Below, piece after piece: positions 1 through 64,000 of a stretch of 64,000 nt of DNA. Location of the stretch: assembly GCA_902595845.1 (NCBI GenBank), contig CACJRN010000003.1, forward strand, positions 62,001 to 126,000. Direction: 5' to 3'. Every line of letters begins with the position of its first letter. Position 1 is the first letter of the stretch. The position numbers and the translations under genes were made by a program. Under the pieces are notes generated by a model. That model did no database searches. It was not told the DNA's origin and saw nothing but the letters and a program-made list of their open reading frames with translations. Origin of the DNA: an uncultured Gammaproteobacteria bacterium. Its GTDB lineage: Bacteria; Pseudomonadota; Gammaproteobacteria; Steroidobacterales; UBA11654.

Positions 1-965
1 GGCTTACTCATTTGAGCTAATCTCGCCATTGAATCCAATGCAACCACATCATCGCATATAGCAAAGAAATCAGCGGTTTCTTTAATGATATCCCATGCAA
101 GAATACTTGGGGTTCCACAGCACAATCCGGCCATTAGAGTATCTAATTTATCTAAAGAGTGTGGATCACCATCACCGATCTTTATTGATTGAAAATAACA
201 GGCAGCACCTGTTGGCTCAACCACTATAAATTTAGGGCGCGGTCGGTCTATATTGGAGAATGCATCAAATATTGAAGCTGCGAAGGATCCCACACCTGCC
301 TGCATAACCACATGCGTGGGCCAGATAAAATCATCGTTTTCAAGCTCATGGATGATGGTTTGATAACCCACCATGATGTCTCTCGGTATATCCTCATAAC
401 CAGCCCATGAAGTATCTTGAATCAATATCCAATCATTCTCATCAGACATCTTTGCAGCATATTCAACTGTTTCATCGTAATTCAAATCAGTTACAAAAGC
501 TTTTGCACCATGAGATTCAATGGCATCTACTCGATGTCTCGAGGTATCTTTTGGTAAAAAAACGATGGCTTTACAACCAAAGTTTTCTGCACACCATGCA
601 ACAGCCCTCCCATGATTGCCATCTGTGGCAGTAGCAAATGTCATTTTTTTGATTGCATCACTTTTTTGCATAACAGATTCAAATTCCAAATCTGATTGAT
701 CATGATTAACATTTGAAACAATGATCTTTGCCATTGCATAAGAGGCACCTAGCGACTTGAAAGCATTGAGACCAAAACGCTTACTTTCATCCTTTATTTG
801 TATACTTTTAAGATTCAATTGTTTTGAAAATTCATCCAAGTTGATCAATGGAGTTTGCGAATATTTGGGCAATGATTCATGAAATCTTCTGCACTCATCA
901 GAGTTCATTTTCGCCCTATAACCATTGTCATGAAATGGATTAGAGATGATATCAATATCACTCAT
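1..965 (-). CDS. dpaL: Diaminopropionate ammonia-lyase (3' end beyond window)
   Basis: PLP-dependent fold-type II lyase that converts 2,3-diaminopropionate to pyruvate and two ammonia; cytoplasmic. About 321 codons are visible from an ATG at 965; the C-terminus lies outside the window, and the family is about 400 residues long. Seen: RFGLNAFKSLG with the presumed PLP lysine at about residue 70, the phosphate-binding TDGNHGRAVAW, and a glycine-rich AGVGSFAASI. These match the YgeX/DpaL subfamily better than generic threonine dehydratase. It starts 6 nt after the stop of the upstream ureohydrolase, so the two are probably co-transcribed. Substrate is inferred from family motifs; a related serine/threonine ammonia-lyase specificity is possible but less likely. 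Confidence 0.85.
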   Translation of the reverse strand, partial: MSDIDIISNPFHDNGYRAKMNSDECRRFHESLPKYSQTPLINLDEFSKQLNLKSIQIKDESKRFGLNAFKSLGASYAMAKIIVSNVNHDQSDLEFESVMQKSDAIKKMTFATATDGNHGRAVAWCAENFGCKAIVFLPKDTSRHRVDAIESHGAKAFVTDLNYDETVEYAAKMSDENDWILIQDTSWAGYEDIPRDIMVGYQTIIHELENDDFIWPTHVVMQAGVGSFAASIFDAFSNIDRPRPKFIVVEPTGAACYFQSIKIGDGDPHSLDKLDTLMAGLCCGTPSILAWDIIKETADFFAICDDVVALDSMARLAQMSK

Positions 966-971
966 GGATTT

Positions 972-1940
972 TCACTTGAATCGATCAGTAAGAAGGCAGA
1001 GAATCTCATACATCATAGTCGCCCCAACGAGTGCTGTATTCCCAGTCTGGTCAAAAGGAGGAGCAACCTCGACCACATCTGCACCAATTAGATTGAGACC
1101 CTTTAAGCCTCTAAGAAGCGTTTGAGCCTCAATGGTTGTGATACCCCCCACCTCAGGGGTACCAGTTCCTGGAGCAAATACAGGGTCAAGACCATCTACA
1201 TCGAAAGATATATATGTCGGTCCATCTCCTACAGTATTCAATGCGTCTTTAATCACCTCTTTAACACCTCTTTCAAAAAACTCTTCCATAAAGACTACTC
1301 TCATCCCTGAATCCAAAGAAAAGTCAATTCCATCCATGAAATTCTGAGCACCCCTGATACCAATTTGAATTGTGCGCTTAGGGTCTAACAAACCATCTTC
1401 TACGGCCAATCTAAAAGGTGAGCCATGATGAAACTTAGAGCCCCATATTTCGCCCCATGTATCTGTGTGTGCATCAATATGAACCATTCCGATAGGACCA
1501 TCATTGGCAATGCCTTTAAAAATGGGATATGTAATTGAGTGATCTCCACCGACACTCAAGGGAATCACGCCGGATTCTTTTACCAAACCAAAGAAATCTG
1601 TGATGTCATTGTTGACAGCTTGATGATCAAAAGGTTCCGAGAATGAAACATCACCTAAATCAGCAATATTTGCAATATCAAATGGGCTTTCTCTATTGAT
1701 ATGATGAATGGTTCTCATTAAGCTTGACTGATTGCGAACTTCTCTTGGCCCATGCCTTGCTCCAGCTCGATTTGTCACGCCACCATCATATGGAACCCCA
1801 ATGAGACCAATATCAACATCTTCCAATGTTTCAGCCAAAGGTGTCCTCATAAATGTCGGAATGCCAGCATATCTTGGCTCAAGATTTCCAACATAATCTT
1901 TTTTTGTCACGGGTGACTTAAATGTAGTTTTTTTTGTCAT
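972..1940 (-). CDS. Ureohydrolase (agmatinase / guanidinobutyrase / guanidinopropionase family)
   Basis: Mn-dependent ureohydrolase that removes urea from a guanidino compound. All metal ligands are visible: GGDHS (H134), HIDAHTDT (D156, H158, D160) and SFDVDGLDP (D247, D249). The 322-residue length and the N-terminal YAGIPTFMRTP block resemble the guanidinobutyrase/guanidinopropionase (GbuA/GpuA) branch rather than E. coli SpeB. Exact substrate cannot be read from the sequence. First gene of a pair with the diaminopropionate ammonia-lyase 6 nt downstream, which hints at a guanidino-diaminopropionate substrate (inference). A good promoter lies immediately upstream. Confidence 0.88.
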   Translation of the reverse strand: MTKKTTFKSPVTKKDYVGNLEPRYAGIPTFMRTPLAETLEDVDIGLIGVPYDGGVTNRAGARHGPREVRNQSSLMRTIHHINRESPFDIANIADLGDVSFSEPFDHQAVNNDITDFFGLVKESGVIPLSVGGDHSITYPIFKGIANDGPIGMVHIDAHTDTWGEIWGSKFHHGSPFRLAVEDGLLDPKRTIQIGIRGAQNFMDGIDFSLDSGMRVVFMEEFFERGVKEVIKDALNTVGDGPTYISFDVDGLDPVFAPGTGTPEVGGITTIEAQTLLRGLKGLNLIGADVVEVAPPFDQTGNTALVGATMMYEILCLLTDRFK

Positions 1941-1950
1941 AAAAGAAATC

Positions 1951-1979
1951 GTTATAATGTAATTTCAATCATATAACAA
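1951..1979 (-). promoter_or_regulatory. Sigma70-type promoter for the ureohydrolase gene
   Basis: On the minus strand, TTGTTA and TATAAC are separated by 17 nt. The predicted start of transcription would be about 4-6 nt before the ATG at 1940, so the mRNA may be nearly leaderless. No Shine-Dalgarno sequence is visible in the remaining leader. Confidence 0.45.
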
Positions 1980-1996
1980 AAAGGCAGAAAAATAGT

Positions 1997-2215
1997 TTGA
2001 ATCTTAAGAAACTAGACTTACATGGCCTCAAGCATCATGAGGTATCGATCAAGGTCGAAAACTTTGTATTACTCAATCAAAATTCACTACCGATTGAAAT
2101 CGTCTGTGGCAAGAGTCAGAAAATGATTGATATCGTTATAAATGTGCTTAATCAAATTGAGTGTGAAGAATATTTCATTAAGGACTTTGGAAGCGTCATC
2201 ATAAGAAAAATATAA
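1997..2215 (+). CDS. Small stand-alone Smr-domain protein
   Basis: A 72-residue protein beginning MNLKKLDLHGLKHHEV. The LDLHG motif and a following IVCGKSQ segment, where Smr domains usually have a TGxG-type loop, match the minimal Smr (small MutS-related) fold, linked in other proteins to RNA or DNA nicking or binding. It has no MutS part and is shorter than YdaL-type proteins. The start is a TTG at 1997; no in-frame ATG exists before the LDLHG motif and the upstream AAGG is weak. Divergent from the ureohydrolase gene and convergent with recO (5 nt between stops). Function in this organism is unknown. Confidence 0.62.
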   Translation: MNLKKLDLHGLKHHEVSIKVENFVLLNQNSLPIEIVCGKSQKMIDIVINVLNQIECEEYFIKDFGSVIIRKI

Positions 2216-2220
2216 TCAAG

Positions 2221-2946
2221 TCATATATCCCTTTTGATTGACCTATACATCTTCTTTGTCATCAACTCTTTTCCGTCAAGATGAAACTGGATCGTTTCTC
2301 TTGTCAATTTCTTAGCAGCCAATAATGTATCTCTTTCAGAAAAGTCCATCTTCTCGATAGATTTAATTTGTTTTCCTGAATACTTTTTGATCTGTGAGTC
2401 TTTTGATAATAGATGAAAACCTTGTTCAGGTTCATATCGATAATACTGATGACTTTCAATTTCTTTTGGATTAAGTGCTTCAGTCTGGAAATTGATTGCA
2501 TAACCAATTTCTTCGAGCAATCTGATTTCAAAAATTCTCAATAGTGGCTCATGCTCATCAGAAAAATTGAATTGCTTCAATGCCTCATGGTAAATGTCAA
2601 AAAGATTTGGATATGGATCTGCATTGGACAAAAAATTAAGTATAAGCTCATTCATATAAAGTGCAGAAAGAAAATGATCGGCCTCAATCAATGATTGATG
2701 TTGCTGAAAGGCTTCTATATTTCTGAGTGTTTTTAGCTGGGACCTTCCTGACCAAGAGGCGTTCAGTGGCATAAAGGGTTGCATAAATGATCTAAATTTT
2801 GACTTAGGTCTCTTAGACCCTTTGGCAATCACATCGACTCTTCCATAATTTTTTGTAAATAGATTCAATATTTGACTGGTTTCAGAATAAGGTCTTTGAT
2901 GAATAATAAAAACAGGTTCATTCTCAATTATCAATTGATTCGCCAT
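2221..2946 (-). CDS. recO: DNA repair protein RecO
   Basis: RecO helps load RecA on SSB-coated single-stranded DNA in the RecFOR gap-repair pathway. The 241-residue length fits the family. The N-terminal OB-fold is recognisable (VFIIHQRPYSETSQILNLFT, then GRVDVIAKGSKR), followed by the helical region with ALYMNELILNFL. No zinc-binding cysteine cluster is present, as in many gammaproteobacterial RecO proteins. Last gene of the lepA-lepB-rnc-era-recO series; start is 2 nt after the era stop. The pdxJ-acpS pair that often follows recO is absent. Confidence 0.93.
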   Translation of the reverse strand: MANQLIIENEPVFIIHQRPYSETSQILNLFTKNYGRVDVIAKGSKRPKSKFRSFMQPFMPLNASWSGRSQLKTLRNIEAFQQHQSLIEADHFLSALYMNELILNFLSNADPYPNLFDIYHEALKQFNFSDEHEPLLRIFEIRLLEEIGYAINFQTEALNPKEIESHQYYRYEPEQGFHLLSKDSQIKKYSGKQIKSIEKMDFSERDTLLAAKKLTRETIQFHLDGKELMTKKMYRSIKRDI

Positions 2947-2948
2947 GA

Positions 2949-3809
2949 TTATTTTCTTCGTCCTGGCTTCACAACCTTTATATAAGTTGATAAATAGACT
3001 TGGCGATCCAGTATCCTCTCAATTTCTTTCCTCGCTTCAGAGCCAATTTTTTTTAATAACTGACCTTGCTTGCCAATGATTATCTTTTTATGAGCTTGTT
3101 TATTGACCAATATGACCATCTCAATTAAAAAAACTTTATCTTTCTCTTCAAATGTTTCAATCACACAATCAAACTTATATGGCAATTCATCCTTAAGATT
3201 TTCCATAAGCCTTTCTCTAAGTGCCTCTGATATCCTGAAATGCAAGTCCTGATCTGTGGATATTTCATCATCATAATCAAGATGATGATTGGGTAGATGG
3301 CCCTTGATCACACCAAGCAGTGAATCGAGATTCTTATTATATTTTGCTGAAATCGGTATCACGTCAGAAAAAGTATCCAAATATGAATGCTTCTTTAAGA
3401 AATCCAGTATCTTGGTCTTGTCCTTGAAGCGGTCTACTTTGTTTACAACATGAATAGAAGGTAGAGACTGAGCGTCTATTTGTTCGAGTAATTGTTCGTC
3501 CGTTTTTGTCCATTTATTGGCCTCAGACAACATGACAATGACATCTGATGAAGCCAAAGCATCTAAAACGGATTTATTATAGGTCTTGTTGTGACTCGCA
3601 ATTTTTTTATTAGAAACCAGCCCTGGGGTGTCTACAAGAATGATTTGTGAGTCTTCATCATTAAGTATTCCAATTATATTTTGTACTGTGGTCTGAGGCT
3701 TAGAAGTCACAATTGTGACTTTTTCCCCAATCAATGCATTAATCAGGGTTGATTTACCGACATTGGGTCTTCCAATGATTGCGACATAACCACTCTTTTT
3801 TTCAGTCAT
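2949..3809 (-). CDS. era: GTPase Era
   Basis: GTPase that binds the 3' end of 16S rRNA and assists 30S maturation. Seen: G1 loop GRPNVGKST near the N-terminus, G3 DTPG, G4 NKVD, and a C-terminal KH domain with IIIGKQGQLLKKIG. Length 286 residues is slightly below E. coli Era (301). The start codon overlaps the 3' end of rnc by 8 nt, indicating translational coupling with RNase III, which processes the rRNA that Era then handles. Confidence 0.97.
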   Translation of the reverse strand: MTEKKSGYVAIIGRPNVGKSTLINALIGEKVTIVTSKPQTTVQNIIGILNDEDSQIILVDTPGLVSNKKIASHNKTYNKSVLDALASSDVIVMLSEANKWTKTDEQLLEQIDAQSLPSIHVVNKVDRFKDKTKILDFLKKHSYLDTFSDVIPISAKYNKNLDSLLGVIKGHLPNHHLDYDDEISTDQDLHFRISEALRERLMENLKDELPYKFDCVIETFEEKDKVFLIEMVILVNKQAHKKIIIGKQGQLLKKIGSEARKEIERILDRQVYLSTYIKVVKPGRRK

Positions 3810-4488
3810 GATCGTTCAGGACAACATTGAGGGCTTTTTCAGCAGCCTGCTGTTCTGCTGTTTTTAGATTCTTCCCTGTACCATTGGTAATCAGATTCAT
3901 TGCTGTAATGATGCACTCCACCTCAAAGATCTGATCATGTTGATCGCCTTCTGTTTTTATAAGCTTATATTCAGGGAGTTTCATGTTATTTTTTTGTAAT
4001 ACTTCCTGAAGGGCACTCTTAGAATCTTTAAATAGATCCTCAGGATTTATTTGACGAATCGTCTTATCAAAAAGATTCTTAATCACTTTTTGGGCTGACT
4101 CGAATCCTCCATCAATATACACCCCTCCAATGACAGCCTCCAATGAATCAGAAAGTATTGAGTCTCTGTTTTTTCCTGAGGTGCTCTCTCCTTTGCCTAG
4201 GATAAGAAATGTATCCAATTCAATTTCTCTAGCGATCTGAGCAAGGGCTCTCTGATTAACAAGATGAGCTCGCATTCTGCTCAATCTGCCCTCTTCTATT
4301 TGTGAGAATTCTTTATAGAGTCTTTCGCTTAAAACCATATCTAGAACTGCGTCACCAAGAAACTCCAGTCTTTCATAATTCTTTGCAGAATGACTTCGAT
4401 GCGTCAGTGCTCGAGTCAATATATCTGAGTCATTAAATATATATTGGATGTTACTTTCGAGCTGTTTATGTTTGTTTTTAGAAATCAA
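3802..4488 (-). CDS. rnc: Ribonuclease III
   Basis: Double-strand-specific endoribonuclease for rRNA and mRNA processing. The 228 residues contain the catalytic signature ERLEFLGDAVL at about residues 40-50, the second acidic site DSLEAVIGG, and a C-terminal dsRNA-binding domain from about residue 155 ending with the alanine-rich helix AEQQAAEKAL. Family size is 226 in E. coli. Overlaps era by 8 nt and follows lepB by 12 nt, the standard lepB-rnc-era order. Confidence 0.97.
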   Translation of the reverse strand: MISKNKHKQLESNIQYIFNDSDILTRALTHRSHSAKNYERLEFLGDAVLDMVLSERLYKEFSQIEEGRLSRMRAHLVNQRALAQIAREIELDTFLILGKGESTSGKNRDSILSDSLEAVIGGVYIDGGFESAQKVIKNLFDKTIRQINPEDLFKDSKSALQEVLQKNNMKLPEYKLIKTEGDQHDQIFEVECIITAMNLITNGTGKNLKTAEQQAAEKALNVVLNDHD

Positions 4489-4500
4489 AACGTATCTGAT

Positions 4501-5241
4501 TTATTTAATTTTATCGCCAATCCTGTCCCACTTAGGAAAAGTTGAGAAATCCCAATTGAACCATATTCTAGTGGCTGATCCGACAACATGATCACTGGGA
4601 ACAAATCCCGGGCATTCAAAACGGCTGTCTGTACTGTTGTCTCTATTATCACCCATCACGAAATATGTGCCTTCTGGAACCGTATATGTGCCTTCTCTCC
4701 CTCTGCGAGAAGGAGTAAGGAGTAAACGATGATCAATTCCATCAATCGTTTCGTTGTATACGTGTGAACCATACTGCTTTGGATCCTTAAAAACTGAGTC
4801 ATAGCTTGAAATAATTGATTCTCCATTGATCTTTAACTGCTTATTTCTATATACAACCTCATCTCCTGGCAATCCAACCAACCTCTTGATGTATTTGATG
4901 TCTCTATCACATGGAAAGTCGAAGACTAGAACATCGCCTCTTTTTGGTTCTTTATTGGTAAAAATTGTCTTTCCTGTTAATGGCATTCTGATGTTGTAAG
5001 CAAACTTATTAACCAAAATAAAATCACCTTTTTCGAGTGTTGGCATCATAGATGCTGAAGGAATTCTAAATGGTTCATAAGCAAACGACCTAAAAAGAAA
5101 TATGATAAGCAGAATAGGAAACATGGCCCCGCAAACTTCATAGAACTCCGAGTCTTTCTTTAAAATACGCTTGCCAATAAGCCAAGAAAGCCCAAGAAAA
5201 AGGGTTATGAAAAATAGTATTGTCTGAAAATCAAAAATCAT
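4501..5241 (-). CDS. lepB: Signal peptidase I
   Basis: Inner-membrane serine protease that removes signal peptides from Sec and Tat substrates. Two hydrophobic N-terminal segments (about residues 6-23 and 40-55) precede the periplasmic catalytic domain. The serine is S64 in PSASMMPTLEKGDF and the general-base lysine is K119 in YIKRLVGLPGD; the box MGDNRDNSTDSR is also present. At 246 residues it is shorter than E. coli LepB (324), lacking part of the non-catalytic beta domain, but all catalytic boxes are intact. Lies between lepA and rnc. Confidence 0.96.
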   Translation of the reverse strand: MIFDFQTILFFITLFLGLSWLIGKRILKKDSEFYEVCGAMFPILLIIFLFRSFAYEPFRIPSASMMPTLEKGDFILVNKFAYNIRMPLTGKTIFTNKEPKRGDVLVFDFPCDRDIKYIKRLVGLPGDEVVYRNKQLKINGESIISSYDSVFKDPKQYGSHVYNETIDGIDHRLLLTPSRRGREGTYTVPEGTYFVMGDNRDNSTDSRFECPGFVPSDHVVGSATRIWFNWDFSTFPKWDRIGDKIK

Positions 5242-5294
5242 TTGAGCATTATAGATTGGAATTGTGTTGAATCTGTGATTTTTCTATTAATTCA

Positions 5295-7082
5295 TCAGTC
5301 TTTTTTCATGATAGACAAAAAGGCTTCTTGAGGTATTTCTACTGCCCCAAATTGCTTCATCCTCTTTTTTCCTGCTTTTTGCTTTTTGAGCAATTTCATT
5401 TTTCTGGTGACATCTCCTCCATATAATTTTGCAGTGACATTCTTCCTATATGCTTTCACATTGCCTCTTGCGATTATTTTGCCACCAATTGCAGCCTGCA
5501 GCGCAACTTCAAACTGTTGTCTCGGTATGATCTTTGTCAAACGATCAATGATTTCCCTTCCTCTTGATACAGCGTTTGCTTTATGAATGATCACAGAGAA
5601 GGCATCAACTTTTTCATGATTGACTAAAATATCAAGCTTGACCAACTTATCAGGTTGAAATCTCAAAAAATTGTAATCAAAAGATGCGTAACCTTTTGAT
5701 ATCGATTTTAAGTGATCAAAAAAATCCAGAACCACTTCTGCAAGGGGAAGCTCATAATCCATAACAACCTGCCTTCCGAGATATTGGATTCGTTTCTGTA
5801 TTCCTCTTCTTGCTTGGCAAAGTTGAATCACATTGCCAACAAATTCATGAGGTGTTAATAAAGTCGCTGCCACAATAGGTTCTCTGATCTCTTTCACGCT
5901 ATTCATCTTCGGGAGATCATCTGGATTATCTATCTGGAGTACTTCTCCGTCTGTTTTAACAACTTCATGGACAACGGTTGGTGATGTGGTCACCAAATCA
6001 AGGTCATACTCTCTTTCTAACCGTTCTTGAATGATTTCCATATGCAACATTCCAAGGAACCCGCACCGGAATCCAATCCCCAAAGCTGATGATGATTCAG
6101 GCTCAAAGTGTAAAGACGCGTCATTGAGTTTTAATTTATCCAATGCTTCTCTGAATGCTTCCAGATCTTCAGAGACGGATGGGTAAAGCCCAGCAAAAAC
6201 CCTTGGTTGAATTGACTTAAAACCAGGCAATGATTCAGATGTGGGGTTCTTAAAATGAGTTACTGTGTCTCCAACTGGAGCTCCATAAATATCTTTCACG
6301 CCTGCAATCAAGTAACCAACTTCTCCAGAGGTTAATGTTTTTCTTTCTTTTTTCTTTGGGGTATAGACTCCAATATCATTGACTATGAAGTCTTGCCCCG
6401 TTGACATGACTTTAATCTTATCTCCAACAGATATTTTCCCTTCGAATATTCTTATCAGAGAAACGACTCCCACATATTGATCAAACCAAGAGTCAATAAT
6501 GAGCGCTTGCAATGGTTTTTCATCGTCTATTTTTGGTGATGGAATTGATTTGACAATCTTTTCCATTAAGAACTCAATGCCCTCTCCTGTTTTGGCACTG
6601 ATCAAAGCTGGGTCATCAACCTCAACTCCAATAATTTCATCGACATCATTTAGAACTTTATCTGGATCAGCTGCAGGGAGATCAATCTTATTCACTACTG
6701 GTATAATTTCCAACCCTTCCTCTATCGCACTATAAGAATTTGCAACACTTTGTGCCTCTACACCTTGAGAAGCGTCAACAACCAATAAGGCTCCTTCGCA
6801 TGCTGCAAGTGATCTTGAGACTTCGTATGAAAAATCGACATGGCCAGGGGTATCAATGAGATTAAAAATATAATCATCGCCGTCTTCTGATTTGTATTCC
6901 AATGAAACGGATTGAGCCTTAATGGTGATGCCTCTCTCTTGTTCAAGCTCCATGCTATCAAGAACCTGTTCTGTCATCTCTCTTGCTTCCAGGCCTCCAC
7001 ACAATTGAATTAAACGATCAGCAAGCGTTGATTTACCGTGATCGATGTGTGCAATAATCGAGAAATTTCTTATTTTTTTCAT
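5295..7082 (-). CDS. lepA: Elongation factor 4 (LepA), back-translocating GTPase
   Basis: Ribosome-associated translational GTPase. The 595 residues begin [19 protein letters not shown] (G1), then [14 protein letters not shown] (G3) and NKIDL (G4), followed by EF-G-like domains and the LepA-specific C-terminal domain with [15 protein letters not shown] and [11 protein letters not shown]. Full length compared with 599 in E. coli. Its start overlaps the sdhE stop by 4 nt, so here the lepA-lepB-rnc-era-recO operon follows directly on the succinate dehydrogenase genes. Confidence 0.98.
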
Positions 7083-7345
7083 TTAATTTGGAATGAATCT
7101 GTTGAGCCCAATATGACCCTAATAACTTGATAGACTGAAGTGTCGCTTATTCCTTTAGGGTTTGCAAAATATTCAATGATGGTTGGGTCTTGCTCTGAAA
7201 GTATTTTCCTAAATGAATCCTGCTCATCTTTGCTGGCTCTCAAATAATGATTCTCGAAATATGACAAGAGAAGATAATCCAACTCCTTGGTACCTCTTCT
7301 GCATCGCCATTTGATCCTTGAAAGATCGTGTTGTGAATCACTCAT
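7079..7345 (-). CDS. sdhE: FAD assembly factor SdhE (SDHAF2/CptB family)
   Basis: An 88-residue factor that promotes covalent attachment of FAD to SdhA. The key RGxxE motif is visible as RRGTKELD near residue 15, in the usual WRCRRG context. Coupled to its neighbours: start overlaps the sdhB 3' end by 8 nt and its stop overlaps lepA by 4 nt. Location within the sdh operon, directly with its target enzyme, supports the assignment. Confidence 0.93.
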
Positions 7346-8126
7346 TCAAATCTTCGGTGGCAATCATCTTTTTGATCTCTGCAATTGCCTGACCAGGATT
7401 CAAATCTTTCGGACATGCCAAAGAACAATTCATGATCGTATGACAACGATAAAGCTTTGACGAATCATTCAGATCTTTTAAACGATCCTTTTTCGCATCA
7501 TCGCGGCTATCCTGAAGCCAACGATATGAAGCCAACAATGCTGCAGGTCCAAGATACTTATCTCCATTCCACCAATAGCTGGGGCAACTGGTTGAACAGC
7601 ATGCACAAAGGATGCAAGCAGAGGGTTGGTCAATTTTCTTCTGATCCTCCTTGCTTTGAAGTCTCTCTGATCCTTCAGGAGCAGGAGTATCTGACTTAAG
7701 CCAAGGCTCGACTGAGGAATAACCCTCATAAAAATCAGTTAAGTCGACCACTAAATCTTTTACAACATCCATGTGAGGAAGAGGATAAATGCGAATATCT
7801 CCTTTTAGATCTTTGATCGGCTTTATACATGCCAGTGTATTGACGCCATTGATATTGTGAGAACATGAGCCGCATATGCCTTCTCTACATGATCTCCTAA
7901 AGGTTAGTGAGGGATCAAAATCGCTTTTAATTTTAATCAGCCCATCCAAAACCATCGGGCCACATTTATCCATATCTATCTCATAAGTATCCACACGAGG
8001 ATTTGAATCATCAGAAGGATCATAACGATATACATGAAATACTCTGATATTTTCAGCCGATTCATCTGCACTAAAATGTTCGCCTTTTTCGATTTTTGAG
8101 TTCTTGGGTAGTGTAAATTCCGCCAT
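7338..8126 (-). CDS. sdhB: Succinate dehydrogenase iron-sulfur subunit
   Basis: Electron-transfer subunit of complex II, carrying electrons from FAD to quinone. Three cluster-binding regions are visible: CREGICGSC plus a distal C for [2Fe-2S], [13 protein letters not shown], and [17 protein letters not shown] for the [4Fe-4S] and [3Fe-4S] clusters. The 262 residues exceed E. coli SdhB (238) mainly by an N-terminal extension of about 25 residues. Follows sdhA by 10 nt. Confidence 0.97.
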
Positions 8127-8136
8127 GATGACTCCT

Positions 8137-9930
8137 CTAGTAAACTCTTGCCTTGAGAGGTATTGATTCTACCTCATCTGTTTGAGTATCTAAATGAACA
8201 GGCGAAGAACCAATGGTTACATTATTGTTCTCATCCATCCAACCCATACTATGAATCAGCCAGTTCTCATCGTCACGATCGGGATAATCATCTCTTGCAT
8301 GTGCTCCTCTACTTTCTTTTCTAACCTGGCCACTTTGCATTGTGATGATGGCTTGACCCAAAAGATTCTCAAGCTCTAATGTTTCGATTAAGTCTGTATT
8401 CCAAATCAAACCTCGATCGCTCACAGATACATCTTTGAATGACTCAATGCATGAGGAAAGTTTTTCCACACCCTCTTGCATTAACTCCTCTGTCCTAAAA
8501 ACAGACGCATGTTTTTGCATAATGCTTTGCATTTCTGCTCTTATTTCTGCCGTTGGAAGCGATCCTTTTGAGAATCGAATAGAATCAAACTTATCGATGA
8601 TTTTATCCAATTCACTTTGGTTCACTTTCCCTTGAATATCCATTGGTTTGATGGTTTTTTGGCATTGAATGGCAGACTCTCGCCCAAAGACCACAAGGTC
8701 AAGCAATGAGTTAGACCCTAGTCGATTTGCTCCATGCACCGATACAGAAGCAGCTTCACCAACTGCCATCAATCCTGGGACAATCTCCATCTCGCCAGCA
8801 GAGTTTTTGGTAATGACCTCTGTGTGCATATTTGTGGGCACACCACCCATATTGTAATGAACTGTGGGTAACACAGGAATGGGGTCTTTTGTTACATCAA
8901 CGTCAGCAAATACCCTTGCTGTTTCAGCGATACCGGGGAGACGCTCTTCGATTACTTCAGGCCCTAAGTGCTGAAGATTAAGATGAATATGATCTTTTTT
9001 CTCTCCTACACCTCTTCCTTCTAATATTTCCATTGTCATTGAACGACTCACAACATCTCTTGATGCAAGGTCCTTAGCATTGGGCGCATAACGTTCCATG
9101 AATCGCTCGCCATCAGAGTTGGTAAGATATCCTCCTTCTCCTCGAACACCTTCTGTGATGAGACATCCAACACCGTAGATACCAGTTGGATGAAATTGAA
9201 CAAATTCCATATCTTGAAGCGGCAAACCTGCTCTGAGAGCCATTCCTGAACCATCTCCGGTGCAAGTGTGTGCAGCAGTACATGAAAAATATGCTCTTCC
9301 ATGCCCACCTGTGGCCAATATCACCCGTTGAGCGCGAAAAGCATGAATCTTGCCAGTCGCCATCTCTAGCGCTACAACTCCAGTGCATTCACCCTCTTCC
9401 ATAATTAAATCGAGTGCAAAATATTCAATGAAAAATTCAGCTTTATTTTTAATGGATTGTTGATACAAGGTATGCAACATTGCATGGCCTGTTCGATCGG
9501 CAGCAGCACATGTCCTTTGTGCAATTCCGTCACCAAAATGTGTGGTCATTCCCCCAAATGCTCTTTGATAAATCTTTCCATCATCTGTCCTTGAGAATGG
9601 AATACCATAACGTTCCAATTCTAAAACTGCATTTGGTGCTTCCTTACACATATAAGCAATGGCATCTTGATCACCCAGCCAATCAGAACCTTTGACTGTG
9701 TCATACATGTGCCATCTCCAATCGTCCTCACCATTGTTACCAAGAGCTGCACTGATTCCACCTTGAGCGGCTACAGTATGACTTCTTGTTGGAAATACTT
9801 TGGTGATACATGCGGTTTTAAAGCCAGATTCAACGAGACCAAGTGTTGCTCTTAATCCTGAGCCGCCTGCGCCAACCACTACAACATCATATTGGTGTTG
9901 GATAATGTCGTAATCTTTACTCATTTGCAT
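8137..9930 (-). CDS. sdhA: Succinate dehydrogenase flavoprotein subunit
   Basis: Catalytic subunit of complex II, oxidising succinate to fumarate in the TCA cycle. Seen: the dinucleotide-binding [12 protein letters not shown], the FAD-linkage region SHTVAAQGG with the flavinylated histidine, HPTGIYG, and the active-site stretch [11 protein letters not shown]. The 597 residues match the family (588 in E. coli). The downstream ATG within MSKDYD is an alternative start 2 codons in. Several antisense reading frames here are shadows of this gene. Confidence 0.98.
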
Positions 9931-9940
9931 TCGCCTTTCA

Positions 9941-10312
9941 TCAAATTCTCATTAGTGAAATAAAAGTAATTACAATTGCGGCTAGCCTGATTGTTCTTAC
10001 AACATATAAAATCGTGGTTTGTGTGGACTTAGATTCAACATAATCCTCGGCAATCACTTGAAGCCCAAGTTCTGAATGATACAAAGTATAGAGCAGTGTG
10101 AGTGCGAGTAGAACAGAATTGAGTGGCTGAGCCATCCATTGTTGAATCTCATTTATTCCGGCATCATTCAGACTGAAAAGTAGCTGAAAAATGAACCAAT
10201 AACCAAGCAAGAAAAGAGCAATGGAGGAAGAGCGTTGACTCTTCCAGTGTTCACTGTGATGCTCAAATCCAGCAATACCAAAAAGTCTTCTTATTTTGAT
10301 CACCACACCCAT
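9941..10312 (-). CDS. sdhD: Succinate dehydrogenase membrane anchor SdhD
   Basis: Small hydrophobic anchor subunit of complex II with three predicted membrane helices; the conserved [14 protein letters not shown] segment carries the heme-region histidine and the Asp-Tyr pair typical of SdhD. I take the ATG at 10312, which shares its A with the sdhC stop (TGATG), giving 123 residues, close to the 115 of E. coli. A reading frame extending upstream to 10357 would overlap sdhC and add 15 unlikely residues. Confidence 0.9.
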
Positions 10313-10686
10313 CAGATAAACCACCAAAATAATGCTGTAAGAATAAATGTTAGGCAAACAATCAATATGCCTGAATTCATCACTTGGTTTGGCTCAAATC
10401 CCTTTCCAATATCCCAAGCTAAGTGTCGAATTCCATTTAGAGAGTGATAAAAGAAAACAAATGTTAAGCCCACAAGCATCAACCTGATGAGGTTATGATC
10501 CAATATTGAAAAAATGACTTGTGAAAATGATCCGCCAAAAGCAATTGCTGCAATCCATAGAGACAGAAATAGTCCGCCAAAATAAAGTATGACTCCAGAC
10601 ATTCTATGAATAATAGAAAGTGTATTGGTCACTTGCCAACGATATACACTTAAATGAGGTGATAGCGGTCTTGTTTCTTTTGTCAT
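10312..10686 (-). CDS. sdhC: Succinate dehydrogenase cytochrome b556 subunit SdhC
   Basis: The 124-residue anchor with SIIHRMSGVIL, which contains the quinone-site Ser and Arg, and FFYHSLNGIRHLAWD, where H81 matches the heme ligand of E. coli SdhC. Three membrane helices are apparent. First gene of sdhC-D-A-B-E; the 92-nt spacer to divergent ygfZ must hold its promoter. A TATAAT (minus strand, 10718 to 10713) is a candidate -10 but no good -35 is visible. Confidence 0.95.
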   Translation of the reverse strand: MTKETRPLSPHLSVYRWQVTNTLSIIHRMSGVILYFGGLFLSLWIAAIAFGGSFSQVIFSILDHNLIRLMLVGLTFVFFYHSLNGIRHLAWDIGKGFEPNQVMNSGILIVCLTFILTALFWWFI

Positions 10687-10734
10687 CTATTTGGTATGTT
10701 TTTTGCTGATCAATTATACTTTATCTTATGGGTC

Positions 10735-10756
10735 CGAACACCTAAATTTATGTTCG
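10735..10756. promoter_or_regulatory. Dyad in the sdhC-ygfZ divergent promoter
   Basis: CGAACA and TGTTCG are separated by 10 nt, whose centre TAAATTTA is itself palindromic. It lies between the divergent sdh operon and ygfZ, upstream of the candidate sdh -10. It looks like a site for a dimeric regulator, but I cannot name one; the spacing does not fit LexA. Confidence 0.35.
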
Positions 10757-10778
10757 TAAGGAGCAAGCACAAAGATTT

Positions 10779-11567
10779 ATGAAACATCTAGAACATCTAT
10801 CGATCATCAATATAGCCGGCGAGGATGCGGATGAGTTTCTTCAAGGTCAAATGACACAAGACACGCAATCAATCAATGATGGTTTATTTCATCTGACATC
10901 CTTTTGCAATGTTCAAGGTCGTGTCATATCAACTGGATTGATTCATCGTTCAGAAGACCTATTCAGGCTAATTCTAAACATAGATTTAAGAGATGAGCTA
11001 TCCATTCATTTGCAGAAGTATATTTTAAGATCAAAAGTTAATATTCAGACCAGCGAAGAATTGATCTTTGGTATTCATCAAAAAGACATCAGAAACAATG
11101 AAGAAGAATATATAAGCTTGTCAAATGATCCTCAGAGGTCAGTTTTTATATCAAATAATCCGCCTGAAGATGTAGATCAAACTATTTCAAGTGATGATTG
11201 GGTTGAATGCGATATAAATACCATGATTCCTATCATCTCAAATGAAAGCTCGTTGCAATACATACCACAGATGTTGAACTTAGATGAATTAAAGGGAGTT
11301 AGCTTTTCTAAGGGCTGTTACACAGGTCAAGAAGTGGTAGCAAGGGTTCAGCACAGAGGCAAGGTTAAAAAAAGAATGTATAAAATCAGTATTAAAGAAA
11401 CTGATTTAGTTACTCCGCATAGTCAAATCATGGATCAAACAAAACCTGTGGGTAATATTGTCATATCAAAAGAAATTGCAAATGACTGTATTTGCTTGGC
11501 CGTAATCAATCAAGTTGATTCATCTAGTGAACTAACAGTAAATGAAAAAAGCATAGAGTTATTGTAG
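10779..11567 (+). CDS. ygfZ: YgfZ, folate-dependent Fe-S protein maintenance factor
   Basis: GcvT-like protein that supports synthesis or repair of certain Fe-S enzymes and links to tRNA thiomethylation. The hallmark motif KGCYTGQEVVARVQHRGK is present around residue 186, and the N-terminal DEFLQGQMTQD matches the family. The 262 residues are shorter than E. coli YgfZ (326). Divergent from sdhCDAB-sdhE; in E. coli ygfZ also sits next to the sdhE homologue, so the association with succinate dehydrogenase is conserved although the arrangement differs. Confidence 0.93.
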   Translation: MKHLEHLSIINIAGEDADEFLQGQMTQDTQSINDGLFHLTSFCNVQGRVISTGLIHRSEDLFRLILNIDLRDELSIHLQKYILRSKVNIQTSEELIFGIHQKDIRNNEEEYISLSNDPQRSVFISNNPPEDVDQTISSDDWVECDINTMIPIISNESSLQYIPQMLNLDELKGVSFSKGCYTGQEVVARVQHRGKVKKRMYKISIKETDLVTPHSQIMDQTKPVGNIVISKEIANDCICLAVINQVDSSSELTVNEKSIELL

Positions 11568-11588
11568 CTGCCATTCCCACTCAATGAA

Positions 11589-12191
11589 TCAATCAGAGCA
11601 GATTGAAAAATCACCCCAAGCTGAATACATGGGTTGATGCTTGAATATAATATTTCTAGAGTAATTCCTGTTCTCGGTTATTGCCCACTCCGCTCTATTG
11701 CTGTATTTCTCAACATGATCCCACCAAATATATGGATTACTACCTTCTCCCTCTGCCAAGGCTTTATCTCTGTTCAACCAAGTCAGTCCGCCGTTGTAGG
11801 AACTCAGAATCATGGCCCATTGATTGCACTCATCAATGGATTCAATTCTTTGATTCAGCCAACTGTTATAAAGCAGCATCGCTCTCATCGACCAGATAGG
11901 ATTAAAGACATTTGCTCTTTTTAATTCTGGGAAAATCTCAATCATCCATTCAGCTGTACTGTCAGTAAATTGTGTTAATCCCTTTGCATACTTACTTTTA
12001 GCCAAATGGTTCCAAGTGCTTTCTTGGTGAATTTGTGAGGCAAACAAAGGTATTGGTGCATCCAGACCCCAAATGATTCTGGAATGTCTAATGAGTTCTC
12101 TTTTGTACTTCAAGCTCTCTCGAGGTACTTCTGCAATCGATTCAGGAACCGCAATAAATGTTAGTATTAATGCGATACCGAAGATTCGCAT
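11589..12191 (-). CDS. Phage-type lytic transglycosylase (SLT domain), endolysin-like
   Basis: A 200-residue exported murein hydrolase. Signal peptide at about residues 1-20, then a lysozyme-like SLT domain: catalytic glutamate E57 in ASQIHQESTWN, followed by AKGLTQFTDSTAEWM and LSSYNGGLTWL. The C-terminal NRNYSRNIIFKHQPMYSAWG block is what I recognise from prophage and integrative-element endolysins of Pseudomonas relatives. Its ATG overlaps the stop of the holin-like gene (TAATG), so the two form a coupled lysis-cassette-like pair. No other phage structural genes are nearby. It could instead be a host enzyme for peptidoglycan remodelling. Confidence 0.8.
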   Translation of the reverse strand: MRIFGIALILTFIAVPESIAEVPRESLKYKRELIRHSRIIWGLDAPIPLFASQIHQESTWNHLAKSKYAKGLTQFTDSTAEWMIEIFPELKRANVFNPIWSMRAMLLYNSWLNQRIESIDECNQWAMILSSYNGGLTWLNRDKALAEGEGSNPYIWWDHVEKYSNRAEWAITENRNYSRNIIFKHQPMYSAWGDFSICSD

Positions 12192-12475
12192 TAAAGTGCC
12201 ATTGAGAAACCGAGAATGGTTCCAAAAATTATTATTGCCCTCCTGATTGCAATCGATGCCCTGATGATTGGATCTGTCTCCGTCTTATCAACCACGCCAG
12301 GTCTCATGTGAGGAAAAAGCAAGTAATCGATCCAATATCCAAGGATTGCTGCCAAAGAAACAAGACTGGCTTTGAAAATGATGACAGGTATTTGGGCTGG
12401 ACTGATTAGGAAAACAGCACCGAGTAAAAGTATTGCTACCAATACAAAAATAGATCTATTCATTGGGTTTTGCAT
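12191..12475 (-). CDS. Putative holin-like small membrane protein
   Basis: A 94-residue protein with hydrophobic stretches at about 8-25, 30-53 and 76-94, so two or three membrane helices. The segment ILGYWIDYLLFPHMRPG resembles the conserved core of a putative phage holin family often found just before an SLT endolysin. Good Shine-Dalgarno GGAG 5 nt before the ATG. Overlaps the endolysin-like gene by one base and lies 31 nt after lysS on the same strand. Holin activity is inferred from family resemblance and gene order. Confidence 0.65.
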   Translation of the reverse strand: MQNPMNRSIFVLVAILLLGAVFLISPAQIPVIIFKASLVSLAAILGYWIDYLLFPHMRPGVVDKTETDPIIRASIAIRRAIIIFGTILGFSMAL

Positions 12476-12506
12476 TTTTTCTCCAAATAAAAAGTGTTTT
12501 AAATCG

Positions 12507-14000
12507 TTATTTCGACCTCATGTGAGGAAAAAGTAGCACGTCACGAATTGACGCTTGATTTGAGAAAAGCATCACAAGTCTATCTATACCAACCCCTAAG
12601 CCAGCAGTAGGAGGCATACCATACTCAAGTGCTTCAATATAATCCTGATCAAAAAACATTGCTTCGTCATCTCCCCCATCTCTGGCTTTGACCTGATCTT
12701 CAAAGCGTTCAGCCTGATCATCAGGATCATTTAACTCTTGAAATCCATTTGCTAATTCTCTGCCCATTATAAAAAATTCAAAACGATCTACGATCCAAGG
12801 ATCATCATCATTCGCTCTTGAAAGTGGAGAGATTTCTCTGGGGTAAGACGTAATGTAAGTGGGTTGTTGGAGTTGATGTTCCACTGTCTTTTCAAAAATC
12901 TCAAATAAAATCTTTCCAGCGCCAGCATCATTTTCGACTGAGATATCTATGCCTTCAGCAAATGATCTCAGATATCCAGCATCTCTGACTTTTTCTTTAT
13001 CTAATTCTGGATTGTATTTTAAAACTGACTCCTCCATGGTGAGTCTCTGAAAATGGCCTGTAAAATCGATCGTTTCTCCTTGATATTCGATCTTGTCAGA
13101 CCCAAATAATTCTTGAGAAATCGCCCTCATCATATCCTCAATCATGTTCATGAGAAAATCTGGCGTTTCATGAGCAACATATAGTTCCAACATGGTGAAT
13201 TCAGGGTTATGCTGTGTAGAAACTCCCTCATTTCTAAATGAGCGATTGATTTCATAGACACGATCAAAGCCACCCACTGTAAGACGCTTTAAATAGAGTT
13301 CGGGCGCAATTCTCAAATAGAAATCTTGATCGAGTGTATTGTGATGAGTGATGAATGGTCTCGCAACTGCTCCACCTGGTATCGGATGCATCATTGGAGT
13401 TTCAACTTCCATCATATCTAGATCATTTAGAAAAGATCTTATCTGGGTAACGACTTTTGACCTGATCTTGAATACCTCAGCACTCTCCTCTGACATCATG
13501 AGGTCTAAATACCTTCTCCTATAGCGAATCTCGGTATCAGTCAATCCATGGTATTTTTCAGGCAATGGTCTGAGAGACTTGCTGAGAAGAACAAGCTCCT
13601 TCACATTCAGTGTTAATTCATCTGTTTTGGTTCGAAAGAGCGAGCCTCTTACCCAAACGATGTCTCCAACATCCATTGTTTTAAAGCTTTCATAAGAGTC
13701 ATCGCCCAGATCAGAATTGCTCAAAAAAACTTGGATCGATCCCTTTCCATCTTTGATTCGAGAGAAACTGGACTTTCCCATGACTCTTTTTGCCATCATT
13801 CGACCAGCGATTGAGAATTCTCTATCAATACCCTCAAGGTCCTCTTTTTTCATCGAGTCATACTCATCGATGATTGAAGCAGTAGATGAGTTAATTTTTA
13901 TCGTGGATGGATAGTTAAAACCGCCCTCTCTGAGGCTATTGAGTTTTTCTCTTCTCTCATCGACTAATCGATTGTCACTTTTTGAATTTTTATCTGACAT
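12507..14000 (-). CDS. lysS: Lysine--tRNA ligase (class II)
   Basis: Charges tRNA-Lys. The 497 residues contain an N-terminal OB-fold anticodon domain (SIAGRMMAKRVMGKSSF), class II motif 2 (FRNEGVSTQHNPEFTMLE) and motif 3 (GVGIDRLVML near the C-terminus). Size agrees with E. coli LysS (505). Begins 4 nt after the prfB stop, the usual prfB-lysS pairing. Confidence 0.98.
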   Translation of the reverse strand: MSDKNSKSDNRLVDERREKLNSLREGGFNYPSTIKINSSTASIIDEYDSMKKEDLEGIDREFSIAGRMMAKRVMGKSSFSRIKDGKGSIQVFLSNSDLGDDSYESFKTMDVGDIVWVRGSLFRTKTDELTLNVKELVLLSKSLRPLPEKYHGLTDTEIRYRRRYLDLMMSEESAEVFKIRSKVVTQIRSFLNDLDMMEVETPMMHPIPGGAVARPFITHHNTLDQDFYLRIAPELYLKRLTVGGFDRVYEINRSFRNEGVSTQHNPEFTMLELYVAHETPDFLMNMIEDMMRAISQELFGSDKIEYQGETIDFTGHFQRLTMEESVLKYNPELDKEKVRDAGYLRSFAEGIDISVENDAGAGKILFEIFEKTVEHQLQQPTYITSYPREISPLSRANDDDPWIVDRFEFFIMGRELANGFQELNDPDDQAERFEDQVKARDGGDDEAMFFDQDYIEALEYGMPPTAGLGVGIDRLVMLFSNQASIRDVLLFPHMRSK

Positions 14001-14004
14001 CCAA

Positions 14005-15100
14005 CTAGACCCCCTGTTTCAAACTCGCTTCCAAGAATTGATTGATATTGCCATCCAGTATAGCTTCTGGGTTACTGGATTCAATTTGCGTTCGCAAATC
14101 TTTCACCCTCGATTGATCAAGAACATATGATCTGATCTGACTACCCCATCCAATATCCGCTTTGGTTTCTTCTACTGCTTGTGCTTGATCCAATTTCTTC
14201 TTGTATTCATGCTCATATAATTTAGCTCGTATTTGCTTCATTGCAGTGGCTTTATTCTTATGTTGGGATCGATCATTTTGACACTGAACAACAAGACCTG
14301 TTGGTACATGCGTAATCCTTACAGCAGATTCTGTTGTATTCACATGTTGACCACCAGCACCACTTGCTCGGTAAACGTCTATTCGTAAGTCACTTGGGTC
14401 AACATCAATCTCTATATCATCGTCAATTTCTGGTGAAACAAAGATCGCTGCAAAAGAGGTGTGTCTTCTATTTCCTGAATCAAAAGGTGATTTCCTGACC
14501 AATCTATGAACACCTGTCTCTGTTTTTAACCAGCCAAATGCAAACTCACCAGTGATATGAATTGTTGCACTCTTTATACCTGCAACCTCTCCAGGAGAGC
14601 TCTCAATCAATTCCGCATTAAAGTTATTAGATTCACAATATCTCAAATACATTCTGAGTAGCATATTTGCCCAGTCTTGCGCCTCCGTTCCGCCAGAACC
14701 TGCTTGAATATCTAGAAAAGCGCTGGATGAATCCATTTCACCTGAGAACATTCGTTGCTGTTCAAGTTTTGAAATTTCACCTTCACAGATATGAATCTCA
14801 TTCGTTAATTCCGTGAGAATCTCTTCGTCTTTCTCGGATATTGATAATTCCAATAAAACCTCAGAATCTTGAAGCCTCTGCTCTATGGAGCTAACCTGAT
14901 TCATTGTTTTCTCAAGCTGTGAACGCTCTTTGTTGAGTTCCTGGGACTTTTCTAGATCTTCCCAAACTGATGGGTCATTTAGAGCTTCAAGAATTTCTTG
15001 AAGTCTGACTTCCTTTTTTTCAAAGTCAAAGATACCCCCTGATCGAAGAGAATCGATCATTGAGTTCAGTCAGTTGAATTTTTAATTGAGACTCATCCAT
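14005..15100 (-). CDS. prfB: Peptide chain release factor 2 with programmed +1 frameshift
   Basis: RF2 terminates translation at UGA and UAA. The full gene is two segments: 24 codons from the ATG at 15100 to 15029, an in-frame TGA at 15028-15026, then the +1 frame from 15027 to 14005, for about 364 residues (E. coli 365). The shorter uninterrupted frame starting at 15060 is an artefact. Seen: tripeptide anticodon SPF in [15 protein letters not shown] and the catalytic GGQ in [15 protein letters not shown]. Starts 4 nt after the stop of the upstream nuclease gene and ends 4 nt before lysS. Confidence 0.96.
15025..15040 (-). promoter_or_regulatory. RF2 autoregulatory frameshift site
   Basis: The mRNA-sense sequence is AGG GGG TAT CTT TGA C, identical to the E. 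coli prfB site: an internal Shine-Dalgarno (AGGGGG) 3 nt upstream of the slippery CTT followed by the poor stop context TGAC. Low RF2 favours a shift from CUU to UUU and continued synthesis, so RF2 controls its own level. Confidence 0.97.
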
Positions 15101-15104
15101 GGCA

Positions 15105-15782
15105 TTAATCATTTGGATGTATTATGTCATATGATTTTCTTAAATCGATAAACTCTTGAATATAATCTGATGGCTTTTTAATAAATACCTGCACCTCAAG
15201 GTTTTCTACTGCAATGGCAATCACAATTTGATTAATCTTTATTCCTGTTCTTTCCTCATACATTGCGGCATAGGCTGATGATTGAAGATAATAACCTTTA
15301 ATCCAATTGTCTCTTTTTGGTTTTGAGCTGGTTTTAAAATCTATGATTGATGGAATACCATCCCATTCTGCAATGAGGTCTACCCTTCCACCAACTCTGA
15401 GTTCATCACTATAAAGCGGCGCTTCGACTGCGTTAATGACTCCCAACTTTCTATCAAGAACCGCAGATAACCTCTCAAACATCAACTGTGGTGTTGATTT
15501 CTTTTCATCAAATAAGCTTTGTTGCTCCTTAAGTTCATTCTTCACATACAGTTCAGCTAATTTATGAACTTCATTGCCTCTTGTGGTTGCAGCTCTGGTG
15601 ATTTCATCTGCGACTTTCTCTCCAACTCTCATTCTCCAAGCCTGTATATCATCTTTTGATAAAATCCCAACAACAGTCGTCACCGAAGGATATGACAAGC
15701 CATCTGGTGTATCGTAGAATCTACGACCATCGACTGTTTTTGAATTCAGCTCATCTAAATTAACTAGGTCGAGTTCAAACAT
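15105..15782 (-). CDS. PD-(D/E)XK exonuclease, phage / MGME1-like
   Basis: A 225-residue nuclease starting at the ATG at 15782, which has AAGAGA upstream; a longer frame to 15821 adds 13 residues. Visible: YPSVTTVVGIL near residue 31, RGNEVHKLAELY near 69, the catalytic core GGRVDLIAEW (D135), IIDFKTSSKPK (D148, K150) and YLQSSAYAAMYEE. This arrangement is that of Cas4/RecB-type nucleases and is closest in feel to the MGME1-like exonucleases of marine phages and mitochondria. Separated from prfB by 4 nt, so probably co-transcribed with prfB-lysS. Substrate, and whether it is phage-derived, are inferred. Confidence 0.75.
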   Translation of the reverse strand: MFELDLVNLDELNSKTVDGRRFYDTPDGLSYPSVTTVVGILSKDDIQAWRMRVGEKVADEITRAATTRGNEVHKLAELYVKNELKEQQSLFDEKKSTPQLMFERLSAVLDRKLGVINAVEAPLYSDELRVGGRVDLIAEWDGIPSIIDFKTSSKPKRDNWIKGYYLQSSAYAAMYEERTGIKINQIVIAIAVENLEVQVFIKKPSDYIQEFIDLRKSYDIIHPND

Positions 15783-15841
15783 GAAGATTTCTCTTATGGA
15801 TAAAAAATAATTTGAAGTCACTATGATAATCGATTTTAAAT

Positions 15842-16198
15842 ATGAATATGACTACTAACGCATTAATTGAAGAGAGAACTGAGACTAAGATAAAGTTCAA
15901 AGGAAAGTGGTATGAACAGAGTTTACTCATTCACGACAATAGTGCCATATCGCCATGGGATCATCCCAATGTTGATGAGATGACCATTGATGATTTTTCA
16001 TTCATCATTGAAAACAAATGTGAGCTTGTCCTTTTTGGCACGGGTAAGAATCAAGTCTTTCCATCTCTTTCAGTGATTACGCAATTACAGAAAATGAATA
16101 TTGGTATTGAAATTATGGATAGCAGAAGTGCTTGCAGAACATTCAATGTTCTCACTTCAGAATATCGAAATCCGACTGCTTTAATTGTAATTGACTGA
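15842..16198 (+). CDS. DUF498 / Mth938-domain protein
   Basis: A 118-residue protein of the Mth938/NDUFAF3-like superfamily. It shows the family core ELVLFGTGKNQVFPS in mid-protein and the end motif SRSACRTFNVLTSEYRNPTALIV. In mitochondria the related NDUFAF3 assists complex I assembly; bacterial members have no settled function. Divergent from the nuclease-prfB-lysS operon with a 59-nt spacer and convergent with the yqaA/surE genes. Confidence 0.85.
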   Translation: MNMTTNALIEERTETKIKFKGKWYEQSLLIHDNSAISPWDHPNVDEMTIDDFSFIIENKCELVLFGTGKNQVFPSLSVITQLQKMNIGIEIMDSRSACRTFNVLTSEYRNPTALIVID

Positions 16199-16199
16199 T

Positions 16200-16277
16200 T
16201 CAGTCTCTTGGTAATCTTGAAATCAAGAAATATACCGCCAAAAGTACAATGATGAATATTATGATTCTTGTAAGCAT
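16200..16277 (-). CDS. Possible 25-residue membrane peptide
   Basis: A small frame of 25 codons reading MLTRIIIFIIVLLAVYFLIS then a basic tail. It starts 1 nt after the yqaA stop (TAAGATG), which suggests translational coupling, and consists of one hydrophobic helix followed by RLPRD. No homologue is known to me. The coupling and composition support it; the short length and absent Shine-Dalgarno weaken it. Confidence 0.35.
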   Translation of the reverse strand: MLTRIIIFIIVLLAVYFLISRLPRD

Positions 16278-16278
16278 C

Positions 16279-16866
16279 TTAAAGCACAGACCATATGAGA
16301 CCTACAAGAAGAAGTGCCATGAAAAAGTAGCCTATCTTATCTGCGTGATCCATGATCTTATCAACCGCCATCTGACCACCCTTTTTCGAAGCATAAGCCA
16401 CAATAAAGAAACGTGCACCCCTTGAAATAATTGAAGCCAAAAGGAATAGAACTATATTCATCTTCATGCTACCAGCCATGATTGTGAATATTTTAAAGGG
16501 TATCACTGTGAATCCAGCAATCAGGATGACAGCAGAGCCCCATACTGTAAACCAATCTGTTGCTTGAGCATAGGCCTCCATTAAACCAATTGACTCTATG
16601 TAGGTCATGGCAAAGTCAATTGCAAAATATCCAATTAGGTAGCCCAATAATCCACCTATCACTGAACTGATTGTTGTCATGTAAGCATAGAAATAAGCTT
16701 TACTTGTATTCGCGATGGACATCGGAATCAATAAAGCATCTGGTGGAATGGGAATGATGAACCAGGCTTCAACAAAGCTCCATCCAAAAAGGAAATATAT
16801 GGCGCCTGGACGTGCAGATTGATCTAAAACAAAATTTATAATCTTTTTTGTGAGTTCTTGAAACAT
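16279..16866 (-). CDS. yqaA: YqaA family membrane protein (VTT/DedA superfamily)
   Basis: A 195-residue polytopic inner-membrane protein of the SNARE-associated/VTT (DedA) superfamily. Recognisable: FVEAWFIIPIPPDALLIPM near the N-terminus, the glycine-rich GGLLGYLIGYFA, and FTVIPFKIFTIMAGSM. Members of the superfamily influence lipid carrier or phospholipid flipping; this branch is uncharacterised. Its ATG directly follows the surE stop. In several gammaproteobacteria surE is followed by pcm, which is missing here. Confidence 0.88.
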   Translation of the reverse strand: MFQELTKKIINFVLDQSARPGAIYFLFGWSFVEAWFIIPIPPDALLIPMSIANTSKAYFYAYMTTISSVIGGLLGYLIGYFAIDFAMTYIESIGLMEAYAQATDWFTVWGSAVILIAGFTVIPFKIFTIMAGSMKMNIVLFLLASIISRGARFFIVAYASKKGGQMAVDKIMDHADKIGYFFMALLLVGLIWSVL

Positions 16867-17604
16867 CTATAACCAATTCTGAAATTCATCCATCGATTTA
16901 AAATCAGTAAAGTCAGTTTCCAGAGGTGTGATTGAAACTCTATTCTTTGAAATGGCATCGAAATCAGTTCCCTCTTCACCCAAAATAGGCTCTGGTGGAG
17001 GACCAACCCAATGTATCTCATTTCCATATGCATCCGTATTGATTCTGTCATTCTCAGGTAATTCTCTTCTACCTAAACGTGTCAGAGAGTATCCCTCTAT
17101 TTGCTCAATGGGTATATCTGGGACATTGATATTGAGTATCGATGAAGGATTGGGAAGCTTGTCTAATTTTTCTTCAATAATTTCACGCACAACTTCTACT
17201 GCTGTAGTGAAGTGATCAGGTTTTAAGTTAGTGATTGATACAGCCAAAGATGGGAAGGGATGAAATCGACCACCCATTGCCGCTCCAACTGTTCCTGAGT
17301 ACAAAACATCGTCTCCAAGATTTGCACCGTGATTAATACCGCTGATCAAAATATCAGGTGGACTCTTTAAAATTCTAGTAAGCGCCATGAATACGCAGTC
17401 TGCTGGTGTTCCATTTACATAAAAACCATTGTCCTTATATTTTCTAATCCTCAATGGATTTTTCAGCGTCAGTGAGCTACTGGCTCCACTGTGATTGTTT
17501 TCAGGTGCAACAATTGTTACATCACCTACCTCACTGAGCATTTCATCAAGCATCACGATGCCTTTAGAAAAATAGCCATCGTCATTTGTCAGTAATATCT
17601 TCAT
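16867..17604 (-). CDS. surE: 5'/3'-nucleotidase SurE
   Basis: Metal-dependent nucleotidase/exopolyphosphatase of the stationary-phase survival family. The N-terminal LLTNDDGYFSKGI metal motif, NNHSGASSSLT phosphate site and SGINHGANLGDDVLYSGTV signature are intact. 245 residues, like E. coli (253). It follows the enoyl-CoA hydratase gene by 2 nt. The usual neighbours ispD, ispF, truD and pcm are absent. Confidence 0.96.
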   Translation of the reverse strand: MKILLTNDDGYFSKGIVMLDEMLSEVGDVTIVAPENNHSGASSSLTLKNPLRIRKYKDNGFYVNGTPADCVFMALTRILKSPPDILISGINHGANLGDDVLYSGTVGAAMGGRFHPFPSLAVSITNLKPDHFTTAVEVVREIIEEKLDKLPNPSSILNINVPDIPIEQIEGYSLTRLGRRELPENDRINTDAYGNEIHWVGPPPEPILGEEGTDFDAISKNRVSITPLETDFTDFKSMDEFQNWL

Positions 17605-17606
17605 AG

Positions 17607-18359
17607 TTAGAGATTCTCAGCGATGTATTTCATTCGAGACTGTACCTCATCATCAAACCAGCCTTCTGCATAACCTTCTGACATAGTTTTCAATTGCTCG
17701 TCAAACAAATTGTTGATTTCTGATTTTGCATTCAATCGAGTCCTATTCATTGCCAATGGTGGCAGTTGAGTGAGATTTTTTAACCAATCAAGCGTTCTTG
17801 ATTTTACTTGATTGGGTTCTACGAGTTCATCAATAAAACCGATCTCATGTGCAAAATCAAAATCCATCAGTTGTCCATGCACCATAAGGTTTGTGGCATG
17901 TTTTTCCCCGACATGTCTGGCAAAACCTTTGTATATGACCCTAGGCACCTCAAGTCCAACGAAGACTTCATTCATGCCGATCTTGAAACTCCCATTGGCC
18001 GCGACTCGATAGTCACAAAAATTCGCTAAAACAGCACCACCTGCTGGGCTATGTCCAGTGATTGCTGCAGCAATTGGAATGGGGCTCTTCGAGATCTTTG
18101 CCATCAAACCCCAAAAAGATTTAAAAAAGACCGTTATTTCATCCGCATTCATTTCCACTAGCTTTTTGACATCCAATCCAGCAGAGTAAATACCTTCCCT
18201 TCCGCTCAGCATGAGTGCTTTTGCTCCATTATTCGTATGATCATCAATTGCCTGGTGCAAGCCTTCTACTATTTCAAGGTTCAAAGCATTCACAGGAGGG
18301 CGATTCATTTGAATATCAATAATCCCATCATGTTCTGTAATTAAAGTAAGTTCAGTCAT
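17607..18359 (-). CDS. Enoyl-CoA hydratase/isomerase family protein
   Basis: Crotonase-fold protein of 250 residues. It shows the NRPPVNALNLEIVEGL N-terminus, the oxyanion-hole segments LSGREGIYSAGLDVKKL and ITGHSPAGGAVLANFCDYRVA, and an ending typical of the family. The catalytic glutamates of classical hydratases are not clearly in place, so isomerase or other crotonase chemistry is possible. The ATG at 18359 has GGAG 6 nt upstream and is preferred over a TTG at 18371. Sits where ispD-ispF normally lie between ftsB and surE. Confidence 0.85.
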   Translation of the reverse strand: MTELTLITEHDGIIDIQMNRPPVNALNLEIVEGLHQAIDDHTNNGAKALMLSGREGIYSAGLDVKKLVEMNADEITVFFKSFWGLMAKISKSPIPIAAAITGHSPAGGAVLANFCDYRVAANGSFKIGMNEVFVGLEVPRVIYKGFARHVGEKHATNLMVHGQLMDFDFAHEIGFIDELVEPNQVKSRTLDWLKNLTQLPPLAMNRTRLNAKSEINNLFDEQLKTMSEGYAEGWFDDEVQSRMKYIAENL

Positions 18360-18376
18360 ATCAACTCCCAAAAAAT

Positions 18377-18649
18377 TTACTCAACGATTAAATAAAACTC
18401 TTCCCCCTCTTTGATCATTCCAAAATCAGTTCTCGCTTTTTCTTCTATGGACTCTGTTCCTGTTTTTAGCTCTTCTATCTCTTGTTCCAATTGTTCATTT
18501 CTTAATTTTAGTTTTTGATTCTCCTCAGTCTGACTATCAATCATTTGCTCTAATTCTTTGACGCGAGAGAAGCCATCATCCTTGAACCAAATATCAAATT
18601 GAATCATCAAAAAAAAGGCGATGAGTATTATGATAAAGAAGCGAATCAT
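18377..18649 (-). CDS. ftsB: Cell division protein FtsB
   Basis: A 90-residue bitopic protein of the FtsQLB divisome complex. A single N-terminal membrane helix (about 3-18) is followed by a coiled coil (about 28-65), then a C-terminal region with [18 protein letters not shown], the typical FtsB end. Starts inside the last codons of eno (4-nt overlap), the usual eno-ftsB pairing. Confidence 0.94.
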
Positions 18650-19926
18650 TTGAGCTGATTAAAAGCCTTCTTTCCGGGATACTCTGCCTGATCGCCAACA
18701 ATGGATTCGATTCTCAAAAGCTGATTATATTTCTCAATGCGATCCGATCTACACAAAGATCCTGTTTTGATTTGTGAGATTTTAGGATTCATTGATATGT
18801 CTGCAATCGTATAATCTGATGTTTCACCTGAGCGGTGAGATATAACAGATGTATATCCATTTCTGTTTGCTAAAGAGACTGCTTCTAATGTCTCAGTCAG
18901 TGTTCCAATTTGATTTGGTTTGATCAAAATTGAGTTTGCTATGCCTTGATCAATGCCTTGCTTAAGAATTGATGGATTGGTGACAAATAGGTCATCGCCA
19001 ACAAGTTGAACTTTTTCTCCAATGGCATCACTCAATAATTTCCAACCAGCCCAGTCATCTTCTGCCATACCATCCTCGATCGTGATAATGGGATACTGAT
19101 CAATCATTTGGGTGAGATAATCTACGAATTGAGCTGAATCAAAAGACTTGTCTTCTGAAGATAGATGATATTTTCCATCGCGATAAAATTCTGTGCTGGC
19201 AACATCTAACCCGATTAAAATATCATTGCCTGCCTCGTATCCTCTCGACTCAATTGCTTCAATAATGGTCTCTATTGCAGCCACATTATTCTTCAGATTG
19301 GGAGCAAACCCTCCTTCATCTCCCACCGCAGTACTCATCCCTTTCTTATCAAGCACGTCCTTCAGTGAATGAAAAATCTCGACACCAGCCCTAAGTGCAT
19401 CAGAGAATCGCTCAAAGTTAACCGGCAGAATCATAAACTCTTGAATATCTATATTATTATTTGCATGCTCTCCACCATTGATGATGTTCATCATTGGTAA
19501 AGGGAAACTGTAAGGGCCATCTGATAAATATCGAAACAGGTCTGTCTTTTTTGATGCTGATGCGGCTTTAATGCAAGCCAGTGACACTGCTAGAATTGCA
19601 TTGGCACCAAGTCTGGATTTATTTTCTGTGCCGTCAAGATCGATCATAATCTGATCAATACTGCTTTGATCATAAATATCATGGCCTATGAGTGCTGCTT
19701 GTATTTCTGAATTGATATTCTCAACAGCTGCCAAAACACCTTTTCCTAGATAAATCTCATTATTCCCATCTCTTAATTCCACTGCTTCTCTGCTTCCAGT
19801 TGAGGCACCCGATGGGACAGATGCTCTTCCACTTGTGCCGTCTTTTAATGTGACTTCAGCCTCAACTGTGGGATTACCCCTCGAATCGAGGACTTGAATG
19901 GATTTCACCGAAATAATTTCACTCAT
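18646..19926 (-). CDS. eno: Enolase
   Basis: Glycolytic enzyme interconverting 2-phosphoglycerate and phosphoenolpyruvate; also a degradosome partner in relatives. Seen: [28 protein letters not shown], the metal site [12 protein letters not shown], and [15 protein letters not shown] followed by SHRSGETSD. 426 residues. Two adjacent ATGs occur; the second (19926) has GGAG 7 nt upstream and is preferred to the one at 19929. Between kdsA and ftsB. Confidence 0.97.
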
Positions 19927-19947
19927 CATTAGTCTCCATTGAGATGA

Positions 19948-20763
19948 TTATCGCTTAACAATTTTATCTATCGCCAATAATTGCTCTAGCAAAGGTTTGA
20001 GATTATCCAATGGAAGAGAATTTGGTCCGTCACTTAGAGCATTTTCTGGATCTGGATGAGTTTCAATAAAAATCCCAGCAATACCAACACCAACCGCACC
20101 TCTAGAGACTGGAATGATGAATTCACTTTGTCCATCTGATGATTGACCCTTGCCACCAGGAAGCTGGAGTGAGTGAGTGGCATCATAAATCACTGGGCAT
20201 GATGTTTCTTTTAGGATAACGAGTGAACGCATGTCTGATACAAGATTGTTGTAACCAAATGTATAACCACGTTCACATACCAAGATGTCATCATTGCCTG
20301 TTGATTTTGCTTTCTTGACGACATTCTCCATATCCCAAGGAGAGAGAAATTGACCTTTTTTAATATTCACTGGTTTTTGTTGTGAGGCAACATTGATAAT
20401 AAAATTGGTCTGTCTGCATAAAAAAGCAGGGGTCTGAAGCACATCAACCACCGATGCGACCTCATCCAAAGGAGTGTCCTCATGAACATCTGTGATCACG
20501 GGTATGCCCAATTGATCTCTGACGCTCTCAAGAATAGACAAGCCCTCTTCCATTCCTGGACCTCTAAAGCTATCAATTGAAGTTCGATTTGCCTTATCAA
20601 AAGAAGATTTGAAAATATAATGAATCCCCAATGATTCTGTGATCTCTTTTATTGATCCGGCAACATCGTGAATCAGGTCTTTTGATTCGATCACACAAGG
20701 GCCTGCGATCAGCGTTAAGGGTGACCCATTATCGATACTAAAGTTAGAAACTTTGACTGCCAT
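19948..20763 (-). CDS. kdsA: 3-deoxy-D-manno-octulosonate 8-phosphate synthase
   Basis: Makes Kdo-8-phosphate from PEP and arabinose-5-phosphate for the LPS inner core. The 271 residues carry [40 protein letters not shown] and [13 protein letters not shown], and close to the C-terminus [17 protein letters not shown]. Lies 4 nt after pyrG and before eno, as in Pseudomonas. Together with lpxA/B/D it shows that this organism makes a Kdo-lipid A outer membrane. Confidence 0.97.
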
Positions 20764-20767
20764 AAAT

Positions 20768-22393
20768 TTAATTCTTTTTAGAGTATTCTACAGCAGCTTT
20801 TATAAAAGAATGAAATAATGGATGCCCTCCAAGAGGTGAAGATGTGAACTCTGGGTGAAATTGACAGCCTATGAACCAAGGGTGATCATGTATCTCGATC
20901 ATTTCAGCCAATCCATCTTTCGAAAAACCTGAAAAAACCAAACCATTGTTCTCAAGCTCTTCGCGATATGTATTATTGAATTCATAACGATGGCGATGTC
21001 TTTCAATAACTGAATCTGCATCATATATATCTTTCGCTCTTGTACCTTTCTGGAATAAGCATTCTTGTGCACCCAGTCTCATTGATCCTCCAAGATCTGA
21101 ATTTTCATCTCTATTTTCAGTTGAACCATCTTGATTCATCCACTCTCTAATCATTGCAATAACCGGCGCTGATGTTTCTGGGTTAAACTCCGTGCTATTC
21201 GCATCCTTATGGCCCAGAACATTGCGAGCATATTCAATCACAGCTGCTTGCATTCCAAGACAGATACCCAGAAAGGGAATATTTTTGTTTCTTGCAAATT
21301 CAATTGACTGAATCATTCCTTCGATGCCTCGATCTCCAAATCCTCCAGGTATTAAAATTGCATCCATTTCAGAAAGACAATCTGTGCCATTCTCTTGAAT
21401 ATCTTCTGACTCCACATAAACGATCTCAACACTCTTATTGTTACTGAAGCCAGCATGTCTAAGGGCTTCACTCAAAGAAATATAAGAGTCCTTGAAGTCA
21501 ACATACTTTCCAACCATTGCTATTTTTACTTTCGAATCGCTATTTTTTGATGCAGTAAATACTTTTTCCCATTGCGTCAAATCTGCTTTGGGTACATCCA
21601 GTTTCAATTTCTCAACAATGATATCATCCAAACCTTGCTCTTTTAGAATCAATGGGATCTGATAAATATCCTCTGCGTCATGCGCAGAAATCACAGCATT
21701 CTTTTCAACATTTGTAAAAAGAGCAATCTTATCAAAATGCTCTTTCGGAAGAGGTAGTTCGGAGCGACACACTAAAGCATCAGGCTGAATCCCAATTGCT
21801 CTAAGCTCTCTCACTGAATGTTGAGTCGGTTTGGTTTTTATTTCTGAAGAAGCCTTAATATAGGGCACCAATGTTAAATGAACATATGCAACTTCATAAC
21901 CATCTTTATAGATTCCCATTTGCCTGATGGCTTCAACAAATGGAAGTGATTCAATGTCTCCGACTGTTCCACCAATTTCAACGATTGTTACATCATGGCC
22001 TTGTGATCCTTTTACAATACTTTTTCTAATTTCATCAGTGACATGAGGGATCACTTGAACAGTTGCACCGAGATAATCACCTCTTCTTTCTTTAGCAATA
22101 ACAGTTTCATAGATTTTACCGGCAGTGTAATTACTGTGCTTACCGGTTACAGTAGAGACATATCTTTCATAATGACCTAAGTCCAAGTCTGTCTCTGTTC
22201 CATCTTCAGTTACAAAAACTTCGCCATGCTGATAGGGACTCATTGTCCCTGGATCAACATTCAGATATGGATCAAGCTTCATCATCCCGACTTTCAGACC
22301 TCTGGCTTCCAAAATGGCGCCTAATGAAGCAGATGTAACGCCTTTGCCGAGTGCTGAAACAACTCCACCTGTAACAAAAATATAATCTGACAT
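20768..22393 (-). CDS. pyrG: CTP synthase
   Basis: ATP-dependent amination of UTP to CTP with glutamine-derived ammonia. The 541 residues have the N-terminal synthetase domain ([20 protein letters not shown]) and the C-terminal class I glutaminase domain with the nucleophile in [18 protein letters not shown] and the His-Glu pair in FHPEFTSSP. The 120-nt spacer upstream, toward tilS, holds only an imperfect stem with no attenuator-like T run. Confidence 0.98.
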
Positions 22394-22513
22394 GCCCGGG
22401 CACCTATACCTAAAATTTAACTTGGGAATTTAAATCGAGAAATACTGAATATATTTATCTCAGTCCCGGTATTTCAAATTAACAGATTCTGGTTTGACCC
22501 TCAACGATGATTT

Positions 22514-23848
22514 TTACAAGATCCTCATCTTTGTATTCCACTCAATAACAAAAGAACGCTCTTTTTTATTTGCTATGAAGTCATCATTGATCCAGAAATC
22601 CCCTATGCATATGAGATGTTGATCGTCATATATCAATGGAATCTTATCTCTTGTCCAGGGAAGAATCTTTTTTTCATTGAAAAAGTCTTTCAATGTTTTT
22701 GGTGTCTTTTTTGTACCCAGCGTGATTTTTTCTCCACCTTTGCGGAATTTTATTTGAAGGTTCTCGGAACATTTATCCAATGAAATGCCACTCCCATTAC
22801 TGAAATCAGTCTCCAATGAACCGATTGGATAATGAAGGTCAATCGATTGATGAATTGACCAGGTAATTTTATCGGGTGGGATAAGTGGCATGGCTATAGT
22901 TTTATTAAGAAAGTATAGTCTCTTGTTAAAACGCCTGATCACAAAATTACCCCATTTTATCTCTGATGTTTTCTTGTCATCATTAATCAGGTCAATCAGT
23001 CCAGAATTAAGAATATTCATTGAAGGCATATCCATGTCATTCTTTTCAATCAAAAACCTGATCATATTCTTGATTCTAGGAATAGAGTGTGAATCAAAAC
23101 AGTCGATTCCGACTGAATCTAGATCTGATTCTTGTGAGAGGTCTTCTAATGCAAGCTCATTTAACAATTCATAGTTCTCTGCAGCAATAATTGAGAGTCG
23201 ATGGGCTGATTCTTCAGCACGACTCCATCTTTCTTTGATTTTTGGAACAAGTAGATTTCTGATGTAATTTCGATCAAAAGAAGTATCTTCATTGCTATCA
23301 TCCTCTATCCATTTAATCTTGTTTGCAGCAGCATATCCTTCAAGGTCAGCTCGAGAATAATGTAAGAGCGGTCTTAAAATAATATGGCTCTTATCATCTT
23401 TATAATGAGCAATTCCTCTCAAGCCATTGATTCCTGTTCCTCGAAAAATTCTGAAAAGAATGGTTTCAAGTTGATCGTCTTTATGATGTGCAGTCAGCAA
23501 CAACTCATTTTGGGTAAGATTCTCTTTAATGACTTGGTATCTCTCATCCCTGGCACTTGCCTCTAATCCAGATCCATTGTTCTCAGGATGAATGGACTCA
23601 ATTGTGAGATCTATACCAAGTTGACTGCATTGTTTTTTACAGAAATTACTCCAATTATTTGAGTTCTCATTGAGATTATGATTCACATAAATCGCACGAA
23701 TCTTATATTTGCCATTGAGATGAACATGCATTAAATGCAACAAAACCATTGAATCTAGGCCACCACTGAGTGCTAGGCAGACTTTTTCAGCATCTATTGA
23801 AGAAAACTGACCTAGAAAACTATCCTCAAAATCTTGAAGATCAGCCAT
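22514..23848 (-). CDS. tilS: tRNA(Ile)-lysidine synthase
   Basis: Modifies the wobble C of tRNA-Ile(CAU) to lysidine so that AUA is read as isoleucine. The 444 residues contain the PP-loop ALSGGLDSMVLLHLM, the LLTAHHKDDQLETILFR region and a C-terminal domain with EKITLGTKKTPKTLKDFFNEKKI and PLIYDDQHLICIGDFWI. It starts 2 nt after the accA stop, the conserved accA-tilS order. Confidence 0.96.
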   Translation of the reverse strand: MADLQDFEDSFLGQFSSIDAEKVCLALSGGLDSMVLLHLMHVHLNGKYKIRAIYVNHNLNENSNNWSNFCKKQCSQLGIDLTIESIHPENNGSGLEASARDERYQVIKENLTQNELLLTAHHKDDQLETILFRIFRGTGINGLRGIAHYKDDKSHIILRPLLHYSRADLEGYAAANKIKWIEDDSNEDTSFDRNYIRNLLVPKIKERWSRAEESAHRLSIIAAENYELLNELALEDLSQESDLDSVGIDCFDSHSIPRIKNMIRFLIEKNDMDMPSMNILNSGLIDLINDDKKTSEIKWGNFVIRRFNKRLYFLNKTIAMPLIPPDKITWSIHQSIDLHYPIGSLETDFSNGSGISLDKCSENLQIKFRKGGEKITLGTKKTPKTLKDFFNEKKILPWTRDKIPLIYDDQHLICIGDFWINDDFIANKKERSFVIEWNTKMRIL

Positions 23849-23850
23849 GA

Positions 23851-24810
23851 TCAGTTTTCATTGAATTCGCCAATTGCCTTATATCTTGCTCTTCTTTGAT
23901 CAAGTAAGGTCTCTGGATCTTCTGATTTGAGGGTTTGAAGTGCATTAGCAATACTTTCTTTGATTGATGTGAAAGTTTTCTCTGGATTCCTATGAAATCC
24001 TCCAAGCGGTTCATCAATGATCTCATCTACCAGTCCCAATTTGTTCAATCGAGAAGATGAAATTCCCATTGCTTCAGCAGCAGTTTCCGTCTCATTGGGC
24101 GTCCTCCACAAGATGGATGAACATGCTTCTGGAGAGATCACTGAATAAATTGAGTATTCAAGCATGATGAGTTTATCTCCCATGCCAATCGCCAATGCAC
24201 CACCTGACCCTCCCTCTCCAAGTACAAGATTAATAATGGGAGTTTTTAAAGATGCCAGAGTGAAAAGGTTTCTTGCAATTGCTTCGCTTTGGCCTCTTTC
24301 TTCAGCACCGATTCCAGGAAATGCTCCGGGTGTGTCGATAATGGTTACAATGGGAATTTTGAATTTTTCTGCGAGCTTCATCATTCTTTGTGCCTTGCGG
24401 TAACCTTCAGGTCTGGGCATACCGAAATTTCTTTTCATTTTCTCATTGGTGTTACTGCCCTTTTCTTGTGCAATAAACATCACTGATTGGTTATTGATTT
24501 TGGCAAGCCCTGAAATAATTGCGGAATCATCTGCATACATTCTATCGCCATGAAGCTCTTGAAAGTTCTCGCTGATGGCATCAATCACTTGAATGGATTT
24601 AGGTCTAAGTGGATGTCTTGCTAGTTGAGCAATTTGCCATTCACTGAGACTACCAAAGATTTTTTTTGTCAGAGACTCACACTTTTTCTGGAGCCTCTGA
24701 ATCTCATCATCTAGCTCGATTGCTGTGTCTGCATCCGTATTGGTCAATCTGAGCTCTTCAATTCTTCTTTCAAGCTCTACAATTGGTTTTTCAAAATCTA
24801 AGAAATCCAT
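23851..24810 (-). CDS. accA: Acetyl-CoA carboxylase carboxyltransferase subunit alpha
   Basis: Alpha subunit of the carboxyltransferase that forms malonyl-CoA for fatty acid synthesis. The 319 residues show the N-terminal coiled coil, RHPLRPKSIQVIDAI, GRPEGYRKA-like MPRPEGYRKAQRMM, TIIDTPGAFPGIGAEERGQS and the oxyanion segment GEGGSGGALAIGMGD. The beta subunit gene accD is not in the window, as expected for this phylum. Between dnaE and tilS. Confidence 0.98.
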   Translation of the reverse strand: MDFLDFEKPIVELERRIEELRLTNTDADTAIELDDEIQRLQKKCESLTKKIFGSLSEWQIAQLARHPLRPKSIQVIDAISENFQELHGDRMYADDSAIISGLAKINNQSVMFIAQEKGSNTNEKMKRNFGMPRPEGYRKAQRMMKLAEKFKIPIVTIIDTPGAFPGIGAEERGQSEAIARNLFTLASLKTPIINLVLGEGGSGGALAIGMGDKLIMLEYSIYSVISPEACSSILWRTPNETETAAEAMGISSSRLNKLGLVDEIIDEPLGGFHRNPEKTFTSIKESIANALQTLKSEDPETLLDQRRARYKAIGEFNEN

Positions 24811-24868
24811 AAAATTACATCACATGTTCACATGTATTGTATAACAACTATAAATAGCTTATATCTTC

Positions 24869-27800
24869 TCAGCTTGAAATAAACTGAAAATTATCAATGC
24901 CGAGTTCTTCTGCTAAAGTCTCTCTCAATTGCTTCGTTGGATTGACCTTCCATTCATCGCCGAGTCTCATTTTCGTTTGGTTTACATCACTGAGATAATT
25001 GAGTTGAACTGAACAGCTTCCGGGAGTATGGGATTTCAGAATCTTTTGAAGCTTCTTGGGGTTAAAATTTGGGTCACATCGAATGACTAATTTATTTGCC
25101 TTATTGCTGATCAATTCTTCAAGTGAAGAAACTTCTTCAATCACCAGTTGCCACATATCAGCATAACTGTCGAACCTCAGTTTTCCCCTTAGAAAAAGTA
25201 GTTGATTGTTCATGACGCTGCCTTTAAGGCTCTCCATCTTTTCGCCAAAAACGATGCCCTCAATCATTGCAGTGCCATCATCAATTTTGAATGCAAGATT
25301 ATTTCCTCTTCTTTTGACATCTGAAATTAATCCAGCTAAATCAATCAAAGAGTTATTATTTCCATACCCTTCTCTTTTCTTTGAATCGAGCATCCTCTTT
25401 AAAGAGGAGATGTTGTATCGAGTAAAATGCTTGCAGTCATTTCTGTAGGCATCAAATGGATGACCGCTAAAATAAAAACCCAAAGTGGAATATTCAAATC
25501 CTAATTTTTCATCAACTTGTAGTTCTTTTGCTCGACTTAACTCTGGTAGGTTCTGATCTTCATCACTATCAGAATAAAATAGATTTGTTTGGCCAGCTGA
25601 TTGTTCAAGATTTAATTTATTTGAATAACTGAGTGCAATTTGAATCGAGTTAAGCAGTGTTGATCGATTCTCTCCAAATGTGTCCATTGCTCCTGATTTT
25701 ACAAGTGCCTCGAGAGTTCTTTTCGAAGGCTTCTCGGACGACAATCTGGTGCAAAAATCAAAAATACTCTTGAACTCACCATTTTTCTTTCTTTCTTCAT
25801 ATATTGCTTCAGAGATGGATCGTCCAATACCTTTGATCGCACCTAATGCATATCTGATTTCATCTTTCTTCCATACACTGAATTCATAGGCTGAGTGATT
25901 AACACATGGAGGCTTGACTTCGATTTCAAATGATTCGCAATCTTCCTTGATTCGAATCAATTTATCCGTATTTTCCATATCATAGGTGAGAGAAGCTGCA
26001 AAGAATTCGGTCGGATAATGTGCTTTTAAATAGGCGGTCTGATAGGCAATCATCGCGTAGGAAACAGAATGAGATTTATTGAATCCATATCCAGCAAATT
26101 TTTCAATCAATTCAAATATTCTCCTAGCAGATGCTTCGGATATATTGTTTTCAATTGCGCCTTGAATAAAGACATCTTTTTGCTTCGCCATCTCCTCTGG
26201 AATTTTCTTACCCATGGCTTTTCTGAGTATGTCGGCACTGCCCTGAGTGTAGTTCGACAATTTCTGAGCGATTTGCATGACTTGCTCTTGATATACAATC
26301 ACTCCATAAGTCGGTCGCAGGATTGGTTCTAGAGATGGATGGAGATAATCAATGATCTTTGTCTCTCCGCCTTTTTTTCTTTCAATAAAATCATCCACCA
26401 TGCCTGACTGCAAAGGGCCCGGTCTAAATAAAGCCACCAAAGCAATGATGTCTTCAAATCTAGAGGGTTGCATTCTCTCTATGAGATCTCTCATTCCTGG
26501 AGATTCCAATTGGAAGATACCAATTGTTCTTGCTGAAGAAAGCAAGCTAAATGTTTTCTTGTCCTCTAGTGTTATCTTCTTGATATCGATTGGCGAATCG
26601 GTGCTAAAATTTATCAACTCAACAGTATTCTGTATGACGGTCAGTGTTTTTAGGCCTAAGAAATCGAATTTTATGAGGCCAATTGATTCTGCATCGTCTT
26701 TATCAAATTGGGTGACAGTACCCTCTTCATCATCGACTTTGAATAATGGCATAAAATCAGACAGATTCGATGGGGCAATAACTACTCCACCAGCATGTGT
26801 GCCTGCATTCCTGACCAAACCTTCCAGTTTGAGTGATAGGTTAATGATGGACTGAATTTCATTGTCTTCCTCATATTTTTCAGCCAGCTCATTTGACTTC
26901 TTTAATGCATCGCTGAGAGTAATTCCAATCTCAAATGGGATCATTTTGGCAATGCGATCTACCATGCCATATGGGTAACCAAGGATTCTTCCAACATCTC
27001 TGACCACTGCCCTTGCAGAAAGTGTGCCGTAAGTGATGATTTGTGAGACTTTGTCATCGCCGTATTTTTCATTCACATAATCAATGACTCGATCTCTGCC
27101 ATTGACACAAAAATCGATATCAAAATCAGGCATTGAAATCCTCTCTGGATTAAGGAATCGCTCGAAAATGAGGTCATGTTCAATGGGATCTATGTCCGTG
27201 ATACCAAGAGCATATGCTACTAGCGATCCAGGCCCAGATCCTCTGCCGGGACCGACAGGGATATTTTGCTCCCTAGACCATTGAACAAAATCTGCAACAA
27301 TAAGAAAATAACCAGCAAAACCGGTTCTCTTGATGATTTTAATTTCATCATCTAGACGTTTTTGATAGGTGCTGAGATTATCTCCGCCACTGGGGAATAT
27401 TTTTTTTAGACCAACATTTGCCTGTTGCTCCAAATACTCGTCAATGGATAAATCTTTAGGTGTTTCAAAGTCTGGTAAGACATGATCAGTGTTTTCAAAT
27501 CCGAAATTACACATTTCTGCTATCGCAATCGTATTCGATAATGCCTCAGGAATATCTGCAAATAAATCTGCCATTTCATCAGAACTTTTAAAATATTGTT
27601 CGGGTGTATAGTCTTTCGCTCTTCTTTCATCATCCATCATTGTTCCCTGATCAATGCAAACCCTTGCATCGAGTGAAAGAAAATCATCTTTTTCTATAAA
27701 AATTGGATTATTTACAGCAACGATTGGGATTTTGAAATTTGTAGATAACTCTATGGTTAACTGATTCACCTTTTCCTCATTTGGAATTCCCATTCTAGAG

Positions 27801-28309
27801 ATCGATATAAATAAACGGTCTGGAAATAGTTCTTGAAGACCATTGATCCATTGAAGTGCCATTGATTCATCCATGGATTTAGACTGCTGAAGATAACCAT
27901 TGTTAGAGGAAGAGATTGCGATCAATCCTTCTGTTCGACTCTCCAGCCATTTTTTATCAATGAGTGGCTCGTTTTTATCTAATTTCTCTGTGTATGACTG
28001 TGTAATCAGAGCGCATAAATTCTTGTAACCAGTCTCATTCTCACAGAGAAGAGATAGCTTACTTTTGATTCGCTCTTTTTGGTCTAGAATGGTAACGGTT
28101 GATCCAATAATATACTTTATGCCTTGCTTTTGAGCAGACTTGTAGAGCTTATATGCAGAAAAAAGATTATTATGATCAGTCACTCCAACTGCAGGCATCC
28201 CCATATCGGTACAAGCATCTATTAACTGATCCTGCCTGATTGTGCTTCTTCCAAGTGAATACTGGGTATTCACGTCTAAATGAACAAAAGAAGGATTACT
28301 CATTTTCAA
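24869..28309 (-). CDS. dnaE: DNA polymerase III alpha subunit
   Basis: Replicative polymerase of 1146 residues (E. coli 1160). Order: N-terminal PHP domain (FVHLDVNTQYSL, VTDHNNLF), C-family catalytic region with GPGRGSGPGSLVAYALGI and PDFDIDFCVNGRD, which holds the catalytic aspartates, the finger segment GFNKSHSVSYAMIAYQTAYLK, then an OB-fold and C-terminal tau-binding part. The PHP domain seems intact at its start, but later metal residues were not checked one by one. Overlaps rnhB by 4 nt. Confidence 0.98.
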   Translation of the reverse strand: MKMSNPSFVHLDVNTQYSLGRSTIRQDQLIDACTDMGMPAVGVTDHNNLFSAYKLYKSAQKQGIKYIIGSTVTILDQKERIKSKLSLLCENETGYKNLCALITQSYTEKLDKNEPLIDKKWLESRTEGLIAISSSNNGYLQQSKSMDESMALQWINGLQELFPDRLFISISRMGIPNEEKVNQLTIELSTNFKIPIVAVNNPIFIEKDDFLSLDARVCIDQGTMMDDERRAKDYTPEQYFKSSDEMADLFADIPEALSNTIAIAEMCNFGFENTDHVLPDFETPKDLSIDEYLEQQANVGLKKIFPSGGDNLSTYQKRLDDEIKIIKRTGFAGYFLIVADFVQWSREQNIPVGPGRGSGPGSLVAYALGITDIDPIEHDLIFERFLNPERISMPDFDIDFCVNGRDRVIDYVNEKYGDDKVSQIITYGTLSARAVVRDVGRILGYPYGMVDRIAKMIPFEIGITLSDALKKSNELAEKYEEDNEIQSIINLSLKLEGLVRNAGTHAGGVVIAPSNLSDFMPLFKVDDEEGTVTQFDKDDAESIGLIKFDFLGLKTLTVIQNTVELINFSTDSPIDIKKITLEDKKTFSLLSSARTIGIFQLESPGMRDLIERMQPSRFEDIIALVALFRPGPLQSGMVDDFIERKKGGETKIIDYLHPSLEPILRPTYGVIVYQEQVMQIAQKLSNYTQGSADILRKAMGKKIPEEMAKQKDVFIQGAIENNISEASARRIFELIEKFAGYGFNKSHSVSYAMIAYQTAYLKAHYPTEFFAASLTYDMENTDKLIRIKEDCESFEIEVKPPCVNHSAYEFSVWKKDEIRYALGAIKGIGRSISEAIYEERKKNGEFKSIFDFCTRLSSEKPSKRTLEALVKSGAMDTFGENRSTLLNSIQIALSYSNKLNLEQSAGQTNLFYSDSDEDQNLPELSRAKELQVDEKLGFEYSTLGFYFSGHPFDAYRNDCKHFTRYNISSLKRMLDSKKREGYGNNNSLIDLAGLISDVKRRGNNLAFKIDDGTAMIEGIVFGEKMESLKGSVMNNQLLFLRGKLRFDSYADMWQLVIEEVSSLEELISNKANKLVIRCDPNFNPKKLQKILKSHTPGSCSVQLNYLSDVNQTKMRLGDEWKVNPTKQLRETLAEELGIDNFQFISS

Positions 28310-28899
28310 CTCTCGTTTTCATAGAGTTCTGGCTTAAAACTCAGTCTGTGATAAGGGCTGGGTCCTAATTCTCTGATGGCTTGGATATGATCTTTTGTTG
28401 GGTATCCTTTATTTTTTTGGAAATTATATTTTGGATACTTGTGGTGCAATTCAATCATAAACTTATCTCTATAAACCTTAGCAATTATAGATGCTGCTGA
28501 AACGCAATGAAATAGTTTATCACCCCCAATAACACCCCTAGTGATTAAGTCTCTCTGATCATGCATGACTGGTTTATGAGGTCCATCGATGATGATCTCA
28601 TCCGCATTAACACCAATGGCATCAATCGAATCTTTCATTGATTGGAGAGTCGCAACGAGAATGTTTTTTTGATCAATGACATGATTATCTATACTCGCTA
28701 CAGAGAAGCTTAGACATTCATTCTGAATGACATCATAAAGATCATCTCTTTTTTTTGGTGATAACAACTTTGAGTCATTCACACCTTCAATGACTTGGTC
28801 CTCATAGATTGCAACGCATGCGCTTACTACTGGACCTGCTAGACAACCTCTCCCAGCTTCATCTACACCTATAAAAATATTTGCAGCTTCCTGGCTCAA
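28306..28899 (-). CDS. rnhB: Ribonuclease HII
   Basis: Removes ribonucleotides misincorporated into DNA and RNA primers. The 197 residues start with the diagnostic FIGVDEAGRGCLAGPVVSA, followed by NDSKLLSPKKRDDLY and AASIIAKVYRDKFM, which holds further active-site residues. Overlaps both neighbours by 4 nt (lpxB upstream, dnaE downstream), the conserved lpxB-rnhB-dnaE block. Confidence 0.97.
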   Translation of the reverse strand: MSQEAANIFIGVDEAGRGCLAGPVVSACVAIYEDQVIEGVNDSKLLSPKKRDDLYDVIQNECLSFSVASIDNHVIDQKNILVATLQSMKDSIDAIGVNADEIIIDGPHKPVMHDQRDLITRGVIGGDKLFHCVSAASIIAKVYRDKFMIELHHKYPKYNFQKNKGYPTKDHIQAIRELGPSPYHRLSFKPELYENES

Positions 28900-30020
28900 G
28901 ATAAGCCTAAAAATCGAGTGATCATAGAAGAAGCATCCTGCTCGGGAGATCTTAAATCTTCGTGAAGTTTTTTTAAGGGAATAAGATAAGCATCTGTATC
29001 AACTTGCAATAATCTTATGGCCTCATTTGCAATTCCCTCTGCTTTAAAATCATCTTGAATAAATTCTTTAAAGCACTCATTGCCCAATAAAATATTTGGA
29101 AGTGAAGCATAGCTCACATTGATTAGGTTTAATTTTGTTAATAAAAAGAATGAAACTGCTGACATCTTATAAACCACAATTGTTTTCTTTTTATACAGTG
29201 CTGACTCTAATGTGGATGTTCCTGATTTGGTTATGATCAGATCGCTGTCTGACAAACAATCGCTGGTTTCTTTGAATATTTTAATTTTTAGATCATTAAA
29301 TTTTTTAAAGGACTTAATCCAATCTTCCATTTCTTTGAATCTTGTTGGTATAAAAAATACAACCTCTTTTTTGGTTATGGATAGTTGATCACGAATCATC
29401 ACTGCTGCATCCAATATAACTTCAAGGTGAAAATCAATTTCTTTTCGTCTGCTTCCTGGCAGAAGAGCGATATTCACAGACTCAATGTCAGATGATGAGC
29501 GATGAGAACTATCCATCTTAATCTCTTCAGCAAGAGGGTGGCCTATGAAAGCTGCTTCAACACCCTTATCTTTGAGTAGTTCGGGCTCAAAGGGAAATAA
29601 ACATAGCATCAAATCTATTGCTGATTTGAATTTATTTGCCCTCGCTTCCCTCCAAGCCCAAAAACTTGGACAGACCATTTGTATGGTTTTGATTTTTCTT
29701 TTTTTCAGTGACTTCTCAATACTGAGATTAAATTCTGGATAATCAATGCCAATATAAGCATCTGGCTCAATATCAATAGACTTCTCAATCACTGTCTTCC
29801 TTATTTTAAGAATCCTTGGTAGATGTTTAACCACTTCCGTTAAACCCATCACAGATAAGTCTGAAATCTCAAACCATGGTTCACAACCCTCTGCTATCAT
29901 TCTTGGGCCAGCAATCCCTGAAAACTGATGATCTGGATTGATCTTTTTTAAGTCTGAAATTAATTTAGCGCCAAGCACATCTCCAGACGGTTCCCCTGCT
30001 ACGACTACAAAATGTGCCAT
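28896..30020 (-). CDS. lpxB: Lipid-A-disaccharide synthase
   Basis: Peripheral membrane glycosyltransferase that joins UDP-2,3-diacylglucosamine and lipid X. The 374 residues begin FVVVAGEPSGDVLGAKLI, contain DYPEFNLSIEKSLKK, FIGHPLAEE, LLPGSRRKEI and KSGTSTLESAL, all family blocks. Four-nt overlap with rnhB; 5 nt after lpxA. Confidence 0.96.
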   Translation of the reverse strand: MAHFVVVAGEPSGDVLGAKLISDLKKINPDHQFSGIAGPRMIAEGCEPWFEISDLSVMGLTEVVKHLPRILKIRKTVIEKSIDIEPDAYIGIDYPEFNLSIEKSLKKRKIKTIQMVCPSFWAWREARANKFKSAIDLMLCLFPFEPELLKDKGVEAAFIGHPLAEEIKMDSSHRSSSDIESVNIALLPGSRRKEIDFHLEVILDAAVMIRDQLSITKKEVVFFIPTRFKEMEDWIKSFKKFNDLKIKIFKETSDCLSDSDLIITKSGTSTLESALYKKKTIVVYKMSAVSFFLLTKLNLINVSYASLPNILLGNECFKEFIQDDFKAEGIANEAIRLLQVDTDAYLIPLKKLHEDLRSPEQDASSMITRFLGLS

Positions 30021-30025
30021 CTGTA

Positions 30026-30808
30026 TTAGCCTTTTCTGACAATGCCTCTTGTCGTATTGTTTAGAAAATCGACAAGAATATTGAGTTCTCCGTTGATATC
30101 ACCAAGATCCTGAATTGCCTTTATAGCCTCTTCTAATCGAAGATCAGACATATACAAGGCTTTGTATGCTGATTTAATGTTCCTTATCTGATCCTTTGAG
30201 AAATCTCTTCTTTTTAAACCCTCAAGATTGATCCCTCTGGGTTCAGCAGGTTGGCCCATCACAATGACATATGGAGGAAGATCTCTGGCCACTCCTGAGT
30301 ACATACCCAAGAAGCTATGCGCTCCTATTTTACAGAACTGATGGGCACCCGAAAAACCACCAAATATGACGTTATCTCCAACCTCAACATGCCCACCCAA
30401 TGTTGTGTTGTTAGCAAATATCGTATTGTTTCCAACTTGACAGTCATGTGCAATATGAACATAGGCCATGATCCAGTTGTCATTGCCCATTCTTGTAACG
30501 CCTACATCCTGGATTGTTCCCTTGTTGATGGTCGTATATTCTCTGATTGTATTTCTATCTCCGATTTCAACTGCAGTTTCCTCATTTAAGTACTTCTTAT
30601 CTTGAGGATCATCTCCAATGGAGGAAAAAGAATAAAAGTGATTATCCTCGCCGATCTTTGTGTTTCCCTTGATGACAACATGCGATTCTATCTTTGTATT
30701 CTTACCAATCTCTACATCATCCCCGATGATAGAATAAGCTCCAATTGCAACGCTTGGATCAATATTTGATTTGGATGATACGACTGCTGTTTTATGAATG
30801 TTAGTCAT
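30026..30808 (-). CDS. lpxA: UDP-N-acetylglucosamine acyltransferase
   Basis: First step of lipid A synthesis, transferring a hydroxyacyl chain from ACP. The 260 residues form a left-handed beta helix of hexapeptide repeats; the catalytic region [12 protein letters not shown] and the chain-length-setting [21 protein letters not shown] are visible, with a helical C-terminus. Overlaps lpxD by 8 nt: the fabZ gene that usually separates lpxD and lpxA is missing here. Confidence 0.96.
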
Positions 30809-31808
30809 TGCTTTCTTCTGATTTTTTCAGTCTCCTAAACTTTGCAACATTCTTTTGCCATTCCTTGGATTCCTGATGAGGAAATAAATTACTTGAATAG
30901 ACACCAGATTTTGAGATTGATTTCATAACAGACGTTCTAGCGGTCAAGGTTGTATGATCTGCAATTTCTACATGCCCTGTGATACCTACCTGCCCACTGA
31001 TACGGCAATATTTACCTATTTTTGAACTACCAGCAATTGATGAAGATGCGACAATCGCTGTATGGTCACCAATGACGACGTTGTGAGCAATCATAATTAG
31101 ATTGTCTAATTTGACACCATTACCGATGATGGTGTTTGAAAGTGCGCCTCTATCTATGGTTGTATTTGCGCCAATTTCAACATCATCTCCAATGATAACA
31201 GATCCAACTTGCGGTATTTTCTCCCATGACTGTTCTTCATTTTCTGAAAAGCCATAACCATCGCCACCGATGACAACACCCGAGTGTATGACTGCTCTAT
31301 TTCCAACAAGACAATCATTCATCACTGTGACATTTGGCGCTATCCATGAGTTATCACCTATCTGAGCATTCTTCTCAATTACTGAATTTGCACCGATATA
31401 GACTGACTCACCCAAACTTGCCCCTTCTGCAATAAAAGCTCCAGCTTGAATATTACAACTTTTGGGGACTATCGCATCATCGTGAATAATTGCAGTGGGG
31501 TGTATTTCTGGACGAAATGATTTTGAATGATCAAGCATGGATGAGATTCTAGAAAAAACAAGATATGGATCGTCGCAAACGAGTGAGGCACAGGGACAAT
31601 TCTGCTCATCTTCTTTCATGAGTATGACAGCAGATGCTTTGGTTTGAGTTAATAGAGATCTGTAAGCAGGATTTGCAAGAAAGGAAATAGAATCATGGTC
31701 TGCATCTTGCAAAGTTGAGACTTTACTTACTCTGGTTTCATCATCACCAATCAGCTCACATCCATACTTGGATGCCAATTCCCCTAGTGTGACTGAACCA
31801 TCTGGCAA
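30801..31808 (-). CDS. lpxD: UDP-3-O-(3-hydroxyacyl)glucosamine N-acyltransferase
   Basis: Adds the second hydroxyacyl chain in lipid A synthesis. The 335 residues combine an N-terminal uridine-binding domain ([17 protein letters not shown]) with a hexapeptide beta helix containing [18 protein letters not shown], whose histidine is the catalytic base, and a C-terminal basic helix. Start is TTG at 31808 with AAGGAGAG about 7 nt upstream; no suitable ATG exists. Follows skp. Confidence 0.95.
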
Positions 31809-31834
31809 AAATATCTCTCCTTAGAAAACGAAGT

Positions 31835-32401
31835 TTAACCGCCCGTTTTAATTTCCTGAAAGTTTTTCTCTAATACTTTTGCAATGTCATTTGTGATGTC
31901 GACTGAAGCGCCCTTATAAAGAGTTCCTCCATTCAAAATTGTGTTCTGACTGATTCTGCCCTCATTGATGATGAGATCATAACCGCTGTCTCTACCAAAT
32001 TTGTTCACAACATTGATGGTTTCGACAATGATTTTATTGGTCTCAATCTGAATTCGATTGTTCCTATCCTCTTGAAAGCTTTGTGCCAAGTACTCTAGCT
32101 CTCTTTGAGCTGAGGCCAATTTGAGTGTCGCATTTTGTCTTTCATCATTACTGAGAGCTAAATTATCCTGTTGTAACTGATCTCTGCTTTCATTGAAAGA
32201 AGCTTCCTTGGCCTCAATATCTCTCACCCTAGGAGCAAACTCTTCTTCAACAGCTGAAAGCATGTCCTGATATTGGGGAGATTCTTGAAGTAATTTATTC
32301 ATATCCACTACACCAATCCTCACAGCTGAGTCTTGTGAAAAAACTGGCTGCCCTACAAAAACCAATACGGCAATTATTCCTAGTAAGTATTTATTTTTCA
32401 T
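31835..32401 (-). CDS. skp: Periplasmic chaperone Skp/OmpH
   Basis: Holdase that keeps outer-membrane proteins unfolded in the periplasm on the way to BamA. The ATG at 32401 has AAGGAAA upstream and gives a 188-residue precursor with a signal peptide (KNKYLLGIIAVLVFVG, cleavage near VFSQ). The mature part has VVDMNKLLQESPQY followed by the long charged coiled-coil arms typical of Skp. A TTG seven codons upstream is a less likely start. Lies between bamA and lpxD as usual. Confidence 0.94.
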   Translation of the reverse strand: MKNKYLLGIIAVLVFVGQPVFSQDSAVRIGVVDMNKLLQESPQYQDMLSAVEEEFAPRVRDIEAKEASFNESRDQLQQDNLALSNDERQNATLKLASAQRELEYLAQSFQEDRNNRIQIETNKIIVETINVVNKFGRDSGYDLIINEGRISQNTILNGGTLYKGASVDITNDIAKVLEKNFQEIKTGG

Positions 32402-32441
32402 GATTATTTCCTTTCTTATCAAAAAATTATTAAGACATTAT

Positions 32442-34847
32442 CTAAAAAGCACCACCAACTGTAAATTGGAATCTCTCTGTCTCATCAGAATAAAATCGAT
32501 CTCTGCCGTCTATAGAATTCATTGGTATGGCATAACTGAATCTAAATAATCCCATTGGAGCCAACCACTGGGCTGCTAAGCCATAAGATCGCTTCAATTT
32601 ACTGGCATCAAAACTGTAGTCTATTGGATTACCTTCAGGATCAAAAAAATCCAGTTCACTTGTTGAAAAGGTATTTCCGATATCAAAAAATAGACTGAAT
32701 CTTGCTCTATTGGCCCAATCACCAGGTATGGGAAGAATGAACTCAGTCTGACTCGAAATCAAGAGGTTACCGCCATAAGGGTTCCCATAATTGTCTTTTG
32801 GTCCCAATCGATGCTCTTTGAATCCCCTAACTGTGTCCGGACCTCCGGCATAAAAGTTCTTGTAAGGAGGTACACCAATTGAATCACCATATGCATCATT
32901 GAACGCGAGATCTGCTTTAACCATCATTGTAAGTCGATTAATGATAGGGAAAGGGATATTGAAGTATTGTTTGTAGGCATAATTGATCCCATAGTACTCG
33001 ACATCACTTCCTGGTATTGAGGCATTTAAAATCAAACGATGGCTCATCCCCTGATCTGCAAACATAAATCTATTCCTTGAATCATAGACCCATCCAGCAG
33101 TCAGCTCAGCATTGTCAAATCTGGTTTTACAGAAGTCAAAAAACTCTTGGTCAAAACATTCACTCTTTCCATTGCTTGTAACCCATTGAAGAGCTTGATC
33201 GGCACTATAATCTCCAGCCAGAAGCTCTGAACTCTGAAGAGAGCCTCCAAATATAAGCCTTTGGAACTCTGACAATGGGTAAGAGTATTGTGCTCCGAGA
33301 GAGTATGTTTTGGTTGAAAAATCGGATGATGATGCTGTGAACTGACTGAAGTTTGAATAAGAGAGACTCAGTGTCCTTGAAATTTCATCAATGCCTGTAT
33401 ATGCATTAGTGGTTGATATGCTGTATAAATCCCTGAATCGACTTGCATTGATATCCAACCCTACCCTGTTTCCTGTTCCGAAGAAGTTTGTATGTGTGAA
33501 GTTACCATTCAAGATAAGTTTCTGATATCCAGAATAACCGATTCCGCCTCCAAATTGTCCAGGAAGTCCCTCTTTTATATTGAACTCTGCATCTACAAGA
33601 TCAGTCGAGCCTGGAACTGGATATGTTTCATAATTCACTTCTTCGATAAAGGGCAGTCTTTGTAATCTGATCTTTGATCTTTCAAGTTTGCTTTTCGAAT
33701 AGTAACCACCTTCGAGTTGTCTCATCTCTCTCCTGAGGACATCATCATTGATTGATGTTGTGTCTGTGAAATTTATTCTTCTCACATAAACCCTATCTTT
33801 CGGTTGAATGTAGAATACGACTTTCACTTCCTTGTTTTCTCGATCTAATTCTGGAACTGCCTCTACTTCTGCAAAAGAATACCCATCTTCACCGAGCTCA
33901 TACTCGATCAGCTCCGTAATAGAGGTTAATAACCCTTGGGAAAAGGTCTGCCCAGGTTTTGCGAAGATAAATTTTTCAATCTCCTCTTTTGGGATAACAA
34001 ATTCACCAGTTACTTTTACATCTGAGAGGGTATAGACTTCATCTTCAGTGATATTGATTGTTACAAAAATTCCTTGCTTATCCTTAGAAATTGCAACCTG
34101 TGCGGATTCAATCCTAAAGTTTGCATAGCCTTGGTCTAAATAAAAATTTTCAATTGTTTCAAGGTCTCCCTGAAGATCTTCACGAGAGTATCTATCATCC
34201 TGATTGAAAAATGATAGCCAGTTTGGCATCTGTAACTTCAATATATCTAGAATATCTTCATCACTGAAGATCTTATTTCCAACCACATTGATTTGCCTAA
34301 TTTGTGCCCTATCGCCCTCACTGACATCAACTTGAACACCAACGGTATTTCCAGGAAGTTCTTCAACTGTTGTTTTCACTCTGGCATTGTATTTACCAAA
34401 ACTAAAATACTGATCGATGAGTGACCGCTCAATTTCATCTAGAATCGAAGGATCATAATTTCTGCCAATCTTGAAACCAATATTATTTAAAGAATCTTCT
34501 AGATCCTCTGTTTTTATGTCTTTATTACCTTCAAAGTTTATTGAGGCGATGGATGGTCGCTCCAATACAGAAATGATCAATACTCCTGAATCATCCTTTC
34601 TAAACTCTATATTCTTAAAAAATCCACTTGAATAAACAGAACGGATAGACTCTTGGATTCTGCTTTCATCAAGACTGTCCCCAATATTGACTGGTAAATA
34701 GTTCAGAAGTGCGCCTTCCGAAATCTTTTCAAGGCCTTCTATTTTTATATCTTTTACAACAAATTCATCATTAGATAGAGTTGCCATAGGGAAAATGAAC
34801 AACCAAATTGCAATAGTTATAATGCTTTTGTTCAAAATTGAAATCAC
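32442..34847 (-). CDS. bamA: Outer membrane protein assembly factor BamA
   Basis: Core of the beta-barrel assembly machine. The 801-residue precursor has a signal peptide (about 1-25), five POTRA repeats starting at FVVKDIKIEGLEKISEGAL and extending to about residue 425, then the barrel with GGGIGYSGYQKLILN and the conserved lid motif VRGF in GGPDTVRGFKEH. It ends ERFQFTVGGAF with a terminal aromatic as BamA substrates do. Overlaps rseP by 4 nt. Confidence 0.97.
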   Translation of the reverse strand: MISILNKSIITIAIWLFIFPMATLSNDEFVVKDIKIEGLEKISEGALLNYLPVNIGDSLDESRIQESIRSVYSSGFFKNIEFRKDDSGVLIISVLERPSIASINFEGNKDIKTEDLEDSLNNIGFKIGRNYDPSILDEIERSLIDQYFSFGKYNARVKTTVEELPGNTVGVQVDVSEGDRAQIRQINVVGNKIFSDEDILDILKLQMPNWLSFFNQDDRYSREDLQGDLETIENFYLDQGYANFRIESAQVAISKDKQGIFVTINITEDEVYTLSDVKVTGEFVIPKEEIEKFIFAKPGQTFSQGLLTSITELIEYELGEDGYSFAEVEAVPELDRENKEVKVVFYIQPKDRVYVRRINFTDTTSINDDVLRREMRQLEGGYYSKSKLERSKIRLQRLPFIEEVNYETYPVPGSTDLVDAEFNIKEGLPGQFGGGIGYSGYQKLILNGNFTHTNFFGTGNRVGLDINASRFRDLYSISTTNAYTGIDEISRTLSLSYSNFSQFTASSSDFSTKTYSLGAQYSYPLSEFQRLIFGGSLQSSELLAGDYSADQALQWVTSNGKSECFDQEFFDFCKTRFDNAELTAGWVYDSRNRFMFADQGMSHRLILNASIPGSDVEYYGINYAYKQYFNIPFPIINRLTMMVKADLAFNDAYGDSIGVPPYKNFYAGGPDTVRGFKEHRLGPKDNYGNPYGGNLLISSQTEFILPIPGDWANRARFSLFFDIGNTFSTSELDFFDPEGNPIDYSFDASKLKRSYGLAAQWLAPMGLFRFSYAIPMNSIDGRDRFYSDETERFQFTVGGAF

Positions 34848-36205
34848 CCAAAAATCCTTGCTAAATCATTATAGAGTGCAAAAACCATCAGAAACAAAAG
34901 TGCGGTTACCCCAATCTGTTGAAAGGCCATTTGTATTTTTTCAGGTAATGGTCTTCTGATGACAGTCTCGATGCAAACAAAGAGGATCTGACCGCCATCC
35001 AAAACAGGAATTGGAAGAAGATTAAGAATCCCCAGACTGATGCTTATGATCGCCATAAAAGAGAGTGTCGCAATGATGCCTCTCTTAGCAACAGTGCCAG
35101 CATCTTTTGCAATGCCAACAGGTCCGCTTAAATTATCACTGGAAATCTGACCTGTTACCATTTTGCCCAACATATTCAGTGTCAAACCAATCATTCTATT
35201 GGTCTCTTCAATTGACATAAGGAAACTTTGAGTAAAAGAATACTTTTCTATAGCCATGTATTCTTGCAATTGATCTTGATCAAAAGTTGTTTGCAAACCT
35301 ATGTAACCCATCGATTTATTGTCTTCCCTAGTAGTGAGTGAGACATCTGTTTCATAACCCATTCCATCCCTCTCAATGAGAAGATCAATCAAAGTATTGG
35401 GTCGATCCATAATCAATTGGCTGAATTGCTCAATATTCTGAATCTCTATGCCATCGATGCTTTTTAGTATGTCATCCTTTTTCAAGCCAGACTGATCTGC
35501 TGGACTGTCTGGAACAACAGAGACGACAATTGGCTTAAGATTAGGAGATTCTGGCGTAAAGCCAAGGCCTGGAAACAATAAGTCAGGTGATGTAAGTTCT
35601 TTAGTTCTCCCACTGACATCAAGAAGTACATTTTTTTTGCTTCCATTGGCATTGATTAATTGTATTGATATTTGCTCATCCTCAAGTACTTCACCAATCA
35701 TTGAGATCAGAGCAGATTGCCAAGTTTTTACATCTCTATCACCAACAGAAATAATTTCATCGCCAGCTCGAATATTGGCCTCCCATGCAATAGATTGCTG
35801 ATCAACCTCTCCTATCATCGGTTTTTGACCAGGTACACCAGCAGAAAACATAAGCGTATAAGCAATGATTGAGAAGATAAAATTAGCAGCTGGCCCTGCA
35901 AAGAGAATAAAAATCTTTTTAATGGGTGTCTGATTGTTGAAGGCTCTGTCTTTTTCTTCTTCAGCAACCTCTTCACTTCTTTCATCTAAGAGTTGAACGT
36001 AACCACCTAGAGGTATTAATGAAAGACAATATTCTGTCTGATCATTACCTGATCGTTTACTGGCAAGAACCTTGCCGAATCCTATTGAGTAGCGAAGAAC
36101 CTTTACATTGCATAATTTTGCAGCAATGTAATGTCCGTATTCATGAATAGCGACAAGCACGCCAACCAAGACGATGAATGCTATTACTGAAAATAAAAAA
36201 TCCAT
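34844..36205 (-). CDS. rseP: Site-2 zinc metalloprotease RseP
   Basis: Intramembrane protease that cleaves anti-sigma factor RseA and signal-peptide remnants. The 453 residues show the zinc motif HEYGH at about residue 21 in VAIHEYGHYIAAKL, two PDZ domains (GDEIISVGDRDV; KKDDILKSIDGIEI) and the second metal site NLLPIPVLDGGQ near the C-terminus, with four membrane segments. The stress sigma genes it normally serves are not in this window. Confidence 0.96.
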   Translation of the reverse strand: MDFLFSVIAFIVLVGVLVAIHEYGHYIAAKLCNVKVLRYSIGFGKVLASKRSGNDQTEYCLSLIPLGGYVQLLDERSEEVAEEEKDRAFNNQTPIKKIFILFAGPAANFIFSIIAYTLMFSAGVPGQKPMIGEVDQQSIAWEANIRAGDEIISVGDRDVKTWQSALISMIGEVLEDEQISIQLINANGSKKNVLLDVSGRTKELTSPDLLFPGLGFTPESPNLKPIVVSVVPDSPADQSGLKKDDILKSIDGIEIQNIEQFSQLIMDRPNTLIDLLIERDGMGYETDVSLTTREDNKSMGYIGLQTTFDQDQLQEYMAIEKYSFTQSFLMSIEETNRMIGLTLNMLGKMVTGQISSDNLSGPVGIAKDAGTVAKRGIIATLSFMAIISISLGILNLLPIPVLDGGQILFVCIETVIRRPLPEKIQMAFQQIGVTALLFLMVFALYNDLARIFG

Positions 36206-36342
36206 TTTTTAATTATCCCTCTCCATTATGAAGGAATTATAAAGATTGAAAGGATTAAAGAAAGCCAAAAACCATTAAAATAAGGAATATCAAATAAAAT
36301 AAGTCATATTGATTTGCATTTTTTTTAGTTTTTTAAAACCCA
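36206..36342. other. Gene-free spacer at the usual dxr position
   Basis: 137 bases between the cdsA stop and the rseP start. No frame longer than about ten codons, no stable hairpin with a T run, and no trace of dxr were seen. It is AT-rich and could contain an rseP-bamA promoter, but none matches consensus convincingly. In Pseudomonas-type gene order, dxr (ispC) lies exactly here. Confidence 0.7.
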
Positions 36343-37128
36343 TTAGAAGTTTTCTGGCAAGCTCATTAACAAAAGTGCAAAAAATGGCAGTGACGCAATT
36401 GAACCATCTAAGAGGTCAATAAATCCTCCATGACCAGGTATAAGATTGCTTGAATCTTTTACATTGGCACTCCTTTTAATGAAACTAAAAACGACATCCC
36501 CTGCAAAACTCACAGGCGTTATGATTATGCCAAATATGATTGCACCATATAAATTGATGCCTATTAAACCAGATAAAATTGCCAAAAAAATTGGGGTTGC
36601 AACGAAGGCACCGATCAAGCCTTCAAGGGTTTTACCAGGACTGGTGTTTCTGAGAAGAATTTTTCTTCCAAATTTTTTACCGAAGAAATATGCAGCCGAG
36701 TCTGCAAAAGATACGGCAATTAAAACCAGCATCAGTAACTTTGCATAAGCTTCAAAAATAATGATTCCAGAGACAAACGTAGGAAAAATCATTAGATAAC
36801 CAGAAAAAAATATCTCAGCGTTTCCCATCGTTGGATTGTCATATAGCAAAATTCTCAAGAATAGACTAAGCCATATCAAGCAACCAAGAATGACAAAATA
36901 AGAGTAATATTCACTCGGTACCAAAGTGCTGATTAAAATAGTAAGCAAAAATGCCAATGACAATGATTTTGTCTTGAAAAATCGAGAATATTCATAAGAC
37001 ACCAAAAGTGCCAATATGGCTAAAGTATAAACAGGGATATCAGGCATCAGCCTTGTCGCATTTATAATTACTGCCAAAATAACAAGAAGAACCAAGCCAG
37101 ATGAGATTCTTTTTTGAAGGTTTGTCAC
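36343..37128 (-). CDS. cdsA: Phosphatidate cytidylyltransferase
   Basis: Integral inner-membrane enzyme that makes CDP-diacylglycerol for all phospholipids. The 261 residues have about eight hydrophobic segments and the family signature SFIKRSANVKDSSNLIPGHG before the final helices, preceded by SPGKTLEGLIGAF. Starts 5 nt after uppS. Conserved uppS-cdsA order. Confidence 0.95.
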   Translation of the reverse strand: MTNLQKRISSGLVLLVILAVIINATRLMPDIPVYTLAILALLVSYEYSRFFKTKSLSLAFLLTILISTLVPSEYYSYFVILGCLIWLSLFLRILLYDNPTMGNAEIFFSGYLMIFPTFVSGIIIFEAYAKLLMLVLIAVSFADSAAYFFGKKFGRKILLRNTSPGKTLEGLIGAFVATPIFLAILSGLIGINLYGAIIFGIIITPVSFAGDVVFSFIKRSANVKDSSNLIPGHGGFIDLLDGSIASLPFFALLLMSLPENF

Positions 37129-37133
37129 CTAAT

Positions 37134-37895
37134 TTAAGCTTCCTTTAGTTCAGTATCTTCATCGACATTGCCAAATCTTCGCTCTGACAGAGAGTACGTT
37201 TGAAGAATTTCTAAAAACTCTTGCTCCTCAAAGTTTGGCCATAATGTCTCTGTAAAATGAATTTCAGAGTAAGCTGATTGCCATAGCATAAAGTTACTCA
37301 GTCTAGTCTCACCAGAGGTTCTGATTATCAAATCTAGCTCTGGAAGATCATTGAATGATAGATACTCATTAAATGATTCAACTGTCAGATCATTTACATC
37401 AATGATCTGATTGTCATGATCATCAATTAATTTTTTGATTCCATTTATGATTTCTTGTTGGCCACCATAAGCAATTGCTAGAGTCAATTTTAGTCCACTA
37501 TTCTCTGATGTGATGGACTCCATCTGCTCTAATTTCCGTTTCAAGACATCAGGCAACGTTGATGGATCGCCAGCAGTTTTGAATCGCACATTGTTATCAA
37601 TCAATAAACTGGTATATTTTTCAATAGTCTTTTCAAAAAGACTCATTAAACCGCTGACTTCTTTTTTTGGTCGAGACCAATTCTCAGAACTGAACGCATA
37701 GAGTGTCAATGCCTCAAGCTTAATTTTTACAGCGGTTTCAACCAACTCTCTTGCCTTAAGAACACCGGCTTCATGGCCGAATATCCTTCTTTTGCCCCTG
37801 ATTTTTGCCCATCTTCCATTGCCATCCATAATGATGCCAACATGTTTTGGCTGATTAGGGATTGTCTCTGGATGATTATTTTGTGATGAAGACAT
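37134..37895 (-). CDS. uppS: Undecaprenyl diphosphate synthase
   Basis: Cis-prenyltransferase that extends farnesyl diphosphate to the C55 carrier for peptidoglycan and O-antigen precursors. Seen: GIIMDGNGRWAKIRGKRR with the catalytic aspartate, GHEAGVLKARELVE, YAFSSENWSRP, and LIIRTSGETRLSNFMLWQ. 253 residues. It needs isopentenyl and farnesyl diphosphates, notable because the neighbouring MEP pathway genes are missing from their usual places. Confidence 0.97.
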   Translation of the reverse strand: MSSSQNNHPETIPNQPKHVGIIMDGNGRWAKIRGKRRIFGHEAGVLKARELVETAVKIKLEALTLYAFSSENWSRPKKEVSGLMSLFEKTIEKYTSLLIDNNVRFKTAGDPSTLPDVLKRKLEQMESITSENSGLKLTLAIAYGGQQEIINGIKKLIDDHDNQIIDVNDLTVESFNEYLSFNDLPELDLIIRTSGETRLSNFMLWQSAYSEIHFTETLWPNFEEQEFLEILQTYSLSERRFGNVDEDTELKEA

Positions 37896-37899
37896 CGAA

Positions 37900-38457
37900 T
37901 TAGATGGTCATGACATCTTTTTGCTTTTCCTGGCTAACAGACTCAATTGATCCGGTCATGCTGTCTGTGATTTCTTGAATGTCACTCTGTCCTTTATGAA
38001 AGTCATCTTCTGATATCATTTTTTCATTTAGGTATTCTTTGAGATCTTGAATGGAATCTCTTCTGATATTTCTAATTGATACTTTTGCTTGTTCCTCTTC
38101 AGTCTTTACTTGTTTAGTAAGCTCTACTCTTCTCTCTTCTGTGAGAGGTGGAAGCGGTATTCTGATGACATTTCCAGTTGTCACCGGATTAAGTCCAATA
38201 TTTGCTTTGACGATGGTTTGCTCAATCTCTGGAATAAATTTTTCTTCCCATGGCGATATTGCCAATGTTTGAGAATCTTCTACAGAAATATTTGATAATT
38301 GATTCAGAGGAGTTTCATTCCCATAATAATCGACTGTAATGCTATCGAGAATATCCGGAGATGCCCTTCCTGTTCTGATCTTTGTAAGATTTGACTTAAA
38401 GGCATCAATAGTCTTTTGCATCCTTTGCTTGGTATCTTCGTAAATTTCTTCTTGCAT
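37900..38457 (-). CDS. frr: Ribosome recycling factor
   Basis: Splits post-termination ribosomes together with EF-G. The 185 residues are full length: N-terminal helix with ALxxIRTGRASP-like FKSNLTKIRTGRASPDIL, the domain II segment YYGNETPLNQLSNISVED, and the C-terminal three-helix bundle with EERRVELTKQVK and SIRNIRRDS. Between pyrH (7 nt) and uppS (4 nt). Confidence 0.97.
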   Translation of the reverse strand: MQEEIYEDTKQRMQKTIDAFKSNLTKIRTGRASPDILDSITVDYYGNETPLNQLSNISVEDSQTLAISPWEEKFIPEIEQTIVKANIGLNPVTTGNVIRIPLPPLTEERRVELTKQVKTEEEQAKVSIRNIRRDSIQDLKEYLNEKMISEDDFHKGQSDIQEITDSMTGSIESVSQEKQKDVMTI

Positions 38458-38464
38458 GATAGAT

Positions 38465-39178
38465 TTATCCTATCAGAGTGCCCACATTTTTACCTTGAAC
38501 AATATCAAGTAATGCGCCTTTAATAGCCATGTCATAGACTCTAACAGGAAGATTGTTGTCTCTGCACATGACGATAGAAGTTGTATCCATCACTTTCAAA
38601 CCCATTGATATGAATTCGTCATAACTAATTTTTTCAAAATGCTTTGCATCTGGATTGGATAATGGGTCATCCGAAAAAACACCATTGACTCTAGTTGCCT
38701 TAATCAGCAAATCTGCCTCTATCTCTACAGCTCTTAGAGAAGCTGCTGAATCGGTTGTAAAATAGGGATTACCGGTCCCTGCTGCAAAAATTGTAATTCG
38801 ACCTTTTTCAAGATGCCTTGTTGCTCTTCTGCGAATGTAATCCTCACATACTTCATTAACCTTTAATGCAGACATCACCCTTGCATACATTCCTTGTCTC
38901 TCTAAAGCATCTTGGATAGCCAATGCATTAATGATTGTCGCTAACATTCCCATTTGATCGCCAGTTACTCTGTCAATTCCTGATTGGGCAAGCCCTTCTC
39001 CTCTGAAGATATTACCTCCGCCAATGACAATACCTAACTCAATACCATCGCTGGTAATTGATTGCATTTCCTTAGCCAAATAATCAAGCACCTTGGGATC
39101 AACTCCAAAAGGATGATCGCCCAGCAAAGCTTCACCACTTAACTTTAGAAGAATTCTTTTTATATTATTAGATGGCAA
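38465..39178 (-). CDS. pyrH: UMP kinase
   Basis: Bacterial hexameric UMP kinase of the amino-acid-kinase fold. The 237 residues show [43 protein letters not shown] and [19 protein letters not shown]. The start appears to be TTG at 39178, one base after the tsf stop; no ATG or GTG is positioned better. Tight tsf-pyrH-frr coupling. Confidence 0.95.
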
Positions 39179-39179
39179 C

Positions 39180-40055
39180 TTAATTCACCGCATCCACTTG
39201 AGCTTTGACCTCATCTGCAAAGTTTACTTCTTCAACTTCAACTCCTTCACCCACTTCATAGCGAATAAATGTGACAACTGAAGAACCACTCTTTTCAAGT
39301 AGCTTAGCCACTGTAATGTCTGGGTCTTTTATAAATTCCTGGCCCATTAGAGTGATTGAGTTAAATTGTTTGTTCAGCTTTCCATCAACGATTTTAGGTA
39401 TAATTTCTGCTGGCTTACCCTCATCTTCAACCTGTTTTGTGAGTATCTTTCTCTCTTCATCAATGACATCTTCGGGGATATCTGATATCTGAATATACTC
39501 AGGTTGTGATGCAGCTACATGCATAGCGATGTCCTTTGCAAGTTGCTCATCTCCATTTTCAATGACAACCACTGATGCAATCTTGGTTCCATGAATATAT
39601 GACCCCGCAATGCCATTCACTGGTATTCTTTCGAACCTTCTGACTGTGATATTTTCTCCAATTTTTGAAACCACAAATTTTCTATAATCTTCGACGGTAT
39701 CGAATTCATCAATGGCTTCCTGATTCAGCTGATCTATTGTCTCTATGGAGTTTGACAAGATTAATTTTGATACATTATTAACAAATTTATCAAAAAGAGT
39801 ATCTTTGGCAGCAAAATCAGTCTCACAATTCACTTCCAGAATACTTAGATGATCACTACTAATCTCAACCTTAACCAAGCCTTGTGCTGTAGTTCTACCA
39901 GACTTTTTATCTGCCTTTGATTGACCTTTTTCTCTTAATAGTAATTTTGCTTTTTCAAAATCACCTTCAGACTCAAGCAAAGCTTTTTTACAGTCCATCA
40001 TTCCTGCATTGGTTTCTTCTCGGAGTTTTTTTACATCGATTGCTTTAATTTCCAT
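39180..40055 (-). CDS. tsf: Elongation factor Ts
   Basis: Nucleotide exchange factor for EF-Tu. 291 residues: N-terminal UBA-like domain [19 protein letters not shown], the exchange core [15 protein letters not shown] that contacts EF-Tu, and the second subdomain with [13 protein letters not shown] and ending [15 protein letters not shown]. Follows rpsB by 11 nt, the universal rpsB-tsf pair. Confidence 0.97.
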
Positions 40056-40066
40056 GATTCCCTCTG

Positions 40067-41044
40067 TTACTTCTCTTCCTTATTTTCATCCTCTGCTGGG
40101 GCTGCCTCTTCAGCTGGAGCTTCTTCCTCTGCTGGGGCTTCTTCCTCTGCTGGGGCTGCCTCTTCAACTGGAGCTTCTTCCTCTGCTGGAGCTTCTTCCT
40201 CTGCTGGGGCTTCTTCCTCTGCTGGGGCTGCCTCTTGAGCTGGAGCTTCTTGTGAAGTTTTCTTTATTACTATTTTCTTTTTCTTTTTGATTTTAGTAGT
40301 AGAAATTTTTCCTTCACTATCAACTTCAACAAAGTCATCCTCAATTTCCTCTAATATCGGAATTGTACTTTTACCTTCTTGATAGCTCTCAACTATCAAC
40401 GAAGTGATGAGTTCGGTCGTTAGTCTTGAATCATCGTTTGAAGGAATAAGATAATCGACTCCATCTGGTGATGAATTGGTGTCAACAATAGCCAAAATTG
40501 GTATACCTAGAACCAGTGCTTCCTTCACGGCATTCTTTTCATAATTTACATCAACAATAAAGATTGCATCAGGCAACTTTTTCATGTTTCTGATACCACC
40601 TAGGCCTTTTTCGAGTTTCTCATGAGATCTTCTTAGTGTTAGTACTTCTTTCTTTGAAAGCCCCTGAATATTTTCTTCTTTTAACGCTTCTTCAAGATTT
40701 TCAAGTTTTTTGATCGATTTAGAGATTGTTTTGTTATTTGTGAGTGTTCCACCAAGCCATCTATTCGAAACATATGGCATATCACAAGTAACGCCTGCAT
40801 TTTTGATTGCATCTTTTACAGATTTCTTTGTGCCTACAAAAAGAATCGTCCCTGATTGAGCGGCCAAGTTCTTAACAAAATCAGAAGCAGCCTCTATTTG
40901 GGGGATAGTTTTTTCTAGATTGATTATATGAATCCCGTTTCTGTCGCCATAGATGAAGTCCTGCATCTTGGGATTCCAATATTTGGTCTTATGACCAAAA
41001 TGTGCTCCTGCTTCGAGCAGGTCACGAATGTTTACTTTTTTCAT
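40067..41044 (-). CDS. rpsB: 30S ribosomal protein S2 with Ala-Pro-Glu repeat tail
   Basis: Small-subunit protein S2. Start is ATG at 41044 (KKVNIRDLLEAGAHFGHKT) with AGAGGA upstream; a longer frame to 41092 is not supported. Residues 1-226 are a normal S2 (MPYVSNRWLGGTLTN, VDTNSSPDGVDYLIPSNDD). Residues 227-325 are an added tail: an acidic linker, a lysine-rich patch (KIKKKKKIVIKK) and about nine near-identical six-residue units of the form APAEEE. E. coli S2 has 241 residues, so this is about 85 longer. The tail is in frame with normal tsf spacing, so it is not an assembly error by appearance; its function is unknown. Confidence 0.94.
   Translation of the reverse strand: MKKVNIRDLLEAGAHFGHKTKYWNPKMQDFIYGDRNGIHIINLEKTIPQIEAASDFVKNLAAQSGTILFVGTKKSVKDAIKNAGVTCDMPYVSNRWLGGTLTNNKTISKSIKKLENLEEALKEENIQGLSKKEVLTLRRSHEKLEKGLGGIRNMKKLPDAIFIVDVNYEKNAVKEALVLGIPILAIVDTNSSPDGVDYLIPSNDDSRLTTELITSLIVESYQEGKSTIPILEEIEDDFVEVDSEGKISTTKIKKKKKIVIKKTSQEAPAQEAAPAEEEAPAEEEAPAEEEAPVEEAAPAEEEAPAEEEAPAEEAAPAEDENKEEK
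40091..40249 (-). repeat. 18-bp tandem repeats encoding APAEEE units in rpsB
   Basis: Short imperfect tandem repeats, mostly 18 bases long (plus-strand form GGGGCTTCTTCCTCTGCT), with 15-18 base variants. The near-identity of DNA units suggests recent expansion by slippage, so copy number may differ among strains. The opposite strand shows a Leu-Pro frame that is only a shadow. Confidence 0.85.
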
Positions 41045-41147
41045 TTTTTTCCTCTTTGGGTTAAACTCCCACAAATCCCAATCAATAACCAAATAAGGGC
41101 ACCCATTGACTGTGTCGAATTGTGTTCGATATTAATGCAAAATTGCG
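41045..41147 (-). ncRNA. Probable S2 (rpsB) mRNA leader
   Basis: About 100 nt of leader precede rpsB. It holds a perfect TCGAA/TTCGA stem with a 5-nt loop, a TCAAT/ATTGA stem and a GGG/CCC stem just before the Shine-Dalgarno. Gammaproteobacterial rpsB leaders are known S2-autoregulatory elements; equivalence here is inferred from position and length, not from an aligned structure. Confidence 0.35.
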
Positions 41148-41153
41148 CTGGGA

Positions 41154-41182
41154 TTTATAACATAATAAACTCCAAGCAACAA
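41154..41182 (-). promoter_or_regulatory. Promoter of rpsB-tsf operon
   Basis: Minus strand TTGTTG and TATAAA with exact 17-nt spacing, placing transcription start near 41147 and leaving a leader of about 100 nt. The divergent map gene starts at 41212, so both promoters share this 167-nt region. Confidence 0.55.
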
Positions 41183-41211
41183 TAAAAAAGAGAGTAAAAT
41201 TTTAAAGGGAA

Positions 41212-41979
41212 ATGTCTGTTGAAATAAAAACACTAGAGCAGCAAGAAAAAATGAGAATTGCTGGAAAACTTGCCTCTGAAGTACTTGATATGATTGGTGA
41301 GCATGTAAAGCCAGGTGTGAGTACTATGGAATTGGATGAGATTTGCAATGATTTCATTGTAAATACACAGAAAACAATCCCAGCGAATGTGGGTTATAGA
41401 GGTTTTCCTGCTACAACATGCACATCAATTAATCATGTTGTATGCCATGGAATACCCAGTGAGAAAAGACTAAAAAATGGCGATATTCTTAACATCGATG
41501 TAACTGTAATTAAGGACGGCTTTCATGGAGATACCAGCAGAATGTTCAGCGTGGGCAAAACTTCAAATCAAGCAAACAAACTGATTGAAGCTACCTATGA
41601 ATCCATGTGCAAAGGAATAAAAGCAGTGAAGCCAGGTAATAAGTTAGGCGACATTGGTTATGCAATCCAAAAACATGCTGAAGGAAACTACTTCAGTGTA
41701 GTAAAAGAATACTGCGGTCATGGTATAGGCGAGATATATCATGACGAACCTCAAATTCTACATTATGGAATTCCAAATACTGGCATGGAACTCAAAGAAG
41801 GAATGACATTTACAATAGAACCAATGATTAATTCTGGTGGCTCTGCTGTAAGGCTCTTATCTGATGGCTGGACAGTAGTAACAAAAGATCACTCTCTATC
41901 TGCACAATGGGAACATACCATACTTGTTACAAATGACGGTTATGAAGTACTGACACTGGCGCCTGGTGAATTGATTTAA
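41212..41979 (+). CDS. map: Methionine aminopeptidase (type I)
   Basis: Removes N-terminal methionine from nascent proteins. The 255 residues show metal ligands in LNIDVTVIKDGFHGDTSRMF (two Asp), YCGHGIGEIYHDEP (His), FTIEPMI (Glu) and AQWEHTILV (Glu). Shine-Dalgarno AAGGGA lies 3 nt before the ATG. Divergent from rpsB, as in E. coli, and followed by glnD after 11 nt, also as in E. coli. Confidence 0.97.
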   Translation: MSVEIKTLEQQEKMRIAGKLASEVLDMIGEHVKPGVSTMELDEICNDFIVNTQKTIPANVGYRGFPATTCTSINHVVCHGIPSEKRLKNGDILNIDVTVIKDGFHGDTSRMFSVGKTSNQANKLIEATYESMCKGIKAVKPGNKLGDIGYAIQKHAEGNYFSVVKEYCGHGIGEIYHDEPQILHYGIPNTGMELKEGMTFTIEPMINSGGSAVRLLSDGWTVVTKDHSLSAQWEHTILVTNDGYEVLTLAPGELI

Positions 41980-41990
41980 TTGCCAATTAG

Positions 41991-44630
41991 ATGATCAGTT
42001 CAAAATTTTTAGAGTCTAATATCGAGAAAAATTTCTCATCATATGAAAGCAGAAAAAAGGCAATTTCTGATTTAAAGGCATTTATAAAAAAGGAATCTAC
42101 TCTGATTGATGACTTAATTATTGATGCACCAATAAAGGAAACGATATCAAAGCGGTGTGAATTAAATGACGATGTCATTCACTTTGTGGCAAATCAATTT
42201 TTCAGTAATGATGAATCAAAACTTAACATTATTGCTGTTGGTGGTTATGGCAGAGGTGAGTTTTACCCAAAATCTGATACTGACTTACTTATTCTTCTTG
42301 ATAAGAACACCAAAAATGATCTTAAAAACAATATTTCAAAATTCCTGACATTTCTTTGGGATATTGGCATTGAAGCAAGCCATAGCACACGAACGGTTAA
42401 TGAATGCATAAAAGAATCCAAAAGAGATATTTCTGTAGGAACATCACTGCTTGAATCTAGATCAATTTTTGGATCAAAAACGCTATTCTCAGAGTACCAG
42501 AAGAAGGTTCTCTTGAAACAAGCATGGAAAAACGAAAAATTTTTTAGTGCAAAAATTGATGAACAGAATAATCGACACAACAGCTTCAATAACACAGCTT
42601 ATAACCTTGAGCCAAATATAAAAGATGGCCCAGGTGGTTTGAGGGATGCTCATACAATTTTTTGGATTGCTAAAAAACTTGGCTATGGAAATATTGCCGA
42701 ACTAGAGCGAGACAATATTCTGAATATTGATCAAATTCGATTACTTCAAGAAGCATGGGGCTTGATATCAAAAATAAGATATGCGCTTCACTCATTGGCT
42801 AAACGTCCAGAAGATAGACTTTTGTTCGATTACCAAAGAGTCCTTGCAGAAAATTTTGGCTACAAAGACTCTGAACACTTAATGGCTGTTGAAGTTTTCA
42901 TGCAAGATTACTATAAAGCAGCAAAAACTATCTCTAGATTCAATGAAATATGTTTGCAAATATTTGACCAGAAAATCAATGCCAGACGATTCATAGCAAA
43001 AAAAAATATTAATAAAAATTTTCACATAAGAAATAAGCTAATTGGGCTAAGAAAGGGAGTAGAGTTTGAGAATGACCCGAGCTTACTTCTTGAGATATTT
43101 CTTCACTTTCAGGAAAACAATATCACTGGAATAGAGTCAAAAACAATTAACCAAATTTTAGAAAATTTAGATCTGATCAATGATGGATTCAGAGATAATC
43201 CAGATAATAAAAAACTATTCCTTAAGATATTAAAAGCGCCAGAGGGTGTTACCCATGAATTAAAGAGAATGAATCTTTACGGTGTACTTGGATTATATCT
43301 ACCAATATTTGGCCAAATAGAAGGCAGAATGCAGTTTGATCTATTTCACACACTGACTGTTGATGAGCATACTTTAAACGTGGTTAGCAATTTAAGAAGG
43401 CTGGCACTGGACAGATTCAACCATGAATACCCGGAAGACAGTAAGAAAATGCAGTCAATAGAATCTCAAGAAATACTTTACTTGGCAGGGTTATTTCATG
43501 ACATAGCAAAAGGTAGAGGTGGAGATCATTCTGTTTTAGGAGCAAGAGATGCAGAAGAGTTTTGTATTGCACATGGCATGACGAGATACGAATCTAAACT
43601 TGTTTCTTGGCTTGTAGAAAATCATTTAATTTTTTCACTGACTGCTCAAAAGAAGGATATTCATGACCCACTAGTTGTCAAAGAGCTTGCAGAAATTATT
43701 GGAGATGAAGAAAAGCTAGAGTATTTATATCTTCTAACGGTTTGCGATCTGAGAGCAACAAACCCAAATTTATGGAACAGCTGGAAAGAAAGACTCTTTA
43801 AAGATCTTTATCATCTAACAAAAAATGCCCTGAGAATGGGTCTCGAAAATACAATCGATAAGGAAGAAATTGTAAAAGAGAAAATAGAGATAGCGAATAT
43901 TCATATAGGGGATCAAGGTCTTGATATCTCCAAATTAAGAACAGAGATCGAAAAACTAAGTGAAGACTATTTCCTACGATTTAATCAGGGTGAAATCAAT
44001 TTTCACCTTGAGAAACTGATAACAAATAGTGTTACAGATGAGGAAAACACCATCATTGGTTTAAAAATCATTGAAGAAGAAGGTCTGATGCTATTGTTCA
44101 TAAAAACACTTATGGATATTGATACTTTCTCAATAATCACAAATAACTTGGTCGAAAAAAATATATCCATCAAAGATGCGAAAGTCATCGAGCTGAATGA
44201 TGGAAACTGTATATATAATTTCTATACTGATATGCCAAAAGGCGATGCCTATGATATGGAAAATAAGATTGAATCTTTAATTGAGAATTTGAGCTGGAGG
44301 CTTAAAAAGAAACAAATCATCAAAAAGAAAAAATTCAAACTTCCAAGAAGATTAAGAAGCTTTTCAACAAAAACAAGAGTGAATTTCCTTGTTGATCATA
44401 TCCATAATCGAACAGTCCTTGAAATCGTTTCAATAGATAGACCAGGACTTCTTGTTGATGTGTCAGAGGTGCTTAGAAAAAATAACATTTGGATCGAGTC
44501 AGCAAAAATAGCCACAATTGGTGAAAGAGCTGAGGATGTCTTTTATCTTAGAGATGAATATCAAGATGCAATTGCGATTGAAACAAATAAGAAATTAGAG
44601 TCAGAACTCATTGAGTCATTGGATGGTTAA
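41991..44630 (+). CDS. glnD: Bifunctional PII uridylyltransferase/uridylyl-removing enzyme
   Basis: Nitrogen sensor that modifies PII proteins according to glutamine. The 879 residues contain the nucleotidyltransferase motif GGYGRGEFYPKSDTDLL (about 84-100), the HD hydrolase motif LFHDIAKGRGGDH (about 501-513), and two C-terminal ACT domains (about 695-780 and 805-879, the latter with VLEIVSIDRPGLLVDVSEVL). All four modules are intact. Its stop overlaps the convergent dsbB stop by 4 nt. The PII gene itself is not in this window. Confidence 0.97.
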   Translation: MISSKFLESNIEKNFSSYESRKKAISDLKAFIKKESTLIDDLIIDAPIKETISKRCELNDDVIHFVANQFFSNDESKLNIIAVGGYGRGEFYPKSDTDLLILLDKNTKNDLKNNISKFLTFLWDIGIEASHSTRTVNECIKESKRDISVGTSLLESRSIFGSKTLFSEYQKKVLLKQAWKNEKFFSAKIDEQNNRHNSFNNTAYNLEPNIKDGPGGLRDAHTIFWIAKKLGYGNIAELERDNILNIDQIRLLQEAWGLISKIRYALHSLAKRPEDRLLFDYQRVLAENFGYKDSEHLMAVEVFMQDYYKAAKTISRFNEICLQIFDQKINARRFIAKKNINKNFHIRNKLIGLRKGVEFENDPSLLLEIFLHFQENNITGIESKTINQILENLDLINDGFRDNPDNKKLFLKILKAPEGVTHELKRMNLYGVLGLYLPIFGQIEGRMQFDLFHTLTVDEHTLNVVSNLRRLALDRFNHEYPEDSKKMQSIESQEILYLAGLFHDIAKGRGGDHSVLGARDAEEFCIAHGMTRYESKLVSWLVENHLIFSLTAQKKDIHDPLVVKELAEIIGDEEKLEYLYLLTVCDLRATNPNLWNSWKERLFKDLYHLTKNALRMGLENTIDKEEIVKEKIEIANIHIGDQGLDISKLRTEIEKLSEDYFLRFNQGEINFHLEKLITNSVTDEENTIIGLKIIEEEGLMLLFIKTLMDIDTFSIITNNLVEKNISIKDAKVIELNDGNCIYNFYTDMPKGDAYDMENKIESLIENLSWRLKKKQIIKKKKFKLPRRLRSFSTKTRVNFLVDHIHNRTVLEIVSIDRPGLLVDVSEVLRKNNIWIESAKIATIGERAEDVFYLRDEYQDAIAIETNKKLESELIESLDG

Positions 44631-45142
44631 TGATTTTGATTCAGAGATCTTAAGTTAGACCATGCTCCATAAACCAGAAGCACTGAGAGTGATACTATTA
44701 CCCAAGCTGGCATGCTCAGACCAATAAAGGACCAATCAACATTTGCGCACTCACCAGATCCTGAGAAAACCATTTCAAAAACTTCTATAAACGCAAAATT
44801 CTCGACCATAAAATCGAGTCCAGGGCCACACCCAGGTACCTTTTCTGGTGGAAGATTCTGCAACCATACATGTCGCGAGGCAACTAGTATTCCAGAAAGA
44901 GAGGTGATCAATATCAATGAACCGATTAGAAGCCTTGAAAAGCGACTGTTAAAAGGAAAACAACCAAGCAAAAATGTCAATCCAAGCAAGATTGTAGAAA
45001 TCCTTTGAAATATGCACATTGGACAAGGCTCGAGTCCGAGAAAATGTTCAGCATAAAGGGCATAACTCATCAAAAGTGTGCATGCACAAAAGCCGAGGAA
45101 GTTGTGTATTCTTATGGATAAGTTTTTAAAAGCTTCAATCAA
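44627..45142 (-). CDS. dsbB: Disulfide bond formation protein B
   Basis: Inner-membrane quinone reductase that reoxidises DsbA. The 171 residues have four membrane helices, the redox pair in LEPCPMCIFQR and the second periplasmic cysteine pair (VPGCGPGLDF and ECANVDW). These are the four essential cysteines. Starts within the tsaB end (4-nt overlap). DsbA is not encoded nearby. Confidence 0.94.
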   Translation of the reverse strand: MIEAFKNLSIRIHNFLGFCACTLLMSYALYAEHFLGLEPCPMCIFQRISTILLGLTFLLGCFPFNSRFSRLLIGSLILITSLSGILVASRHVWLQNLPPEKVPGCGPGLDFMVENFAFIEVFEMVFSGSGECANVDWSFIGLSMPAWVIVSLSVLLVYGAWSNLRSLNQNH

Positions 45143-45801
45143 TTGGCTACCTCATCAAAAAGGTAATTTGGCTTGAGATTCATGCAATCTATTGTATTAC
45201 CTTTATTGAATTGTTCTAGTGCATGATCAATCATCGTCCTTGAATTCAGATATTCCTCTCCGTTTTGATTGAGTAATGAATTTGAATCTATTTTTAGATC
45301 TGGGTATCTGATAATACCGCTTCCTGCAATTAATGCATCAGTTTCAGAGATTTCGATTTCATTAATATTTGCGACTCGATCATTAGACAATTTAATAAAT
45401 TCATGGTTTTTTAAAGCATAAGAACCGATGTATAAATTACCTCTTCCAGCATCTTCTATCAAAATTACATTCTCTTTATCATTTTTTTCCATTATCTCTC
45501 TAGCAATAATCTCGAGACTTGAGATAGCAACGATCGGAATACTTAAAACATAACTTATTGATTTAATTGCACTTATAGAGACTCTGAGTCCTGAGAATCG
45601 GCCAGGACCAATACCAACAGCAAGAAAATCAAGTTCCTCAATTGATGTGCTTGCAAGCTTTAGTACATCATCAATTCTTTTAAAAATGTCTTTGGCATGA
45701 TCGGTTGATTTATTAACAGACCTATCAAAGTAATTACTGCTATTTTTTACCCCAAGACAAAATCTTCTAGTTGAGGTATCTATGGCTATGCATTTAGTCA
45801 T
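45139..45801 (-). CDS. tsaB: tRNA threonylcarbamoyladenosine biosynthesis protein TsaB
   Basis: Partner of TsaD in forming t6A37 on ANN-decoding tRNAs. The 220 residues begin CIAIDTSTRRFCLGV and carry VGIGPGRFSGLRVSISAIKS, the diagnostic ASKHA-fold segments of TsaB; a long C-terminal part is variable as in the family. Divergent from pckG with a 105-nt spacer. Confidence 0.93.
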   Translation of the reverse strand: MTKCIAIDTSTRRFCLGVKNSSNYFDRSVNKSTDHAKDIFKRIDDVLKLASTSIEELDFLAVGIGPGRFSGLRVSISAIKSISYVLSIPIVAISSLEIIAREIMEKNDKENVILIEDAGRGNLYIGSYALKNHEFIKLSNDRVANINEIEISETDALIAGSGIIRYPDLKIDSNSLLNQNGEEYLNSRTMIDHALEQFNKGNTIDCMNLKPNYLFDEVAN

Positions 45802-45906
45802 GGTTTAGTTAAAATACACCACTTAAATTTAGTTGATTTTTTTTGAATAATAACAAAAAGATTCAATCAAGTATTAACCAATAAATTTAATAAATAGAAA
45901 ATAACT

Positions 45907-47655
45907 ATGTCTACATCAAATAAAGAGCTTCAGAGTTGGGTTGAGGATGTTTCAAAGATGACCAAACCAGAGAATATCTACTGGTGCAATGGTTCTAAAG
46001 AAGAATACGAAGAATTTATTCAAAAAATGCTTGGGACAGGAGACTTAATGCAGCTCAATGAGGAAACTTTTCCAAATTGCTACCTGCATCGATCAGATCC
46101 ATCGGATGTTGCCAGAGTTGAGCATTTAACTTTCATCTGTACTGAAGACTCAGAGGATGCAGGTCCGAATAATAATTGGATGGATCCTAAAGAGGCTCAT
46201 GAGAAGCTTGACGACTTGTTTGAAAACTGCATGGAAGGCAGAACCATGTATGTCATTCCTTACTGCATGGGACCCATAGGGTCAGAACTCTCAAGATGTG
46301 GAGTTGAGATAACTGATAGTCCATATGTTGTTGCAAACATGTATCTGATGACAAGGATGGGTGATGAGGCACTTGCAAGGATTGAAAGAGAGGGGGGATT
46401 CGTTAAAGGGATTCACTCTACAGGTGACCTTGATCCTGAGAAAAGATTCATCATGCATTTCCCAGATGAAAAAATTATCAGAAGTATTGGATCTGGCTAT
46501 GGAGGTAATGCCCTACTCGGAAAGAAATGTCATGCATTGAGAATTGCGAGTTATCAAGCACTAGAAGAAAAATGGCTTGCTGAGCATATGTTGATTGTTG
46601 AAATAGAAAATCCACAGGGTGAAATCTTTAATATAGCTGCGGCATTCCCATCAGCTTGTGGAAAAACAAATCTTGCCATGTTAATTCCACCCGATGAATA
46701 CAAAGGATGGAAAGTGAGAACAATTGGTGATGATATTGCTTGGCTTCATATGGATGATGCTGGTCAAATATGGGCCATTAATCCAGAAGCTGGTTATTTT
46801 GGCGTGGTTCCTGGGACGAATGAGGATGATAATGAAAATGCATACAAGGCTATTCAATCGAATGCAATATTCACCAATGTAGGGTTAACAGATAATAATG
46901 AGCCTTGGTGGGAAGGCAGAAAAGACGGCAACCCTGTCATAGACTGGAAAGGCGATAGAATCGAGCAAGGTGAAGATGCAGTTTTCGCTCATCCCAACTC
47001 TAGATTCACAGTCTCAGCAAAGAATAATCCAAAATATTCAGATCTCGCTGACTCTTCAAATGGTGTTCCAATCTCAGCCATCGTTTTTGGCGGCAGAAGA
47101 AGTGAACTGGCACCATTGGTATACGAGTCAAAAGATTGGAATCATGGTGTTCTTGTTGGAGCCAGCGTGGGCTCTGAAACCACTGCTGCTGCAATAGGAG
47201 AAGTAGGCGTCATCAGGAGAGATCCCATGGCCATGAAGCCTTTTTGTGGGTATAACTTTGCAGATTATTGGACACATTGGTTAAGCTTCTCAGAACGTTC
47301 TAATAACCTACCAAAGATCTTCCATGTGAATTGGTTTAGAAAAAATGAAAATGGATTCATTTGGCCTGGATTCGGAGATAACTTAAGAGTCCTGGAGTGG
47401 ATTATTAAGCGTTGCAATAATGAAATTGATGCTCTAGAAACACCGATTGGCTACCTTCCAAAATCAGAAGACATCAATACTTCTGGATTAACAATTTCAG
47501 ATGATGCGATGGAAGAACTAGTGTTTGTTGACAATCAAAAATGGTTGGATGAAATGGCTGGTATAAGAGAGTATTTTGGAGAGTACGAAGAAAGGCTTCC
47601 AGAAAAATTGCTCGAGGAACATGCCAAGGTCATTGAAGCACTCAATGCTGAGTAA
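45907..47655 (+). CDS. pckG: Phosphoenolpyruvate carboxykinase (GTP-dependent)
   Basis: Converts oxaloacetate to PEP in gluconeogenesis. The 582 residues match the GTP-type family: SGYGGNALLGKKCHALRI, the P-loop AAFPSACGKTNLAML, IGDDIAWLHMDDAG and NWFRKNENGFIWPGFGDN. E. coli and many gammaproteobacteria use the unrelated-length ATP enzyme, so the GTP form is a lineage marker. No clear Shine-Dalgarno precedes the ATG. Its last 14 bases overlap the convergent dusA end. Confidence 0.97.
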   Translation: MSTSNKELQSWVEDVSKMTKPENIYWCNGSKEEYEEFIQKMLGTGDLMQLNEETFPNCYLHRSDPSDVARVEHLTFICTEDSEDAGPNNNWMDPKEAHEKLDDLFENCMEGRTMYVIPYCMGPIGSELSRCGVEITDSPYVVANMYLMTRMGDEALARIEREGGFVKGIHSTGDLDPEKRFIMHFPDEKIIRSIGSGYGGNALLGKKCHALRIASYQALEEKWLAEHMLIVEIENPQGEIFNIAAAFPSACGKTNLAMLIPPDEYKGWKVRTIGDDIAWLHMDDAGQIWAINPEAGYFGVVPGTNEDDNENAYKAIQSNAIFTNVGLTDNNEPWWEGRKDGNPVIDWKGDRIEQGEDAVFAHPNSRFTVSAKNNPKYSDLADSSNGVPISAIVFGGRRSELAPLVYESKDWNHGVLVGASVGSETTAAAIGEVGVIRRDPMAMKPFCGYNFADYWTHWLSFSERSNNLPKIFHVNWFRKNENGFIWPGFGDNLRVLEWIIKRCNNEIDALETPIGYLPKSEDINTSGLTISDDAMEELVFVDNQKWLDEMAGIREYFGEYEERLPEKLLEEHAKVIEALNAE

Positions 47656-48616
47656 ATCTATCCTCTACAAATAACTGCATAGATTTAACAAGGTCTTCAG
47701 CACTGCTTTTCTTGGATTCAATTCCACCTGATAAGTTTCTCCATTCCTTAGCACCAGGCATACCTTTGAATAACGAAGTCATATGTCTTGTAATAAAATG
47801 AACGCCTGTACCATGATTTGATTCTTTTAGAATGTACTCAAACATTTTTTCAAAGAATTCGGTCATCTCTATGGGTTTTTCCTCATAGATAGAGCTATTT
47901 ATTTCTCTGAGAATCAGTGGATTATTACAAGCTTCTCTGCCAATCATAACACCATCGACATATTTGAAATGTTCTTCAATTTCATTGATGTCTTTAATCT
48001 CACCATTGATTTCAATTGTCAGATCACTGTATTGCTCTTTAATTTTATAAACTCTTGGATAATTAATTGGCGGAATGGTTCTATTTTCCTTGGGACTCAA
48101 TCCGTTGAGAAGAGCCTTTCTGGCATGCAAGATATAGTGATCACAACCGTAATTTGAGGTTGTTTCAATGAACTCACATAAAAATTCATATGAGTCAAGG
48201 TCATCAATACCTAAGCGAGTTTTAATGGTGACAGGAAGATCGCAAGCATGCTTGATTGATTCCACCATCTGCCCTACAGTTTCTGGCTCATCCATTAACG
48301 CAGCACCCACTTTGCAGTTCTGAACTCTTTCGCTAGGGCAACCGATGTTTAGATTTATTTCATTGTAATTACAATTTTTGATGACCTTAGATGCATCCGA
48401 TGCAGCATTTGGGTCATTACCAGCTATTTGAATGGCAACTGCTTTTGAATCTTTGTTTTCTCTTTGCAAAAAGTTCTTGTCAGATTGAATGATTGCATCC
48501 ACATGGATCATCGGTGTGTATAAAGAAATCTTATCGCATAATAAAGATGCCATGAATCTGAAGTGCCTATCAGTCATTCCCATCATTGGGGCTACAGATA
48601 TACGTTTATCAAACAT
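47642..48616 (-). CDS. dusA: tRNA-dihydrouridine synthase A
   Basis: FMN enzyme reducing U20/U20a in the tRNA D-loop. I use the ATG at 48616 (FDKRISVAPMMGMTDRH), which shares a base with the stop of the ABC permease gene (TGATG), for 324 residues. NLNIGCPSERVQNCKVGAAL holds the catalytic cysteine; IKTRLGIDD and ILHARKALLNGLSPKENR match DusA rather than DusB or DusC. A frame extending upstream to 48637 is not needed. Confidence 0.95.
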   Translation of the reverse strand: MFDKRISVAPMMGMTDRHFRFMASLLCDKISLYTPMIHVDAIIQSDKNFLQRENKDSKAVAIQIAGNDPNAASDASKVIKNCNYNEINLNIGCPSERVQNCKVGAALMDEPETVGQMVESIKHACDLPVTIKTRLGIDDLDSYEFLCEFIETTSNYGCDHYILHARKALLNGLSPKENRTIPPINYPRVYKIKEQYSDLTIEINGEIKDINEIEEHFKYVDGVMIGREACNNPLILREINSSIYEEKPIEMTEFFEKMFEYILKESNHGTGVHFITRHMTSLFKGMPGAKEWRNLSGGIESKKSSAEDLVKSMQLFVEDRFTQH

Positions 48617-49704
48617 CAACCAGCAACATCTCTCCACACAAAATAGCGTGTTGCGAGAAAGAAACTAACGATTAACCAGACAACCACACCCAGTAGATTC
48701 AAATCAAAAGACAATAGACTCAAACCATCATTTGCAATACCCCTCAAACTTGATGCAATCACACTCAAAGGTAAAAATTCAGCAATTGGCTGGATGATTT
48801 CTGGCAATGAGCTAATTGGAAAAAATACACCTGAGAGTATTAATTGAGGGAAAGTAAATGAAGTCACAAGGGGTCTTATTGCCTCTTGGGTCTTTGCGAC
48901 GCTGCCAAAGCAGAATCCAAAGCATAAAAATACCAATGAGCCCAGCATAATCATTCCATACAATGAAACCAATCCCCCAGTGAGTTGGATATCGAGTACT
49001 AAGAGTGCAAACCAGAGTACAACTGACAACTGTATTAGGACAATAACTAACCTTGCTAAAACGATAGAAATAATGAAGTCTTTTGGCATGATTGGGGTCA
49101 CAAAAAGCCTTTTGAGGATTCCTCTCCTCCTGTATTCAACTAAATTAAATCCACTCCCAGCAATACTGAGATTCATTAACATGAACGCCAGCAGTCCTGG
49201 AATTAAAAAATCTATGTATCTTTGAGGTCTTGCCTTCATATCCACTATTTCAAGAGAGAACATGGCTTTATTGCCCCTCAACTCTCTTTCAATGGATAGA
49301 AGTGTTTTCTCAATAGAATCCTTGATTCCATCAAGTTGTCTCACCTGTGATGCATCCAGAATAAGATTGATTTTTCCTGACTGATTTTCATAATCAAATT
49401 TTTCTGGTATTTCAACGATGGCGATCAATTCTCCATCGATCAGTTGAGTACTTAGATCAGTCTCTAAACCCTCTACCACATCAAAGGTGTTATCTTGATC
49501 CAGTAAAGAAGTAAATGTGCTGGATAATTGATTTTGAGCCTTATCGAGAACACCCACTTTAATTGGATCTGGGTCACCACCTGTGAATAGAAATACTCCG
49601 ATGAATGCCATTGGAAAAAAAAGATTAAACAACATGGACTGAATGTCCCTAAGAAACATCTTAAGAAAAACCATGGCTAAGTGAATCTGTGACTCTGTAA
49701 ACAT
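48616..49704 (-). CDS. ABC-2 type exporter permease
   Basis: A 362-residue membrane protein with one N-terminal helix, a large extracytoplasmic domain (about residues 45-165, LILDASQVRQLDGI) and five C-terminal helices, the ABC2_membrane_3 layout of YhhJ/DrrB-like exporters. It includes the FVTPIMPKDFI coupling segment and LSGVFFPISSLPEIIQP. Paired with the ATPase gene 1 nt upstream. Substrate unknown; drug, lipid or small-molecule export are all compatible. Confidence 0.9.
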   Translation of the reverse strand: MFTESQIHLAMVFLKMFLRDIQSMLFNLFFPMAFIGVFLFTGGDPDPIKVGVLDKAQNQLSSTFTSLLDQDNTFDVVEGLETDLSTQLIDGELIAIVEIPEKFDYENQSGKINLILDASQVRQLDGIKDSIEKTLLSIERELRGNKAMFSLEIVDMKARPQRYIDFLIPGLLAFMLMNLSIAGSGFNLVEYRRRGILKRLFVTPIMPKDFIISIVLARLVIVLIQLSVVLWFALLVLDIQLTGGLVSLYGMIMLGSLVFLCFGFCFGSVAKTQEAIRPLVTSFTFPQLILSGVFFPISSLPEIIQPIAEFLPLSVIASSLRGIANDGLSLLSFDLNLLGVVVWLIVSFFLATRYFVWRDVAG

Positions 49705-49705
49705 A

Positions 49706-50470
49706 TCAGTCTCTCAAAGAATGTCCTGTTAAATTGAGGAAGACATCTTCAATGTTTCCAGTTAATGGGATATCAGAAGGTTCAGGTGCATATTTCTCAA
49801 TTAATGCTTTTGGTGTATCCTCAGCAATCAATTTGCCCTTGTCCATGATTGCAATCCGGTCACACAGATACTCTGCTTCTTCCATATTGTGTGTGGTCAA
49901 CACGATTGTCATACCAGAAGAATTGAGATCCTTTACCAAAGTCCATAAATTCCTTTTTGCTTGGGGATCAAGGCCTGTTGTTGGCTCATCTAAGAATAGT
50001 ATTTTGGGGTTATTAACCAGTGCGCAGGCAATTGAGAACCTTTGTCTTTGACCACCTGACAAGTGTTGGGTTTTTGCATTTGCTTTATCCAACAAATTTA
50101 CTTGATCCAATAGCTTCGAGTGATCGATGGTTGTTGAATAGAGTTTAGAAAATAAGGTAAGAAGCTCACTGAGGTCCAATTTATCAAAATACTCATTGCT
50201 TTGAAGTTGCACACCGATCACCTTCTTGACTGCATAAGGATCTTTGCTCACATCAATGCCATCGATGATCGCAAATCCATCATCAATTTCCTTTAGGCCC
50301 TCTAGCATCTCGAGAGTTGTGGTCTTTCCTGCTCCATTGGGGCCGAGTATTCCATAAACCTCCCCTTTCTTGATTCCAAGAGAGATATGATCGACTGCAT
50401 TGAATGTTTTCGATTTATCTCCTGGTAGCAGATAGGCTTTCTTTAAGTCTTTTACATCTATGATGTTCAT
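49706..50470 (-). CDS. ABC-2 type exporter ATPase
   Basis: A 254-residue nucleotide-binding protein with Walker A GPNGAGKTT, signature LSGGQRQRFS, Walker B ILFLDEPTTGLDP and switch histidine TTHNMEEAEYL. Sequence style is that of the DrrA/CcmA drug and antibiotic exporter family. Followed 1 nt later by its permease, then dusA, and preceded on the same strand by a 36-residue membrane peptide gene 39 nt away. Confidence 0.93.
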   Translation of the reverse strand: MNIIDVKDLKKAYLLPGDKSKTFNAVDHISLGIKKGEVYGILGPNGAGKTTTLEMLEGLKEIDDGFAIIDGIDVSKDPYAVKKVIGVQLQSNEYFDKLDLSELLTLFSKLYSTTIDHSKLLDQVNLLDKANAKTQHLSGGQRQRFSIACALVNNPKILFLDEPTTGLDPQAKRNLWTLVKDLNSSGMTIVLTTHNMEEAEYLCDRIAIMDKGKLIAEDTPKALIEKYAPEPSDIPLTGNIEDVFLNLTGHSLRD

Positions 50471-50509
50471 AATTTTCTGAATTTTAACTTCTATGAAGTC
50501 AAAATGAAA

Positions 50510-50620
50510 TCAATCATCCTTTGGATAACCATCATAAAAATGATGATTTTTAATTACACTGTACATATAGAGTATCAGGATTGTATTCAAGACTGTTAAT
50601 CCGAGTATCATTTCAAGCAT
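50510..50620 (-). CDS. Small 36-residue membrane peptide
   Basis: Begins MLEMILGLTVLNTILILYMY, a single membrane helix, and ends with a hydrophilic tail containing YDGYPKDD. The Shine-Dalgarno AGGAGG is a full consensus 6-7 nt before the ATG, which is the main reason to believe it. It is the first frame of the ABC exporter transcription direction and reads away from the palindromic operator. No homologue is known to me; it might be a transporter-associated small protein. Confidence 0.6.
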   Translation of the reverse strand: MLEMILGLTVLNTILILYMYSVIKNHHFYDGYPKDD

Positions 50621-50642
50621 TTTTACTCCTCCTAAATTAGTA

Positions 50643-50662
50643 GATTGGATAAATATCCAATC
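50643..50662. promoter_or_regulatory. Perfect palindromic operator in divergent promoter
   Basis: GATTGGATA-AA-TATCCAATC, a perfect 9-2-9 inverted repeat. It lies midway between the 36-residue peptide gene (minus) and the secreted-protein gene (plus) and covers the TTGGAT (50646-50651) that forms, with TATATT at 50669-50674 and a 17-nt spacer, the best plus-strand promoter. A bound dimer would block that promoter. The regulator is unknown. Confidence 0.65.
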
Positions 50663-50713
50663 ATTATGTATATTTTTATCAAGGGAGAGGTCTTTTTTTT
50701 TGGAGAAAAATAT

Positions 50714-51517
50714 ATGAAAAAATTAATAACGTTATCATTTTGTTTTATGTTTATTGTCTTATTGGGACAATTGGAAGCACAAAGTGCAGATGATGTGACA
50801 TTCGATGTCATTGGAGTCAAGCTCTATAATGAGTTCATACCATGTGTTGGTGGTCCAGACTTCAATCAAGAAAATGTCGATAAGATGATGAAAGGTTGGA
50901 GAGCTTTAAATATCTCTGACGATCTTTTGGGTGCATGGGGCTATGTTCCTGCAACTGATACCAGTCGATTTGATAATGGCTGGTGGGAACTCTCATGGGA
51001 GTCAAAACAAGCTGCTGATGCTGCTTGGGCTGAATGGGTTCAAGACGAAGAGGCAATGGCATTTCTTGCTGAAAATGAATCAGTGATGGTTTGCAATGGA
51101 GATGAAAGAGGATCTTGGGATTTTACTTTTCATAGGGATGTCTATTCTTTTGGGCCTATGTCAGAAGATGGATCATTCTTCACGGAATTTTTTCCATGCA
51201 AATACAACGCTGGAAAATCATCAGATGACTTAATGGAATCAATTGCACTGTATAACAAGTGGTTAGATGGATTAGATGCAACTAGTTTCTATGCATATGG
51301 AATATATGCTGGAGATGGAACAGATGAGCTGGCTGACTTTTGGTGGGGTAACTTTCATGAAAATTCAGATGGTGCTGCAGCAGGACAAGCTTCATGGTTA
51401 GAAACAGGAGGTGAAGCTAGAGCTTCATTGGAAGCTACAGCTACTTGCGACGTTCCTGAGTTATACAATTCTGGAGTTATTTATGATCCATCCGTTCCTG
51501 AATTCTCAAAATCATAA
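50714..51517 (+). CDS. Secreted protein with two copies of one domain, function unknown
   Basis: A 267-residue precursor from the ATG at 50714 (GGAG just upstream; a longer frame to 50645 runs through the promoter). Signal peptide about 1-24 (KKLITLSFCFMFIVLLG, cleavage near AQS). The mature protein is two homologous halves offset by 118 residues: EFIPC44 matches EFFPC162, GAWGY matches YAYGIY, GWWELSW matches FWWGNF, and C127 matches C245. Each half has two cysteines exactly 83 residues apart, suggesting one disulfide per domain. The size and alternating pattern suggest a dimeric alpha-beta barrel (Dabb/NIPSNAP-like) fold, inferred only. Followed by a strong terminator, so monocistronic. Confidence 0.75.
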   Translation: MKKLITLSFCFMFIVLLGQLEAQSADDVTFDVIGVKLYNEFIPCVGGPDFNQENVDKMMKGWRALNISDDLLGAWGYVPATDTSRFDNGWWELSWESKQAADAAWAEWVQDEEAMAFLAENESVMVCNGDERGSWDFTFHRDVYSFGPMSEDGSFFTEFFPCKYNAGKSSDDLMESIALYNKWLDGLDATSFYAYGIYAGDGTDELADFWWGNFHENSDGAAAGQASWLETGGEARASLEATATCDVPELYNSGVIYDPSVPEFSKS

Positions 51518-51535
51518 TTTAGAATAATTGGACAC

Positions 51536-51568
51536 AAAAAAAGCCTGCTCTTTGCAGGCTTTTTTTAT
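51536..51568. terminator. Bidirectional rho-independent terminator
   Basis: AAAAAGCCTGC / loop TCTTT / GCAGGCTTTTT followed by T residues, with an A run on the other side, so it can terminate both the plus-strand secreted-protein gene and the minus-strand tRNA-Glu, whose 3' end is only a few bases away. Confidence 0.9.
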
Positions 51569-51570
51569 TG

Positions 51571-51643
51571 CGTCCCCTAGGGGATTCGAACCCCTGTTGC
51601 CGCCGTGAAAGGGCGGTGTCCTAGGCCTCTAGACGAAGGGGAC
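51571..51643 (-). tRNA. tRNA-Glu (anticodon TTC)
   Basis: Cloverleaf folds fully: acceptor GTCCCCT/AGGGGAC, anticodon arm with loop CTTTCAC (TTC), T arm with GGTTCGAATCC. Near-identical to E. coli tRNA-Glu. The 3' CCA is not encoded (the next bases are CAA), so it must be added after transcription, unlike the tRNA-Ala below. Confidence 0.97.
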
Positions 51644-51700
51644 CCAAGAATATCAACAAAATTGAGATATTAGATGGGAAGTATATTTAAAAACTCAACA

Positions 51701-54430
51701 CTAATCCAATACTATAATCTCAACTTCTCCAAGACCTAAATTACGAATATCCTCTTCAATTATTGATAGGTCACCAACAATAAACCATGTCCATGCTTCA
51801 GGATCTAAGTATTTCTTCGCAGCAGCATTCACTTGATCAATTGTCACAGCATTATATTTTTGTGGTACTGCATTTAGGTAATCATCACTCCTATCAAATG
51901 TAACTAATCCAGATACTCCAGATAAAAGACTACCAAAGGTTTCAAATTGTCCATTTAAGCCAAGTATGATTTGTTGCTTGATTGGATCTAGCTCTTCATT
52001 TGAGGCTGGTCTCGAAGATAAATACTCACTATATTCTCTTTGAATTTCTTTAATTGAATCAATGGTTCGATCTGTCTGAACAGGAGCATAAACAAGCATT
52101 GGCCTTGGCCCTTTTCGTGAAGATAATCTTGCTCTAACACCATATGACCAACTCTTATCTTCTCTTAAGTTCATATTGAGTCTAGATGTAAAACTTCCTC
52201 CAATGACCCTGTTCATAAGATCAATATCAACTTCATCATCAGTTCCATTAGCAGGCAATAATTGCCCAGCAACAATCAAAGACTGAATAGCTCCTGGTTT
52301 ATCAAATAGATAAATCTTTCTCGTATTGGACTGATTTGAGACTTCATAGTTTAGAGGTTGTGTTTTATCCGCCTCACTTTTCCAGTTTCCAAATTTAGAT
52401 TCGAGTATAGGAAGTAGTTCTTCAAGATTGGTATTACCAATAACTACAATTGTAGAATTTTCTGGAGTTATCGTAGCTTCTTTATATCCAATCATCTCTT
52501 GTCTGGTCATCCATTGAATGGATTGTCTGGTCCCATCACCACTTGATGGTTTTCCATATGGATGGTCCTTGCCATACATTAATCCTGAAATTAGATTGGA
52601 AACTATTCCATTGGGTGTTGATAGTGATTGATCAATTGATGCCAGCCATCGTAATTTTTTACGATCAATTTCTGTCTGATCAAAAATTGGCTCATTAATG
52701 ACTTCTATCATTAGATCAAGTGACTCTGAAAAATTAGACTTTAGAGCTGAAAGTGTCACGCTCGATGAGTCCAATCCTGTGCTTGTATATAGGTCTGTCC
52801 CTAATTCGTCGAGCGCATCGCTCAATTCGAGCGAATTATATCTCTTGGTTCCTTCTGTCAGCATTGACATAGTAAAGCTTGCTAGGCCTGGCTTATCATT
52901 TGCATCAGACGCATGTCCTGAGCCAAGCAATAAACTTAAATTAACCATTGGAACATCGTTTCTTTCTGCAAATACTACACTGATACCATTGCTCAACTTC
53001 GCCCTTTGAATATCAGGTAGATTGAGCTTTGGAAATGTGTCAGGAAAAGGTAATCTTGACCGATCAGCCAAAGGCACCCTATCAAATGTAAGCTCCTCTT
53101 CAGGTTGCACGATAAGAACATAAGATCCGTCTGTAAGCCAATCAGAAGCTGTTTTTTGAATTTCTTGTTTCGAAGTGGAAAGCATATCCGAATAGAACCT
53201 ACTAAACCGGCCTGGGTCTCCTGTATAAACTTCAGAGTATGCAAGAAGATCTGATTTCCCTCCAAAACCTCCGATTCTCTGTAAGCCCTTGATGAAGGAA
53301 GATCTAATAGTGGTTTTGGTATTCTTAAGATTTTTAGAATTAGGTCCTTTCTTAATAAACTTAGTTAGCGTTTCGTCAATTGCATTTTCTAATTCCTCTA
53401 TAGAAACACCGTTTGCTAAGTCTGCAGCTATCCAAAATTGCCCAGCCAGTTCCCTATCATAATAAAATGATGAGACATTGGTTGCGAGCTGACGCTTATA
53501 GACTAATTCTTGATAAAGTGCTGAGTTTTTTCCACCTGTCAATAGTGCTGCAATCAATTCAAAATGTGGATGCTCTTGGGATCCAATCTCAGGAGTATTC
53601 CACACTTTATAAATTCGTGCGTTTGGAACACGATCATACATTATCTCTCTCTTTTCACCCGTGCGTTTAGCAATCCACTTTTTTTTCTTTATTGGAGAAG
53701 GTCCTGGAGGTATGTCTGCAAAATATTTATAAACCAACTCTTTTGCTTCTTGAAGGTTTATATCTCCTGCGAGCGAAAGGACTGCGTTATTTGGGCCATA
53801 GTAAGTCTTAAACCAATTTTGCACATCATCCATTGTTGCAGCATTCAGATCCTCCATTGATCCAATTGTGGTCCATGAGTAAGGATGCCCCTCAGGGAAG
53901 GTTGATTTTGAAGCCTGAAGAAATACTCTTCCGTATGGTTGATTTTCTCCTTGTCTCTTTTCATTTTGCACCACTCCTCTTTGCTCATCGAGCTTTTCTT
54001 GATCAACCACTCCGAGAAGGTGTCCCATGCGATCTGACTCCATCCATAAGGCAAGATCCAAAGCAGTGGTAGGCACATTTTGAAAGTAATTTGTTCTGTC
54101 ATTATTTGTTGTTCCATTCATATCTGTCGCACCGACTTTCTGAAAAGGAGCAAAATATTCATTGTTATAATTCTCAGTTCCATTGAACATCAAATGCTCA
54201 AACAAATGAGCAAAACCAGTTTTTCCTGGTAATTCATCTTTAGAGCCAACGTGATACCAAACATTGACAGCAACCACAGGAATCTTGCGATCCTCGTGAA
54301 CAATAACCCTGAGCCCATTCGGCAAAGTGAACTTATCATATTCTATTTCAGGCAATTCATCATTGGCAGAAATGGATAGAGAAAATAAAAGTGTAAGCGG
54401 AAAAATGAATATTCTTTTTATATTGTTCAT
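51701..54430 (-). CDS. M16 family zinc metalloprotease (two-domain, exported)
   Basis: A 909-residue pitrilysin-like peptidase from the ATG at 54430, with a signal peptide of about 22 residues (ending SISA). The inverted zinc motif HLFEH is at 75-79 in GFAHLFEHLMFNGTENY; the third ligand lies in the downstream DQEKLDEQRGVVQNEKR helix. The C-terminal half repeats the fold without the HxxEH motif (LLLGSGHASDANDKPGLAS), the inactive partner domain. Both halves are fused here, whereas many bacteria encode them as two genes. Likely periplasmic degradation of peptides. The longer frame to 54502 has no support. Confidence 0.92.
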   Translation of the reverse strand: MNNIKRIFIFPLTLLFSLSISANDELPEIEYDKFTLPNGLRVIVHEDRKIPVVAVNVWYHVGSKDELPGKTGFAHLFEHLMFNGTENYNNEYFAPFQKVGATDMNGTTNNDRTNYFQNVPTTALDLALWMESDRMGHLLGVVDQEKLDEQRGVVQNEKRQGENQPYGRVFLQASKSTFPEGHPYSWTTIGSMEDLNAATMDDVQNWFKTYYGPNNAVLSLAGDINLQEAKELVYKYFADIPPGPSPIKKKKWIAKRTGEKREIMYDRVPNARIYKVWNTPEIGSQEHPHFELIAALLTGGKNSALYQELVYKRQLATNVSSFYYDRELAGQFWIAADLANGVSIEELENAIDETLTKFIKKGPNSKNLKNTKTTIRSSFIKGLQRIGGFGGKSDLLAYSEVYTGDPGRFSRFYSDMLSTSKQEIQKTASDWLTDGSYVLIVQPEEELTFDRVPLADRSRLPFPDTFPKLNLPDIQRAKLSNGISVVFAERNDVPMVNLSLLLGSGHASDANDKPGLASFTMSMLTEGTKRYNSLELSDALDELGTDLYTSTGLDSSSVTLSALKSNFSESLDLMIEVINEPIFDQTEIDRKKLRWLASIDQSLSTPNGIVSNLISGLMYGKDHPYGKPSSGDGTRQSIQWMTRQEMIGYKEATITPENSTIVVIGNTNLEELLPILESKFGNWKSEADKTQPLNYEVSNQSNTRKIYLFDKPGAIQSLIVAGQLLPANGTDDEVDIDLMNRVIGGSFTSRLNMNLREDKSWSYGVRARLSSRKGPRPMLVYAPVQTDRTIDSIKEIQREYSEYLSSRPASNEELDPIKQQIILGLNGQFETFGSLLSGVSGLVTFDRSDDYLNAVPQKYNAVTIDQVNAAAKKYLDPEAWTWFIVGDLSIIEEDIRNLGLGEVEIIVLD

Positions 54431-54487
54431 AATATTGTGTGTATATAACTCAAATTTTTTAAGGACAATAATTGTAGAATAATTCGC

Positions 54488-55651
54488 ATGAAACAGCATC
54501 AAAAGAAATCGATTCCCACCTTAATTCTTATCTTAATAACATCGATATCCGTTCAAGCAGAAACCTCTGATTTATCTAAAAAGATTGATTCACTTTTTGG
54601 TGATCGCTCTGAAAAACCAGGATGTGCTGTCGGTGTAATTGAAAATGGAGAATACATTCATTCAGAAGGATATGGCCTCGCCAATCTCGAACATGAAATA
54701 CCAATCAGTAAAGATACTATCTTTAGGATCGGTTCTGTAAGTAAACAATTCACCACAATGGCTATTGCGATCCTAGAAGAAAAGGGACAACTGTCATTCG
54801 ATGATGAAATGAAAACACATATCCCTGACTTAATCGATTATGGGGAAGAAGTCACCATCAATCACATGATTCATCACTTCAGTGGTCTGGGAGACTATGA
54901 GTACATGGACTATCCGGGTCGTTTTAAAAATGCAGTAGGAGAAGAATTCAGATGGGGAAATGAAGACTATCTGACGAATGATGAGTTTCATGACCTGATC
55001 AAAACCTTGCCATTGATTAGAAAGCCAGAAAAAAAATTTCACTACAGTAATACAGGATATGTTTTGCTGGCACTAGTAGCAGAAAATGCCTCTGGAATGA
55101 GCCTTAGGAAACTTGCAGAAAATGAGATTTTTAATCCACTTGGCATGAATAATTCTTTTTTTAATGATGACGTGAACTTGCCTTTTAAAAATCGAGCTGA
55201 TGCTTACACGCCAATAAAAGAAGGATCTAATGAGTACAAAATAAATGTGACCAATCTCAGTTGGATTGGAGATGGCGGTGTTTATACTTCACTCAATGAC
55301 TTTATTAAATGGGATCAGAACTTCTATAAGAATAAACTCGGTAATGCCAATGAATCATTGATCCAAACAATGGAAATGACTTTTGAGGAAACAAAAGCGA
55401 TTAAAAGAAATCAAAAGATGGATAAAGAGAAGGAAAATGAGAATACTTATGCCTTTGCTCAAAATCTTGCCTTCTATAATGGCTACAAACGTTGGTCTCA
55501 CTCAGGGTCTTGGGTAGGATGGCTCGCACATTATGCTAGATTTCCAGACCTTAGTTTCTCAACAGTTGTTTTCTGCAATACAAATGAAATCGATGCAACC
55601 ATAATTGCCGATAAGGTGGTTGATATATATTTTAAAACTAAAGAGAAATAG
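54488..55651 (+). CDS. Exported serine hydrolase, beta-lactamase (class C/PBP-like) family
   Basis: A 387-residue protein with an N-terminal signal peptide (about 1-24, ending VQAE). The SxxK motif SVSKQF is near residue 84, the YxN motif YSN near 185, and HSGSW near the C-terminus replaces the KTG box. These identify the Pfam beta-lactamase fold used by esterases, D-peptidases and carboxypeptidases as well as true lactamases; antibiotic hydrolysis is not implied. Divergent from the M16 protease with a 57-nt spacer and possibly co-regulated with it. Confidence 0.88.
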   Translation: MKQHQKKSIPTLILILITSISVQAETSDLSKKIDSLFGDRSEKPGCAVGVIENGEYIHSEGYGLANLEHEIPISKDTIFRIGSVSKQFTTMAIAILEEKGQLSFDDEMKTHIPDLIDYGEEVTINHMIHHFSGLGDYEYMDYPGRFKNAVGEEFRWGNEDYLTNDEFHDLIKTLPLIRKPEKKFHYSNTGYVLLALVAENASGMSLRKLAENEIFNPLGMNNSFFNDDVNLPFKNRADAYTPIKEGSNEYKINVTNLSWIGDGGVYTSLNDFIKWDQNFYKNKLGNANESLIQTMEMTFEETKAIKRNQKMDKEKENENTYAFAQNLAFYNGYKRWSHSGSWVGWLAHYARFPDLSFSTVVFCNTNEIDATIIADKVVDIYFKTKEK

Positions 55652-55656
55652 TTTTT

Positions 55657-56808
55657 TTAAAAGGCGTTCTTGCCTGTGAGTGATCTGCCGACTGCTAATT
55701 GATGAATTGTTTCAGTTCCTTCATAAGTTACTACACTCTCTAGATTTAGCATATGCCTTATCGGAACGTACTCAGCGCTAATTCCTGATCCTCCAAGCAT
55801 GTCTCTACAGTCTCTCGCAACATCAAGCGCCATTCGTACGTTATTCCATTTTGCTAGCGAGACTTGTGTCGGATTCATTTGATCCATATCTTTTAACTGA
55901 CCCAATCTATATGAGAGAAGACTTGAGGTGACTATTCTTCTTTGCATATCAGCTAGTCTAATCTGAATTGCTTGATTTTCATCCAATGCACGATCAAATA
56001 ATATTCTGGATTGGGTATAGTCTAGAAGTTGCTCTAAACAAGACTCTGCAGCTCCTATCACACCCCAAGATATTCCATATCTGGCTTGAGTGAGACAGCT
56101 TAACGGGCCCTTTAATCCAATGACTCCAGGTAAGACATTTGCATCAGGAATCCTCATATTATCGAAGAATAGTTCTGAAGTTACAGATGCTCTAAGTGAA
56201 AACTTATTTTCAATCTTATTTGCAGTAAACCCATCCGTATCAGTTTCAACAATAAATCCTCTAACACCATCATCCGTATGTGCCCAAATTATAGCTACAT
56301 CCGCAATTGAACCATTTGTGATCCACATCTTGGATCCATTGATAACCCAATCATCCCCATCTTTCTTTGCGTGCGTATTCATATTGGCAGGATCCGAACC
56401 ACCTTGAGACTCAGTGAGCCCAAAACAGCCTATCGCCTCTGCTGAAGCCAGTTTTGGAAGCCATTCTTGTTTTTGCTCCTCACTACCAAAGGCATAAATT
56501 GGATACATCACTAAACTGCTTTGTACTGACACAAAGCTTCGCATTCCACTATCGCCTTTTTCCATCTCTTTACATATGAGGCCATAAATAATCGCATTCA
56601 TGCCTGGGCAGCCATATCCATCAATTGAGCTACCTAGAACGCCCAATTCTGCGAGTGGTTTTATTAGTTCAGACGGAAATGTATGCTTCTCAAAGCATTC
56701 TTGAATAACAGGATCAACCATATCTTTGACAAACCTAGAGACAGAGTCTTGAACAGCCTTCTCCTCTTCGCTTAGTAGTGAATTGATATCAAATAAATCA
56801 AGACTCAT
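55657..56808 (-). CDS. gcdH: Glutaryl-CoA dehydrogenase
   Basis: FAD enzyme that oxidises and decarboxylates glutaryl-CoA to crotonyl-CoA in lysine and tryptophan breakdown. The 383 residues have FGLTESQGGSDPANM (FAD-binding signature), KMWITNGSIADVAIIWA, RYGISWGVIGAAESCL (with the arginine typical of glutaryl-CoA binders) and the catalytic glutamate in VVTYEGTETIHQL. Other acyl-CoA dehydrogenases lack this arginine context. The electron-transfer flavoprotein genes are elsewhere. Confidence 0.9.
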   Translation of the reverse strand: MSLDLFDINSLLSEEEKAVQDSVSRFVKDMVDPVIQECFEKHTFPSELIKPLAELGVLGSSIDGYGCPGMNAIIYGLICKEMEKGDSGMRSFVSVQSSLVMYPIYAFGSEEQKQEWLPKLASAEAIGCFGLTESQGGSDPANMNTHAKKDGDDWVINGSKMWITNGSIADVAIIWAHTDDGVRGFIVETDTDGFTANKIENKFSLRASVTSELFFDNMRIPDANVLPGVIGLKGPLSCLTQARYGISWGVIGAAESCLEQLLDYTQSRILFDRALDENQAIQIRLADMQRRIVTSSLLSYRLGQLKDMDQMNPTQVSLAKWNNVRMALDVARDCRDMLGGSGISAEYVPIRHMLNLESVVTYEGTETIHQLAVGRSLTGKNAF

Positions 56809-56820
56809 GATAATTCCTTA

Positions 56821-57129
56821 CTATATTATGGCGTGCTTGCCCTGAATGATTTCTTTATACATCCTCCAATCACCTCTCAGGCTATATAAAGGAAAATAAA
56901 AGGTTGCCGGTTTATTTTTTTCAATAAAAAAGTGGCCTATCCATGCCCACCCATACCCAGATAAAAAAGCATAAAAAATATACTTGGGATCGAGTGAGGA
57001 AATAAAAATAATCATGAAGATAAAAAAGATCGATGTACCGATGAAATGAAGCAGTTTATTGTATTTATTCTTATGCTCATCAATATAGTAAGGATAGAAT
57101 TCCTCAAAATTTTTAAATTCTTTTTTCAT
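56821..57129 (-). CDS. Mpo1-like (DUF962) membrane protein
   Basis: A 102-residue protein with the family features EEFYPYYIDEHKNKYNKLLHFIGT near the N-terminus (His cluster), a membrane helix, and GYGWAWIGHFFIEKNKPATF followed by SLRGDWRMY. In yeast Mpo1 is an Fe-dependent dioxygenase in fatty acid alpha-oxidation of phytosphingosine; bacterial members are untested. Possibly a lipid-modifying enzyme. It lies 12 nt before gcdH. Confidence 0.85.
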   Translation of the reverse strand: MKKEFKNFEEFYPYYIDEHKNKYNKLLHFIGTSIFFIFMIIFISSLDPKYIFYAFLSGYGWAWIGHFFIEKNKPATFYFPLYSLRGDWRMYKEIIQGKHAII

Positions 57130-57153
57130 GATGGATATTCTATCAAATGATTT

Positions 57154-58197
57154 CTAAATAAGTGACGTTCTAAGATTCATTAGTAAATCTTCAGTTGTAT
57201 CCCAATCGATACAGGCATCAGTCAAAGAAACGCCATATTTAAGATCATTAAGATTCTCGGTTATCTTTTGATTGCCAGCATTGATATTGCTTTCAAGCAT
57301 TATCCCCATAATAGATTGATTCCCTTTTTTGACTTGATTAACAATGCTTTTTGCTACCTTGGGTTGCAATCTGTAATCCTTATTCGTATTGCCATGACTG
57401 CAGTCAACCATGATCTTCATGGGAAGGCCTGAATCAATCAGCTGCTTCTCGCATGATTTGATACTTCTGCTGTCATAATTGGGCTTAGCCCCTCCTCTTA
57501 AGACCACATGGGAGTATTTGTTTCCTTTTGTTTGATAAACAGTGATTCTGCCGCCATCATTTAGGCCTAGGAAATGATGAGATTGTCTTGATGATTTAAT
57601 TGCATTGACAGCAACGGCAAGAGAGCCATCAGTCCCATTCTTAAAACCGACAGGAGTTGATAAACCGCTGGCCATCTCTCTATGGGTTTGAGACTCGGCA
57701 GTTCTTGCTCCGATAGCAGTCCAACTAGTCAGATCACCCAAATATTGAGGCATGATCGGGTCAAGTGCCTCAGTCGCAACACCAAGCCCCATTTCATTTA
57801 GATCAATGAGTAATGAACGAGCAATATGAATGCCTTTGTCAATCTGGAATGTGTCATCAATATTTGGATCATTTATTAAACCCTTCCAACCAGTCGTTGT
57901 TCTTGGTTTTTCAAAATAAACCCTCATCAAAACCAAGAATGAATCCTCTAGTTCTTTAGAGAGTTCTTTTAATCTCAATGCATAATCTTTTGCCAAATCG
58001 GTGTCATGAATTGAGCAAGGCCCAACAACAACAACAAGTCTAGAATCATTGCCATCCAAGATTCTCATCAATTCTTTTCGTTTAGCTAAGACGGTCTTCC
58101 TTGCCTTAGAGGTTAAAGGCAAAGTTTCTTTGAGCGCTTTTGGAGAAGGGAGTTTCTCTTTAGCGATAACGTTTATATTGTGTATTTTGTCCTTCAT
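57154..58197 (-). CDS. 3-deoxy-7-phosphoheptulonate synthase (class I)
   Basis: First shikimate-pathway enzyme, joining PEP and erythrose-4-phosphate. The 347 residues carry VVGPCSIHDTDLA, YFEKPRTTTGWKGLINDP, IGARTAESQTHREMASGLS and MVDCSHGNTNK, all AroF/AroG/AroH-type blocks. Which amino acid inhibits it cannot be decided by eye, so no isozyme letter is given. No attenuator-like hairpin or leader peptide is visible in the 63 nt upstream. Confidence 0.95.
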   Translation of the reverse strand: MKDKIHNINVIAKEKLPSPKALKETLPLTSKARKTVLAKRKELMRILDGNDSRLVVVVGPCSIHDTDLAKDYALRLKELSKELEDSFLVLMRVYFEKPRTTTGWKGLINDPNIDDTFQIDKGIHIARSLLIDLNEMGLGVATEALDPIMPQYLGDLTSWTAIGARTAESQTHREMASGLSTPVGFKNGTDGSLAVAVNAIKSSRQSHHFLGLNDGGRITVYQTKGNKYSHVVLRGGAKPNYDSRSIKSCEKQLIDSGLPMKIMVDCSHGNTNKDYRLQPKVAKSIVNQVKKGNQSIMGIMLESNINAGNQKITENLNDLKYGVSLTDACIDWDTTEDLLMNLRTSLI

Positions 58198-58260
58198 TCT
58201 TATCCATCACATCAATGGGCTGAACAGTTTAATCAAAGAATATTAAGAAATATATCTAAT

Positions 58261-59793
58261 TTATGGCAAGTTTTTATATTTTCTAATGATTTGCTGACTG
58301 CACATGTATCCTGGGGTTCCTGCAATAGAGCCACATGGATATGCAGCAGCACCGCAATAATAGATCTGATCGAAATCAAGAAAGCCATAGAAGTTTTCAG
58401 TTGGATCAGATGAGAAAGTACGATCAAAGTACATTTGTCTATCAGTCAACATTGTTTGATCGATGTTTCCAGATGGAAAATAAAACATTTCTTTTAGATC
58501 TTTTGGCGTTGATAACTTACTCCAGAAGCAATCCTCGGGATTATTGATATACTTAAATAGTTCTTGCTTCACCTCATCTTCAACGTAGCTTAAATCCTCA
58601 CCATTTGAGGAAAGCGAGAGATTCTTAAAGAAAACTGCAATTCGATCATATTCAATCGATTGGTTAATTCTTCGGTCTGCAGCCCCTTCGCAATAAATTT
58701 GCATAAAACCAGGAACATATTGAGCTTGATCATCTAAGATTCCCTGAGCAGCTGTTTCAAAAGCATCAATTGTATCTACTGAGAAAATAAATCGAAAAGC
58801 AGAATCTGAATCTCGGTGTTCTACACCATCCTTCCATTGAATGGGTTTAGAGAAAAATAAATTTATCTTGCCACTGCTTCCAATTGATTTATTCTCAGAA
58901 AAAAATTGATTTGGACTTATATCGGCAATAATTGAATGCGCAGTCAATGGGTCCGTCGCCATGATTAAATCATCAAAATAAATCCACTCTTCTTTACCTG
59001 CAGACTCCACCAAAACTTTCTTATTGTCCAAATCTTTATCAATTAGGCATGAAGAAAGCCTGGTATCAACCCCTAGCTCCATATTGATTTCAGATAGAGA
59101 CTGCGTGAGATTCCATATTCCTTGGTAAACAAATCCATAATATCCGTTAAATACTGAACCAGAGTCCATAATTGGAATTGTGAATGCTGAATATTTATCT
59201 GATAACGAAACTGGTCCGCTCTCTGTTACGGTCATTGCCATATAGATCTTTGAATAATCACTCTCAAAATAATGATCCATTAGAGATCTGGCATCACCCT
59301 TGATCCATAAATCAACCATGTTTTTTCCCAGTTTTGAGTTTGCTTCGTCAATTGAGGGTGTTCTGCCTGCTTTAAAACCGGATTGAATAAAATCTATGAT
59401 CTTTGACTCATCAGCTCTAAAAGCTTTTGCATCTCCTGTTTCACCCCATTTATTCCTTAACTCAAGATCCAAATCATGTGGATCACGATGAATGAATGTG
59501 GGCCTCTCTAGACTTGGAAAAAAAGCAAGTTTTGGTGACTCCGGTACAAATGTCTGCAGCTTTCTTGATAGGCCAGTCTCTTTAAATACAAAATCTTGCA
59601 TTAATCCGAGTACTGAGGCACCAGATGGGTACTGATAATGCATATTGTTATGTGTAAATGATTCCATGGCGCAAGCACCGCCTGGTGATGGTTTTTTTTC
59701 GATTAGAGTGACTGTATATCCAGACCTTTTTAAATAATTGGCAGCAACCAAGCCATTAATGCCAGCTCCAACAATAACAATATTCCTAGGCAT
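58261..59793 (-). CDS. FAD-dependent oxidoreductase, phytoene-desaturase/PYROXD2-like
   Basis: A 510-residue protein with the N-terminal dinucleotide fold NIVIVGAGINGLVAANYLKR and the family second glycine box EKKPSPGGACAM, and a C-terminal FAD segment YYCGAAAYPCGSIAGTPGY. This matches the PYROXD2 / CrtI-related group. There is no phytoene synthase or lycopene cyclase beside it, so carotenoid synthesis is not shown. Overlaps the YeiH-type permease gene by 8 nt, which suggests co-translation. Confidence 0.82.
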   Translation of the reverse strand: MPRNIVIVGAGINGLVAANYLKRSGYTVTLIEKKPSPGGACAMESFTHNNMHYQYPSGASVLGLMQDFVFKETGLSRKLQTFVPESPKLAFFPSLERPTFIHRDPHDLDLELRNKWGETGDAKAFRADESKIIDFIQSGFKAGRTPSIDEANSKLGKNMVDLWIKGDARSLMDHYFESDYSKIYMAMTVTESGPVSLSDKYSAFTIPIMDSGSVFNGYYGFVYQGIWNLTQSLSEINMELGVDTRLSSCLIDKDLDNKKVLVESAGKEEWIYFDDLIMATDPLTAHSIIADISPNQFFSENKSIGSSGKINLFFSKPIQWKDGVEHRDSDSAFRFIFSVDTIDAFETAAQGILDDQAQYVPGFMQIYCEGAADRRINQSIEYDRIAVFFKNLSLSSNGEDLSYVEDEVKQELFKYINNPEDCFWSKLSTPKDLKEMFYFPSGNIDQTMLTDRQMYFDRTFSSDPTENFYGFLDFDQIYYCGAAAYPCGSIAGTPGYMCSQQIIRKYKNLP

Positions 59794-60691
59794 GAAAAAT
59801 AATTAGAGTTATCGCAATAATTATCAACCAAATTGTTACAGCGAACATCACTGGTTTAATTGACAGCTTCATTAATGTTTTTAATTGGAATTTATAACCA
59901 ATCATAAAAAGACCAATCTGAAACAAACTAATGCTGATGTACTTCATGTAAGATTTTATCTCTCCATCAATGCTGAAAATATTACCTAAGACAACAAAAG
60001 CAATGAATACAAGTATGAAGTAAGGAAATTCATATTCCTTATTTTCACTTTTACTATAGATTGAGGCACCAATCAGGAGTGGCACTATCCACAATGTCCT
60101 ACCTAATTTTGTGATACTCGCATAAGTCACTGATTCATCAGAGTATAAACTTGCTGTGCCAACAACTGATGCAGTGTCATGAATAGTCAAAGCAGAAAAA
60201 ACTCCGAATTCAGCATCTGTCATGTCATAAAATTCCCCGATATAAGGAAATAAGATTATTGCAATCGCGTTCAACAAAAAAACCAAGCTAATTGAAGCAA
60301 CCAAGTCTTCACTTTTTGCCTTAATTATTGGTGCAAGTGAGGCAATTGCCGTCCCACCACATATTGCTGTTCCTGATACCAATAAAAGAGTCAAATTCTT
60401 AGGTAGCTTGATTGCTTTTCCAATCAAAATACCAATTAACATGATTGCAATGACATAGATTGAAACAAGAGGGATATAGTCGACGCTAATTGTTCCAAGT
60501 GATTGAAGACTAATTGTCCCACCTAGACAAATAATTCCAGCCTTTAAAAACAATGAACCGTTGACACTTAAAGGAGTAAGAGAGAGTTTATTATTCAGAT
60601 GCGATAAAAAGATACCCAGAAAAAGACTTAGTGCAGCTTGCTGAAGAAATAAAGCCAAGCCAAGTAAAACTACAAAAAATGCAATTGCCAT
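59786..60691 (-). CDS. YeiH/UPF0324 family membrane protein
   Basis: A 301-residue polytopic membrane protein of the UPF0324 (YeiH/YadS) family, sometimes annotated as a putative sulfate exporter. Seen: GTAICGGTAIASLAPIIKAK, and FGVFSALTIHDTASVVGTA with the conserved HDTASV. About nine membrane helices. Transport substrate is not proven. Overlaps the downstream oxidoreductase and is 5 nt after the VOC gene. Confidence 0.85.
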   Translation of the reverse strand: MAIAFFVVLLGLALFLQQAALSLFLGIFLSHLNNKLSLTPLSVNGSLFLKAGIICLGGTISLQSLGTISVDYIPLVSIYVIAIMLIGILIGKAIKLPKNLTLLLVSGTAICGGTAIASLAPIIKAKSEDLVASISLVFLLNAIAIILFPYIGEFYDMTDAEFGVFSALTIHDTASVVGTASLYSDESVTYASITKLGRTLWIVPLLIGASIYSKSENKEYEFPYFILVFIAFVVLGNIFSIDGEIKSYMKYISISLFQIGLFMIGYKFQLKTLMKLSIKPVMFAVTIWLIIIAITLIIFHA

Positions 60692-60696
60692 ACCTT

Positions 60697-61080
60697 CTAT
60701 TGGCCCATTTTACAAAAAACCAACTTATTTCCATCTAAGTCTCTAACGTAACCACCATAAAATGTTTCTACCTTTTGCTCAGGGGAACCATCATCTTTTC
60801 CACCAGCTTCAATAGCTCTTTTAAAGACTTCATCGACTTCAGAAGATGAGCTGAATCTAATTCCCATCATTGAACCATTGCCGACTGTAGCTGGCTCACC
60901 GTCGAAAGGTGTAAATACAGCAAAATAAGTATCGGTGTTAGTAAAATAGTAAAAATAAGACCTATCATTTCCTTTAAAACTTTTGTGCTCAATGGGTTCA
61001 AAAACATGGTCATAGAATTTCTTCGCAGCTTCTAAATCGTTTGTGCCGACTGAAATGTAACCACCAACATTTGCTTGCAT
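60697..61080 (-). CDS. VOC superfamily (glyoxalase-like) protein
   Basis: A 127-residue vicinal-oxygen-chelate protein: GGYISVGTNDLEAAKKFYDHV at the N-terminus and VRDLDGNKLVFCKMG at the C-terminus. The usual metal ligand histidines are not well conserved (the first position is not a clear His), so it may be a non-metal or ligand-binding member. Between FetB-like permease and YeiH genes; no specific function is assigned. Confidence 0.82.
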   Translation of the reverse strand: MQANVGGYISVGTNDLEAAKKFYDHVFEPIEHKSFKGNDRSYFYYFTNTDTYFAVFTPFDGEPATVGNGSMMGIRFSSSSEVDEVFKRAIEAGGKDDGSPEQKVETFYGGYVRDLDGNKLVFCKMGQ

Positions 61081-61090
61081 AACTTCCTCC

Positions 61091-61786
61091 TTAATATTTT
61101 TTGAATGCCATGTAAGTTACAGCAGAAAGGCCTGCTGTACTGAATATCATACACATAACCATGATCTGATATCTAGCTGCCATGAGAGGCTCAATACCTG
61201 ATAATATCTGGCCTGTCATCATTCCTGGTAGCGAGACCAGCCCAACCGCAAATAAAGCATTGATTTGAGGTATCAAAGCTGTCTCTAATGCTATTTTTCG
61301 TGATTCCTTATAACTCTCACCATGATCCTTCTCAATAAAAAATCTTTCGCCTGCGAGACTGACTGTATTCATGCTATTTGCAAATATCATTCCAGCAATT
61401 GGTACAACAAAACTTGGTTCAAACCATCTTGGTAAATCCACTATGAATTGACTGATCAAAATAAGAACCGCCAACCCGCTCAAAGCAAGTGACAGAAAAA
61501 TAACTATAAAAGGATATATCCCTTTTTCCTTCAAAGGCCTCATTGCAATCCAGGCTGACATGAAAATCATAAAGAAGACAACAAAACCAATGATGATTGG
61601 CTGGTCTGTTTCAAATATAAATGTAAGAACATATCCGATGAGAAGCAATTGGATCAACATTCTAATATTAGCGTATATTGAATTTGAGATGCTCAGACCC
61701 CATAGACGCATAACGGCAATCAATATAATCACTGGGAGAAAGCCCAACATTAAGTTTGCAAGTGGAATGAAGTTAATTTGCTCCAT
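61091..61786 (-). CDS. FetB/YbbM family ABC permease
   Basis: A 231-residue membrane protein with six to seven helices. The strongly conserved ANSMNTVSLAGERF and ALIPQINALFAVGLVSLPGM, then MTGQILSGIEPLMAARYQIM, identify the UPF0014 (FetB, STAR2) family, linked in E. coli to iron export and in plants to aluminium tolerance. It lacks a nucleotide-binding partner (FetA) in the adjacent genes. Its start overlaps the end of the upstream hydrolase gene by 14 nt. Confidence 0.88.
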   Translation of the reverse strand: MEQINFIPLANLMLGFLPVIILIAVMRLWGLSISNSIYANIRMLIQLLLIGYVLTFIFETDQPIIIGFVVFFMIFMSAWIAMRPLKEKGIYPFIVIFLSLALSGLAVLILISQFIVDLPRWFEPSFVVPIAGMIFANSMNTVSLAGERFFIEKDHGESYKESRKIALETALIPQINALFAVGLVSLPGMMTGQILSGIEPLMAARYQIMVMCMIFSTAGLSAVTYMAFKKY

Positions 61787-62966
61787 TAACTTCCTTTATA
61801 TTTAGGTCTATCGCTTCAATAATTCTTGATGATAGATATTCAATAGATGGTCTTTCAAAATCAAAGATATTCCATCCATTAAAAACAACAACAATATCAT
61901 ATTCAGGCATTACCATAAGATATTGACCGCCATAACCACTGCCACTAAAGATCCATCCCTCCTTTTTATCATAAGGAACAAACCACCATTGAAAACCATA
62001 CATTCTTTCACTGTCTTCAATCTCAATTTTAGGAGTCATCGTTAAATCAACCCATTCTTGAGTTAGGATTCTTTTTTCGTTCCAAATACCTCCATTGAGA
62101 TACAAGAGTCCAACCTTTGAAAAATCTTTGGTTGATAGATATAGCCCTCCTTCTGCGTCTGTCAATCCGGTGGGAGTTTTTTTCCAGTAGAAGTCTTCAA
62201 TTTCTAGGGGCCCAAAAAAGAATTTACTAGCAAATTCCTCCGTATGCATACCAGTCGCCTTATACAGAATGTGTGACAAGAGAACTGTAATACCGCTATT
62301 GTAAACAAATCTGCTGCCAGGCTTATCCTCCATGGGCAAAGAAAGAATATAGTTGATCCAATCATGACTATTTTCCATGGTGGCAGCATTGTTAAGAGGA
62401 TCAGTATATGCATGAGTGAATTCATCCCACTTTATTCCTGCGGCCATGTTTAAAAGATCTTTAATTTTAATTGAACGCTTGAGATCAGAGTCAAATAAGG
62501 AATTGTATTCTTGAAAATAATCGATGATTAAATTATCGATACTCTCAATATGTCCTTGCTCAATTGCGATTCCAATTAGTGCAGATGTCACACTTTTACT
62601 TACAGATTGAATGGTATGCAGGTTTGTATCTTGATAAAAGGGATGCCATTGAGGATTATAATAATTGTATTGAGGTGTTGCTAAACTTCCATAGTTCTTA
62701 TTCATTATTTGAGCTTGCTCTGTCTTTTTATTTTTTGTGAGCTCTTTGTAATCAACCTCATAGTATTCTTCTATGACTATTTTGTTATTTCTTATTACAA
62801 GAAAAGCATCTATGTAGCCATGCTCACCCTGTTTGAGTTCAATATGAAGTTTTTCTATTACTGAAAGATCAATTTCATATCGTTCATTTGATAGGTGATC
62901 TGAATTATTCATAGAAGAAGACTCCGCACTAAATATTAGTGCTGAAATTAGGATGATTTTTTTCAT
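61773..62966 (-). CDS. Exported serine hydrolase, beta-lactamase family (second copy)
   Basis: A 397-residue protein with a short N-terminal signal peptide (KKIILISALIFSAESS). It has SxxK in QSVSKSVTSALIG, the tyrosine motif YNSG and an FSGSGYGGQYL box near the C-terminus. The style resembles 6-aminohexanoate-dimer hydrolase and related esterases. It differs in length and motif context from the hydrolase at 54488-55651, so it is a diverged paralogue rather than a recent copy. Substrate unknown. Confidence 0.87.
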   Translation of the reverse strand: MKKIILISALIFSAESSSMNNSDHLSNERYEIDLSVIEKLHIELKQGEHGYIDAFLVIRNNKIVIEEYYEVDYKELTKNKKTEQAQIMNKNYGSLATPQYNYYNPQWHPFYQDTNLHTIQSVSKSVTSALIGIAIEQGHIESIDNLIIDYFQEYNSLFDSDLKRSIKIKDLLNMAAGIKWDEFTHAYTDPLNNAATMENSHDWINYILSLPMEDKPGSRFVYNSGITVLLSHILYKATGMHTEEFASKFFFGPLEIEDFYWKKTPTGLTDAEGGLYLSTKDFSKVGLLYLNGGIWNEKRILTQEWVDLTMTPKIEIEDSERMYGFQWWFVPYDKKEGWIFSGSGYGGQYLMVMPEYDIVVVFNGWNIFDFERPSIEYLSSRIIEAIDLNIKEVNGAN

Positions 62967-63013
62967 CTATTTAGGATATATCAGGCTTATGAATTATTCC
63001 AAAATGGAATGGA

Positions 63014-63089
63014 TGGTGGAGCTAGACGGGATCGAACCGACGACCTTCTCGCTGCCAGCGAGACGCTCTCCCAGCTGAGCTATAGCCCC
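63014..63089 (-). tRNA. tRNA-Ala (anticodon GGC), CCA encoded
   Basis: Acceptor GGGGCTA/TAGCTCC containing the G3:U70 alanine identity pair, anticodon loop CTGGCAG, T loop TTCGATC, discriminator A and an encoded CCA. 76 nt. Located between gltX and the hydrolase gene. Confidence 0.97.
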
Positions 63090-63095
63090 ATCAAA

Positions 63096-63542
63096 TCATT
63101 CAATCATTGAAGATCGCATTGAATCAGTGTCATCAAATGCTGTAAAGGATTTTATCTTTCCATCTTCTAAGGTAAACATATGCAGTGCATATGTATCTAA
63201 ACCATCGGCAGTCATGTGATTTAATACATAAACAGTATCTCCGACACTATCTATATTCATATTTTTTAAGTTAAATGCAGGCCAATGAATAGCAATTACA
63301 TCAAACACGTTTTTGATTACTGCATCTGCACCATAATGAACACCAGATTGAGGAAGATCACCAAAGATTGTGAACTTCAAATCTGATGTGTGAAGTTTTT
63401 TCCAGCCCTCAATATCACCAGAACCGAAAGTTGCATAAGCTTTCTTTACAACTTCTGCATTGCTCATTTCTCCTTTGGCATGGTGTCCAGAAAATAACGG
63501 GCTTGATATCAATAATATTGAAATAATAAGAATCTTTTTCAT
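63096..63542 (-). CDS. Exported SnoaL-like / nuclear-transport-factor-2-fold protein
   Basis: A 148-residue precursor with a signal peptide (KKILIISILLISSPLFSGHHA; cleavage near SGH). The rest follows the SnoaL-like pattern: VVKKAYATFGSGDIEGWKKL, SGVHYGADAVIKNVFDVI and an end with LEDGKIKSFTAFDDT. Such domains bind small ligands or act as isomerases; the substrate cannot be inferred. Between gltX and tRNA-Ala on the same strand (8 nt after gltX). Confidence 0.8.
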   Translation of the reverse strand: MKKILIISILLISSPLFSGHHAKGEMSNAEVVKKAYATFGSGDIEGWKKLHTSDLKFTIFGDLPQSGVHYGADAVIKNVFDVIAIHWPAFNLKNMNIDSVGDTVYVLNHMTADGLDTYALHMFTLEDGKIKSFTAFDDTDSMRSSMIE

Positions 63543-63550
63543 GTGCTCTC

Positions 63551-64000
63551 CTAGTTAGAATTTTCTACGATATATTCTATTGCTGCCTCAATCCTATCAA
63601 CTACTATTAATTGATCCAACAAAATTAAAGTTTGATCTATGGATGGTGATTGGGTCCCTCCTGTTACAGCGATTCTAATCGGTTGACCAATCTTTCCAAA
63701 GCCTATTTCATGTTTCTCACAGACTGACTTCAGTGCCTCTGAAATAGACTCCTGATTCCATTCAGACCTCTTCAGAGCATCAACAACATCTTTCAAAGGA
63801 GAGAGGATCTCTTTTTTTAGAAACTTATCTGCTGAAGCTTGATCATATTTGATTTCATCTGAGAAAAGATTGTCACAACTAGACACCAAATCATTGATGG
63901 TATTTGCCCTATTCTTATAAGCATTGATAAAGTTTATCGTGACCTCATCATTAAGTCCTTTAGCAGCATCAGATCGAGCTTCTAGCATCATCTTCAATTC
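63551..64000 (-). CDS. gltX: Glutamate--tRNA ligase, C-terminal part (5' end beyond window)
   Basis: The visible 150 or so residues are the anticodon-binding helical domain of a class I GluRS: MLEARSDAAKGLNDEV-type segment, then FGKIGQPIRIAVTGGTQSPS, which is highly characteristic of GltX (QPLRxAxTGxxxSP). The catalytic HIGH and KMSKS parts lie outside. The open frame continues to the last base, so the gene is truncated by the window. Downstream on the strand: SnoaL-like gene and tRNA-Ala. Confidence 0.95.
   Translation of the reverse strand, partial: ELKMMLEARSDAAKGLNDEVTINFINAYKNRANTINDLVSSCDNLFSDEIKYDQASADKFLKKEILSPLKDVVDALKRSEWNQESISEALKSVCEKHEIGFGKIGQPIRIAVTGGTQSPSIDQTLILLDQLIVVDRIEAAIEYIVENSN

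Follow-up and report, generated by a model that had tools for sequence, protein, structure and literature searches.

How does a bacterium obtain its isoprenoid precursors when dxr is missing from the site at which its relatives carry it? This question is raised by the 64-kb window analyzed here, which comprises positions 62001-126000 of contig C3 of the draft genome G000 (1,435,211 bases in 25 contigs, 92.4% complete). In the window, rseP, cdsA, uppS, and frr are consecutive and all on the minus strand (Table 1), for the first three in agreement with the gene order given in a preliminary description, and the 137-nt spacer without dxr that had been noted there lies exactly between rseP and cdsA. 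In E. coli, dxr is located between frr and uppS, and as these two genes are only 4 nt apart in the window, there is no room for it at that location. Since UppS uses IPP and FPP, the cell must have an isoprenoid source.

Table 1. Locations of the junction genes, of the second site, and of the mevalonate pathway genes. Positions without a contig name refer to the window.
Feature	Contig	Position	Strand	Remarks
surE-like ORF	window	16867-17604	-	right flank of the ispD-ispF-truD site; assigned by sequence
enoyl-CoA-hydratase-like ORF	window	17607-18371	-	at the ispD-ispF-truD site; assigned by sequence
ftsB-like ORF	window	18377-18649	-	precedes ispD-ispF-truD in MEP relative
rseP, site-2 protease	window	34844-36205	-	TIGR00054, 388 bits
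cdsA-rseP spacer, 137 nt	window	36206-36342		no gene, no dxr remnant; dxr here in MEP relatives
cdsA, phosphatidate cytidylyltransferase	window	36343-37128	-	PF01148
uppS, undecaprenyl diphosphate synthase	window	37134-37895	-	TIGR00055
frr	window	37900-38457	-	4-nt gap to uppS
type 1 IPP isomerase	C4	L047:4547-5149	-	TIGR02150 143.7 bits, cut-off 105.8; overlap with the fusion gene at the 3' end of the latter
reductase-kinase fusion, 748 aa	C4	L047:5097-7343	-	TIGR00532 406 bits and TIGR00549 265 bits (cut-off 163), both over cut-off
FPP synthase	C5	L109:5231-6118	-	
diphosphomevalonate decarboxylase	C5	L109:6200-7165	+	TIGR01240 222 bits, over cut-off
phosphomevalonate kinase	C5	L109:7155-8138	+	88.5 bits, NCBIfam equivalog cut-off 165.7; over Pfam cut-off
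HMG-CoA synthase	C14	L110:6103-7569	-	173 bits, NCBIfam equivalog cut-off 360; over Pfam cut-off

The preliminary description had called the spacer gene-free and had regarded it as a replacement of dxr. The first statement holds insofar as the spacer contains no ORF of at least 60 aa, but it is not featureless, as it holds a conserved 15-nt block, TATAATTCCTTCATA (36227-36241, minus strand), 21 nt upstream of rseP. This block was identical in all ten family genomes examined, our own included, and occurred in no other fetched locus, while the remaining spacer was variable. It is likely a promoter or leader element of rseP-bamA-skp-lpxD; a scan of the spacer for known RNA families and for a sigma-70-type promoter gave nothing above threshold. 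The second statement needs correction, as dxr was deleted and not replaced. No remnant of dxr was found in the spacer, and dxr, ispD, ispF, ispG, ispH, and dxs had no tblastn match across the whole 64 kb.

The loss of ispD and ispF at a separate second site had also been proposed, and this was confirmed by comparison with the MEP relative G013, in which the order is eno-ftsB-ispD-ispF-truD, whereas the window has eno-ftsB, the hydratase-like ORF, and surE. The truD gene, which is 3' of ispD-ispF in G013, is likewise missing from the ftsB-surE site of the window (17607-18371). Two further features of the window are recorded here as side aspects. Most of the order has fabZ between lpxD and lpxA, but this gene is missing there (about 30801-30808) in the window and in the sampled family members. 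The rpsB gene (40067-41092) encodes a ribosomal protein S2 with a long acidic tail of alanine- and proline-rich repeats (EEEAPAEEEAPAEEEAP).

The MEP genes were then sought by profile searches in the entire 92.4% complete genome, with E. coli as a positive control that matched in every MEP gene search. For dxr, ispF, ispG, ispH, and dxs, there was not a single match over cut-off. With ispD, no match exceeded 39 bits, and all were partial and in frames of 239-477 aa, as would be expected for other nucleotidyltransferases. The three GHMP-kinase matches of the genome are fully explained by the mevalonate, phosphomevalonate, and diphosphomevalonate enzymes, and ispE is therefore absent as well. 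Ten further genomes of the same family all lacked dxr, ispF, ispG, and ispH, and all ten contained the reductase. An IspD-like protein of nearly full length (86.7 bits; G025:C35:6740-7405) was observed in another genome without dxr, ispF, ispG, and ispH.

The genome-wide search for both pathways, which the preliminary description had suggested, thus yielded none of the seven MEP genes and a complete mevalonate set from HMG-CoA synthase to the decarboxylase. Of the two sources that it had considered, the mevalonate route or an import of precursors, the former is supported by the full gene set, and the latter is unnecessary. All mevalonate genes are located outside the window, at three sites on contigs C4, C5, and C14 (Table 1). 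As phosphomevalonate kinase and HMG-CoA synthase scored below the NCBIfam cut-offs, both were assigned by their Pfam families, by homologues with solved structures, and by the neighbouring genes. The phosphomevalonate kinase matches structure 1k47 over residues 2-311 (E 1.8e-7), and the HMG-CoA synthase matches structure 5hwq (E 2.5e-27), with the active-site Glu (GTES/GTET) and Cys (ACL/ACY) common to both; relatives with a solved structure exist for all five proteins. In many genomes, MVD-PMK-[reductase-kinase]-isomerase forms a single cluster, and relatives such as G015 have the full set in one cluster (FPPS-MVD-PMK-[HMGR-MK]-IDI-HMGS), which is why the neighbourhood backs the two assignments.

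Reductase and mevalonate kinase are encoded in one uninterrupted frame in our genome and in relatives from many families. The N-terminal domain possesses the catalytic Glu, Lys, Asp, and His of a class II HMG-CoA reductase: E83, K267, D283, and H381 of the P. mevalonii enzyme correspond to E88, K273, D289, and H387 of the fusion, and these four residues are invariant in 13 of 13 aligned fusions. The kinase half contains conserved GHMP motifs, namely the PRGMGLGGSA loop and KLTGGGGGG. Both activities would reside in a single polypeptide. The model of a 62%-identical homologue (L121; mean pLDDT 81, pTM 0.52) has a folded domain on either side of a linker predicted with low confidence (429-443) and therefore does not fix the mutual placement of the domains. 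The fusion may serve to hold back mevalonate from escaping, or to keep both activities in step. In G018, the reading frame of the fusion also includes the phosphomevalonate kinase, with no intervening stop (L056, 11557-15156, minus strand), possibly resulting in a three-step enzyme. In G009, the fusion match (L032, G009:C2) contains three TAA stops and rseP is present in two copies (66% and 69% identical); as 4% contamination is listed for this genome, these anomalies are probably an assembly problem.

Taken together, we consider it highly probable that the IPP and DMAPP of the lineage come solely from a mevalonate route with a fused reductase-kinase, the enzymes acting as their genes predict, and that the MEP genes were lost once they had become dispensable, leaving the closed cdsA-rseP junction behind. 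At the level of gene content, this explanation is nearly settled. In this pathway, acetyl-CoA units would be converted to HMG-CoA by the HMG-CoA synthase, and HMG-CoA would be reduced to mevalonate by the N-terminal class II reductase domain of the 748-residue protein, whose C-terminal kinase domain would then produce mevalonate-5-phosphate. Phosphomevalonate kinase and diphosphomevalonate decarboxylase would complete IPP synthesis, the type 1 isomerase would generate DMAPP, and the FPP synthase would supply UppS. With this route in place, the MEP genes would have become dispensable and could have been lost, resulting in the closed junction.

To which extent this applies to the entire order was analyzed with a sample of 30 genomes of 1.1-6 Mb. 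A mevalonate reductase without MEP genes was present in 22 of them and MEP genes in the other eight; where these MEP genomes have reductases at all, they are separate, distant, stand-alone proteins. The gene order was cdsA-dxr-rseP in all seven readable MEP genomes and cdsA-rseP in all 21 readable mevalonate genomes (our window counted), so that the junction predicts the pathway in 28 of 28 readable genomes, a match that exceeds chance. In the tree of 11 neighbouring proteins, four state changes are needed, at least three of which are forced by well supported branches, and a single mevalonate clade was rejected (p-AU 2e-9, simple model). As the mevalonate genomes do not form one clade, replacement of the MEP pathway has recurred, and as the position of dxr is constant among the MEP genomes with a readable junction, the order probably inherited the MEP pathway and lost it on several occasions. 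A link of the switch to streamlining is not supported, as genomes of 2.5-6 Mb in the same order switched likewise. Genomes of our family have 1.1-1.6 Mb, the nearest mevalonate relatives in the species tree, G022 and G024, have 2.5-2.8 Mb, and others reach up to 6 Mb. In view of these large mevalonate relatives, the switch preceded genome reduction or was independent of it.

We also scanned named genomes, several records of which are MAGs, for fused loci. Such loci were found in five phyla, which are Pseudomonadota (Woeseiaceae, Nevskia, Salinisphaera, Azotimanducaceae, UBA4421, and TMED78), Calditrichota, Acidobacteriota, Planctomycetota, and Actinomycetota (Cryobacterium and a Nakamurella MAG). 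The Cryobacterium carriers include the named strains Hh31, Hh34, and CGMCC 1.5382. Bacillota and Myxococcota have the two genes side by side but unfused. Because of the MAGs among the records, individual unexpected placements may go back to binning errors. A plasmid-borne fusion was considered and rejected, as none of the 66 matching plasmid records covered 80% of the query. The 62 fused rows fell without exception into one clade of the reductase-domain tree (simple model, long branches), and this clade had a support of 100/100 when the tree was repeated with a mixture model and 42 rows. A single fusion event would be the simplest reading of one fused clade, and the distribution suggests that the cassette may have moved between phyla by lateral transfer.

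The history of the switch could also have been different, with the present biochemistry being the same: the ancestor of the order could have had both routes, of which the individual lineages dropped one, with little or no repeated transfer. The constant position of dxr in the MEP genomes, which makes an inherited MEP pathway probable, fits such an ancestor, and the fusion tree partly tracks the species tree (G012/G015/G029; G022/G024/own family). However, fusion and MEP genes occur together in none of the 30 sampled genomes, and copies from other phyla and other orders are interleaved among the fusion copies of the order, so we regard an ancestor with both pathways as credible but rather unlikely. 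Far less probable is a simple relocation, in which the MEP genes would be intact elsewhere and the mevalonate genes would have another use, such as mevalonate catabolism. The reductase does belong to an NAD-type family labelled "degradative" by NCBIfam, and the mentioned stand-alone reductase does occur in some of the order's MEP genomes. Nevertheless, relocated MEP genes are excluded as far as the 92%-complete genome and the ten further same-family genomes allow, and the pathway extends to IPP, DMAPP, and FPP and thus past any catabolic need. Just as improbable is an assembly artefact, with MEP genes in the missing 8% of a draft in 25 contigs or with contaminating mevalonate contigs, since both junctions are intact and closed, the MEP absence repeats in the ten further genomes, and our fusion copy groups among same-genus copies in the reductase tree.

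Beyond the use of the mevalonate route itself, we tentatively propose, aware that this may well not hold, that the fusion arose once and constitutes a portable cassette, MVD-PMK-[HMGR-MK]-IDI, which would have moved across at least five phyla and, within one order of Gammaproteobacteria, repeatedly taken the place of the MEP pathway, and that the kinase, tethered behind the C-terminal part of the reductase, might pass mevalonate between the domains or couple the reactions.

MvaE of Enterococcus is a fusion of thiolase and HMG-CoA reductase. Like the fusion described here, it combines a class II reductase with a second mevalonate pathway enzyme, but its partner catalyzes an earlier step and is N-terminal (thiolase), whereas the partner here catalyzes the following step and is C-terminal (kinase). 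Virgibacillus and Myxococcus have neighbouring genes for HMGR and mevalonate kinase with the same order of parts and with related reductases, but these genes are unfused and outside the fused clade. Two isoprenoid-precursor enzymes are also joined in the bifunctional IspDF (PMC13001223), which belongs to the other pathway, the MEP pathway, and combines non-consecutive steps, in contrast to the consecutive steps here. The bacterial mevalonate pathway of Staphylococcus, Myxococcus, and Wenzhouxiangella resembles that of our genome in its steps, in the enzyme families to IPP, in the type 1 isomerase, and in the frequent clustering; the differences are that here a single polypeptide comprises reductase and mevalonate kinase, all MEP genes are gone, and the set is distributed over three sites. 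A mevalonate pathway specific to Wenzhouxiangella has been reported in Gammaproteobacteria (PMC7691419), and the switch is therefore a new case of a known phenomenon. According to a recent review, 12% of 4,249 bacterial species use the mevalonate route, and mixed usage within clades is stressed (Qabar et al., 2026; PMC13001223); when its main text was searched by terms, there was no hit for Gammaproteobacteria or for a fusion of reductase and kinase. A preprint on the diversity of bacterial reductases (PMC13370337) mentions no such fusion, and full-text searches of the openly accessible literature gave no description of it. As far as could be checked, the reductase-kinase fusion is apparently undescribed. 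For isoprenoid engineering, it represents a ready-made part.

MEP enzymes are drug targets, and Gammaproteobacteria are commonly assumed to possess them as standard. In the order analyzed here, the two routes alternate throughout, and a junction that differs by one gene reads out the state. The question of why bacteria swap isoprenoid pathways thereby becomes testable by comparing close relatives.

The switch also concerns vitamins, as DXP is the precursor for the thiazole of thiamine and, in the DXP-dependent route, also for vitamin B6. For PdxS, the enzyme of the alternative B6 route, none of the 30 genomes gave a match over cut-off, and it is thus ruled out as a substitute. With dxs lacking in our genome and PdxS lacking in all 30, dependence on outside B6 is predicted, and the mevalonate members of the order are predicted to have lost both known routes to this vitamin. 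As the loss of DXS removes the precursor of both B6 and thiamine, these bacteria may depend on their neighbours for both.
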